Positions 1 through 31,141 of a stretch of 31,141 nucleotides of DNA are shown here, in pieces. Below the pieces are notes generated by a model. That model made no database searches and was not told where the DNA came from. It worked only from the letters and a program-made list of their open reading frames with translations. Positions within the stretch are counted from its first letter, which is position 1; each line of letters opens with the position of its first letter. Source of the DNA: a virus; IMG/VR virus record IMGVR_UViG_3300031702_000031, positions 1 through 31,141 of that record, one strand, 5' to 3'. A program made the position numbers and the translations under genes.

Positions 1-2
1 GC

Positions 3-149
3 CTGGGTGAGAAAGTTGGAGAAACCGATAAGCAGGCAAATACCATCGCAGTTGTCAGAACTATTTGGTGGTGCACACATATGTTAACGTGCTTGGCTAT
101 CATACTTAACGCATTGGCTAATCATGGATGGGGTTTAATTGGGTTGTGA
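3..149 (+). CDS. Partial small membrane protein (C-terminal end)
   Basis: An open frame enters from the left edge and runs 48 codons to a TGA. The visible part has a polar stretch followed by one long hydrophobic segment (IWWCTHMLTCLAIILNAL) and a short tail. Its layout and the motif N-T-I-A-V-V-R-T resemble N-P-I-A-I-I-R-T in the next gene, so the two look like tandem paralogues. The start lies outside the window. Function is unknown. Confidence 0.5.
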   Translation: MGEKVGETDKQANTIAVVRTIWWCTHMLTCLAIILNALANHGWGLIGL

Positions 150-313
150 AAAGGTTTTGGGTAATGTGGAAACATGCTATCGGAACTTTCGATGAAGAGG
201 ATGGCTATGATGCCAGGAACGAGAACCCAATAGCAATTATACGCACATTCATTCTATTACTAAACGTAACTTGCGGCATGTTTATCATCGCAAATATTTT
301 GAGACATTGGTAA
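128..313 (+). CDS. Small single-pass membrane protein
   Basis: This 61-residue protein has one C-terminal transmembrane segment (about residues 39-57, FILLLNVTCGMFIIANIL). It resembles the end of the preceding frame, which suggests a duplicated gene. The start is uncertain: the ATG used here overlaps the upstream gene by 22 bases without a clear ribosome site. A GTG at 146 (GTGA overlap with the upstream stop) or the ATG at 164 behind AAAAGG are alternatives. Function is unknown. Confidence 0.5.
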   Translation: MGFNWVVKRFWVMWKHAIGTFDEEDGYDARNENPIAIIRTFILLLNVTCGMFIIANILRHW

Positions 314-320
314 ATAGTAC

Positions 321-349
321 TTGACATAGAGCCGTAGTTGGTGTATTAT
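321..349 (+). promoter_or_regulatory. Sigma-70 promoter
   Basis: TTGACA and TATTAT are separated by 17 bases. The predicted transcript start is only 3-4 bases before the ATG at 360, so the message may be almost leaderless. Confidence 0.75.
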
Positions 350-359
350 ACTTGAATAG

Positions 360-644
360 ATGAAAGAATCTGCATACGAAGAGTTGATAGAACTTTCTAA
401 ACGATCACTTCAGAAGTTTAAAGATACTGGAGTTGTAGGTAGTTGGTCAGAGGATGATGAGATGGATAAAAGAATAGTTGAGTTCACGTGTTACAAGTAC
501 CATGACAAGGATGGAGTATGTACCTTATTCTTATTCTCCATTAACGGGGTGTGGGATGAATGCAAAAGGGGCTTAGAAGAGTCTATTAAGAAGTACCCGT
601 ATAAGTATTATGAGTGGGTATTTGATGAGAAATGGGGAGAATGA
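360..644 (+). CDS. Hypothetical protein, 94 aa
   Basis: This is a small, charged, soluble protein rich in Glu, Lys and aromatic residues, with no signal peptide or membrane segment. It sits directly behind a sigma-70 promoter, so the ATG would be nearly leaderless. A TTG at codon 8 is an alternative start. The 3' end carries the ribosome site GGGGAG of the next gene. I do not recognise the family. Confidence 0.65.
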   Translation: MKESAYEELIELSKRSLQKFKDTGVVGSWSEDDEMDKRIVEFTCYKYHDKDGVCTLFLFSINGVWDECKRGLEESIKKYPYKYYEWVFDEKWGE

Positions 645-646
645 AG

Positions 647-883
647 ATGAATGAAATCCAGAAGGCTTTTGAGACTATAAAACAAGCCATGATTGATGAT
701 TCTCCAGAAGTACAAGGCAGTTACGCACATGCATGGCACTGTAATATAGCCATGGCTGTATATGACGAGTGTACTACGGCTCTGCCCGCCCGCTTTATAA
801 CTTCTGAAGATGCTATGAGAATTGGTAACGCATCTGCAACTAGGTTTATGAAAACATGCTTTGATGTGACAACTAAGCGGTAG
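647..883 (+). CDS. Conserved phage hypothetical protein, 78 aa
   Basis: The start at the third in-frame ATG is chosen because GGGGAG lies 7 bases upstream. The earlier ATGs overlap or crowd that site. The protein reads MNEIQKAFETIK, then a region with the pattern QGSYAHAWHCNIAMAVYDE and a C-terminal IGN-A-RFMK-CFDV. I recall this pattern from small proteins of many phages, without a function. Conserved His, Cys and Trp suggest a small folded domain. Confidence 0.7.
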   Translation: MNEIQKAFETIKQAMIDDSPEVQGSYAHAWHCNIAMAVYDECTTALPARFITSEDAMRIGNASATRFMKTCFDVTTKR

Positions 884-895
884 TGGAGAATGAAG

Positions 896-1057
896 ATGAA
901 TAATTATTGGGATATGTATGAACCTGATGTTAAGGAGTATTACGATACTCCCCTCAGGGATTTTGACTACGTTGAGAAACAACGGTTACAGCATGAAAGG
1001 AATGCAGGTTTAACATTACAGCAGATTGCCGACAGGGATAGAAATGAAAGAAGATGA
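896..1057 (+). CDS. Small hypothetical protein, 53 aa
   Basis: The gene begins MNNYWDMYEPDVKEYY behind TGGAG, the same layout as the previous gene. The product is charged, with a C-terminal helix (LTLQQIADRDRNERR) that has the look of a short helix-turn-helix or coiled segment. It overlaps the next gene by 14 bases, which suggests translational coupling. No family is recognised. Confidence 0.6.
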   Translation: MNNYWDMYEPDVKEYYDTPLRDFDYVEKQRLQHERNAGLTLQQIADRDRNERR

Positions 1058-1379
1058 ATTAAGTAAGCAGTACGTGATAGTTACGGCAGTATCTACGTTT
1101 AGACAGAGATATTGTATCCCGATGGATCAACTTCAGGCAGAGAATACTGATATGACTGTCGACCCTCTTTGGGCACTTGATGCTGTTACGTGCGAAGAAG
1201 TAAACGAATTTTCACAACTACATATCGGCGAAAATATTGTCGATCATGAAGTGCTAAGTGAGGAAGAAGCTCTAGCTATGTATGATAGGGATAACGACTA
1301 TCTAAAAGATTTAGATGTTGATAAGAAAGTTCGTATGATGCGTGACTGGAAAAGGTCGGAAGATAATCCGTGGAACTAA
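1044..1379 (+). CDS. Conserved marine-phage hypothetical protein, 111 aa
   Basis: The start is the ATG preceded by AGGGA; a TTG 18 bases upstream is possible but weaker. The protein opens MKEDELSKQYVIVTAVSTF and contains the block RQRYCIPMDQLQ followed by ALDAVTCEEVNEFSQ, ending in an acidic D-R-D-N-D-Y-L region. I associate this architecture with small proteins of T4-like marine phages of unknown role. It overlaps the glutaredoxin gene by 10 bases. Confidence 0.7.
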   Translation: MKEDELSKQYVIVTAVSTFRQRYCIPMDQLQAENTDMTVDPLWALDAVTCEEVNEFSQLHIGENIVDHEVLSEEEALAMYDRDNDYLKDLDVDKKVRMMRDWKRSEDNPWN

Positions 1380-1621
1380 TAACGATATACGGTTCTGATA
1401 ACTGCCTGCATTGTTTGAGAGCCAAGCAGTTAGCAGAAGTGTTTGAGTTGACGCATGTTTATAAGAATGCCGTTGACCACAGAGAAGAGTTTGACCGAGA
1501 ATTCCCTGGCGAGATCGCAATACCTCAAATAATTTGGGGTAAAAAACGCTTGACAGGCTATGAAGAGTTTGCTATAATGGTAAACGAATACATTACAAAT
1601 GGAGAAAATGATAATGACTAA
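1370..1621 (+). CDS. Glutaredoxin (GTG start)
   Basis: This 83-residue thioredoxin-fold protein has the redox motif C-L-H-C at residues 13-16 and the cis-proline loop IPQI around residue 52, followed by GY-E in the glutathione-binding region. Such phage glutaredoxins (T4 NrdC type) supply electrons to ribonucleotide reductase. The GTG start is supported by GGAAG upstream, and no ATG precedes the active site. The gene contains a perfect sigma-70 promoter for its downstream neighbour. Confidence 0.88.
   Translation: MELITIYGSDNCLHCLRAKQLAEVFELTHVYKNAVDHREEFDREFPGEIAIPQIIWGKKRLTGYEEFAIMVNEYITNGENDND
1550..1578 (+). promoter_or_regulatory. Consensus sigma-70 promoter inside the glutaredoxin gene
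   Basis: Exact TTGACA and TATAAT with a 17-base spacer lie within the coding sequence, 36 bases before the next start. It probably drives the DUF2693 and glycosyltransferase genes separately. Confidence 0.75.
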
Positions 1622-1892
1622 AGATGATATGAAGACCCTGTTACAAGCAGGTACAGTGCGAATTGAGTTCGTTAAAGCGAACGGTGTTATCAGAACGATG
1701 CAAGCAACGCTAAATTCTGATATTATACCAGTGACTCCAGTAGTCGAAAATGCTGGTACAACGGGAGCAACGAGGAAGGTCAATGAGTTCTCTTTGCCCG
1801 TCTGGGATACTGAAGCGAATGGCTGGAGATCCTTTAGATGGGACAGTCTACGTGATGTAGCAGGGACGATGTTGCCTAATGGCGTTAGCTAA
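1614..1892 (+). CDS. DUF2693-like protein, 92 aa
   Basis: The likely start is the ATG 9 bases after GGAG; two earlier in-frame ATGs are too close to that site. The sequence follows the DUF2693 pattern: VRIEFVKANGVIRTMQATLN near the N-terminus and a C-terminal WRSFRWDSL block. This small beta-rich family is widespread in T4-like phages and has no assigned function. The gene has its own promoter in the preceding gene and overlaps the glycosyltransferase by 14 bases. Confidence 0.8.
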   Translation: MTKDDMKTLLQAGTVRIEFVKANGVIRTMQATLNSDIIPVTPVVENAGTTGATRKVNEFSLPVWDTEANGWRSFRWDSLRDVAGTMLPNGVS

Positions 1893-2811
1893 CTGCGTAG
1901 TATCGATACTCGACCTCATTAAGAGGGATGTGGATCCGAAGCTTCTCGCTCAAGTAGACTTCATCACAAGTGAAGATCAAAAGAGTGAGAAGCAGGTTTC
2001 CTTATACATGCCTTCTGAGTCTGCTGATGATCCAGCTGTCGAGCATTTAGCTGACGGTGGCTGGCAAAAGTACGACTCGCTAGTGTTCATGACTAATTGG
2101 CAACAGAGTATGTATAACCTATTTCTAGGTATTCCTTACTCTGCTGGTATTGTTATGCCCAATGCTATTGAGACTTTCGTAACAACTAAGAAGAATGAAG
2201 ATGACATAAATCTGCTGTTCGTGGGTGATCCACGTAACGGATTAGATGTGGCGTTTAACGCATTCCAGAAAATATCACCCAGAAATCCAAACGTAAAGCT
2301 GTATGTCTATAGTGACTTCAGTGTGTTTGGCAATCTTAAAACAAAAGCAAACAAGTCGAATCTAAAGTTCTGTGATTCTGTTCGTGGTCATCCTATGGTA
2401 ATGTTTACTACTATAGATAAAAATGCCATAGGCATGCAAGGTAAGATACCTGTTCTTGATAAGTGTCACATACTACTCTTGCCTAATCACTTTCCAGAGA
2501 CCTCATATACGACCTTGATCGAGTGTATGTCTGCTGAGATGATGTGTATCCATACGTCATATAGCTCTTTACCAGAGACTTCTCTAGGTATGACTGCTAT
2601 GTATGGTCACACAGAGGACTTAGAAGCCCATGTTAATAAGTTCTACCAAGAACTTGAGAACGCAATTAATCTATATAATAGGACTAGTGTCCGAAGAAAG
2701 TACATGACTGATCTGGCACAGAACAAGATTGTAGTAGATAATGTGTACTCATGGGAAAAAAGATGCAGACAATGGAACGATTTGTTAAAAAACCTCTTGA
2801 CAACCAAATGA
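1879..2811 (+). CDS. Glycosyltransferase (GT-B, family 4-like)
   Basis: This 310-residue protein has the C-terminal half of a GT-B enzyme. NLLFVGDPRNGLDVAFNAF opens a Rossmann domain (about residues 112-130). Near residue 200 comes ILLLPNHFPETSYTTLIECM, whose ETS-TLIE-MS matches the E-x7-E nucleotide-sugar-binding element of GT4 enzymes. The N-terminal acceptor domain is short. Phage glycosyltransferases can modify phage DNA or host surface sugars; which applies cannot be read here. No signal peptide is present, so it acts in the cytoplasm. Confidence 0.8.
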   Translation: MALANCVVSILDLIKRDVDPKLLAQVDFITSEDQKSEKQVSLYMPSESADDPAVEHLADGGWQKYDSLVFMTNWQQSMYNLFLGIPYSAGIVMPNAIETFVTTKKNEDDINLLFVGDPRNGLDVAFNAFQKISPRNPNVKLYVYSDFSVFGNLKTKANKSNLKFCDSVRGHPMVMFTTIDKNAIGMQGKIPVLDKCHILLLPNHFPETSYTTLIECMSAEMMCIHTSYSSLPETSLGMTAMYGHTEDLEAHVNKFYQELENAINLYNRTSVRRKYMTDLAQNKIVVDNVYSWEKRCRQWNDLLKNLLTTK

Positions 2812-2825
2812 TCATAGTGTATACT
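2797..2825 (+). promoter_or_regulatory. Sigma-70 promoter
   Basis: TTGACA and TATACT with a 17-base spacer overlap the end of the glycosyltransferase gene. AAGGAG follows before the next ATG. Confidence 0.8.
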
Positions 2826-2855
2826 ACTCGTATAAATTGAAGTAAGGAGTCAAGC

Positions 2856-4007
2856 ATGGCTAAATTAGCAAAGAAGACAGTCAGATTAGCACCTCGTAGG
2901 TCTAACGCTGTTCGTCTGCAAGAAGAGAAGCACATCGGTAGAGAGACTACTGATTGGGCTGATGTGACCGAAGATAAGATGCCACGTCAAATATTAGATA
3001 CGTTACGGCATTACGGCTACTTCTATGACAAGAAGCATTATGTCGAATGGACAACAGATTGGATGAAAACCAATCGTCCTGAAGACTTGAAGGACTACAA
3101 AGCCGCAGAAGACTGGCGCACTAGTTCAACAGTTGCCGCTCTATGTAAGATGGAGTTAAATGGCTGTGAGTTGCCTGAACAGAATAAAACGTTTCAGACT
3201 ACTGCACTCAATGAGATAATAGAATACGGTAAGACTGTTAAAGTCGAGATCGATCCAAATGCTCCTGAGCCAGTGAAGCGTAAGAGTCCTTCCGAACTAC
3301 TTGGTGAAAAGACCAATGAGTTTATTGGAGAAATCGAAGGGTGTATTGATGATTACGGTTTGGGTACCCTAGATAAAGACTGGTCTATATACGACATCAT
3401 GATCAAAGAAAATTCTGCGGCACAGACTGCACATGATACCATCAGACATTACATGTCAGTTCAGGAAGAACTACGTGAACTAGTCGAAGATAAGACTGAG
3501 GATCTAGTTGAGGGTTACAGTCACCTGACACCTAGAAAGCAAAAGGCATTCTATAAGTTCATATGTGATCTGATTTCTGATACGGAAAAGTTTCTTTTGA
3601 GTAAGAAAGCGACACGTAAGACTCGTGTGAAGAAGCCTACTCCCGCTCTTAAACAAGTATCTAAGGTACTATACTTGCCATCTTCGTCTGAGTACAAGAT
3701 AGCTAGTGTGAGTCCCGAGAAGATGGTTGGTGCTGATCAATTGTACCTATTCAATACTAAGACTAGACAGATGAAGTATCTGGTCTCTGATCGAAGGAAT
3801 GGGTTCGAGGTTAAGGGCAGTACGATTATCGGGTTTGATGTTAAGAACTCGTTTAAGAAGATGCTGAGAAAGCCCGAGGATTACATTGCGACACTCGCTA
3901 AAGCTACCAAATCTAAGGCACTTAAGGAACTCAGAAGTCTGAAGACCAAAGAGAGCGAAACTGATGGTAGAATCAATCGAGATACTATTATCTTGAAGGT
4001 GTTGTAA
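2856..4007 (+). CDS. Conserved marine T4-like phage protein, 383 aa
   Basis: This large soluble protein has a basic N-terminus (MAKLAKKTVRLAPRR), a long helical middle rich in Glu and Lys, a basic linker near residue 250 (KKATRKTRVKKPTP), and a C-terminal beta-rich part containing VLYLPSSSEYKIASVSPEKM. The last part resembles the C-terminal domain of large hypothetical proteins that I recall in marine myoviruses. The next ATG overlaps its stop (TAATG), so the two are co-translated. Charge distribution suggests nucleic-acid or complex binding, but no catalytic motif is visible. Confidence 0.7.
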   Translation: MAKLAKKTVRLAPRRSNAVRLQEEKHIGRETTDWADVTEDKMPRQILDTLRHYGYFYDKKHYVEWTTDWMKTNRPEDLKDYKAAEDWRTSSTVAALCKMELNGCELPEQNKTFQTTALNEIIEYGKTVKVEIDPNAPEPVKRKSPSELLGEKTNEFIGEIEGCIDDYGLGTLDKDWSIYDIMIKENSAAQTAHDTIRHYMSVQEELRELVEDKTEDLVEGYSHLTPRKQKAFYKFICDLISDTEKFLLSKKATRKTRVKKPTPALKQVSKVLYLPSSSEYKIASVSPEKMVGADQLYLFNTKTRQMKYLVSDRRNGFEVKGSTIIGFDVKNSFKKMLRKPEDYIATLAKATKSKALKELRSLKTKESETDGRINRDTIILKVL

Positions 4008-4372
4008 TGGCAAATGTCATAGACTTTGCGGCGGCCCGTAAAAAGTTCGAAGAGCGGAACGAGGAACTCGTAGAGTTGATTCAAGAAAGCGATAAGGAAA
4101 TCGCAAAGCACTTCGCATTGAACGCCGTAAGGGATATAGTCACAGCACTGCACGATATGGGTATCGATGTTGCCAATGATCCTAAAACCATACTAGAAAT
4201 TATGTCTACTATGGAGATCATCAAAGCGATGATATACAGAGCAATAGGAGAAGATCATCCTTTTCAAACTGTATCAGAGAGAATGTGGGAAGACCTGGAT
4301 ATAGATCACGAAGACCTTCTGGGACAATTCCTAGAGGACATGTATGCTGATGACGAAGACGACCACGAATAG
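4007..4372 (+). CDS. Conserved phage hypothetical protein, 121 aa
   Basis: A helical protein beginning MANVIDFAAARKKFEERNEE and ending in a strongly acidic tail (DMYADDEDDHE). It starts on the last base of the previous stop codon, which indicates coupled translation. The MANVIDF-A-KKF opening and an acidic end are typical of a small protein in T4-like marine phages with no known role. Confidence 0.7.
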   Translation: MANVIDFAAARKKFEERNEELVELIQESDKEIAKHFALNAVRDIVTALHDMGIDVANDPKTILEIMSTMEIIKAMIYRAIGEDHPFQTVSERMWEDLDIDHEDLLGQFLEDMYADDEDDHE

Positions 4373-4375
4373 TAC

Positions 4376-4404
4376 TTGACAACCCCTAAGATTTATGTTA
4401 TGAT
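4376..4404 (+). promoter_or_regulatory. Sigma-70 promoter
   Basis: TTGACA and TATGAT are 17 bases apart, followed by a 30-base leader with AGGAG before the rnh start. Confidence 0.8.
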
Positions 4405-4439
4405 ATGTATTCATATTAAATAAATCAGGAGATTAAATT

Positions 4440-5291
4440 ATGATATTGGTAGATTTGAACCAAGTTATGATTTCAAACATGATGATGCAGATTGGTAATC
4501 ACCAAAACGCTCAAGTGGATGAAAACATGCTAAGACACATGATCTTAAATACGTTAAGATTCAACCGACAGAAGTTTCACCGTGAGTTTGGTGAGCTATT
4601 GATTACTTGTGACGATAAGAACTATTGGCGCAGACAGTCATTCCCCTACTACAAAGCTAATCGCCGTAAGGCACGTGATAGTTCTGAGTTAGATTGGAGT
4701 GCTATCTTCAATGCTCTTAACAACATTCGTGATGAACTCAAAGAGTACTTCCCATACAGAGTTATGCAGATTGATACGTGTGAAGCTGATGATATCATCG
4801 GCACTATAGTTCACAAAGAGGGTAAAGAGTTAAACGTAGGTGAGCCTATTCTGATTCTCTCGGGTGATCACGATTTCAAGCAACTGCATAAGTATGCTAA
4901 TGTCAAGCAGTATGATCCTACTCGTAAGAGATGGATTTCACACTCAGACCCAGATCAGTATCTAGCTGAACACATCCTTAAGGGTGATGCTGGTGACGGT
5001 GTACCCAATGTGCTGTCAGCAGATAATACATTCGTAATGGGTATCCGTCAGCGACCAGTGACTAAGAAGCGTATGCTGGATTGGCAAGATATAAATAAAA
5101 TGGATGATGAAGTAAAACGTAACTATTTCCGCAATAAGTCGATGATCGATTTAACGCAGGTACCTGCTGTTATTAAAGAAGAGATACTTGAGAAGTATGA
5201 AGCAGAGAATACCAAAGATAGGAGCCAGTTACTTAACTACTTTATCAAGAACAAGTTACGCAATTTAATGGAAAGTATATCGGAGTTTTAA
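4440..5291 (+). CDS. rnh: T4-type RNase H, 5'-3' exonuclease (FEN family)
   Basis: This 283-residue protein removes RNA primers and flaps from lagging-strand DNA. FEN-family metal ligands are visible: D5 in MILVDLN, the acidic cluster in TCEADDIIG (about residue 118), the ILSGDHDF motif near residue 139, and the helix-three-turn region GDAGDGVPNVL near residue 183. WRRQSFPYYKANR is the conserved basic loop. Length fits T4 RNase H (305 residues). AGGAG precedes the ATG by 8 bases, behind its own promoter. Confidence 0.93.
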   Translation: MILVDLNQVMISNMMMQIGNHQNAQVDENMLRHMILNTLRFNRQKFHREFGELLITCDDKNYWRRQSFPYYKANRRKARDSSELDWSAIFNALNNIRDELKEYFPYRVMQIDTCEADDIIGTIVHKEGKELNVGEPILILSGDHDFKQLHKYANVKQYDPTRKRWISHSDPDQYLAEHILKGDAGDGVPNVLSADNTFVMGIRQRPVTKKRMLDWQDINKMDDEVKRNYFRNKSMIDLTQVPAVIKEEILEKYEAENTKDRSQLLNYFIKNKLRNLMESISEF

Positions 5292-5292
5292 T

Positions 5293-5769
5293 ATGTCTAT
5301 GAAAAGTTTAAATGAAATAATTACGGAAGCGTGTGAGTTGAGTACGAATGAGGAGAAAGTTGAGTTCTTGAAGAAGAACAACTCGAAAGAGTTACGAAAC
5401 ATTCTTATTCTCATGTACGATAAGAAGTGGTCATTCTGTGTCCCTTCTACAGCTCCGCCTTACAACGCAAGTATTATGGTAGATACGCATGGTGCGCTCT
5501 ATCGAGAGGCTAGGAAGTTAGCTTATCTTGTTAACGAAATGTCTGAGGGTGAGAACCTCACGCAGATCAAAAAAGAATCGATCTTTATCCAGATGCTGGA
5601 AAACGTTGATGAAGGAGACGCTAAACTATTGCTACAGATGGTAGCAAAGCAAGCATTTCCCGATCTTCCAGTTGAAGTAATTATAGAAGCGTTCGGGCCG
5701 ATCATCACTGATCCTGTCCCCGCTATTCCTGTAAAACGTGGTCGAGGTCGACCTAAAAAAGTAGCGTAG
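5293..5769 (+). CDS. DUF6433-like conserved protein, 158 aa
   Basis: It opens MSMKSLNEIITEACEL followed by EEKVEFLKKNNSKELRNIL, then contains APPYNASI and a REARKL helix. The tail is basic and AT-hook-like (KRGRGRPKKVA). I recall this arrangement in a small family of T4-like marine phage proteins, often next to RNase H. The GRGRPKK core is the classical AT-hook, so minor-groove DNA binding is plausible. The gene follows rnh after one base and is co-transcribed. Confidence 0.75.
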   Translation: MSMKSLNEIITEACELSTNEEKVEFLKKNNSKELRNILILMYDKKWSFCVPSTAPPYNASIMVDTHGALYREARKLAYLVNEMSEGENLTQIKKESIFIQMLENVDEGDAKLLLQMVAKQAFPDLPVEVIIEAFGPIITDPVPAIPVKRGRGRPKKVA

Positions 5770-5797
5770 CTACCACAACAAGAAGAGTGTACTATCA

Positions 5798-5956
5798 ATG
5801 GCTAAAGGTAAGAAGTTTCGTGAATGGATCGAAGAGGACTATTCCCACGAGAAAATAGGTAGGAAGAAGGACTCTAAGCGATATGATAAACGTAAAGCTG
5901 AGATTCAGAAAGCCAGAAGGCAGAAGAGGTCCCACAAGGATTCTTTGTTTGATTAG
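5798..5956 (+). CDS. Very basic small protein, 52 aa
   Basis: The gene encodes a lysine/arginine-rich peptide starting MAKGKKFREWIEED and continuing with KRYDKRKAEIQKARRQKR. About a third of its residues are basic, suggesting nucleic-acid binding. It follows the AT-hook protein closely and ends just before the next promoter. The ribosome site is weak (AGAAGAG). No family is assigned. Confidence 0.65.
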   Translation: MAKGKKFREWIEEDYSHEKIGRKKDSKRYDKRKAEIQKARRQKRSHKDSLFD

Positions 5957-5969
5957 ATAAAGAAAGGGG

Positions 5970-5998
5970 TTGACAAGCCCCTTTCGCTATGCTATAAT
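5970..5998 (+). promoter_or_regulatory. Sigma-70 promoter with -35 box in a hairpin loop
   Basis: Exact TTGACA and TATAAT have a 17-base spacer. The -35 box sits in the loop of an 8-base perfect inverted repeat (GAAAGGGG / CCCCTTTC, 5962-5985). Confidence 0.85.
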
Positions 5999-6027
5999 AT
6001 GTGTATAAGATAAATGATAGGAATGAT

Positions 6028-6615
6028 ATGATTAATATTGATAAGAAATTGGTTCTGGTGGATTGTGATGGAGTGTTAGTCGATTGGCTTTACACTTTTA
6101 ATAACTGGATGAAAGAACATGGTTACTACCCAATTGCGGGTGTTAACGAATATGACTTGGGTGTCGTATATGGGCTGAGTAAAGCCGATATGAAGAAGCA
6201 CATAAAAGTCTTCAACGAGAGTGCGGCAATCTGCTGTATTCCTCCTCTGCGTGATGCAGTCAAGTATGTGCGTAAAATGCACGAAGAACTAGGCTGTGTC
6301 TTTCACTGTATTACAAGTCTAAGTCTGAATCAGTATTCAGGCGTTCTACGTAACCAGAACATCGAAAGTCTTTTTGGTAAGACTGCCTTTGAGAAGGTTG
6401 TGTGCTTAGATACTGGTGCTGATAAGGATGAGGCTCTAATGCCTTATCTAGATAGTGGCTGTTTATGGGTAGAAGATAAGCCTGAGAATGCTGAACTTGG
6501 CATTAAAATGGGTCTTACATCTATTCTTATGGAGCATAGCTTCACTGAAGACTATGAACATGCAGACATAATCAAGGTAAAAAGTTGGAAAGAAATCTAC
6601 GAAATGATGCTTTAA
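6028..6615 (+). CDS. HAD-superfamily 5'(3')-nucleotidase-like protein
   Basis: This 195-residue protein begins MINIDKKLVLVDCDGVLVDW. The D-C-D-G-V motif is HAD motif I, with the nucleophile Asp near residue 11. ITSLSL matches motif II (Thr/Ser), and WVEDKPENAE near residue 157 resembles the acidic motif IV region. It fits the family of phage 5'(3')-deoxyribonucleotidases and related phosphatases that recycle nucleotides. The start is the ATG behind TAGGA; a GTG at 6001 is excluded because it sits just downstream of the -10 box. Confidence 0.82.
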   Translation: MINIDKKLVLVDCDGVLVDWLYTFNNWMKEHGYYPIAGVNEYDLGVVYGLSKADMKKHIKVFNESAAICCIPPLRDAVKYVRKMHEELGCVFHCITSLSLNQYSGVLRNQNIESLFGKTAFEKVVCLDTGADKDEALMPYLDSGCLWVEDKPENAELGIKMGLTSILMEHSFTEDYEHADIIKVKSWKEIYEMML

Positions 6616-6629
6616 GCAGGTGATTCTGA

Positions 6630-6637
6630 TATAAATA
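6630..6637 (+). promoter_or_regulatory. T4-type late promoter box TATAAATA
   Basis: An exact TATAAATA lies between the nucleotidase gene and the 6712 gene. A terminator begins only about 24 bases downstream of the box, so a transcript started here would either stop as a very short RNA or read through. Confidence 0.6.
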
Positions 6638-6660
6638 TCTGTGTGATGGATACACAACGA

Positions 6661-6686
6661 AGCGATCCTAGTGGTCGCTTTTTTTT
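6661..6686 (+). terminator. Intrinsic terminator
   Basis: A 7-base stem (AGCGATC / GGTCGCT with one G-T pair) with a 5-base loop is followed by eight T residues. It ends the nucleotidase transcript. Confidence 0.88.
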
Positions 6687-6711
6687 ATTTTAAACAATTG
6701 GAGAATATATA

Positions 6712-6948
6712 ATGCCTATTTACTCGTTCGAGAATAGAAAGACTGGTGAAGTACATGATAAACTAATGAAAATGGATGACCGTGAGTCGTATCTATCCGA
6801 CAATCCAGACCTCAAACAGATCATTACCAAAGCACCCGCTCTGGGTGATCCTGCACGTCTGGGAATAACTAAAACTCCCGATAGTTTTAATTCGCTATTG
6901 AAGAATATTCATAAGAATAGTCCTGGGAGTAAAATACAAACCCGATAA
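6712..6948 (+). CDS. Conserved T4-like phage protein (FmdB-like N-terminus without Cys)
   Basis: This 78-residue protein starts MPIYSFENRKTGEVHDKLMK, recalling the MPxYxF opening of FmdB-type zinc-ribbon proteins, but it has no cysteines and cannot bind zinc that way. The C-terminal half contains DNPDLKQIITKAPALGDPAR and ends KNSPGSKIQTR. I recall this pattern in proteins of marine T4-like phages. It is preceded by GGAGA and lies downstream of a late promoter box, so late expression is possible. Confidence 0.7.
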   Translation: MPIYSFENRKTGEVHDKLMKMDDRESYLSDNPDLKQIITKAPALGDPARLGITKTPDSFNSLLKNIHKNSPGSKIQTR

Positions 6949-6964
6949 AATATAAGGATGCAAC

Positions 6965-7723
6965 ATGCCTGCTCACCAACAGCAACATCGAATGACCAAA
7001 CGCCAAAAGAGAGTACTTAAGCAACAAGGAGTAATAGGGACAGACAACCAATTATCGACAGGATTTCAGATCAGTAAAGATATCGCTCCCATGACTAAAA
7101 ATCAGTCAATAGCGTTTGACGCTTGGGAAGAGGGAGCTAATCTAATGCTTCATGGTATTGCAGGAACGGGTAAAACCTTCTTGGGATTATACTTCTCTCT
7201 AAAAGCAGTCATGGCAAAAAACACATCATATCGAAAAGTGTATATTGTACGATCAGTTGTTCCGACTAGGGACATGGGATTTCTTCCTGGCTCTCAAAAA
7301 GACAAGATGAAAGTGTATGAAGCACCTTATTATGACATTGCATCAAAGTTATTTCAGCGTGGTGATGCCTACGAAATTCTAAAGCAAAAGAACAACGTAG
7401 AATTCATTTCAACATCCTTTCTACGAGGATCAACATTTGATGACTGCATCATTTTAGTTGACGAAGTTCAAAACATGAGCGATCAGGAATTGCACACAGT
7501 TATGACCCGAGTCGGCGAGAACTGTAAGATCATATTCTGCGGAGACGTTAAGCAGGATGACTTAACAAGCGAACGAAAGAAGGAGATGTCAGGTCTGCGT
7601 ACATTCATGAAGATCATTGAGCGTATGGATGAGTTTGATTTCATTGAGTTCGAAGTGTCGGATATCGTTCGAAGCGAGTTAGTCAAAGCATATATCATAG
7701 AACGAGATAATCAAGGACTATAA
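6965..7723 (+). CDS. phoH: PhoH-like ATPase
   Basis: This 252-residue P-loop ATPase has Walker A GIAGTGKT (residues 62-69), the PhoH signature VRSVVPTRDMGFLPG near residue 96, and Walker B IILVDEVQNM near residue 163. GDVKQDDL follows as the sensor region. PhoH proteins are common in marine phages; RNA-related ATPase or helicase activity has been proposed, but their role in infection is not settled. AAGGA precedes the ATG. Confidence 0.95.
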   Translation: MPAHQQQHRMTKRQKRVLKQQGVIGTDNQLSTGFQISKDIAPMTKNQSIAFDAWEEGANLMLHGIAGTGKTFLGLYFSLKAVMAKNTSYRKVYIVRSVVPTRDMGFLPGSQKDKMKVYEAPYYDIASKLFQRGDAYEILKQKNNVEFISTSFLRGSTFDDCIILVDEVQNMSDQELHTVMTRVGENCKIIFCGDVKQDDLTSERKKEMSGLRTFMKIIERMDEFDFIEFEVSDIVRSELVKAYIIERDNQGL

Positions 7724-7726
7724 ATA
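7719..7726 (+). promoter_or_regulatory. T4-type late promoter box TATAAATA
   Basis: An exact TATAAATA overlaps the phoH stop codon. By T4 geometry transcription would start near 7732, so it could drive the small genes leading to the PAAR tip protein. Confidence 0.5.
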
Positions 7727-7731
7727 GTAAT

Positions 7732-7920
7732 ATGGAAAATCAAAAAGACAAACAGAAACGCATGACCGAGCTGAACTCAGACGGTAATGAAACTAGGGGG
7801 CGAGAGGGTGAAGACCTTCTCGTTGAGATTCGACCTGAGTCTCTCGGTCAAATGGGCTGGGACTTTGGCGAAGGTAACGAAATCGATGATAAAATCGATA
7901 GAAAAATTTTAAGAGGTTAA
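7732..7920 (+). CDS. Small acidic hypothetical protein, 62 aa
   Basis: A soluble, highly charged protein beginning MENQKDKQKRMTELNSDG, with no membrane segment. The ATG would be leaderless if the overlapping late promoter is used; M11 at 7762 is the alternative start. It is followed after one base by another small gene and then the PAAR gene, suggesting a small late cluster. Family not recognised. Confidence 0.55.
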   Translation: MENQKDKQKRMTELNSDGNETRGREGEDLLVEIRPESLGQMGWDFGEGNEIDDKIDRKILRG

Positions 7921-7921
7921 T

Positions 7922-8056
7922 ATGTCAGTAGCAGATGACGCAACAAGATTACGAGTATTCCAACTTGCAGACGGCACTAGAGTCGGCAAGCAAATGGATA
8001 TAGATGAAGTAAATGCATTCCTAGCGGCTAACGCCGGCTCTAGCCTGATACGATAA
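7922..8056 (+). CDS. Small hypothetical protein, 44 aa
   Basis: The product reads MSVADDATRLRVFQLADGTR and ends AANAGSSLIR. Its stop overlaps the start of the PAAR gene (TAATG), which implies coupled translation. AAGAGG lies upstream of the ATG. The fixed position just before the spike-tip gene suggests a baseplate or tail accessory role, but this is inference from position only. Confidence 0.6.
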   Translation: MSVADDATRLRVFQLADGTRVGKQMDIDEVNAFLAANAGSSLIR

Positions 8057-8373
8057 TGCCTTTTGCCGCTAGAATAACAGATGCAATCTTAACAGGGCAT
8101 GTAGCTCCTTGTACGGTATCATCTACAATTCTATCAACACTACAGGCTAAAGTGTATGTGGAATCGAAACTGGCTGCCGTGACTGGCAGTCTCATAACAG
8201 CGCACACTCAGCCCAATCCAGGTGCTCCGCCACCTTGTATTCCTCATGCTGATGCAGTAACTGGATCTGGATCTGCTAAAGTCTTTATAGGTGGAATTTC
8301 TGCTAATAGGCTTGGTGATGTAGCTGATCTGGGCACGATAACAGGAAGTGCCACGAAAGTTAAAATAGGTTAA
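8056..8373 (+). CDS. PAAR-domain spike-tip protein (T4 gp5.4-like)
   Basis: This 105-residue protein has the PAAR layout: MPFAARITDAILTGH at the start, a proline-rich P-N-P-G-A-P-P-P turn with C-I-P-H-A-D, and a glycine-rich C-terminal repeat (VFIGGISANRLGDVAD) ending in strand-forming residues. PAAR proteins cap the membrane-piercing spike and bind a metal through His/Cys residues; C19, H51, C62 and H65 are candidates. This marks the phage as contractile-tailed. Confidence 0.85.
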   Translation: MPFAARITDAILTGHVAPCTVSSTILSTLQAKVYVESKLAAVTGSLITAHTQPNPGAPPPCIPHADAVTGSGSAKVFIGGISANRLGDVADLGTITGSATKVKIG

Positions 8374-8381
8374 AATAAAGG

Positions 8382-8410
8382 TTGACAACCACCTAAAAGT
8401 GTAGTATACT
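8382..8410 (+). promoter_or_regulatory. Sigma-70 promoter
   Basis: TTGACA and TATACT have a 17-base spacer, and GGTTGACAACC forms a short palindrome over the -35 box. It opens the run of early transcription units. Confidence 0.8.
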
Positions 8411-8434
8411 ATATGTTCAATTGAGAGGAATATT

Positions 8435-9103
8435 ATGTTTACACACTATCAACACGGTCACGTTATCCAAGAGATGTCAGCAGACACCTCAGACAAAGGC
8501 CGATTCTATACCACCCCTAGCGGTGCAATTCTACCTTCAGTAACTACAGTTCTGAGTGTTCAAGATAAGTCTGGATTAGACGCTTGGCGCAAACGTGTAG
8601 GTGACGCTGAAGCAAATCGAGTCATGAACCAAGCTTCCACACGTGGTACTGCTGTTCACCAACTCGCAGAAGATTACGTCAATAATGACGCTGATTGGAA
8701 GAAGGGTGCAATGCCCTCAAATCTATTCACATTCAATACAATCAAGACTGTACTAGACAAGCATCTAGATAACGTCTGGTGTCAGGAAGTTCCGCTATTC
8801 AGTGAGAAGCTTTCGGTAGCTGGTCGGGTTGACTGTATTGCAGAGTGGGACGGTGTTCTATCGATCATCGACTACAAAACATCTAGGCGTCCAAAGAAGC
8901 TTGAGTACGTTGAAAGTTACTTCATCCAAGAGTCGGTGTATGCCGCTTGCTGGTTTGAGATGACTGGTGTTCCAATCAAACAGATCGTCACAGTTATTGC
9001 TGTCGATGATAATGATCCTCAGGTATTCATTGAGAAGCCTATGAATCATCTCCACAAGTTCGTAGCTCTACGAGAAAAATATAGGAAATTGAAAGGAATT
9101 TGA
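8435..9103 (+). CDS. PD-(D/E)XK nuclease, MGME1/RecB-like exonuclease
   Basis: This 222-residue protein has LPSVTTVLS near residue 33 and RGTAVHQLAEDY (motif with the family His) near residue 72. The catalytic core is GRVDCIAEW plus LSIIDYKTS (D and the D-Y-K triad, residues about 131-151), followed by the QESVYAACW helix. This arrangement matches mitochondrial-genome-maintenance-exonuclease-like proteins found in T4-like marine phages. It probably processes single-stranded DNA ends in replication or recombination. AGAGGA precedes the ATG. Confidence 0.87.
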   Translation: MFTHYQHGHVIQEMSADTSDKGRFYTTPSGAILPSVTTVLSVQDKSGLDAWRKRVGDAEANRVMNQASTRGTAVHQLAEDYVNNDADWKKGAMPSNLFTFNTIKTVLDKHLDNVWCQEVPLFSEKLSVAGRVDCIAEWDGVLSIIDYKTSRRPKKLEYVESYFIQESVYAACWFEMTGVPIKQIVTVIAVDDNDPQVFIEKPMNHLHKFVALREKYRKLKGI

Positions 9104-9112
9104 AAATAAAGG

Positions 9113-9140
9113 TTGACATTGCTGTCTAACCTGCTATAAT
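9113..9140 (+). promoter_or_regulatory. Palindromic early promoter (copy 1)
   Basis: TTGACA and extended -10 TGC-TATAAT are 16 bases apart. GGTTG and (T)AACC arms flank the -35/spacer region. Confidence 0.85.
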
Positions 9141-9171
9141 ACATGTATAAACTAAAGAAATGAGATATATT

Positions 9172-9396
9172 ATGAATATGAATGTGAACGAAATACCTAG
9201 CAAACTTGTTGATCTATTCAACTTCAACCTAGATAACGATGTTGCTGACATCCATGAAGAGTACTCTATGTACGTTATGGATAACGCTGATCCATCTGAG
9301 GTTACCATCTGTAACGGAGATACTCTGCTACAAGCCACTGAGAGTGAATACCTTCTTGAGGAATTCATGTACCACTGGATTGCAAAAATAGCTTAA
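9172..9396 (+). CDS. Small acidic hypothetical protein, 74 aa
   Basis: The product begins MNMNVNEIPSKLVDLFNFN and is rich in Asp and Glu, with no membrane segment. ATG 9172 is preferred because it leaves a normal leader and a GAGA ribosome site; ATG 9160 in the same frame is possible. It is a single-gene unit between two palindromic promoters. Function unknown. Confidence 0.65.
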   Translation: MNMNVNEIPSKLVDLFNFNLDNDVADIHEEYSMYVMDNADPSEVTICNGDTLLQATESEYLLEEFMYHWIAKIA

Positions 9397-9403
9397 ATAA
9401 AGG

Positions 9404-9431
9404 TTGACATTGCTGTTCAACCTGCTATAAT
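9404..9431 (+). promoter_or_regulatory. Palindromic early promoter (copy 2)
   Basis: TTGACA and TGC-TATAAT with a 16-base spacer; AGGTTG / CAACCT arms enclose the -35 box. Confidence 0.88.
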
Positions 9432-9462
9432 ACTTGTATTGAATCGATAAAGAGGGATGATT

Positions 9463-9615
9463 ATGAAGATTAAAGGTGCGACTACTGTTTTGAATAAAGA
9501 GTGCGAGTTTCTAGGGTTAACCTGGGATCAACTGATGATCTTCATTGTGAAGAATCCATACGCAATGCCTATAAAGGTAATTGAGGCGTACAAAGTCTAT
9601 AACGATCTAAAGTGA
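9463..9615 (+). CDS. Small hypothetical protein, 50 aa
   Basis: The product reads MKIKGATTVLNKECEFLGLT and continues with WDQLMIFIVKNPYAMP. It is compact and partly hydrophobic, with no clear transmembrane helix. GAGGGATG precedes the ATG, and the leader (gaatcgataaagag) is nearly identical to that of the 10226 gene. It is the first of three genes behind this promoter. Family not recognised. Confidence 0.65.
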   Translation: MKIKGATTVLNKECEFLGLTWDQLMIFIVKNPYAMPIKVIEAYKVYNDLK

Positions 9616-9623
9616 GAGTGACC

Positions 9624-9848
9624 ATGAATAAATTTATGAATGCTATCTATAACGCTGTTGGCTCACAAGTCAGTGGGTTCTACAAAAATGAGCCTTTCGT
9701 AGGCACCATCACAACTACCCGTCCCATGTACGGCATGGACATCCAAGTCGGTGTCACTGTTCCTGGTGACCTGTACCTCATCGAAGGTACAACTCTCTAC
9801 GAGGGTGGCAATGGCGTTTTCACTAATCTTGTAGTCAACTTCAACTAG
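9624..9848 (+). CDS. Small beta-rich hypothetical protein, 74 aa
   Basis: It begins MNKFMNAIYNAVGSQVSGFY and has alternating hydrophobic/polar strands (GTITTTRPMYGMDIQVGVTV), suggesting a small beta-barrel or OB-like fold. A GTG at 9612 overlapping the previous stop is an alternative start; the ATG behind GAGAG is favoured. Function unknown. Confidence 0.6.
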   Translation: MNKFMNAIYNAVGSQVSGFYKNEPFVGTITTTRPMYGMDIQVGVTVPGDLYLIEGTTLYEGGNGVFTNLVVNFN

Positions 9849-9858
9849 GAATCCGATT

Positions 9859-10161
9859 ATGGCATATGCCCCTCAAGAGACCTACTTCGAAAATAAAGCT
9901 ACCATTCTCGGTGGCTGGAGACTCAAGGAAAATGATAATTTCTTCGAGTTCTCTGTCAATGACGACCCATTCAACTTCTGCGAGGACTTTCCTCATAAGG
10001 TCTGGGTTAGCAATAATCCAATCAATGATTCGGGCTACCGATATGCCATAGTCAAGAAGACTGTAGCATACATCTGCGTGGATGAGGACGAGTTCGGTCT
10101 ACCAGTCCTTGAGAAGTGGGACATAAAAAATCATAGATTATATCCTAATTACCTCAAATAA
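9859..10161 (+). CDS. Hypothetical protein, 100 aa
   Basis: A soluble acidic protein opening MAYAPQETYFENKATILGGW, with many aromatic residues and a second half containing YICVDEDEFGLPVLEKW. AGGA precedes the ATG, 10 bases after the previous gene. It is the last of a three-gene early unit. I do not recognise the family. Confidence 0.62.
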   Translation: MAYAPQETYFENKATILGGWRLKENDNFFEFSVNDDPFNFCEDFPHKVWVSNNPINDSGYRYAIVKKTVAYICVDEDEFGLPVLEKWDIKNHRLYPNYLK

Positions 10162-10164
10162 CGG

Positions 10165-10192
10165 TTGACATAGTGGTCCAACCTGCTATAAT
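10165..10192 (+). promoter_or_regulatory. Palindromic early promoter (copy 3)
   Basis: TTGACA and TGC-TATAAT with a 16-base spacer; GGTTG / CCAACC arms. The 40 bases after the -10 box nearly repeat those of copy 2. Confidence 0.88.
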
Positions 10193-10225
10193 ACTTGTAT
10201 TGAATCGATAAAGAGAGAGATGATT

Positions 10226-10420
10226 ATGACAGAGAATATTGAAGTGCAACACATCGACAACATCCACTTGTTCTGTGGAGTCATTCCAGCTGGTTTCGAC
10301 CTCATCGAATATGAGCGTGGTACTGACCCAGTTGAAGATGGTCTAGTGCTGTACGGTTTCGATGAGGTTGCAATGTTTGATTTTGCTAACCCTAAGCATG
10401 CCTTTGTTAAAATTAGTTAA
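10226..10420 (+). CDS. Small hypothetical protein, 64 aa
   Basis: It begins MTENIEVQHIDNIHLFCGV and contains PAGFDLIEYERG. The start behind GAGAGA is favoured over an ATG six bases earlier. It is a small, acidic, soluble, single-gene unit between two early promoters. Function unknown. Confidence 0.62.
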   Translation: MTENIEVQHIDNIHLFCGVIPAGFDLIEYERGTDPVEDGLVLYGFDEVAMFDFANPKHAFVKIS

Positions 10421-10428
10421 AATAAAGG

Positions 10429-10456
10429 TTGACATCCTCATCCAGTCTGATATAAT
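10429..10456 (+). promoter_or_regulatory. Early sigma-70 promoter
   Basis: TTGACA and TGA-TATAAT with a 16-base spacer. It belongs to the AATAAAGGTTGACA family, but the right arm of the palindrome is degenerate. Confidence 0.85.
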
Positions 10457-10492
10457 ACTTGTATAGAATGAAATAACAGAGAGAACTAGATT

Positions 10493-10846
10493 ATGGCTTA
10501 TGTATCACAAGACGATAAAAAGAAGTTAGCACCAGCAATCAAAGCTGTACTGAAAAAGTACAAAGTGAAAGCTTCTATCGCAGTCCGCAATCATTCCACT
10601 TTAGTAGTTAACCTCAAGAAGGGTGAAGTAGACTTCGGTGATGCACATTACCAAGTAAACACTTACTGGATTGATGAGCATTTCGCAGAGAAGCCTGTCG
10701 CTAAAAGCTTCTTGAATGAACTTCACGATGCAATGAAAGGTCCAGAGTTCTTCTGTGAAGATGATGCTCAGACCGACTATTTCTTTCGTAGCCACTACAC
10801 CGACATCAATATCGGTGGGTGGAAAACATCTTACGAACTAATTTAA
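10493..10846 (+). CDS. LPD29-type protein, 117 aa
   Basis: The protein starts MAYVSQDDKKKLAPAIKAVL and carries the LPD29 pattern: a lysine-rich helix, SIAVRNHSTLVVN, QVNTYWIDEH and a C-terminal TDYFFRSHYTDINIG. This domain is found in phage and mobile-element proteins, alone or fused to larger polyvalent proteins, with no assigned activity. It is followed by a second gene behind AAGGAG. Confidence 0.78.
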   Translation: MAYVSQDDKKKLAPAIKAVLKKYKVKASIAVRNHSTLVVNLKKGEVDFGDAHYQVNTYWIDEHFAEKPVAKSFLNELHDAMKGPEFFCEDDAQTDYFFRSHYTDINIGGWKTSYELI

Positions 10847-10857
10847 GGAGACTAAAT

Positions 10858-11070
10858 ATGTGGGTAGCAAAACCAAATCTAAATAATAGTAACGGAATCC
10901 AAGAGTTCCCGACAGCTAAAGAGGCTGTCGATTATCTTGAAAAGTACACGGGCATCGAGATGGCTTATGATCGTAATCGTAAGACCAAAGAGATTACCTA
11001 TGACTGGGAAATAATTGAAAAGTTGTGGAAAAAAGAGGTTGACAATTCCACAGGACCTGCTATAATATAA
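10858..11070 (+). CDS. Hypothetical protein, 70 aa
   Basis: It begins MWVAKPNLNNSNGIQEFPTA and contains AVDYLEKYTGIEM. A strong AAGGAG lies 7 bases before the ATG. The last 11 codons overlap the next promoter, so the C-terminal sequence (VDNSTGPAII) is partly shaped by the promoter. Function unknown. Confidence 0.65.
   Translation: MWVAKPNLNNSNGIQEFPTAKEAVDYLEKYTGIEMAYDRNRKTKEITYDWEIIEKLWKKEVDNSTGPAII
11039..11066 (+). promoter_or_regulatory. Early sigma-70 promoter within a gene end
   Basis: TTGACA and TGC-TATAAT with a 16-base spacer lie inside the 3' end of the preceding gene. AGGT / ACCT arms are present. Confidence 0.85.
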
Positions 11071-11098
11071 TCTGAAACAAATAAATATGGAGAAGATT

Positions 11099-11236
11099 AT
11101 GAGTAAGGAAGACCAAGTAAAACAGTTGTGGCAAGAGTATCAAGCTATAATGGCTAATGCCTATATGGGCGATGAAAATGCCGTGCTAGATAAGATCGAA
11201 GCACTCGGTGGAATGAACGATGAGGATTTGATATGA
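11099..11236 (+). CDS. Small hypothetical protein, 45 aa
   Basis: A helical acidic peptide reading MSKEDQVKQLWQEYQAIMA and ending GGMNDEDLI. TGGAGAAG precedes the ATG. Its stop overlaps the next start (ATGA), so translation is coupled. No family recognised. Confidence 0.62.
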   Translation: MSKEDQVKQLWQEYQAIMANAYMGDENAVLDKIEALGGMNDEDLI

Positions 11237-11673
11237 AATTAGTAATTCAAACGCAGGTTCGTGAAAACTATGGCGCCCACGACTGGGACGGTACGGGTGA
11301 ATGCCCTCAGTACTGGAAGTTCAAAGGTGGTCAAACCTTTGTGTATGCTAACCTCAATGACAGCAATGTGGCTAGTCTCCGTGAGAACGGTATTCCCGTA
11401 CTGCACACGTTGATCGATGATTTCAATGAATGCTTTGAGGAGTATGTCTTAGACTACTCTATCGTGGAAGACAATGAGGCTGTCTGTGAAGAGTGGGAAA
11501 CACCATGGCAGTTGAACCGTGTAGACTCTAACTGGGTCGCATCACGTAGGCAATATCGTGAGGATTACTGGGAACCAGGTGTCGGTGGTAAGGATGAGTC
11601 CTACGTTATGGCATTTGGCGGTGAGAGGACGCAGTACAGCCACGAATATTTTACTGAGGTAGACGCCGCATGA
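11233..11673 (+). CDS. Conserved phage hypothetical protein, 146 aa
   Basis: It begins MKLVIQTQVRENYGAHDWDG followed by CPQYWKFKGGQTFV, then an acidic middle and a Trp-rich C-terminus (WVASRRQYREDYWEPG). I recall the RENYGAHDWDG-CPQYWKFKGG pattern from hypothetical proteins of T4-like and other phages. It starts and ends in ATGA overlaps, so three genes form a coupled unit. Confidence 0.7.
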   Translation: MKLVIQTQVRENYGAHDWDGTGECPQYWKFKGGQTFVYANLNDSNVASLRENGIPVLHTLIDDFNECFEEYVLDYSIVEDNEAVCEEWETPWQLNRVDSNWVASRRQYREDYWEPGVGGKDESYVMAFGGERTQYSHEYFTEVDAA

Positions 11674-11771
11674 TAATGTCGCTTCTGAAATTTATATTTA
11701 CAATAGTCGTGGTTTATTACCTAACTGTCTTTACCTTGACGCTATTTTTTATAGCTATGGCAACGGCTTAA
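11670..11771 (+). CDS. Membrane microprotein, 33 aa
   Basis: The whole product (MIMSLLKFIFTIVVVYYLTV and a short hydrophobic tail) is essentially one transmembrane helix. Its ATG overlaps the stop of the preceding gene (ATGA), a strong sign of coupled translation. A role in membrane modulation or as a small toxin is possible but unproven. Confidence 0.6.
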   Translation: MIMSLLKFIFTIVVVYYLTVFTLTLFFIAMATA

Positions 11772-11774
11772 TAC

Positions 11775-11803
11775 TTGACAAGCACCAGGGAATGGTGTAC
11801 AAT
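11775..11803 (+). promoter_or_regulatory. Sigma-70 promoter
   Basis: TTGACA and TACAAT with a 17-base spacer. A CACC / GGTG inverted repeat lies in the spacer. Confidence 0.75.
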
Positions 11804-11827
11804 GGAAACAATATGGAAAGAGTTTTA

Positions 11828-11971
11828 ATGTTTTATTTGGAATATTTAGATGATAAGGGTTGGAAGCAAAGATATGAGCATCTGACAATTAACGAAGTTG
11901 AAGCCGTTAAGGTGGATTTAGTAGAGAGGGGGATTAATCCTAATACGATGACAATCTCCAATATGAAATAG
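11828..11971 (+). CDS. Small hypothetical protein, 47 aa
   Basis: It reads MFYLEYLDDKGWKQRYEHLT and ends PNTMTISNMK. Soluble, mixed charge. A weak ribosome site (GAAAGAG) precedes the ATG. It lies directly behind its promoter and ahead of the glycosylase-like gene. Family not recognised. Confidence 0.62.
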   Translation: MFYLEYLDDKGWKQRYEHLTINEVEAVKVDLVERGINPNTMTISNMK

Positions 11972-11980
11972 AGGAAAGCT

Positions 11981-12541
11981 ATGAACGTGTTTGTATTACA
12001 TCGAGATCCAGTGTTTGCCGCTAATATGCAATGCGATAAGCATATCGTAAAAATGATCGTAGAGAGCGCACAAATGCTCTCCACTGCTCATAGAATGCTC
12101 GATGGTACAATGTCAAAGCGACCCTCCAAGTCTGGCAAAAGAATGGTGCCGCACTTCACGCTCCCAGACTGGCGTGAACAAACGTTTTATAAGGCTGTAC
12201 ACTTCGCTCATCCATGTACTGTATGGACGATGAAGAATAACGAGAATTACTTTTGGCATTGGTTGCACTTCGAGGCACTATGTAAAGAGTACACCTTTCG
12301 TTATGGCAAGGTACACAAGAGTGAAACGTTGTTGCTGAAGGCTTTAGAGAGTGAACCCAACAACATTCCAAAGGGCGACTTATCTAAATGGCCGTTAGCT
12401 ATGGGTGCGGCACCAGAGTGCATGACGGATGATGTAGTAGAGTCGTACCGTGCTTTTTACCACACGAAACAAGACAGGTTCAAGATGGCTTGGACTAAAC
12501 GTAGCGTACCAGATTGGTTTACTTATAAGGAAAGCGCATAA
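11981..12541 (+). CDS. Pyrimidine dimer DNA glycosylase-like protein
   Basis: This 186-residue protein starts MNVFVLHRDPVFAANMQCDK and continues HIVKMIVESAQMLSTAHRML. This matches the phage family related to T4 endonuclease V-type pyrimidine-dimer glycosylases (N-terminal catalytic amine, CDKH-VKM-ES-QMLSTA block). A second block, HPCTVWTMKNNENYFWHW, is also typical. It may repair UV damage, sensible for a surface-ocean phage, though the wider family includes uncharacterised members. GAGGAAAG precedes the ATG. Confidence 0.78.
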   Translation: MNVFVLHRDPVFAANMQCDKHIVKMIVESAQMLSTAHRMLDGTMSKRPSKSGKRMVPHFTLPDWREQTFYKAVHFAHPCTVWTMKNNENYFWHWLHFEALCKEYTFRYGKVHKSETLLLKALESEPNNIPKGDLSKWPLAMGAAPECMTDDVVESYRAFYHTKQDRFKMAWTKRSVPDWFTYKESA

Positions 12542-13173
12542 TGAAATATTTTAAACTAGAACCATCTTACAAAAAGTCTGTCCTAGAACTGACGATATTT
12601 AGCCGTCCTCTTAATGAGATCGCAACTTGTGCTAGTGACACTGCACATGCGATGATGGTAAAAGAGTTGGGTTGGCGAACTGGAGAATTCCTGATCACTG
12701 TGCCCGAGACTGATGAAGAGATTTCTACTTGGCTCGAGGATCGTGAATATGATAATATCCTAGACTTTGCTATAGATCATGGCTATACCGTGACTGAGGG
12801 TGATGCAGAGGTTATGGATCCAGATACGACAGTTCAGACAATGCTAGAAAATATTCTTATCCCTGACTTAGAAGATGATTACATCCTCATCAGTGAAGAC
12901 TACCCAGAGATCGAAATGTTGTCTACCTGGGACGGCTGTTGGGACGATTGGACACTACGCACTGGAGATGTATCTCTAGGAGAAGACCGAATTGAATCAT
13001 TGGTTGACGAAGCTATCGAAATGTTCGAAGAAGAGTATGAAGAAGGAGTAGAAAGTTTAGGTTGGAAGTTTTTAGGATGTGAGTGGGAAATGCACTGTAA
13101 ACCTATCATCACGCCTTGTCGATCATATGGTCAGCCCTTAGAAGAAGATGAGCCTTTAGAGGATGACGATTAA
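12541..13173 (+). CDS. Acidic hypothetical protein, 210 aa
   Basis: This strongly acidic soluble protein opens MKYFKLEPSYKKSVLELTIF and ends in a Glu/Asp run (PLEEDEPLEDDD). It contains paired Trp residues in TWDGCWDDWTLRTGD near residue 130. It starts on the last base of the previous stop and ends overlapping the next start, so it is co-translated with both. Such acidic phage proteins can mimic DNA, but no specific evidence supports that here. Confidence 0.62.
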   Translation: MKYFKLEPSYKKSVLELTIFSRPLNEIATCASDTAHAMMVKELGWRTGEFLITVPETDEEISTWLEDREYDNILDFAIDHGYTVTEGDAEVMDPDTTVQTMLENILIPDLEDDYILISEDYPEIEMLSTWDGCWDDWTLRTGDVSLGEDRIESLVDEAIEMFEEEYEEGVESLGWKFLGCEWEMHCKPIITPCRSYGQPLEEDEPLEDDD

Positions 13174-13376
13174 TGACTATGCCAAATGAAAGATTCTATG
13201 CTATTAGAAATACTCGTGAGTTCCTAGTAGAATTAATGGACCCTAAGAAAACTCCTAAAGTGCCCAAGGAGATACGACTTAAAGCGTATTACGCTATTAA
13301 GCATTTCCCAGGTGAGTACCACATGGAAGAAGCACGAAAACTCGCACCATCGGTATTTGGAGAATGGGACTCTTGA
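13173..13376 (+). CDS. BPSL0761-like small protein, 67 aa
   Basis: The protein starts MTMPNERFYAIRNTREFLVE followed by DPKKTPKVPKEIR and a short helix ending KHFPGEYHMEEA. This matches the BPSL0761-type family found in bacteria and phages, without known function. It starts on the last base of the upstream stop codon and overlaps the next gene by 13 bases. Confidence 0.75.
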   Translation: MTMPNERFYAIRNTREFLVELMDPKKTPKVPKEIRLKAYYAIKHFPGEYHMEEARKLAPSVFGEWDS

Positions 13377-13540
13377 AGCGAAAGATAGGATTAGCCTTCA
13401 TATTGTGGGCGATGCTAGTGATATATCTTGTTACTAGGGAACCACCGGTACCCGATCGGGTACCACAGGTGGAATACACGTTTCATGGTCATGAAATAAC
13501 TGTAGAGGAATTGGAAGACAATGATATCATACAGCACTAA
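13364..13540 (+). CDS. Small single-pass membrane protein, 58 aa
   Basis: It begins MGLLKRKIGLAFILWAMLVI, giving a basic N-terminus and one transmembrane helix (about residues 8-24), then a proline-rich linker (REPPVPDRVPQ) and an acidic tail. The topology suggests an inner-membrane anchor with the tail outside. The linker is encoded by an 18-base perfect palindrome. It overlaps both neighbours (13 and 20 bases). Function unknown. Confidence 0.62.
   Translation: MGLLKRKIGLAFILWAMLVIYLVTREPPVPDRVPQVEYTFHGHEITVEELEDNDIIQH
13447..13464. repeat. 18-base perfect palindrome inside a gene
   Basis: GGTACCCGATCGGGTACC reads identically on both strands. It codes for the V-P-D-R-V-P linker of a small membrane protein. 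Confidence 0.8.
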
Positions 13541-13868
13541 TTGGATGGGACCTGTATCGACTCATTGGTATGAAGAGAGAAATATACCTTACGTGTTAAA
13601 AATGACTAGTGGAAGATTTGGTCCTGCTAAAGAGTACAAAGACTTTACTGAATCATATTCTTGTGGGCGTATTGATATCTATGGATTAGACGAACAAGAA
13701 TTCTATGCAGGTAAAGATGAGTACGGTGTCTCGCCAATGCGTACAGAAGATTGGAATGCGTTCGGTGATTGGTTAGATAATATAAAAGATGAAAGTCTAA
13801 CTACATACGAAGAACTGATACGCAAATTCGAAGATCACTATGGCAAACCAATAAGATGGCAACAATAG
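13521..13868 (+). CDS. Hypothetical protein, 115 aa
   Basis: It opens MISYSTNWMGPVSTHWYEER and contains YSCGRIDIYGLDEQEF and EYGVSPMRTEDWNAFGDWL. The Trp/Tyr-rich soluble protein resembles small conserved phage proteins but I cannot name a family. GGAAG lies 5 bases before the ATG, and the start overlaps the upstream gene. Confidence 0.65.
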   Translation: MISYSTNWMGPVSTHWYEERNIPYVLKMTSGRFGPAKEYKDFTESYSCGRIDIYGLDEQEFYAGKDEYGVSPMRTEDWNAFGDWLDNIKDESLTTYEELIRKFEDHYGKPIRWQQ

Positions 13869-13895
13869 TGTCTGTTTCATACAGAGGAGAGTAAG

Positions 13896-14225
13896 ATGAG
13901 TGAATACCAACCAGACAATTGGGTAGTACTAAAGATCAAAGAAGGCAAAGGTACATTCCCTTTCTACAAAGTCCTAGCAGGATGGAGCGGTGGTTACTTA
14001 GATGGTGATAGTTGGAGACTAAATAGTGGTATTACTCTTGTGTTTGATCGTAAAGATGAAATTCATTTTCATGGTGAAAGCGGATCACTCTACAGATGTC
14101 ACAAAGAAGGTTATGGTTTGCGTATGAATAACGCAGGTATCTATAATCAGTTAAGAGAACAACAGCAATTCGAAGGGCAAGTACAAATGATGCCTGAAGA
14201 CACTGATTGGTTGAAGTTAAAATAA
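13896..14225 (+). CDS. Conserved marine-phage hypothetical protein, 109 aa
   Basis: The protein contains YKVLAGWSGGYLDGDSWRLN, then GESGSLYRCHKEGYGLRMNN, a pattern I recall in T4-like marine phages. A Cys-His pair in YRCHKEGYG might bind metal. GAGGAG precedes the ATG. It ends directly on the next palindromic promoter, and the TAA lies in its AATAAA element. Confidence 0.7.
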   Translation: MSEYQPDNWVVLKIKEGKGTFPFYKVLAGWSGGYLDGDSWRLNSGITLVFDRKDEIHFHGESGSLYRCHKEGYGLRMNNAGIYNQLREQQQFEGQVQMMPEDTDWLKLK

Positions 14226-14228
14226 AGG

Positions 14229-14256
14229 TTGACATTGTGGTCCAACCTGCTATAAT
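14229..14256 (+). promoter_or_regulatory. Palindromic early promoter (copy 4)
   Basis: TTGACA and TGC-TATAAT with a 16-base spacer; AGGTTG / CAACCT arms enclose the -35 box. Confidence 0.88.
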
Positions 14257-14286
14257 GTACTCTTAATGATGAAAAGAGTGATATAA

Positions 14287-14529
14287 ATGAAAAAGAAACA
14301 AAAGCCCTTAGTCTGGTACGTGAAGTGGATCGCAACGGTCTCGGTTCTGGTGTCAGTATCCTTTAGATATGCTGGTGTCGAATATCACGTATTAGACTTG
14401 GCTTTTGGTAGTGCAGGCGCCGTAATGTGGTTATGGGTGTCTATACTATGGAATGACAGGGCACTGATCATTCTCAATACAGTGATGTTTATCATGCTCT
14501 TTGGTGGTCTATTAAAGAATTTATTTTAA
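14287..14529 (+). CDS. DUF6552-like membrane protein, 80 aa
   Basis: A lysine-rich start (MKKKQKPLVWYVKWIATVSV) leads into three hydrophobic helices (about residues 13-28, 36-54 and 59-77). The second is followed by W-N-D-R-A-L. The overall pattern resembles a small SWEET/PQ-loop-like half-transporter family seen in marine phages (DUF6552). It is a single-gene unit between two palindromic promoters. A transport role is inference. Confidence 0.65.
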   Translation: MKKKQKPLVWYVKWIATVSVLVSVSFRYAGVEYHVLDLAFGSAGAVMWLWVSILWNDRALIILNTVMFIMLFGGLLKNLF

Positions 14530-14547
14530 AATAAATGAAAATAAAGG

Positions 14548-14575
14548 TTGACATTGCTGTCCAACCTGATATAAT
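14548..14575 (+). promoter_or_regulatory. Palindromic early promoter (copy 5)
   Basis: TTGACA and TGA-TATAAT with a 16-base spacer. It has the most regular palindrome: AGGTTG-ACA / TGT-C-CAACCT. Confidence 0.9.
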
Positions 14576-14600
14576 AGATACATAGATTGAGGAGAAAGAG

Positions 14601-16796
14601 ATGTTACAGTCAAAATCAGTATTAGCCCGTTTACTTGCTAACGAGAATATTAGCGTCCAACAAGGCAACTTTGAGTCTGCCTTTTTCGATGTCGAGAACC
14701 GTGTACTAGGTTTACCTCTCTGGAAAGAGATGTCTTCTGATGTTATGGATCTCCTTGTCGGTCACGAAGTGGGTCACGCATTATACACACCAAACGCTAT
14801 CACACCAGCAGAACTTGAAGCTGAGGGAATTCCCTTTGCTTACATGAACGTTGTTGAAGACATTCGGATCGAAAAGGCAGTTCTTGCCAAGTACCCCGGA
14901 CTAGTCGCTAACTTCAAACGTGGTTATGTTGACCTGATGGAGATGGATCTATTCGGCACCAAGAATAAAGATATCAACACCATGGGTTTCATGGATCGTT
15001 TGAATCTGAAAGCTAAAGGTCGTGATCTAGTCGATATCGAGTTCTCTGAAGAAGAGATGCCATATTTCAAGAAAGCTATGGCTGTTGAAACCTTTGAAGA
15101 AGTCAAGACTGTATGTCAAGAACTTGTCGCCTGGTTAGGTGGTAAAGATGACCAGAATGAAGACGAGGGTGATACCAATAAAGTTGAGATAACCCTAGAC
15201 GAAAATTCTGAAGAGGGTGACGCTACTGCTGAAGTTGATCTGAAAGAAGACGACCTAGCTGATCTCATCGGTAAGATGAATGGCGAATCTTCGAATTCAG
15301 ATGAAGACGGTGAGAAAGTCGACCAATCTGGTGATCAAGATAGCGATGACTCTGAAGAAGAGGCTGATGAAGCCGATTCTCAAATCGAGCGTCAACCTAA
15401 AGAGAAGCCTGAAGAGTCTTCAGTCGGTCCTGTCGATAACGGCGTACCTACTCCTGATTTGTCTGATCTTCCAGAAGTTGAGACTGAGAATTCTCAGAAC
15501 GAAAACATGAAGGATCTAGTCGAGACTGATGGAAGCCTCTTTGTTCAAGGCATGAATCGTCAAGCGTTTGATCAACTAGTCAACCCTTACAGTAAAGTTC
15601 TAGAGTCTCGTGAGAAGCACCAAGAATATTTGATTAAGCAAGGCGGAGAAGAGTACGCCGCTACTGGTTACGATGAGTTCATGACCTCAACTAAGCAAGT
15701 TGTTAACTTGATGTCCAAAGAATTTGAAATGCGTAAGGCAGCCTATCGTTCTGCTCGTGCCCGTAACTCTAACAAGGGTTCGCTAGATGTTAACAAGCTT
15801 CACTCTTACAAGTATGAAGATAACTTGTTTAAGCAAGTGACCACGCTTGCTGACGGTAAGAACCACGGCATGATAATGCTAGTTGATTATTCCGGCTCAA
15901 TGTATCACAACTTGCCTAGTGTGATCCGTCAGACTATCGCTCTGGTTATGTTTTGTAAGCGAGTTCAGATTCCATTCGAAGTCTATGCCTTCACTACTAC
16001 TAGTAGCAGTAAGCAAGAAGTTGCGGTTCGTGAAGCCTCGAGTAACCTTACTCGATTTGACTATGATGATTTAACGCTAAACCAACTGTTCAGTAATAAG
16101 ATGTCTAAGACTGATTTTAACCGAGCGTTGAAAAGCTTTTATGCTCAGACTGTCCAGACTCGTTATTTGCCAGCGATGGAGCGTTTAGGATCTACTCCTT
16201 TGAATGCCGCTCTACTCGGCTGTGAATACATCATCAAAGATTTCTTGAAGTCTAACCCAGTTCACAAATTGAACTTGGTCACTCTGACTGATGGTGCGAG
16301 TGACTATGCCCGAGTTATCGCTGGTGTTGACTACCGTCGTGATACGCCACACCAAAGACGTGGTACTAAGTTGATCATGTCTATTCGAGGCAAGAAAGTT
16401 GAACTAGATTCTTACTACGGTGGCGGTACTGAAAACACTGCAAAGATTATGAAGGCAGTTTCAGGACCAAACGTAACAACCTCTAACTTCTTCATCTGTA
16501 GCCGTCGAGACTTTACCCATGAGATGTATCGCTTGTTACCTTGGGATAGCACTGCTCAGAAATCGGCTAAAAAAGAGATGGCTAAAGACGGTGTATGGGT
16601 TGTCAATAAGCAAGACGGATACGATAAGCGTTTCATTATGGTCGACAAGTCTAACACTATGAGCGGTGAGACTGAAGAGTTTGAGGTAGAGACCTCAGCT
16701 ACCCCAGCCCAGATCGCTCGTGCGTTTAAGAAGTTCAGTGGATCTAAGAAGGGCAACCGAGTTGTTGCTCAGAAGTTCACTGAATTAGTAGCCTAA
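14601..16796 (+). CDS. HExxH metalloprotease-VWA protein (CobT-like)
   Basis: This 731-residue protein joins three parts. Residues 1-170 carry HEVGH (55-59) and a downstream NVVEDIRIE segment (E86), the layout of a gluzincin-type zinc protease. Residues about 180-310 are a disordered acidic linker. From about 420 on is a von Willebrand A domain with the MIDAS motif D-Y-S-G-S (D429, S431, S433) and LTDGASD near residue 560. VWA domains paired with MoxR/CobS AAA+ ATPases remodel or insert metals into targets; the matching ATPase lies just downstream. GAGGAG precedes the ATG. The cellular target is unknown. Confidence 0.82.
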   Translation: MLQSKSVLARLLANENISVQQGNFESAFFDVENRVLGLPLWKEMSSDVMDLLVGHEVGHALYTPNAITPAELEAEGIPFAYMNVVEDIRIEKAVLAKYPGLVANFKRGYVDLMEMDLFGTKNKDINTMGFMDRLNLKAKGRDLVDIEFSEEEMPYFKKAMAVETFEEVKTVCQELVAWLGGKDDQNEDEGDTNKVEITLDENSEEGDATAEVDLKEDDLADLIGKMNGESSNSDEDGEKVDQSGDQDSDDSEEEADEADSQIERQPKEKPEESSVGPVDNGVPTPDLSDLPEVETENSQNENMKDLVETDGSLFVQGMNRQAFDQLVNPYSKVLESREKHQEYLIKQGGEEYAATGYDEFMTSTKQVVNLMSKEFEMRKAAYRSARARNSNKGSLDVNKLHSYKYEDNLFKQVTTLADGKNHGMIMLVDYSGSMYHNLPSVIRQTIALVMFCKRVQIPFEVYAFTTTSSSKQEVAVREASSNLTRFDYDDLTLNQLFSNKMSKTDFNRALKSFYAQTVQTRYLPAMERLGSTPLNAALLGCEYIIKDFLKSNPVHKLNLVTLTDGASDYARVIAGVDYRRDTPHQRRGTKLIMSIRGKKVELDSYYGGGTENTAKIMKAVSGPNVTTSNFFICSRRDFTHEMYRLLPWDSTAQKSAKKEMAKDGVWVVNKQDGYDKRFIMVDKSNTMSGETEEFEVETSATPAQIARAFKKFSGSKKGNRVVAQKFTELVA

Positions 16797-16820
16797 TATA
16801 ATTATATAATGGAGATAAAG

Positions 16821-17003
16821 ATGTTAAATATTGAGAACAAAATGCAAGCAATAAGTGCCGCCCAGAATGCCTTTGCCACTATAGAAAGTGTCAGACCTGG
16901 AGCGATAGCCCAAGATACCAAATTCGCTTTAGCGGAGTTGAAACTTGATCTGATGGATATGTTAGATGAAATTAATTTTCAAAATAGTGAAAATAATGGT
17001 TGA
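16821..17003 (+). CDS. Small helical protein, 60 aa
   Basis: It begins MLNIENKMQAISAAQNAFAT and is almost entirely helical. The ATG 6 bases after GGAG is chosen over an earlier ATG. It sits between the VWA protease and the CobS-like ATPase, so it may be an adaptor of that pair. Its stop lies in the next promoter. No family recognised. Confidence 0.65.
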   Translation: MLNIENKMQAISAAQNAFATIESVRPGAIAQDTKFALAELKLDLMDMLDEINFQNSENNG

Positions 17004-17027
17004 CATTGTGGTCCAACCTGCTATAAT
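17000..17027 (+). promoter_or_regulatory. Palindromic early promoter (copy 6)
   Basis: TTGACA and TGC-TATAAT with a 16-base spacer; GGTTG / CAACC arms. The -35 overlaps the stop of the preceding gene. Confidence 0.88.
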
Positions 17028-17071
17028 ACTTGTATAGAATGAAGTAAACCAAAGTGAAGAGAGATTATATT

Positions 17072-18256
17072 ATGATGAAATTAAATGATGCCCAAAGTAC
17101 CCTACTAGATGCCTTCGTTTCTGCTAATGCAGACAAGCCATCTTTCGAACGTGCCGAACTGTTTAAGTTTGCTGAAGAGCAAGGCTTTACAGGCTCCGCA
17201 GCCTACACACTAATGAAGAAGATGCCACGGGTTGCTCGTGGAGTCTACCAGATGATCGGATCTGGTAATGTAGTTCAGATGCCTATGGCGCAAGTCTCGC
17301 CCTCTGCAATTCCTCAATCGCAATCACCGATTGCAAAAGCCGTTGGTAAAGTGATGAGTACATCGTCTGAAGAAGTTTACGTTCCTCAAGCCGACAGTAC
17401 TTTTGTCAAGTGGGGCTACTTTAACGATGTTAAGAAGATTGTACAAAGTGCCTTGTTCTACCCAATGTACGTTGCTGGTCTATCTGGTAACGGTAAGACA
17501 ATGATGATCGAGCAAGTCTGTGCTAACCTAAAGCGTGAATACGTTCGTGTTCAGATTACGCCTGAGACTGATGAAGATGATCTGATCGGTGGATTTCGAT
17601 TGCTAGATGGTGAGACTGTCTTTGCAAAAGGTCCAGTAATCAAAGCGATGGAAGCTGGAGCAATCCTGCTGATCGATGAGATTGATCGTGGCTCTAACAA
17701 GCTAATGTGTCTTCAAGGTATCCTAGAGGGTAAGCCATTCATGATCAAGAAAACTGGTGAAGTTATTATGCCTCAGCCAGGGTTCAATGTGATTGCTACT
17801 GCTAACACTAAGGGTCAAGGCGATGAAGCTGGTCGTTTCATAGCGGCTACCATAATCGATGAAGCCTTTCTTGAGCGTTTCACTATCACTCTTGAGCAAC
17901 CATACCCAACGGCTGCCACTGAGAAGAAGATTGTTAATAACCACATGACCAAGTTCGGTGCAGTCGATACTGACTTTGCTGAAAAGCTAGTTCAATGGGG
18001 TCAAGCGATCCGTAAGACTTTCGAAGATGGTGGGATCGATGAGATCATCTCGACTCGTAGGTTGTGCCACATTGTCCAGACTTTCTCGATCTTCAATGAT
18101 CGTATGAAAGCCATCGAGTTATGTGTCAATCGTTTCGACACTGATACACGTGCCGGATTCTTGGATCTCTACACCAAGATCGATGCTGATATTGATCAAG
18201 GGATAACTACTGAAGAGCCTATCACTGAAGATTATGCGGAAGCCACCCCGTACTAA
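17072..18256 (+). CDS. cobS: CobS-like MoxR-family AAA+ ATPase
   Basis: This 394-residue protein has an N-terminal helical domain (RAELFKFAEEQGFTGSAAYT), a Pro/Ala/Gln-rich linker, and an AAA+ core. Walker A is GLSGNGKT near residue 137, Walker B is AILLIDEIDRGS near residue 200, and NVIATANTKG is the sensor 1 region near residue 240. It resembles CobS-like proteins of T4-like marine phages. With the VWA protein it likely forms an ATP-driven chaperone or chelatase pair; cobalamin synthesis itself is not implied. The ATG behind GAAGAGAG is favoured over a GTG 18 bases upstream. Confidence 0.88.
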   Translation: MMKLNDAQSTLLDAFVSANADKPSFERAELFKFAEEQGFTGSAAYTLMKKMPRVARGVYQMIGSGNVVQMPMAQVSPSAIPQSQSPIAKAVGKVMSTSSEEVYVPQADSTFVKWGYFNDVKKIVQSALFYPMYVAGLSGNGKTMMIEQVCANLKREYVRVQITPETDEDDLIGGFRLLDGETVFAKGPVIKAMEAGAILLIDEIDRGSNKLMCLQGILEGKPFMIKKTGEVIMPQPGFNVIATANTKGQGDEAGRFIAATIIDEAFLERFTITLEQPYPTAATEKKIVNNHMTKFGAVDTDFAEKLVQWGQAIRKTFEDGGIDEIISTRRLCHIVQTFSIFNDRMKAIELCVNRFDTDTRAGFLDLYTKIDADIDQGITTEEPITEDYAEATPY

Positions 18257-18259
18257 ATA
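18253..18259 (+). promoter_or_regulatory. Degenerate late-promoter-like box CTAAATA
   Basis: CTAAATA overlaps the CobS-like stop codon, directly before a terminator. It could start only a very short RNA unless read-through occurs. Speculative. Confidence 0.25.
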
Positions 18260-18276
18260 ATAGTACTGCTCTTAAC

Positions 18277-18304
18277 AAGGGGACTTCGGTCCCCTTTTCT
18301 TTTA
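18277..18304 (+). terminator. Strong intrinsic terminator with UUCG loop
   Basis: An 8-base perfect stem AAGGGGAC / GTCCCCTT closes a TTCG tetraloop and is followed by a T-rich tract. It ends the early region. Confidence 0.95.
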
Positions 18305-18322
18305 CCATATGAGGATGTTAAT

Positions 18323-18679
18323 TTGTTTTTTAAATACCCAACACTCGCATGTCTATTTCTTATAGCATTTTCAGAATACGGCACTGAAGCTAGTTACGCT
18401 TTAGCTGGCATATCTGTAGTCTTTGCTTCTATGTTCTATTGGATAGTATTCCAGATGGTGATAGGCACTAAGCGAGTGGAACTAACGGGTGATTGTGATA
18501 TAAACTACACATGGCAAGGCAGAGTCGTTCATGTGGCAGGAGTCGTTGCATTGTTTCAGTTGGGGCTAATAGAGGCATTCTACTTCGCATTACCCTTCGT
18601 GATCATAGGAATTATGGCTGACATAATGTCCACCCTCATAGCGTTAGGCATAATGGAGTTTTCGGACGAGGAAGAATAA
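18323..18679 (+). CDS. Membrane protein, 118 aa (TTG start)
   Basis: A short N-terminal hydrophobic segment (CLFLIAFSEYG) is followed by helices around residues 25-48 (ALAGISVVFASMFYWIVFQM), 68-82 and 86-112, with an acidic tail EFSDEEE. The TTG start is supported by GAGGATG upstream, and no ATG lies upstream in frame. It stands alone between two terminators, with no clear promoter of its own. Function unknown; it could be a holin-like or transport protein. Confidence 0.6.
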   Translation: MFFKYPTLACLFLIAFSEYGTEASYALAGISVVFASMFYWIVFQMVIGTKRVELTGDCDINYTWQGRVVHVAGVVALFQLGLIEAFYFALPFVIIGIMADIMSTLIALGIMEFSDEEE

Positions 18680-18714
18680 CATACACTAACTGGTCACCTT
18701 ATTTGAAACTAATT

Positions 18715-18737
18715 GGCGCTCACTAGCGCCTTTTTTT
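18715..18737 (+). terminator. Strong intrinsic terminator
   Basis: GGCGCT / AGCGCC stem with a CACT loop is followed by seven T residues. The last T is the first base of the adjoining late promoter, so the two elements abut. Confidence 0.95.
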
Positions 18738-18756
18738 ATAAATAATGATATAAATA
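18737..18756 (+). promoter_or_regulatory. Tandem T4-type late promoter boxes
   Basis: Two exact TATAAATA boxes lie 12 bases apart (18737-18744 and 18749-18756), just after a terminator and before the first gene of the curli operon. No sigma-70-like promoter was seen between here and the end of the cyclase gene, so late transcription of the whole operon is inferred. Confidence 0.75.
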
Positions 18757-18768
18757 GGAGTGATAGTC

Positions 18769-19047
18769 ATGGATGTATTTAGCCTTATCGCTGATGTGGG
18801 ATTCCCTATAGCATCAGCACTAGCAGGTGGGTTTTTCGTTTTCTTAACATTGCGATTCATATTGGATGGCGTGTTAAGTGACATTAAAACGCAAAGAGGA
18901 TTCGCTCAGGCGTTGGATAATAGAATTAAGACGATGAATAATGAAGTCATACGTATTGATATAATGGTTTGTCATGCGTTTGGAGTCAAACCTGATTTGA
19001 ACATAATAGCCCGAGCCGACGGGCAGAAGGATGCGAGGAAAGACTAA
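18769..19047 (+). CDS. Small membrane/coiled-coil protein, paralogue A (holin-like?)
   Basis: This 92-residue protein begins MDVFSLIADVGFPIASALAG, giving one N-terminal transmembrane helix (about residues 8-32). A helical tail contains DNRIKTMNNEVIRIDIM. The layout (V-GFPI-A membrane segment, then D-R-I--M-N--I-R-I) is shared with the 19429 protein, so the two are paralogues. The ATG behind TAGGAG is chosen over a GTG at 18760. Single-helix proteins like this include BhlA-type holins; position makes a curli-accessory role equally possible. Confidence 0.7.
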   Translation: MDVFSLIADVGFPIASALAGGFFVFLTLRFILDGVLSDIKTQRGFAQALDNRIKTMNNEVIRIDIMVCHAFGVKPDLNIIARADGQKDARKD

Positions 19048-19223
19048 TGATGTGGAAAGAATTACTACTAATGAAGTTCAGTAATGGATTCAGGATTCTA
19101 TCTCAAAATGATCCAGACGATAAGTTTTTCGTCATCGATGATGTAGAGATAAAGATTGGTGATACGTTCAGAGTAGGACCTAATGGTTACTTTGAGAGAA
19201 TTGCGGATGGACCTGCGTCATGA
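19047..19223 (+). CDS. Small beta-rich protein, paralogue B1, 58 aa
   Basis: The product starts MMWKELLLMKFSNGFRILSQ and ends with KIGDTFRVGPNGYFERI. This end resembles the PGDIYEVQENGWLKKI end of the following protein, so they form a second paralogous pair in this operon. It starts on the last base of the preceding stop and overlaps the next start (ATGA). Function unknown. Confidence 0.65.
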   Translation: MMWKELLLMKFSNGFRILSQNDPDDKFFVIDDVEIKIGDTFRVGPNGYFERIADGPAS

Positions 19224-19429
19224 TGTGGGTTGATTATACTATAGACCAGGCCGGTAATGGATTCACGGTTAAAGGCGAATGGCCGGGTGAAGTCATGGGC
19301 GTTGGTCGAGATGGCAAGATTGGCGGTGATGGTGCAAAATCACACACACTGTACCAACCAGGAGACATCTACGAAGTACAAGAGAATGGATGGCTGAAGA
19401 AAATATCCATCAACACTAGAGATGCCTAA
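19220..19429 (+). CDS. Small beta-rich protein, paralogue B2, 69 aa
   Basis: It begins MMWVDYTIDQAGNGFTVKGE with a glycine-rich centre (GVGRDGKIGGDGAKS) and ends with PGDIYEVQENGWLKKI. The MMW start and C-terminal block relate it to the gene before it. There is no signal peptide. Both ends overlap neighbours, so it is part of a coupled chain leading to csgF. Confidence 0.65.
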   Translation: MMWVDYTIDQAGNGFTVKGEWPGEVMGVGRDGKIGGDGAKSHTLYQPGDIYEVQENGWLKKISINTRDA

Positions 19430-19752
19430 TGGAAGAGACTAATTTAGATATAGCTCAACTGATCGGTCAGTATGGGTTCCCTATCATCGCCGCAGTAGGG
19501 CTCGGGTATTTCATATATTATATATGGAACTGGGTAACGGAAGAGGTCGATCCAGTGATTGGGGAGTCACATATGACCCTCATAGCACTGATCGATAGAG
19601 TAAGAATGTTAGATAATGACCTGATTAGGCTTAAAACTAAACTAGACATGATCTTGCAACAACAGGAAAAATACGATTATGAAAATAAAAATGATGACAT
19701 TGACCGCCGTAGCGGTACTGATCGCCGTAGCGGGACAGACAACAGCGAGTGA
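19429..19752 (+). CDS. Small membrane/coiled-coil protein, paralogue A2, 107 aa
   Basis: An N-terminal helix in QYGFPIIAAVGLGYFIYYIW spans the membrane (about residues 13-34). A helical region with IALIDRVRMLDNDLIRLKTK follows, and the tail is basic and repetitive (DRRSGTDRRSGTD). It is a paralogue of the 18769 protein, and I recall similar proteins in marine myoviruses. Its last 74 bases overlap csgF in another frame, so the tail and the CsgF signal peptide are encoded by the same DNA. Confidence 0.75.
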   Translation: MEETNLDIAQLIGQYGFPIIAAVGLGYFIYYIWNWVTEEVDPVIGESHMTLIALIDRVRMLDNDLIRLKTKLDMILQQQEKYDYENKNDDIDRRSGTDRRSGTDNSE

Positions 19753-20155
19753 ATTAACTCATGTGTTTGTGTCGCCAGCGTTTAACGGCAACGGTTATAG
19801 TTCGCACATACTGACAATAGAGCAGTTAGAGGCGAATAGAAGAAAAGAAATTAAGGACGAGAAGAAGGCACGAGAGGACGAAGCAGAACGTGATTTGAAA
19901 TCTACCAATGCATATAAGTTCCAGAACAATTTAGAGTCTAGAATTTATGCAACGCTTTCTAAGAATATAGCAGACTCGCTATTCGGTGAAGGTGGTGGTG
20001 AAACAGTAGAAGGAGAATGGTACGAAGCGACTACGCCATTTGGAGATACGATTGCATGGAAACAAGAAGGCGGTAGAATATATGTGACCGTCACAGATTC
20101 CAATGGAGACATTGTTTCCGAGTTTGATGTTCCTGTAGGAGACTTTTCGTTCTAA
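19679..20155 (+). CDS. csgF: CsgF-like curli assembly protein
   Basis: The 158-residue protein has a clear signal peptide (MKIKMMTLTAVAVLIAVAGQ, predicted cleavage near TTA-S). The mature N-terminus contains FVSPAFNGNGYSSHILTIEQ, matching the F-NPNFGGNP-NG segment of E. coli CsgF that inserts into the CsgG pore. The C-terminal half has the CsgF-like pattern with a QGGxxxxVTD-type strand (QEGGRIYVTVTDSNGDIV). CsgF anchors the nucleator at the outer membrane. AGGAA supports this start despite the long overlap with the upstream gene. The stop overlaps the csgG start. Confidence 0.88.
   Translation: MKIKMMTLTAVAVLIAVAGQTTASELTHVFVSPAFNGNGYSSHILTIEQLEANRRKEIKDEKKAREDEAERDLKSTNAYKFQNNLESRIYATLSKNIADSLFGEGGGETVEGEWYEATTPFGDTIAWKQEGGRIYVTVTDSNGDIVSEFDVPVGDFSF
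19702..19737. repeat. Tandem 18-base repeat in overlapping reading frames
   Basis: Two 18-base units sharing CGCCGTAGCGG lie in the overlap of two genes. One frame reads DRRSGT twice; the other encodes the hydrophobic core of the CsgF signal peptide. Confidence 0.75.
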
Positions 20156-20943
20156 TGATACGTATTATAGCATTATTAACAGCAGTACTTTTCACTCAAG
20201 GATGTGCGAGTGTGGTCAGCGACTTCGGTTTTGACCATAAGCCAGAAAAGGCGGAAGTGATCAAGAACGACAACACTGAGTTCTTGACGTTACCAGCGCC
20301 ATCTACGGGTAAAGCAGTAGTAGCAGTTTACGGCTTTACTGATAAGACAGGGCAGAGAAAGCCTAGTGAAAGAATGGCTAATATAAGTACCGCTGTAACG
20401 CAGGGTTCTGAAGTTTGGCTAATCAAGGCACTCCAAGAAGTTGGAGGAGGTACTTGGTTTCAGGTAGTGGAACGAATAGGGTTAGAGAATCTAACTAAAG
20501 AGAGACAGATAATTCGACAAGCCCGTGCGGCTGTTTCGGATACAAGAGAATTGAGACCGATGCTATTTGCAGGAGTCTTAGTAGAGGGAGGCATAATTGG
20601 ATATGATTCTAATGTGCTGACTGGAGGTGCAGGTGCTCGATACTTAGGTGTCGGTCCCAGCACTCAATACCGACAGGACATAGTGACTGTCACGATTAGA
20701 ATGGTGAGCGTACAGACTGGAGAAGTGTTACTTAGCGTTTCTACGACTAAGACTATCATAAGCACAGGTACCAGTATGACGTTCTTCAGATTTTTTGATA
20801 TGGGCACAAACTCGCTAGAGGCAGAAATGGGACATTCGATTAATGAGCCCGTCAATTATGCCGTAAGAGTTGCAATAGAGCAAGCCGTAGTTGAATTGAT
20901 TAAAGAAGGGGAGAGGAAGGAATACTGGCAATTTGTCAAGTAG
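20155..20943 (+). CDS. csgG: CsgG-like curli secretion pore lipoprotein
   Basis: The 262-residue protein is about the length of E. coli CsgG. It begins with a lipoprotein-type signal ending LFTQGC; Cys17 is the likely acylated residue, though Thr at -3 is unusual. LPAPSTGKAVVAVYGFTDKT-GQ-KP matches the N-terminal CsgG domain. EGGIIGYDSNVLTGGAGARY and LGVGPSTQYRQD match its most conserved block, and TTKTIIS followed by FRFFD the barrel region. It would form the outer-membrane channel for unfolded curli subunits. The ATG overlaps the csgF stop. Confidence 0.95.
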   Translation: MIRIIALLTAVLFTQGCASVVSDFGFDHKPEKAEVIKNDNTEFLTLPAPSTGKAVVAVYGFTDKTGQRKPSERMANISTAVTQGSEVWLIKALQEVGGGTWFQVVERIGLENLTKERQIIRQARAAVSDTRELRPMLFAGVLVEGGIIGYDSNVLTGGAGARYLGVGPSTQYRQDIVTVTIRMVSVQTGEVLLSVSTTKTIISTGTSMTFFRFFDMGTNSLEAEMGHSINEPVNYAVRVAIEQAVVELIKEGERKEYWQFVK

Positions 20944-20948
20944 ACCTT

Positions 20949-20956
20949 TATAAAAT
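20949..20956 (+). promoter_or_regulatory. Late-promoter-like box TATAAAAT
   Basis: TATAAAAT, one or two bases off the late consensus, lies in the 98-base gap before the first curlin gene. A GTTCG / CGAAC repeat follows. It might give the abundant subunit extra transcription. Weak. Confidence 0.3.
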
Positions 20957-21041
20957 TATAACGCCTTTGATATGAGGAGTAAAAAAATTAAAAAAAATAC
21001 GTTCGTTGTCGGGAGAGATCGAACAAAACGGAGTAAAACAT

Positions 21042-21734
21042 ATGAGCAATCTAAAGCTTAAAATTATACCGATAGTAGCATTCGCACTATTCGCAACAGA
21101 GGCATATGCTAGTGATGTGTATATCGTACAAGCTGGTAGCAGTAGTACAATCGATATCACACAAACCGGTAATGGTAACACAGTAGGTAATTCTACAACA
21201 GCTACAACATTAAATGGCGATAGTCAAGATATTGACATAAGCCAACAAGGTAACTCGAACAAAACTGATATAGCTACAACAGCAGGATCAAGTTCAACAA
21301 CGATCAATATCCTAAACACAGGCGACTCTAACGAGACCGTCATGGGTATTGCCACAACCGGAACGACCTTCACTTCTACAGTGACAGGCGATAATAATCT
21401 GGTAACAGTATGTGGCACAAATGATAACTCTGGAGTTGCATCTGTTGGATCAACTACTGGCGGAACATCGACGGCGTCTACATCAGGTACGATAGCGGCC
21501 TGTACGACAGAGGTGACTGCTTCTGATACGACTACAACTCTAGCGACCACTGGTGATTATAACACAGTCAATCTAGAATTGGATGCTGCCGATGCAGTGA
21601 ATACCATAACAGTTGGCGGTAACGTGTCTAGTAACTTCAATGAGATTAATCTCACACAATCTACTACAGACATTCCTGTAGTTACTATGACAGTTGATGG
21701 TGATAGTAATGCGATTAACATCATACAGAATTAA
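21042..21734 (+). CDS. Curlin-repeat amyloid subunit 1 (CsgA/CsgB-like)
   Basis: This 230-residue protein has a signal peptide (MSNLKLKIIPIVAFALFATE, cleavage near YA-S) and a Ser/Thr/Gly/Asn/Asp-rich body. Curlin-type strand-turn units include VYIVQAGSSSTIDITQTGNG, then QDIDISQQGNSN and, at the end, GDSNAINIIQN. Two cysteines (in VTVCG and IAACT) are unusual for curlins. It probably forms part of an extracellular beta-helical amyloid exported through CsgG. The start behind CGGAGT is preferred over a TTG 36 bases upstream. Major and minor subunit roles cannot be told apart. Confidence 0.82.
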   Translation: MSNLKLKIIPIVAFALFATEAYASDVYIVQAGSSSTIDITQTGNGNTVGNSTTATTLNGDSQDIDISQQGNSNKTDIATTAGSSSTTINILNTGDSNETVMGIATTGTTFTSTVTGDNNLVTVCGTNDNSGVASVGSTTGGTSTASTSGTIAACTTEVTASDTTTTLATTGDYNTVNLELDAADAVNTITVGGNVSSNFNEINLTQSTTDIPVVTMTVDGDSNAINIIQN

Positions 21735-22812
21735 ACTACTATCAACACTTATACTATGTTTTGCTAGTTCTTTTGCATTGGGTAATACTACGGAAACGAT
21801 TGGTAGTATTACTTCGCAAAAGGGCAACCCTGCACAAATAACGAGAGATGGCGATAACATCTCTACGGAGCAGGGAACTGGTCTAGTTATGGATGATGAA
21901 ATAATCACAGCCAAGACCAAACTGGGACTCACATTCATAGACGATACTAGGGTCAGCGTCACAGAACAATCCGTATTAGTCATCGATGACTTTATATATG
22001 ATCCAAGTACTGGTACAGGCAAACTAGCAATGAACATCGCACTCGGTACTGTTAAGTACTCATCTGGTGCAATCGCAAGAAACTCAAGAGAAAATGTATC
22101 CCTAACCACACCCACTGCGACAATATCTGTTCGTGGTACTGACTTCACTATGACTGTAGACGAACTGGGCAGAAGTATCGTTATTCTGTTACCAAGTTGT
22201 CCTCCTGTGGGCGATTGCTGGACAGGTGAGATTATGGTTTCTACCGAAGTGGGACAGGTCATATTAAATCAGGCATATCAAGCAACATTAGTATCGAACA
22301 GAATGGCTACTCCAACTAAGCCTAAGATACTAGACATCACTGAAGCTAACATCGGCAACATGCTAATCATCACACCACCGCCTGAACTGAAAGGCGTAGG
22401 ATACATAGCTCAAGCAGAAGTTGCCGAATACTTAGATAGCGATTTGCTAGAATATGCCGAACTAAATTCGGACGAATTAGAAGAAGATAAACTAGAATTC
22501 CTAGAGCTTGATGTTAACAGGCTCGACATAGATTTCCTATTCAATGTGCTAGATGCCACTGCTATGCTACAAGACGATGAGTTAGCAATCGATCCAGTGC
22601 TTCCTACGATCAATACATATAGAACAACCGTTCAAGCATTCTATGACGAAGATAAAGTTGGCATCTACAGTGAAAGTTCTGTGCATATTTCAGATGTAAC
22701 TACAGAGCGTGTGATAGACGGTGACGTAAACATGTACAAAGACGGTGTTCCAGCACTCATCCAAGTAAACGGAGGTGGAGATGTTATCATCAATATTACG
22801 CAAAATCAGTAG
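21709..22812 (+). CDS. Secreted FecR-domain protein
   Basis: A 367-residue protein with a signal peptide (MRLTSYRIKLLSTLILCFAS, cleavage near ALG). A FecR domain runs from about residue 30 to 150; its signature is VSLTTPTATISVRGTDFTM, preceded by a repeat with KLGLTFIDDTRVSV. A Leu/Glu/Asp-rich middle (about 230-275) follows, and the end (GGGDVIINITQNQ) resembles a curlin half-repeat. FecR domains act in periplasmic sensing or surface binding. The ATG at 21709 is chosen because it gives a clean signal peptide. The gene overlaps both curlin genes (26 and 32 bases). Confidence 0.82.
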   Translation: MRLTSYRIKLLSTLILCFASSFALGNTTETIGSITSQKGNPAQITRDGDNISTEQGTGLVMDDEIITAKTKLGLTFIDDTRVSVTEQSVLVIDDFIYDPSTGTGKLAMNIALGTVKYSSGAIARNSRENVSLTTPTATISVRGTDFTMTVDELGRSIVILLPSCPPVGDCWTGEIMVSTEVGQVILNQAYQATLVSNRMATPTKPKILDITEANIGNMLIITPPPELKGVGYIAQAEVAEYLDSDLLEYAELNSDELEEDKLEFLELDVNRLDIDFLFNVLDATAMLQDDELAIDPVLPTINTYRTTVQAFYDEDKVGIYSESSVHISDVTTERVIDGDVNMYKDGVPALIQVNGGGDVIINITQNQ

Positions 22813-23773
22813 CACTCTAATTCTAGCGTGGTTCATATCCGCAGACGCATATGCCGATACTGGTACACCAGTGATGAATGTTAGTGGAAGTGGCAGTGAT
22901 TATATCTTTGTATACGAAGGAAATGATACAACAACCTATACAGACTTATCAGCTTTGGGCAATTCGATTATTGGATGGACAGCTACTTGCACATCAGGAA
23001 ACTGTACAGTTGGAGATACGCTTATAGTCGGTGGCATTGGTGGCAACGGTAATGATTACCTATTCTTGTACACATTCGATAGCGATGGCAATGTTGTTTA
23101 TCCAGTACCGGGAGCTTGGTACTCGTTTAGCACAACAGTGGCCGCCGCAACTCCAGTTTACGGATCAACTGCGCCGACCACAGCGCAACAAACTAGAATA
23201 AATGCAAAACTCGCACTAGCAGCCGCAGGACAAGGCGATACAGTAGAAGCAAGCATATTTGGTGATGATAATCTAATACACATTATACAGGCTGGTGGAG
23301 TAAGTTACTTAAACTTAATGATTAGCGGTAATCTCAATTCATTTGAATCTGAACAGGATTTAGCTACAGGCTCCCATGGATACATCGAAGCTACTATAAC
23401 TGGCAATAATAATGATGTAGATATATTACAGAAAGGCAACAACTTTGACGGTGCTGGCAGTAAAGCAACTATACTTACTATCACAGGAGATAGTAATGAT
23501 GTTGATATAAGGCAACACGGCAATGGTGATAAATTTATAGACTTAGAAATTACTGGCGATAATCACAAGGCAGATATATTTCAGAATGGAGCGGGTGCTC
23601 ATTCCGCTAGAGTAGAACTCGATGGCGAACAGCCATGGGATTTTAAGTTAGAGCAGAAAGGAGCAATCGATAAGGATTACACATTGCCACATACCATGAG
23701 CGATGGCACTGGAGTTAGTGGAACTTGTAATGCTTCAGGTGGTTGCAACCTAATAGTGTATCAAAATGACTAA
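22781..23773 (+). CDS. Curlin-repeat amyloid subunit 2
   Basis: This 330-residue protein has a signal peptide (MLSSILRKISSTLILAWFIS, cleavage near AYA-D), a non-repetitive N-terminal part and a curlin-like C-terminal half. Repeat units include GDDNLIHIIQAGG, GNNNDVDILQKGNN, GDSNDVDIRQHGNG and GDNHKADIFQNGAG at about 20-residue spacing. Two Cys pairs are present (TCTSGNC and GTCNASGGCN). GGAGG lies 5 bases before the ATG. Its N-terminal extension could mediate attachment, like CsgB, but this is inference. Confidence 0.85.
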   Translation: MLSSILRKISSTLILAWFISADAYADTGTPVMNVSGSGSDYIFVYEGNDTTTYTDLSALGNSIIGWTATCTSGNCTVGDTLIVGGIGGNGNDYLFLYTFDSDGNVVYPVPGAWYSFSTTVAAATPVYGSTAPTTAQQTRINAKLALAAAGQGDTVEASIFGDDNLIHIIQAGGVSYLNLMISGNLNSFESEQDLATGSHGYIEATITGNNNDVDILQKGNNFDGAGSKATILTITGDSNDVDIRQHGNGDKFIDLEITGDNHKADIFQNGAGAHSARVELDGEQPWDFKLEQKGAIDKDYTLPHTMSDGTGVSGTCNASGGCNLIVYQND

Positions 23774-23933
23774 AGCTAATAAATCTCCGGTGGTCTATTG
23801 GACTTCTCAATGGGAAGAAACGGGTAAGATAGAAGTCTGTGTGGATAAGAACGGTGACAAGTATACTAGACCCCAACTTAGGTTGATAGGCGAACGAAAT
23901 TCTAATTGGAAATCGATAGCAACTCGACACTAA
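23766..23933 (+). CDS. Small hypothetical protein, 55 aa
   Basis: A basic soluble protein, MTKANKSPVVYWTSQWEETG, ending RNSNWKSIATRH. It overlaps the curlin 2 stop by 8 bases, which suggests coupled translation, but it has no signal peptide. No family recognised. Confidence 0.55.
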   Translation: MTKANKSPVVYWTSQWEETGKIEVCVDKNGDKYTRPQLRLIGERNSNWKSIATRH

Positions 23934-23937
23934 ATCG

Positions 23938-23944
23938 CTAAATA
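23938..23944 (+). promoter_or_regulatory. Degenerate late-promoter-like box CTAAATA
   Basis: CTAAATA lies between the 55-residue gene and the cyclase unit. It is a possible secondary late start; evidence is weak. Confidence 0.25.
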
Positions 23945-24010
23945 GATGTACGGAACATACATATAGAAGAGTACTTCGTGTGCAGATAGATAAAACTTAT
24001 GGAGAATGTC

Positions 24011-24091
24011 ATGGATAGCTACGCAAAGTACATGAAATTCAAATATGGATTCAAAAAACGTAAGGGCTATTATGTGGACATTTACGTATGA
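24011..24091 (+). CDS. 26-residue leader peptide before the cyclase
   Basis: A tiny frame behind GGAG encodes MDSYAKYMKFKYGFKKRKGY and six more residues, very basic and Tyr-rich. Its stop overlaps the cyclase start (ATGA). The cyclase has no separate strong ribosome site, so translation through this leader may set cyclase levels. Confidence 0.45.
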   Translation: MDSYAKYMKFKYGFKKRKGYYVDIYV

Positions 24092-26121
24092 AGTATATTT
24101 TATCGCCATTATTTGCTATCATTACCACGCTACTTCTGACATGGCTAACGCTATCAAATCCTACCTTATTGCAGGTGATCGATCTAAAGATTGCAGATCA
24201 ACTCATAGTGCAAGAAAAAGAACCCGTCAACGATGTCGTACTGATCGACATATCAGAAAAGACTTTAGAAGTACATGGACAATATCCCTTACCTAGAGAC
24301 ATCTACGGTGACCTGATTGTCAGGTTACGAGAAGCTAACGCTGGTGTCATTGTATTCAACATATCATTTCCTGAAGAAGATCGTACAGGTATGGATGAGA
24401 TGTTCACATCAGTTCTCGGACAGGGCGTCATTCTATCTCACTTCCCTAGCAATAAAGCTCAAAACAGATCAGCATACAGTACTGCTATTGTACAGGTTGG
24501 TGGTGATGCTTTGGATTATATTTACAATTATCCTGGTATAGCCGCAAACTTAGAGAAGTATGAGACACAAGCAACTGGCATCGGAATTGCCAATACCCTA
24601 CCTGAGATCGATGGCGTTGTCAGACGATTGCCCATGCTGGCTGGCGTAGGTGACGACCTGTACCCATCTATCGTACTAGAGATATTCAAAGCGTACTCCG
24701 GATCCAACACATTTCAGGTGAAGTCAAACGACTTCGGGGTTACCGCAGTTCGTGTTAAAGGATTTCCAACGATAAAAACTGACCCAAGTTCTAGAATATG
24801 GATGAATCCAAACTACGTTTTTAAGCGTTATGATTTAGTCAAGGAGTTGCCCGATTTGCAAGGAGCAACAGTGTTTATTGGTGTTACTGCTGAAGGTGTC
24901 TCCAATCCCGTTCCTACGGCTTCTGGTGCTGTCTACGGACATGATGTGACTGCTAGATCATTTACGTCTGTTAAAAATAGATACAATATCATCACTCATC
25001 CGCTAGAAGAGTTCACCAAACTCATCGGCATACTCGCATTAGGTCTAGCCATTGTGCTACTGAGTTACATACGATTTGGCTGGGTAATATCAATAAGCAT
25101 GACTGGTGCTTTGATCTATCTTCCTGTATATTTCTTTAACACTTATATGCAACTGTATATCACTAGTATTCAAGGACTCATGGGAATCATAGTATTCGCA
25201 CATGTGTACGGAGTCAAGTACGGGCAAGAGTACTTCGAGAAGATGAAGATCAAGAAGCAGTTTGCTGGATATACATCTCCAGAAGTTGTGCTGATGCTAC
25301 AGAATAACCCCGAAATAGTTAAGAATGGTGTCAAGAAAGAAGTGTCAATTGTGTTCTCTGATCTACGAGGCTTCACGCCGCTTGGTGAGTCGTTTGGTGA
25401 CGATGTGAAGGGTCTAACTCAAGTAATGAACGCATACATGGACGCAATATCTGAGCCAGTCATTGATGCAAATGGCATGATAATCAAATACATTGGTGAC
25501 GCATCTATGCACATACACAATGCGCCTATGGATGACCCAGAGCATCCCAAGACAGCAGTACAAACTGGACTGAATATGCTAAGGGCTGTAGATAAATTCA
25601 ACACAGAACTAATGGCTCAAGGCAAGCCTGAAATTGGCATGGGTGCGGGCATCAATAGCGGACTAGGATATATCGGTGAGATGGGGTCGACCAAACGTCA
25701 CGCATACGACATACTTGGAGATGCTGTTAGCACTGCGGCTCGTATAGAAAGTAAATGTAAAGAGTATGGGTGTGTTTTACTTGTCGGTGGTAGCACATAT
25801 AGTACGACCAAAGACGATTTCTTCTACTTGAAAGTCGATGATCTAGCAGTAAAAGGCAAGACTATCGGCATTGAGATATACACAGTACTCGACCTAGACC
25901 CACTTGATTACACCACAGAAACTAAAATTCACAATGCGATGCATGATAAATATCGTAGTATGAAGTTTGACGATGCTATAAAACTATGCGAAACGCTCAA
26001 AGGAAGTTTTGGTGGTCAGATAGATGGCTACTATGACATGTGGATTGAACGTTGTGTATATATGAACACACAGACCCTTCCAAAAGACTGGAACGGAGTC
26101 TTCATCGCAACTACCAAATAG
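24088..26121 (+). CDS. CHASE2-class III adenylyl cyclase
   Basis: A 677-residue membrane protein. One N-terminal helix (residues 5-23) is followed by a periplasmic CHASE2 domain (about 24-305, with PLPRDIYGDLIVRLREANAG and RRLPMLAGVGDDLYPS), three helices (about 311-378) and a class III cyclase domain. Metal ligands D425 (FSDLRGF) and D471 (YIGDASM), adenine-selecting K467 and D541, and transition-state R552 are present, predicting ATP to cAMP. The usual transition-state Asn is Ser548. The domain order fits full-length bacterial CHASE2 cyclases. Curlins, FecR and this cyclase together suggest envelope or amyloid sensing. Confidence 0.93.
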   Translation: MKYILSPLFAIITTLLLTWLTLSNPTLLQVIDLKIADQLIVQEKEPVNDVVLIDISEKTLEVHGQYPLPRDIYGDLIVRLREANAGVIVFNISFPEEDRTGMDEMFTSVLGQGVILSHFPSNKAQNRSAYSTAIVQVGGDALDYIYNYPGIAANLEKYETQATGIGIANTLPEIDGVVRRLPMLAGVGDDLYPSIVLEIFKAYSGSNTFQVKSNDFGVTAVRVKGFPTIKTDPSSRIWMNPNYVFKRYDLVKELPDLQGATVFIGVTAEGVSNPVPTASGAVYGHDVTARSFTSVKNRYNIITHPLEEFTKLIGILALGLAIVLLSYIRFGWVISISMTGALIYLPVYFFNTYMQLYITSIQGLMGIIVFAHVYGVKYGQEYFEKMKIKKQFAGYTSPEVVLMLQNNPEIVKNGVKKEVSIVFSDLRGFTPLGESFGDDVKGLTQVMNAYMDAISEPVIDANGMIIKYIGDASMHIHNAPMDDPEHPKTAVQTGLNMLRAVDKFNTELMAQGKPEIGMGAGINSGLGYIGEMGSTKRHAYDILGDAVSTAARIESKCKEYGCVLLVGGSTYSTTKDDFFYLKVDDLAVKGKTIGIEIYTVLDLDPLDYTTETKIHNAMHDKYRSMKFDDAIKLCETLKGSFGGQIDGYYDMWIERCVYMNTQTLPKDWNGVFIATTK

Positions 26122-26138
26122 TCCCACTACCTTGGGAC
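26121..26138 (+). other. Hairpin at the end of the curli-cyclase operon
   Basis: GTCCCA / TGGGAC with a 6-base loop begins at the last base of the cyclase stop codon. No T-tract follows, so it may stabilise the mRNA 3' end rather than terminate. Confidence 0.45.
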
Positions 26139-26195
26139 CTGACCTGGGTACCGTCGTTAAACTGCCCACTTTCCTCAAATAAATGAAAATAAAGG

Positions 26196-26223
26196 TTGAC
26201 TTTACTGCCAGCCATGCTATAAT
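26196..26223 (+). promoter_or_regulatory. Early sigma-70 promoter
   Basis: TTGACT and TGC-TATAAT with a 16-base spacer, preceded by the AATAAAGG element; the palindrome is degenerate. Confidence 0.82.
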
Positions 26224-26255
26224 AGTTGTATAAATTAATGAAAGAGAGTGATGAT

Positions 26256-26546
26256 ATGACTAGATTTGATAAAGAGCTGTTTACTTGGGACGGAATGTAC
26301 CTAATGTATAAAGGCGATTTCGTTGGCGCCAAGCTGATGGAAGAAGTCTCTCCTAACTGTCACCCATCTTGGTACGGTAAGAACAAGCCCGCATTCGTAG
26401 CTCGCTTCAAGTACGGATATAAGCCCTGGAAAGCTTGGGTCAACTTCTTAGTTAAGAATACTACTGTCGAGCAATACATGGCTCTACAAGAAGCAGAGCA
26501 TCCAGTCGGTGCAATGAAAGCCTTAGGCTACAAGGGGAAGTGCTAA
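26256..26546 (+). CDS. Hypothetical protein, 96 aa
   Basis: It starts MTRFDKELFTWDGMYLMYKG and contains FVARFKYGYKPWKAWVNFLV and a C-terminal GAMKALGYKGKC. It is basic, aromatic-rich and soluble. The ATG behind GAGAG is used; a TTG 30 bases upstream abuts the -10 box and is rejected. The stop overlaps the next start. Family not recognised. Confidence 0.65.
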   Translation: MTRFDKELFTWDGMYLMYKGDFVGAKLMEEVSPNCHPSWYGKNKPAFVARFKYGYKPWKAWVNFLVKNTTVEQYMALQEAEHPVGAMKALGYKGKC

Positions 26547-26731
26547 TGATAGAGTATTTTAAAGAAATCACTGTGTGGGACAGCAATGTCCCCAATCACA
26601 CATATATGGTCGATAAGTCTGGTCATCTCGTTGGGTACATCAAAACAGGCACTACCGAAGAGATCATCTTCAGTAAGCCCATGAAGCAGTTCTCCAAATC
26701 CCGCAGAAAATTCATCAAGCTTAAGAGGTAA
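26546..26731 (+). CDS. Hypothetical protein, 61 aa
   Basis: It begins MIEYFKEITVWDSNVPNHTY with a short beta-rich body and a basic tail (SRRKFIKLKR). Translation is coupled to the previous gene through a TAATG overlap. Possible nucleic-acid contact through the basic end is inference only. Confidence 0.6.
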   Translation: MIEYFKEITVWDSNVPNHTYMVDKSGHLVGYIKTGTTEEIIFSKPMKQFSKSRRKFIKLKR

Positions 26732-26752
26732 GAATTATCCTATCTAAAAGCG

Positions 26753-26760
26753 TATAAATA
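26753..26760 (+). promoter_or_regulatory. T4-type late promoter box TATAAATA
   Basis: An exact TATAAATA lies 25 bases upstream of a sigma-70 promoter, so the cell-wall hydrolase could be transcribed in both phases. Confidence 0.6.
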
Positions 26761-26784
26761 AAATGCGTTTCACGGATTTAGGTC

Positions 26785-26812
26785 TTGACATCCACTTTTT
26801 TTCGTGTATAAT
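26785..26812 (+). promoter_or_regulatory. Sigma-70 promoter
   Basis: TTGACA and TATAAT (extended TGTATAAT context) with a 16-base spacer containing a T-run; it drives the hydrolase gene. Confidence 0.8.
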
Positions 26813-26853
26813 AGAGTTATAAACTCAGAAATAAAACTATTGGAGCTAACTAT

Positions 26854-27435
26854 ATGCTATTTAAAGGTTACACAGTAAAAGAGTTAGGACACTTTATGTC
26901 TGGACTACTATCAGTATTGTCTATGGGTGGATTAGTATTCATAGGTATCAACGCATCTATTGCATCAGCTAATCAGATCGCAATAGATCAAGCAACAGCA
27001 CTAAAAGTCGAACGTCAAATGGAGTACATCCGTGAGCATGAATGTCTCGCACTTAATCTATACCATGAGGCTAGAAGTGATTCGACTTTAGGTCAGAAAG
27101 CAGTGGGCTTTGTTACGATCAATCGAGTAATGCATGAGAGCTATCCCGATACTATCTGTGATGTTGTCTATCAGGCACACGTTGATCAGAAGGGTAATCC
27201 CTTACGTAACAAATGCCAGTTTTCTTGGTACTGTGACGGTAAGCATGATCGCCCTTTGAGTGAGAAAGATTATAATACAGCGATGATCAATGCTCAAGAG
27301 ATAATGCGTGATTATGGTAAGATTCCAGACGTAACAGATGGTTCTATCATGTACCACGCATCCTATGTGAAGCCGTATTGGGCAAGTACTTATGAGCGTA
27401 CCGTTAGAATCGACAGTCATATTTTTTATAAATAA
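26854..27435 (+). CDS. SleB-type cell-wall hydrolase (candidate SAR endolysin)
   Basis: A 193-residue protein with an N-terminal hydrophobic segment rich in Gly, Ser and Ala (HFMSGLLSVLSMGGLVFIGI), then the Hydrolase_2 fold. ECLALNLYHEARSD (E63, E72) holds the catalytic Glu. VGFVTINRVMHESYPDTICD and CQFSWYCDGKHDRP follow, with YHASYVKPYW near the end. SleB enzymes cleave peptidoglycan. The weak membrane segment suggests a signal-anchor-release endolysin exported by the host Sec system. GGAG precedes the ATG, behind both a late and a sigma-70 promoter. Confidence 0.88.
   Translation: MLFKGYTVKELGHFMSGLLSVLSMGGLVFIGINASIASANQIAIDQATALKVERQMEYIREHECLALNLYHEARSDSTLGQKAVGFVTINRVMHESYPDTICDVVYQAHVDQKGNPLRNKCQFSWYCDGKHDRPLSEKDYNTAMINAQEIMRDYGKIPDVTDGSIMYHASYVKPYWASTYERTVRIDSHIFYK
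27427..27434 (+). promoter_or_regulatory. T4-type late promoter box TATAAATA
   Basis: An exact TATAAATA overlaps the hydrolase stop codon and lies about 80 bases before the kinase gene, which is therefore probably late. Confidence 0.65.
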
Positions 27436-27459
27436 CTACATGAGAGGGAAGATCGGTCA

Positions 27460-27528
27460 ATGGACTTGATCAAACCAATAACAACACTAACACCAAAGGG
27501 CTATATTAGAAATGCTATCGTTCAGTAA
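27460..27528 (+). CDS. Possible 22-residue leader peptide
   Basis: A tiny frame behind GAGGGAAG reads MDLIKPITTLTPKGYIRNAI plus two residues and overlaps the kinase start by 17 bases. The ribosome site is better than that of the kinase, so coupling is plausible. Unproven. Confidence 0.35.
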   Translation: MDLIKPITTLTPKGYIRNAIVQ

Positions 27529-28207
27529 CTACCTCAAAGAAGAAATAATAGAAGTGGAAGAGGGCGTCAATGACCCCGCAATATTCAAAGCTGTATTCCT
27601 AGCAGGTGGACCTGGATCAGGTAAATCATTCATTGTAGGTAAAACAGGTCTTCAAGCACTAGGCTTTAAAGTCGTCAACTCAGACGATGCATTCGAAAAA
27701 GCAATGGGCAAAGCAGGACTAGAGACAACACCAGAAAATATCTTTTCAGTCAAAGGTCAAGAACTCCGGGGCGCCGCAAAAGCACTAACGGGCGTTAAGC
27801 AGAATATGTGGCTTAAAGGTCGACTCGGTCTTGTCATTGACGGAACTGGTAAAGATACAGATAAATTAAAGAAGCAAGCGGCTACGCTGAAGAAGCTTGG
27901 ATACGATGTCGCAATGATATTCGTAAACACCGACCTTGCTACAGCACAAGCACGTAATCTCAAACGTAAGCGTACATTGCCCGCTGATGAAGTAGAGAAA
28001 TATTGGACAACAGTACAGAAGAACATTGGTGCATTCCAGACCTATTTTGGTAAGCAGAAGTTCACTGTAGTGGATAACTCTGAAGGTAAGGACTACGTTC
28101 AAGAGACTCTACGTGCATATAAAGAGATTACTAAGTTTACTAAGAATCCACCTGAAAACTCTAACGCTAAGAAGTGGATCGCAGGTCAAAAGGCTAGTAA
28201 AAAGTAA
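27512..28207 (+). CDS. P-loop (zeta-toxin-like) kinase with capsid-targeting-like N-terminus
   Basis: This 231-residue protein has Walker A GGPGSGKS (residues 31-38) in FLAGGPGSGKSFIVGK. DDAFEKAM follows, then LVIDGTGKDTDKLKK and a lid region with LKRKRTLP. This fits the zeta-toxin/AAA_33 nucleotide or sugar-nucleotide kinase group seen in T4-like marine phages. The start MLSFSNYLKEEI resembles the short capsid-targeting leaders of T4 internal proteins, and with the late promoter this suggests packaging into the head. The substrate is unknown. Confidence 0.78.
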   Translation: MLSFSNYLKEEIIEVEEGVNDPAIFKAVFLAGGPGSGKSFIVGKTGLQALGFKVVNSDDAFEKAMGKAGLETTPENIFSVKGQELRGAAKALTGVKQNMWLKGRLGLVIDGTGKDTDKLKKQAATLKKLGYDVAMIFVNTDLATAQARNLKRKRTLPADEVEKYWTTVQKNIGAFQTYFGKQKFTVVDNSEGKDYVQETLRAYKEITKFTKNPPENSNAKKWIAGQKASKK

Positions 28208-28209
28208 GA

Positions 28210-28216
28210 CTAAATA
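28210..28216 (+). promoter_or_regulatory. Degenerate late-promoter-like box CTAAATA
   Basis: CTAAATA follows the kinase stop and precedes the bilin operon by about 30 bases. It is a candidate start for that operon; weak. Confidence 0.3.
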
Positions 28217-28247
28217 ATTATGAAACGAAGTGAATTGGAGATGTCAA

Positions 28248-28787
28248 GTGAACTTAAAAGAACTAACGTGGGAGAACCACAAATCCGCAGAACGTAAGAA
28301 ATTTGCGTCTGTGCTAATGAGCGGCAATATTGACCCTGCCCTCTATCATCGATACCTTGTAAATCAGTTTTATAACTACGTTGCTCTAGAGTACAAGATG
28401 CCTCTAGTGGAACTTGGTCTGAGGGGTATCAATCGAGCAGAACTAATTTCTGAAGATATTATCGAACTAGAGGACATGTATGGACTCGATAGAGCCGATG
28501 TGTCAATAGCCCAATCTACTAAAGACTATGCTAAATATTGCGAGGAGCTGTACGATAATAATAAAGACGGCTTGATCGCACATATGTATGTCCGACATTT
28601 TGGAGATATGTATGGTGGTGCTATGATCGCTAAACGTATTCCCGGTAGTGGTATGATGTACAAATTTGAGAATGTAGACACACTGAAGACCACTGTTCGT
28701 GGTATGCTGGACGATAGTATGGCACCTGAAGCGAACCGTTGCTTTGAATTTGCAATAAGACTATTTGGAGAATTAGAAAATGACTAA
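28248..28787 (+). CDS. hemO: Heme oxygenase (GTG start)
   Basis: The 179-residue helical protein opens MNLKELTWENHKSAERKKF; His11 matches the proximal heme ligand in the T-x-x-x-H-x-x-A-E helix of heme oxygenases. GLIAHMYVRHFGDMYGGAMI near residue 115 is the distal helix with its G-D-x-x-G-G motif. The enzyme opens heme to biliverdin, CO and iron. The GTG is chosen because GGAG lies 7 bases upstream and the start aligns with the family. The following two genes overlap in sequence, forming a bilin operon with the reductase that would use its product. Confidence 0.9.
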   Translation: MNLKELTWENHKSAERKKFASVLMSGNIDPALYHRYLVNQFYNYVALEYKMPLVELGLRGINRAELISEDIIELEDMYGLDRADVSIAQSTKDYAKYCEELYDNNKDGLIAHMYVRHFGDMYGGAMIAKRIPGSGMMYKFENVDTLKTTVRGMLDDSMAPEANRCFEFAIRLFGELEND

Positions 28788-28926
28788 TACAGACCTTGAA
28801 GCGTCATATGAGAAAGTGATGGAAGCACTCGAGGAGAGAAAGCGAAGAATGAACCGACTACAGACAATGCTGATCGGTCTTTACGCAGTTACAGTAGTGA
28901 TGTTATTTATTGGAGCATGGCTATGA
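28780..28926 (+). CDS. Membrane microprotein between the bilin genes, 48 aa
   Basis: It starts MTNTDLEASYEKVMEALEER as a charged helix, then RKRRMNRLQ and one C-terminal transmembrane helix (about residues 30-47). Positive residues before the helix predict a cytoplasmic N-terminus. It overlaps the heme oxygenase stop by 8 bases and the reductase start by 4 (ATGA). Its place inside the operon suggests it could anchor the pathway to the membrane; no family recognised. Confidence 0.7.
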   Translation: MTNTDLEASYEKVMEALEERKRRMNRLQTMLIGLYAVTVVMLFIGAWL

Positions 28927-29606
28927 GTATTATTTGGAAAAGTCTCATTGACTTACAGAATCACTTCATTGATGAGTTTTCTGGTAGTGGAATCGAAGTA
29001 CAAGAACCTGGTATGGAACAATTTAACAAGCCTGGTTGGGTAAACAGAGTTTGGACATCCCACGACTATCGTAGGGCACACGTTGATGTTGTCGATATGC
29101 GTGAAGAGAAGAAGATGTGGATGATGCATGTCTGCGTATTCCCTCACACTGACAGTGATGCACCTATCTACGGATTTGATGTGATCGCTGGCGCTAATAA
29201 GATGACAGGCGCATTTCATGATTTCTCTGCTACGACTAATCTGGAACACCCGATGATCGATTGGTTCGGTGAAGTTGCATCTGCGTTATCATGGAAACGT
29301 GAACGAGAGTTACCGCCATGGGCTAAAGCCATCTTCACTGATCATATGATCGCCGCAGGTATGGTTAAAGAACCCGCAGAGATCGCACAGATAACTGGTG
29401 CGGCAATGGAAACACTATCATACTATCTAAAAGAAGTCGGTAATTACAACGGATATTCTTCACACGAATTAGGCATAGCGACACAGAATAACTATGCACA
29501 TCATCAGAAGCAGAATCCTCACACACCGAATGTCATGAAGAGCCTAGGCATCGATCCAGATGACGTAGACTTATTCATCCAGAAGTGTCTTTTTCCAGAG
29601 CTTTAA
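28923..29606 (+). CDS. pcyX: Ferredoxin-dependent bilin reductase, PcyX-like
   Basis: This 227-residue protein has the FDBR core: YRRAHVDVVD, MHVCVFP, PIYGFDVIAG and TGAFHDFS, with ELPPWAKAIF later. Aligned by eye with cyanobacterial PcyA, His69 and Asp86 match its His88 and Asp105, while its catalytic Glu76 is Asp55 here. This fits PcyX, the viral type reported to reduce biliverdin to phycoerythrobilin. Electrons would come from ferredoxin; none is encoded in this window. The ATG is coupled to the upstream stop. Confidence 0.88.
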   Translation: MSIIWKSLIDLQNHFIDEFSGSGIEVQEPGMEQFNKPGWVNRVWTSHDYRRAHVDVVDMREEKKMWMMHVCVFPHTDSDAPIYGFDVIAGANKMTGAFHDFSATTNLEHPMIDWFGEVASALSWKRERELPPWAKAIFTDHMIAAGMVKEPAEIAQITGAAMETLSYYLKEVGNYNGYSSHELGIATQNNYAHHQKQNPHTPNVMKSLGIDPDDVDLFIQKCLFPEL

Positions 29607-29629
29607 TAACTTTTCATATACATAGAAAG

Positions 29630-29653
29630 TAGGGCAATTCTGCCCTATATTTT
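29630..29653 (+). terminator. Intrinsic terminator
   Basis: TAGGGCA / TGCCCTA stem with an ATTC loop is followed by a short T-rich tract (TATTTTG). It ends the bilin operon; the T-run is modest. Confidence 0.75.
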
Positions 29654-29692
29654 GTGAGCGACAGGGTAAAGCTGTCAAACAAGGAGAAAGAT

Positions 29693-30028
29693 ATGAAAAT
29701 AATAATAGCTATAATAGCAGTACTATCTACGAGCGCATTAGCCGCACCTTATGTTGAATTTAAGAGTAAAGCAAAGGTCACTAGTGAATCTTATGGAGTG
29801 TCTTATTTTACAAACGATGCTGTCAACCACATACGGTTGGGTACTACGTGGAAGAACATGTACTTTGAAGGTGGTAAGATGACCAATGGTGTATCCACCG
29901 AAGCAGGTTATAAGTTCAAGAACTTAGGTGGATCAAACCTTACTTTGAAAGGTAAGGTAGAGAGTACTAAGTTAGATGCAGGTCAGTGGAAGCACGGAGT
30001 TGAAACAGAACTTCGTTACACATTTTAA
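29693..30028 (+). CDS. Small exported beta-barrel-like protein, 111 aa
   Basis: A signal peptide (MKIIIAIIAVLSTSALA, cleavage before or at A-P) is followed by alternating strands such as YVEFKSKAKVTSESYGVSYF and GVSTEAGYKFKNL. The last residues RYTF end in Phe, the usual signal of outer-membrane barrel proteins. About six short strands fit, so it could be a small barrel or a periplasmic beta protein. AAGGAG precedes the ATG; a GTG 39 bases upstream would bury the signal peptide and is rejected. Function unknown. Confidence 0.7.
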   Translation: MKIIIAIIAVLSTSALAAPYVEFKSKAKVTSESYGVSYFTNDAVNHIRLGTTWKNMYFEGGKMTNGVSTEAGYKFKNLGGSNLTLKGKVESTKLDAGQWKHGVETELRYTF

Positions 30029-30041
30029 GTAGGGAAGTATT

Positions 30042-31001
30042 ATGGAATTAGTAACAATTTGGATGGCAATAGGTTTTACATTTGCCGCATATTCTGTAGT
30101 AGCAAACGATTCGGTGCAAACCTTAGGTACATGGATCGCATCAAATAATGAAAAGTTCAACTGGAAAACCATGTGGTTGTCTGCTTCAGCAATTATGTTG
30201 TGGGCATTATGGTACGGTTGGTACATGTATGGCGGTGATATAAGCTATGGTCGATTAAACAAGATACCGTTTCAAGAAGTGCAATGGTATCATGCAACGG
30301 CGCCAGGCGTTCTGCTACTATTAACTCGGGTAGGTGTGCCCGTATCAACCTCATTCTTGGTTCTATCAGCATTCGCTAGTACTTTCGTATTAGAAAAGAT
30401 GCTTGTGAAATCGATGATGGGATATGCTGTTGCCGCAGTTGCGGCTTACGCAATCTGGATGGTCGTAAGTAGACTGTTAGATGAAGCTAAACCAGTGAAA
30501 GAGGAACACAAAACTTACTGGCGAATAGGGCAATGGATCACTACAGGTTTCTTATGGTGGACATGGCTGTCTCATGATATGGCAAACATTGCTGTATTCT
30601 TACCGAGAGAGTTACCTATAGATTTGATGCTAGTCATCAGTGCAGTCTTTGTAGTCGGGCTTGGTTTCATGTTCAGAGAGGGCGGTGGTAAGATACAGCA
30701 GATAGTCCTTGAAAAGCATAACACTAGATACGTTCGGTCAGCTACGATAATCGATGCAGTGTATTGGATGATCTTATTCTTCTTTAAAGAGTTAAATGAT
30801 ATCCCTATGAGTACGACATGGGTGTTCGTTGGCTTACTATCAGGAAGGGAACTTGCAATCGCATCTTTCACTGGTAAAGAGAAGTTCAAGTCAGTCTTTC
30901 CATTGATCGGTAGAGACTTTTTGAAGATGATGGTAGGACTTGCCGCATCACTTGGCATTGTTCTTATGATACATTATGTACTAGTGCCAGGAGGATATTA
31001 A
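30042..31001 (+). CDS. PiT-like (phosphate-transporter superfamily) membrane protein
   Basis: This 319-residue protein has about eight transmembrane helices. The two halves carry matching motifs, VVANDSVQTLGTW near residue 19 and WLSHDMANIAVFLPR near residue 177. These resemble the duplicated G-x-N-D-x-x-N-A signature of PiT phosphate/sulfate permeases. A further motif, RVGVPVSTSFLVLSAFAST, matches the PVSTT helix of that superfamily. Ion uptake, probably phosphate, is inferred; the substrate is not proven. It follows the exported beta protein after 13 bases. Confidence 0.72.
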   Translation: MELVTIWMAIGFTFAAYSVVANDSVQTLGTWIASNNEKFNWKTMWLSASAIMLWALWYGWYMYGGDISYGRLNKIPFQEVQWYHATAPGVLLLLTRVGVPVSTSFLVLSAFASTFVLEKMLVKSMMGYAVAAVAAYAIWMVVSRLLDEAKPVKEEHKTYWRIGQWITTGFLWWTWLSHDMANIAVFLPRELPIDLMLVISAVFVVGLGFMFREGGGKIQQIVLEKHNTRYVRSATIIDAVYWMILFFFKELNDIPMSTTWVFVGLLSGRELAIASFTGKEKFKSVFPLIGRDFLKMMVGLAASLGIVLMIHYVLVPGGY

Positions 31002-31141
31002 ATGATAGATAGGGTCAGGAAAGCATTGACAGGTAAGAGATCACGTGTTATAATGATCCTATCTTTCACATTCTTCTTAGTGAAGGGTCTCGCATGGTTA
31101 GCTTTATGGGCATATGCGATGTATTATGGTTACACATTTTT
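31002..31141 (+). CDS. Partial membrane protein (N-terminal end)
   Basis: The open frame starts one base after the transporter stop, behind AGGAGG, and leaves the window. It reads MIDRVRKALTGKRSRVIMIL and continues with a hydrophobic helix (FFLVKGLAWLALWAYAMYYG). Positive residues before the helix predict a cytoplasmic N-terminus. The early codons contain a perfect sigma-70 promoter. Family cannot be assigned from 46 residues. Confidence 0.6.
   Translation, partial: MIDRVRKALTGKRSRVIMILSFTFFLVKGLAWLALWAYAMYYGYTF
31026..31054 (+). promoter_or_regulatory. Consensus sigma-70 promoter inside a gene
   Basis: Exact TTGACA and TATAAT with a 17-base spacer lie within the first codons of the truncated last gene. 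It would drive genes beyond the window or an internal start. Confidence 0.65.

Follow-up and report, generated by a model that had tools for sequence, protein, structure and literature searches.

A curli module in a T4-like marine phage

The window, by which we mean the whole stretch of 31,141 nucleotides that was analysed (GC 41%), is a piece of a T4-like marine phage. A megablast search with its DNA yielded no match to any phage record and no close relative among sequenced phages. Positions 19679-26121 hold a curli module comprising CsgF, CsgG, two curlin-repeat proteins, a predicted secreted FecR-domain protein and a CHASE2 adenylate cyclase (Table 1). The preliminary description had already brought the first five of these together, and since all five score above the curated Pfam cut-offs, the possibility that they fall below family thresholds falls away. 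Its picture of one overlapping operon holds at three junctions, where CsgF and CsgG share 1 bp, curlin A and FecR 41 bp, and FecR and curlin B 38 bp, whereas gaps of 95 bp and 314 bp separate CsgG from curlin A and curlin B from the cyclase. The span it proposed, 18737-26121, starts at the first base of TATAAATA and ends at the stop codon of the cyclase gene, which it left undescribed.

Table 1. Features of the curli locus and its surroundings (positions in the window).
Feature	Position	Strand	Evidence
T4-type late promoter core TATAAATA, first of two	18737..18744	+	sequence
T4-type late promoter core TATAAATA, second of two	18749..18756	+	sequence
95-aa membrane and coiled-coil-like protein	18760..19047	+	phrog_18771 1.4e-25; no Pfam match
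107-aa paralogue of the 95-aa protein	19429..19752	+	phrog_18771 1.1e-30; weak holin phrog_4898, E 0.0012
CsgF	19679..20155	+	Pfam 50.9 bits (cut-off 25.8), 2.3e-13
CsgG, outer-membrane channel lipoprotein	20155..20943	+	Pfam 186.4 bits (cut-off 20.8), 5.5e-55; PDB CsgG 7.4e-49
Curlin A, first curlin-repeat protein	21039..21734	+	Pfam Curlin_rpt 24.8 bits (cut-off 20.7), 2e-5, 3 stretches
Predicted secreted FecR-domain protein	21694..22812	+	Pfam FecR 30.6 bits (cut-off 24), 4.6e-7; AlphaFold2; Foldseek
Curlin-like tail of the FecR protein, about 60 aa	22627..22809	+	hhalign
Curlin B	22775..23773	+	Pfam Curlin_rpt 26.3 bits (cut-off 20.7), 7e-6
CHASE2 sensor and class III adenylate cyclase, inner membrane, 677 aa	24088..26121	+	Pfam CHASE2 113.9 bits, 1.2e-32; cyclase 62.0 bits, 7.1e-17
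TATAAATA 5' of the putative endolysin gene	26753..26760	+	sequence
Cell-wall hydrolase, SleB type, N-terminal TM 14-39	26854..27435	+	Pfam Hydrolase_2 9.8e-22; phrog_938 endolysin

The order CsgF-CsgG-curlin-FecR-(curlin)-cyclase was found in 83 viral loci, the sole deviation being one additional curlin copy, and again in 80 loci of a second, partly overlapping set; our comparative counts rest on these approximately 160 viral loci. Every module gene is under purifying selection (dN/dS about 0.03-0.31; CsgG 0.03-0.11). Curlin repeats and gene order are kept in the relatives, and a loss there, which would have spoken against the module, is not what the synteny survey revealed. Related viral contigs number at least 578-598, which places curli modules, with no fewer than about 600 contigs, among the multigene cargo that marine phages carry most often.

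The gene set itself is already known. Curli clusters in pelagimyophages, which the preliminary description mentioned, are indeed on record: Zaragoza-Solas et al. 2020 (PMC7029224) reported CsgF and CsgG, and Wittmers et al. 2022 (PMC9599517) described the whole pelagiphage module with its curlins, FecR and cyclase, in which genes and order are identical. In HTVC008M this order reads (small upstream genes)-CsgF-CsgG-curlin-FecR-curlin-cyclase, and the window CsgG is 49.6% identical to that of HTVC008M. In the searched text of PMC9599517 and PMC7029224, we found no mention of a FecR tail, a cysteine pair in curlin B, a CHASE2 domain, non-kinase small proteins or a missing cyclic-nucleotide receptor.

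Upstream of the module, the motif [TA]ATAAATA occurs within 60 bp 5' of the first TM/coil gene in 12 of 29 loci (0.32 expected) and, in a second set that has contigs in common with the first, in 13 of 34 (0.43 expected); over the whole window, its count of 10 is not beyond chance (8.9 expected). The operon is likely transcribed from T4 late promoters. The 95-aa protein is linked to the operon without strictly being a member, and at other loci the phrog_18771 pair lies downstream on the opposite strand or was not found. In the published description of the pelagiphage module (PMC9599517), a 'histidine kinase' occupies the position held here by the 107-aa protein. We rejected this assignment for the small upstream proteins, as both belong to phrog_18771, measure only 95 and 107 aa and yielded no kinase domain (DHp, ATPase) in Pfam at E 0.1. 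On the other side, the SleB-type hydrolase, likely an endolysin, is a neighbour outside the curli module.

Export apparatus and fibre subunits

CsgF and CsgG each begin with a hydrophobic segment, and residue 17 of CsgG is a cysteine preceded by FTQG, a weak lipobox. The signal peptides of the curlins and FecR, noted earlier, were assessed only by eye and from the N-terminal helix in AlphaFold models. As a stricter pattern for the N-terminal channel peptide of CsgF matched 28 of 70 sequences, it was loosened to the conserved core [FV]x[NS][PSA]xF and then counted against controls, where it occurred in all 70 CsgF proteins and in 10 of 1039 control ORFs. Residues 1-51 of the CsgF profile align with CsgF in the PDB (6l7a_J, E 0.016).

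CsgE, previously reported as missing, is absent both from the window and from 12 related records, two of which are complete phage genomes. A set lacking CsgE, CsgC and CsgD is normal in alphaproteobacterial curli systems (PMC3521004), where the CsgE gate is not a defining trait. The borrowing of host parts, suggested earlier alongside export with a reduced set, therefore need not be invoked. Compared with the csg system of E. coli, the CsgG channel, CsgF and curlin repeats are common to both, whereas the window lacks CsgE, adds FecR and a cyclase, and has no N22-like signal in curlin A. We dropped the last point as a special trait, because N22-like sequences are the exception among curlins (PMC10192328).

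The repeats of curlin A start directly after its predicted signal peptide and include four kernel motifs, against 0.38 in shuffled sequences (p<0.0005); curlin B has three against 0.67 (p 0.02). The curlin A family profile matches PDB 8c50 (1.1e-6) and the CsgA fibril 8enq (5.5e-4). Its predicted fold is of moderate confidence (pLDDT 70.7), and Foldseek returned nothing significant with this model, only weak β-solenoid matches. Motif shuffles, PDB profile matches and purifying selection together rule out chance similarity. The two curlins are told apart by their C-termini. Curlin B carries a cysteine pair, GTCNASGGC, followed by the last strand LIVYQND; the pair is present in 41/41 and, in the second set, 27/27 curlin B proteins (68/68 in total), but in 0/51 and 0/50 curlin A proteins (0/101).

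Taken as a whole, the locus is best explained as a viral type VIII secretion (curli) module of the alphaproteobacterial type that is expressed late, a reading to which we assign a probability of roughly 0.6. The data support the earlier view that a T4-like phage carries such an operon together with fibre subunits of its own. The curlins would be carried over the inner membrane by Sec and then leave through the CsgG:CsgF channel, to assemble into amyloid on the infected cell; we infer that amyloid is actually made. The benefit might lie in an altered surface of the doomed cell, through aggregation or shielding against rival phages. In culture, the Methylophilales phage Melnitz, a relative that carries the module, showed no clumping (PMC9004378).

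For Melnitz a different function was proposed, namely a lysis pore, csgA and csgB being described as absent (PMC9004378). By extension, the CsgG/CsgF pore itself could be what matters, as a pinholin- or secretin-like channel that times lysis or admits molecules, with the fibre genes as remnants; the endolysin and holin-like genes adjoining the window operon are in line with this. However, the Melnitz record annotates the full operon as in the window, with two curlin genes, FecR and cyclase. Moreover, curlin genes were found in every viral locus of sufficient length and are under purifying selection, and the CsgF channel peptide is kept throughout. We consider a pore without a fibre improbable. 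Even less probable is an amyloid that coats virions or remains periplasmic and stiffens the cell: late expression would suit it, but such an amyloid would have no need of CsgF and a dedicated outer-membrane channel.

The FecR protein and its curlin-like tail

The preliminary description treated FecR as an accessory. The protein consists of a FecR domain (aa ~37-200), an acidic disordered linker (~224-297) and a C-terminal β domain (~305-372) ending in the curlin-like strand INITQNQ. An hhalign comparison of this tail with the curlin B C-terminus gave a probability of 76.8 (E 2e-5, 62 columns), with eight controls at or below 3.3, and the strand spacing of 21-22 aa corresponds to one curlin repeat in 29/33 cases. 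The tail motif is present in 42/47 loci and 52/53 of the second set, against 2/401 and 1/268 control ORFs (3/669 in both sets), and in 0/82 FecR proteins of loci without CsgG. On the strength of this distribution, the FecR protein is probably a fibre component and not an iron regulator. The curlin-like tail, predicted from the comparison of viral loci, is new here. In E. coli, the CsgB C-terminus AIRVTQR resembles the FecR ends ITLIQR.

Alternatively, the strand common to all three predicted export substrates could be a mere export or quality-control tag for CsgG, with FecR outside the fibre. Neither Pfam Curlin_rpt, which did not match the FecR tails, nor Foldseek, with no curlin among the matches listed for the FecR model, classed the tail as curlin, which speaks for a tag. 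Against this, the similarity extends over about 60 aa with curlin-repeat spacing. We regard a simple tag as unlikely, yet as a serious contender.

Pfam FecR matches 46/46 family members, and Foldseek relates the domain to the PupR cell-surface signalling domain and a putative anti-sigma factor. In the window protein, neither a cytoplasmic anti-sigma part nor a TM helix was found (AlphaFold2; no further Pfam domain); a short signal-peptide-like helix alone precedes the FecR domain.

The CHASE2 cyclase and bacterial relatives

The overlooked last gene encodes a CHASE2 cyclase. Its metal-binding Asp 425 and 471, adenine-site Lys467 and transition-state Arg552 are invariant (50/50), while the adenine-site Asp541 varies (D/T/S) among the same 50; at position 548, the window protein and 24/50 have Ser where the transition-state Asn is usual. 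As the ATP-type Lys is invariant, a guanylate or cyclic-pyrimidine product is disfavoured. No cyclic-nucleotide receptor was detected in 18 virus records, nor in 58 of 60 Pelagibacteraceae genomes, and the phages yielded neither PilZ nor cNMP-binding receptors.

These results bear on the proposal, after Wittmers et al. 2022 (PMC9599517), that FecR, cyclase and 'histidine kinase' regulate curli transcription through iron or cAMP. It draws on the domain names and on co-localisation. However, the window FecR is predicted to be exported and lacks the anti-sigma part and TM helix, the small upstream proteins lack a kinase domain, a receptor is missing from the phages and most SAR11 genomes, and transcription likely starts at T4 late promoters. 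We judge such regulation quite improbable.

CHASE2 is a sensor domain that occurs widely, and a 2016 paper described its ligands as unknown (PMC5192318). CHASE2-FecR clusters occur in bacteria (PMC5192318, PMC9239204), where, as here, a FecR-domain protein that is exported is encoded near a CHASE2 sensor. In 24/72 bacterial loci that lack CsgG, FecR is found close to CHASE2, mostly no more than 2 kb away, and the outputs are cyclase, SpoIIE or HD. In S. meliloti, CHASE2 cyclases answer a protein signal via an outer-membrane protein (PMC13001267). For the viral module, FecR may use its tail to dock on the fibre, acting like CsgB as a base or cap, while the FecR domain may pair with the CHASE2 sensor in the periplasm; together, the two steps would let the cyclase report on fibre export or anchoring. 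We tentatively propose, as a possibility still short of probable, that FecR is a fibre-docked ligand with its tail in the amyloid and its linker-borne domain read by the cyclase, coupling amyloid export to a second messenger in hosts without a known receptor. The new FecR detail thus suggests fibre membership and may connect fibre export with a signalling enzyme; if true, the link would offer a candidate class of protein partner for CHASE2. FecR as probable fibre component, a cysteine pair separating the curlins and a cyclase with no visible receptor replace a vague 'biofilm' story with specific steps that can be tested.

A CsgF-CsgG-curlin(s)-FecR-cyclase operon also lies amid bacterial genes in Caulobacteraceae (L088, L089) and Hyphomonas (L090). 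Unlike phage FecR, that of the Hyphomonas operon lacks the curlin-like tail. A PycTM effector gene adjoins the L088 operon and was not found at the other loci. For five further candidates (L084-L087, L114), the reading as bacterial operons was set aside: their contigs are short and the phage-type TM/coil pair is present in several of them, so they may be mis-binned phage. The chromosomal operon is rare, occurring in one of 249 genomes of the order, that one being the query genome.

The phage curli operon and its conservation

The preliminary description had proposed a curli operon in a T4-like phage, and this operon is real. CsgF, CsgG, both curlins, FecR and both domains of the CHASE2 adenylate cyclase exceed their Pfam cut-offs. 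The remaining genes of the window, a virus record of 31,141 bp with a GC content of 41%, are of T4-like marine phage type: T4 RNase H, PhoH, an AAA ATPase resembling CobS and a 731-aa 'peptidase' family protein; the great majority of the relatives of this protein come from phages of Synechococcus and Prochlorococcus, and some from Pelagibacter phages. Megablast of the window DNA against phage records gave no match.

Features of the window
Feature	Position	Strand	Basis or remark
Two perfect TATAAATA cores	18737 and 18749		immediately before first of two small membrane/coil genes
CsgF, CsgG, curlin A, FecR protein, curlin B, CHASE2 adenylate cyclase	19679-26121	+	Pfam
P-loop kinase	27512-28207		Pfam matches Zeta_toxin and AAA_33; PHROGs match polynucleotide kinase
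Heme oxygenase	28230-28787		Pfam, 1.2e-17
Ferredoxin-dependent bilin reductase	28917-29606		Pfam, 7.6e-13; adjoins heme oxygenase
Cyanophage outer-membrane-protein-like beta-barrel family PF24653	29654-30028		weak match, E 3.4e-5, below family cut-off

The window operon is a further example of an already published kind of module. Searches of viral contigs returned at least 598 relatives of CsgG and at least 578 of FecR. The order CsgF-CsgG-curlin-FecR-(curlin)-cyclase is unbroken, bar one extra curlin copy, in 83 loci (those of the CsgG search plus the window and two cultured phages) and in 80 loci of the FecR search; the two sets have some contigs in common. Pairwise dN/dS between close relatives was 0.03–0.11 for CsgG and CsgF and 0.07–0.31 for the other operon genes, several comparisons having saturated synonymous sites. 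The N-terminal CsgF peptide is kept in 70/70 CsgF proteins. Melnitz, a cultured phage with the module, was described as lacking csgA/csgB (PMC9004378), whereas two genes of the operon are annotated in its record as curlin-repeat proteins. New relative to the published module are the tail of FecR, the Cys pair of curlin B, the pairing of FecR with CHASE2 and the lack of a recognised receptor.

Across loci, the 60 bp preceding the small genes contain ~30- to 40-fold more late-promoter cores than expected. Wittmers et al. (PMC9599517) name the genes preceding CsgF histidine kinases. In the window, HTVC008M (also cultured) and Melnitz this position holds proteins of roughly 92–115 aa of phrog_18771 type, which, judging by position, appear to be the same genes; Pfam found no kinase domain in the window copies. 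At other loci the small-gene pair lies downstream on the opposite strand or was not found. Upstream of csgF in L045 (7079-7378) and, similarly, in L038-L040, L046, L047, L051, L054, L068 and L070 are ORFs of ~95–135 aa that match the phage cyclase profile (64–93 bits) but are not cyclase domains. Phage-type curli operons also appear in bacterial genome bins (L084-L087, L114; Rhodobacteraceae, Flavobacteriaceae, Pirellulales, Pelagibacter), probably as mis-binned phage contigs. A short way downstream of the window module, the heme oxygenase and bilin reductase genes form a phage gene pair for bilin pigments.

FecR as a probable fibre component

Of 47 non-redundant FecR proteins, 42 end in hydrophobic-x-hydrophobic-x-Q-x(0-3)-stop. 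The pattern occurs in 2/401 control ORFs, 1/43 CsgG and 1/41 cyclases, and none of 82 FecR homologues from bacterial loci without CsgG carries it. With the pattern fixed beforehand, FecR proteins dissimilar to the first set replicated this result (52/53 vs 1/268 controls). A preceding Q of the same type lies 21–22 residues upstream in 29/33, a spacing that matches the curlin repeat length of 23 ± 5 (PMC10192328). The profile of the last 60 residues aligns end to end with curlin C-termini (probability 76.8 for curlin B, 42.1 for curlin A; eight control profiles, ≤3.3). The last residues of E. coli CsgB are AIRVTQR. AlphaFold2 predicted a FecR domain (aa 37-200), an acidic disordered linker and a confident C-terminal domain of six strands, ~11 residues per strand. 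Foldseek matched the model to the signalling domain of FecR/PupR and to 5ix9, a bacterial 'cell surface anchoring domain', with no curlin among the matches listed. From the results as a whole we take the FecR protein to be probably part of the fibre rather than an iron regulator. Among chromosomal operons, the tail is present in both Caulobacteraceae FecR proteins and not in that of Hyphomonas.

The final 30 residues of curlin B, encoded 3' of FecR, contain two Cys in 41/41 and 27/27 proteins of two sets, against 0/51 and 0/50 for curlin A, the first curlin. Most often the spacing is C-x5-C, and the second Cys stands 7–11 residues before the end, immediately ahead of the last strand. Under oxidising conditions in the periplasm, the pair could staple the closing turn.

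The cyclase and the search for a receptor

Metal, Lys and Arg residues of the cyclase are invariant (50/50); 24/50 cyclases, that of the window among them, have Ser in place of a transition-state Asn. FecR and CHASE2 genes also lie side by side where curli genes are absent, in 11/30 SAR11 loci and 13/42 others, at ≤~1.6 kb in all but one; as many of the SAR11 loci are close relatives, the counts do not represent independent events. The CHASE2 output there is a cyclase, a SpoIIE phosphatase (SAR11) or HD. This pairing agrees with published CHASE2-kinase/FecR and CHASE2-cyclase/FecR clusters (PMC5192318, PMC9239204).

cNMP-binding domains were not found in 58 of 60 Pelagibacteraceae genomes, nor class III cyclases in 58 of 60. 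The two genomes with a cyclase are the two with CsgG, on one contig in each, and these contigs are probably phage DNA. The 18 virus records examined, which include two complete genomes, have no cNMP-binding domain. A receptor for the messenger may be present in the window phage's own host.

In one Caulobacteraceae curli operon the cyclase gene is directly followed by one for PycTM, which resembles a Pycsar effector (L088:12488-13081); no relative was found in the remaining loci. In SAR11 genomes, at L096:5379-10476, L104:5575-9573 and further loci of Pelagibacteraceae, a secreted protein with a FecR domain is encoded close to a CHASE2-SpoIIE phosphatase gene, and some SAR11 FecR domains stand at the start of ~1000-aa secreted proteins.

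Follow-up and report, generated by a model that had tools for sequence, protein, structure and literature searches.

A hemO-pcyX cassette in a T4-like marine phage with a predicted route from heme to phycoerythrobilin

Viral hemO-pcyX cassettes place a heme oxygenase gene upstream of the gene for PcyX, a ferredoxin-dependent bilin reductase whose type enzyme, PcyX_EBK42635, has been crystallised (5owg). This phage cassette, its resemblance to a locus in Pelagibacter phage Mosig EXVC030M and a form containing alaS, the gene for 5-aminolevulinate synthase, have already been published (PMC11480375), and the co-occurrence of these genes is called enigmatic there. The alaS-containing form is a three-gene or broken cassette, valaS-hemO-pcyA/X. 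Cyanophages such as P-SSM2 and P-HM2 also encode a route from heme to phycoerythrobilin, consisting of ho1 and PebS (PebS product according to PMC11480375). In P-SSM2, the two genes lie far apart (51.0 kb vs 213.7 kb). PcyA of cyanobacteria and cyanophages belongs to the same superfamily and shares the same fold. In the literature searched, we found no paper on heme oxygenases of Pelagibacter phages, and the main text of the Mosig announcement mentions neither heme, bilin, ferredoxin, auxiliary nor oxygenase. The puzzle presented by such loci is that a pink light-harvesting pigment would be made by the phage of a probably heterotrophic host.

We analyzed a 31,141-base IMG/VR virus record (IMGVR_UViG_3300031702_000031), hereafter called the window, which is classed as linear and is therefore probably a fragment. 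Near its right end, hemO, a 48-codon ORF and pcyX follow each other on the + strand in three frames that overlap end to end (Table 1). A sequence-only reading of this DNA had named a heme oxygenase and a PcyX-like reductase, and both were found where it had placed them, on the + strand and with family matches to PF01126 and PF05996, respectively; the 48-codon ORF between the two is absent from it. Taken together, the locus is very likely an auxiliary metabolic hemO-pcyX cassette of an uncultured, T4-like marine phage that would convert heme to phycoerythrobilin; as its purpose, the bilin or the electrons spent on it are tentatively favoured over iron alone. The window shares with the described viral cassette its reductase clade, the residues Asp55, His69 and Asp86 and the upstream position of hemO, but differs in having a membrane ORF between the genes. 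Of 83 loci, 7 contain a relative of this ORF, a count in which the window and its copy L001 are included, and family-profile searches returned no family over the cut-off for it. The start of hemO at 28248 corresponds to the residue at which its homologues begin. For pcyX, the second ATG (28923) is a better start than the first (28917) because it follows a GGAG at a spacing of 7 nt and, as ATGA, overlaps the preceding stop codon. A CTAAATA late-promoter motif just upstream of hemO (28210) was considered and set aside, the motif occurring 7 times on the + strand vs 4.3 expected from simple shuffles and being missing from most relatives. Neither an Rfam match nor a tRNA was found in the window.

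Table 1. Features of the window and genes near two stand-alone heme oxygenases (positions refer to the window unless a locus is named).
Feature	Position	Strand	Remarks
P-loop kinase / zeta-toxin-like ATPase	27512..28207	+	PF06414 1.2e-10, PF13671 6.2e-10; neighbour outside the pathway
GGAG, ribosome-binding-like site	28237..28240	+	7 nt before hemO GTG 28248; inferred from spacing
Heme oxygenase (hemO)	28248..28787	+	179 aa, GTG start; in-frame alternative GTG 28230
48-codon ORF, one hydrophobic segment (membrane peptide)	28780..28926	+	overlaps hemO upstream and pcyX downstream
GGAG, ribosome-binding-like site	28912..28915	+	7 nt before pcyX ATG 28923; inferred from spacing
PcyX-type ferredoxin-dependent bilin reductase (pcyX)	28923..29606	+	227 aa; 229 aa from ATG 28917
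Small outer-membrane-barrel-like phage protein	29693..30028	+	PF24653 4e-5 (just below cut-off), phrog_417 1.9e-5; neighbour
319-aa membrane protein	30042..31001	+	matches phosphate transporter 6l85 in a profile search, E 6.3e-4; neighbour
HemJ-like gene	L298:5862-6287		UPF0093, E 1.4e-46; near stand-alone heme oxygenase
TonB-dependent receptor gene	L287:5096-6916		near stand-alone heme oxygenase

The reductase matches PF05996 over the cut-off (E 7.6e-13). Its nearest solved protein by sequence is 5owg (E 4.1e-67, 46% identity over aligned residues; best PcyA E 2.1e-12), which is also the top Foldseek match of its confident AlphaFold2 model (pLDDT 92.4, pTM 0.90). Using VIA-align 2, the model was superimposed on 5owg with a Z of 26.2 and an rmsd of 0.9 over 178 residues, and on PcyA with a Z of 25.1 and an rmsd of 2.4 over 219. 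The Z values for PcyX and PcyA are near-equal, and it is the rmsd and the sequence that tell them apart. The Asp55/His69/Asp86 pattern pointed out in the sequence-only reading is numbered correctly from the ATG at 28923 (from 28917, the residues would be 57, 71 and 88). In a survey of 166 rows representing 156 distinct contigs, the PcyX-specific Asp and the His were each kept in 166/166 rows; the second Asp was seen in 165, the remaining row being unreadable at this position. Asp55 is called PcyX-specific in PMC11480375; the five PcyA sequences compared here have Glu at this position and the two PebS sequences His or Glu, the latter also having Asn where the window reductase has His.

Phylogenetic placement was determined using a maximum-likelihood tree of 78 rows, for which the 156 distinct contigs were thinned to 70 rows at 85% identity and from which L092, proteins under 215 aa and the alphaproteobacterial PcyA (the published AX clade) were left out. 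The window falls inside a PcyX clade (71 rows, 100/99) that takes in the crystallised PcyX and Mosig, while cyanophage PcyA and PebS lie outside it, PebS as a separate 100/100 clade. The PcyX assignment of the sequence-only reading thus passed the tree test that this reading had itself proposed. The PcyX clade is further divided: a lineage of 21 rows (99/96) holds Mosig and 5owg, and the window is placed in a separate one of 20 rows (99/96), which itself sits in a less well supported set of 30. By sequence, the window is a further member of the cassette family whose lineage stands apart from that of the crystallised enzyme; we know of no assayed enzyme from this lineage. Alphaproteobacterial PcyA is grouped with PcyX in an AX lineage in PMC10151467. 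A functional PcyA with phycocyanobilin as its product would fit the similar Z values and has a precedent in the enzyme of freshwater phage CB_2, which makes phycocyanobilin (PMC11480375) and is without Asp55. Given that the window reductase has Asp rather than Glu at the position of PcyA Glu76, lies in the PcyX clade and superimposes with the lower rmsd on PcyX, we regard this as highly unlikely. A viral bilin reductase encoded next to a heme oxygenase in another locus (L305:4001-5344) carries Lys at the position of PcyX Asp55 and PcyA Glu76, possibly representing a third active-site type.

The hemO product carries the marks of the heme oxygenase family, namely a match to PF01126 (family profile search, E 1.7e-17), the proximal His (His11) and the distal Asp-Gly motif (RHFGDMYGG), and the closest proteins of known structure are likewise heme oxygenases (1iw0, E 1.3e-11). 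His11, Gly119, Asp120, Gly123 and Gly124 are invariant in a 22-row alignment of phage relatives. In HmuO and human HO-1, a hydrogen-bond network that includes the distal Asp is believed to support catalysis (PMC7948506). In a tree of heme oxygenases of at least 165 aa, the window sits in broadly the same lineage as in the PcyX tree.

Judging from the characterised relatives, both the reactions and the product, phycoerythrobilin, can be predicted with high confidence. The heme oxygenase would open host heme, yielding biliverdin IXalpha, iron and CO, and PcyX would reduce biliverdin via 15,16-dihydrobiliverdin to phycoerythrobilin in a four-electron reaction. The electrons would be supplied by host ferredoxin, which we assume because 17 of 18 PcyX records, the window included, gave no match in a search for ferredoxin genes. 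Mosig is the only PcyX record with such a gene, as in an earlier search of 16 records; among the cyanophages, it was found in P-SSM2. In Mosig, the phage of a heterotroph, hemO and the bilin reductase gene are adjacent and in overlapping frames as in the window, but identities to the window are 48% for the reductase and 38.5% for the heme oxygenase, the flanking genes differ, and neither a ferredoxin, which Mosig has, nor a relative of the annotated ferrochelatase of Mosig was found in the window fragment. G+C content is 41% for the window vs 33% for the Mosig locus. Among the 53 loci initially assigned to the Mosig side (L002, L031-L082), an Hsp20-like gene lies upstream of the heme oxygenase gene in 48 and a ClpS-like gene in 46.

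With regard to heme supply, 9 of 28 PcyX records gave an AlaS match. One of these is the 91-kb contig of L003, the nearest relative (94% identity in PcyX), where alaS lies ca. 1.6 kb upstream of pcyX. A TIGR01821 search did not find AlaS in the other 19, among them the 31-kb window, which shares only hemO and pcyX with the published three-gene cassette. Since the window record is a fragment, valaS may lie elsewhere in the genome. In L003, the AlaS gene (7176-8384) is located between the genes for a cell-wall hydrolase and the kinase, and the window has a short gap there.

Relatives of the reductase were found on 179 viral contigs with one query (80 of 179 kept), and a profile query places the PcyX family on at least 584 viral contigs (80 kept). 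Among the matches listed, 152 of 156 distinct PcyX contigs have an upstream heme oxygenase gene on the same strand, as does the window. The gap between the two genes does not exceed 60 nt on 96 contigs, measures 60-300 nt on 43 and is longer on 13. Of the four remaining contigs, three have PcyX at or near the contig end and one (L161) is a real exception. Searching with the heme oxygenase as bait, 66 of 80 loci, L305 among these, had a PcyX-profile match within the locus. Among close relatives, 21 reductase pairs gave a median dN/dS of 0.060 and 19 heme oxygenase pairs one of 0.157, these being the pairs within the dS range out of 45 randomly ordered candidates; they share sequences and are not independent. 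By this measure, both genes are under purifying selection, with the reductase the more constrained. The relatives on 179 viral contigs and the low dN/dS of both genes exclude chance. Decay of the cassette to a functionless passenger of this phage could be argued from the missing AlaS, which the nearest relative has, but is barely credible in view of the two intact frames, the kept catalytic residues and the low dN/dS.

The near-obligate pairing with the oxygenase, the stronger constraint on PcyX and the presence of AlaS in some relatives lead us to prefer, tentatively and with somewhat less than even confidence, the bilin or the electrons spent making it as the selected trait rather than iron release alone. 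The alternative is that iron or heme turnover is the purpose, with the heme oxygenase freeing iron for the virocell and PcyX merely clearing biliverdin and thereby pulling the reaction forward. Iron supply is discussed in PMC11480375, and this explanation gains from heme oxygenases that occur alone. In 14 of the 80 heme oxygenase-baited loci (L287, L288, L291, L292, L294, L295, L296, L298, L299, L300, L301, L302, L303 and L304), no bilin reductase was found anywhere on the contig, these contigs being fragments of 7-67 kb. The oxygenase step alone can therefore be useful, which counts against a bilin purpose, as do the 19 of 28 PcyX records in which AlaS was not found. Further, HemJ genes, several of them near-identical, lie near 6 and TonB-dependent receptor genes near 2 of these 14 loci; neither was seen in the partly overlapping PcyX-linked sets of 29, 53, 79 and 63 loci. 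Against iron turnover speak the joint occurrence of PcyX and heme oxygenase on nearly all PcyX contigs among the matches listed and the tighter constraint on PcyX, and in case of the records with AlaS, heme would be made and then broken with no net iron. We therefore consider it possible but rather doubtful.

The stand-alone heme oxygenases may also be an unfair stand-in for iron turnover, as they differ at the distal catalytic residue. All 14 have the distal motif GELHGG, whereas the 66 PcyX-linked proteins have GDMYGG (65) or GDLSGG (1); Glu thus replaces the catalytic Asp in 14/14 loci without and 0/66 loci with PcyX. The 11 of these proteins included in the tree group together (100/99) and branch from within the PcyX-linked heme oxygenases, which suggests a single loss of PcyX accompanied by a change at the catalytic Asp. 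In the part of the cassette literature searched, we found no description of this clade or its Asp-to-Glu change. The two kinds of related phage heme oxygenase, PcyX-linked and stand-alone, which differ at one catalytic residue, offer a natural comparison and make the purpose of the cassette testable. A broader model, which may well prove wrong, would be that phages of non-photosynthetic marine bacteria carry a dedicated bilin pathway (AlaS in some, heme oxygenase and PcyX) whose benefit during infection comes from the linear tetrapyrrole or from the reducing power used to make it, with no phage photoreceptor involved, and that loss of PcyX is followed by a shift in the active-site chemistry of the heme oxygenase, visible as the Asp-to-Glu change.

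Bilins are the chromophores of phytochromes and phycobiliproteins, and the pigment could accordingly be the chromophore of a photoreceptor or another bilin protein encoded by either host or phage. For a related phycocyanobilin cassette, a phytochrome or a bilin-binding globin is proposed in PMC11480375. A search for bilin-binding proteins, as suggested in the sequence-only reading, gave no PHY (0/21) and no GAF match (0/21) in 18 PcyX phage records and 3 cyanophages, while bacterial controls matched. Based on this absence of PHY and GAF domains, no use of the pigment is visible in the PcyX records. The same reading had seen no photosynthesis genes, and this extends to the relatives: psbA/psbD-type matches were found in 0 of 28 PcyX records vs all 3 cyanophage controls, psbA being present in the phages that carry PebS. 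From these searches of phage records for PHY, GAF and psbA, a chromophore role is unlikely, and we retain the bilin or its electron cost as the preferred trait.

The gene content identifies the carrier as a T4-like phage, with a late-promoter regulator (gp33-like), gp59 and gp32 downstream of the cassette in 23-26 of 29 window-side loci as first grouped. Cultured relatives of single genes, examined for the window and for its relative L007, infect cyanobacteria, SAR11, OM43 and others; the host is probably heterotrophic. Among the neighbouring genes, the kinase gene was matched in 16 of 83 loci and the gene for the 319-aa membrane protein in 13 of 83 (both counts including the window and L001). 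The latter protein had no match among annotated phages, and its AlphaFold2 model was poor (pLDDT 38.5) and not used. Weak PF01384 matches in 8/8 members (best 0.0018) point to a remote relative of PiT/PHO4 phosphate transporters. Further upstream, a gene combining a CHASE2 domain with a guanylate/adenylate cyclase (24088-26121) lies downstream of curlin-repeat-like ORFs (21006-23773). The CHASE2-cyclase shows 49% identity to a gene of OM43 phage Melnitz and 33% to one of Pelagibacter phage HTVC008M, and a curli-region protein encoded nearby is related to proteins of these same two phages; curli genes of such phages are described in PMC9004378.

A PcyX scan of genome contigs returned 5 loci in metagenome-assembled genomes, which were considered and set aside as candidates for bacterial PcyX. 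One of them, L091, looks like phage on visual inspection, its heme oxygenase gene being preceded by Hsp20-like and ClpS-like ORFs as in the Mosig-side lineage, and the others either come from short contigs or lie at the end of one, so that no claim is made. PF05996 was matched in 3 of 385 genomes of one class (2 over the cut-off), one of these being the L092 genome itself. Finally, PcyX and heme oxygenase were also observed on three contigs (L134, L146 and L165) that are 278-364 kb long and have a T4-type capsid gene as well, and the cassette may therefore occur in jumbo phages.
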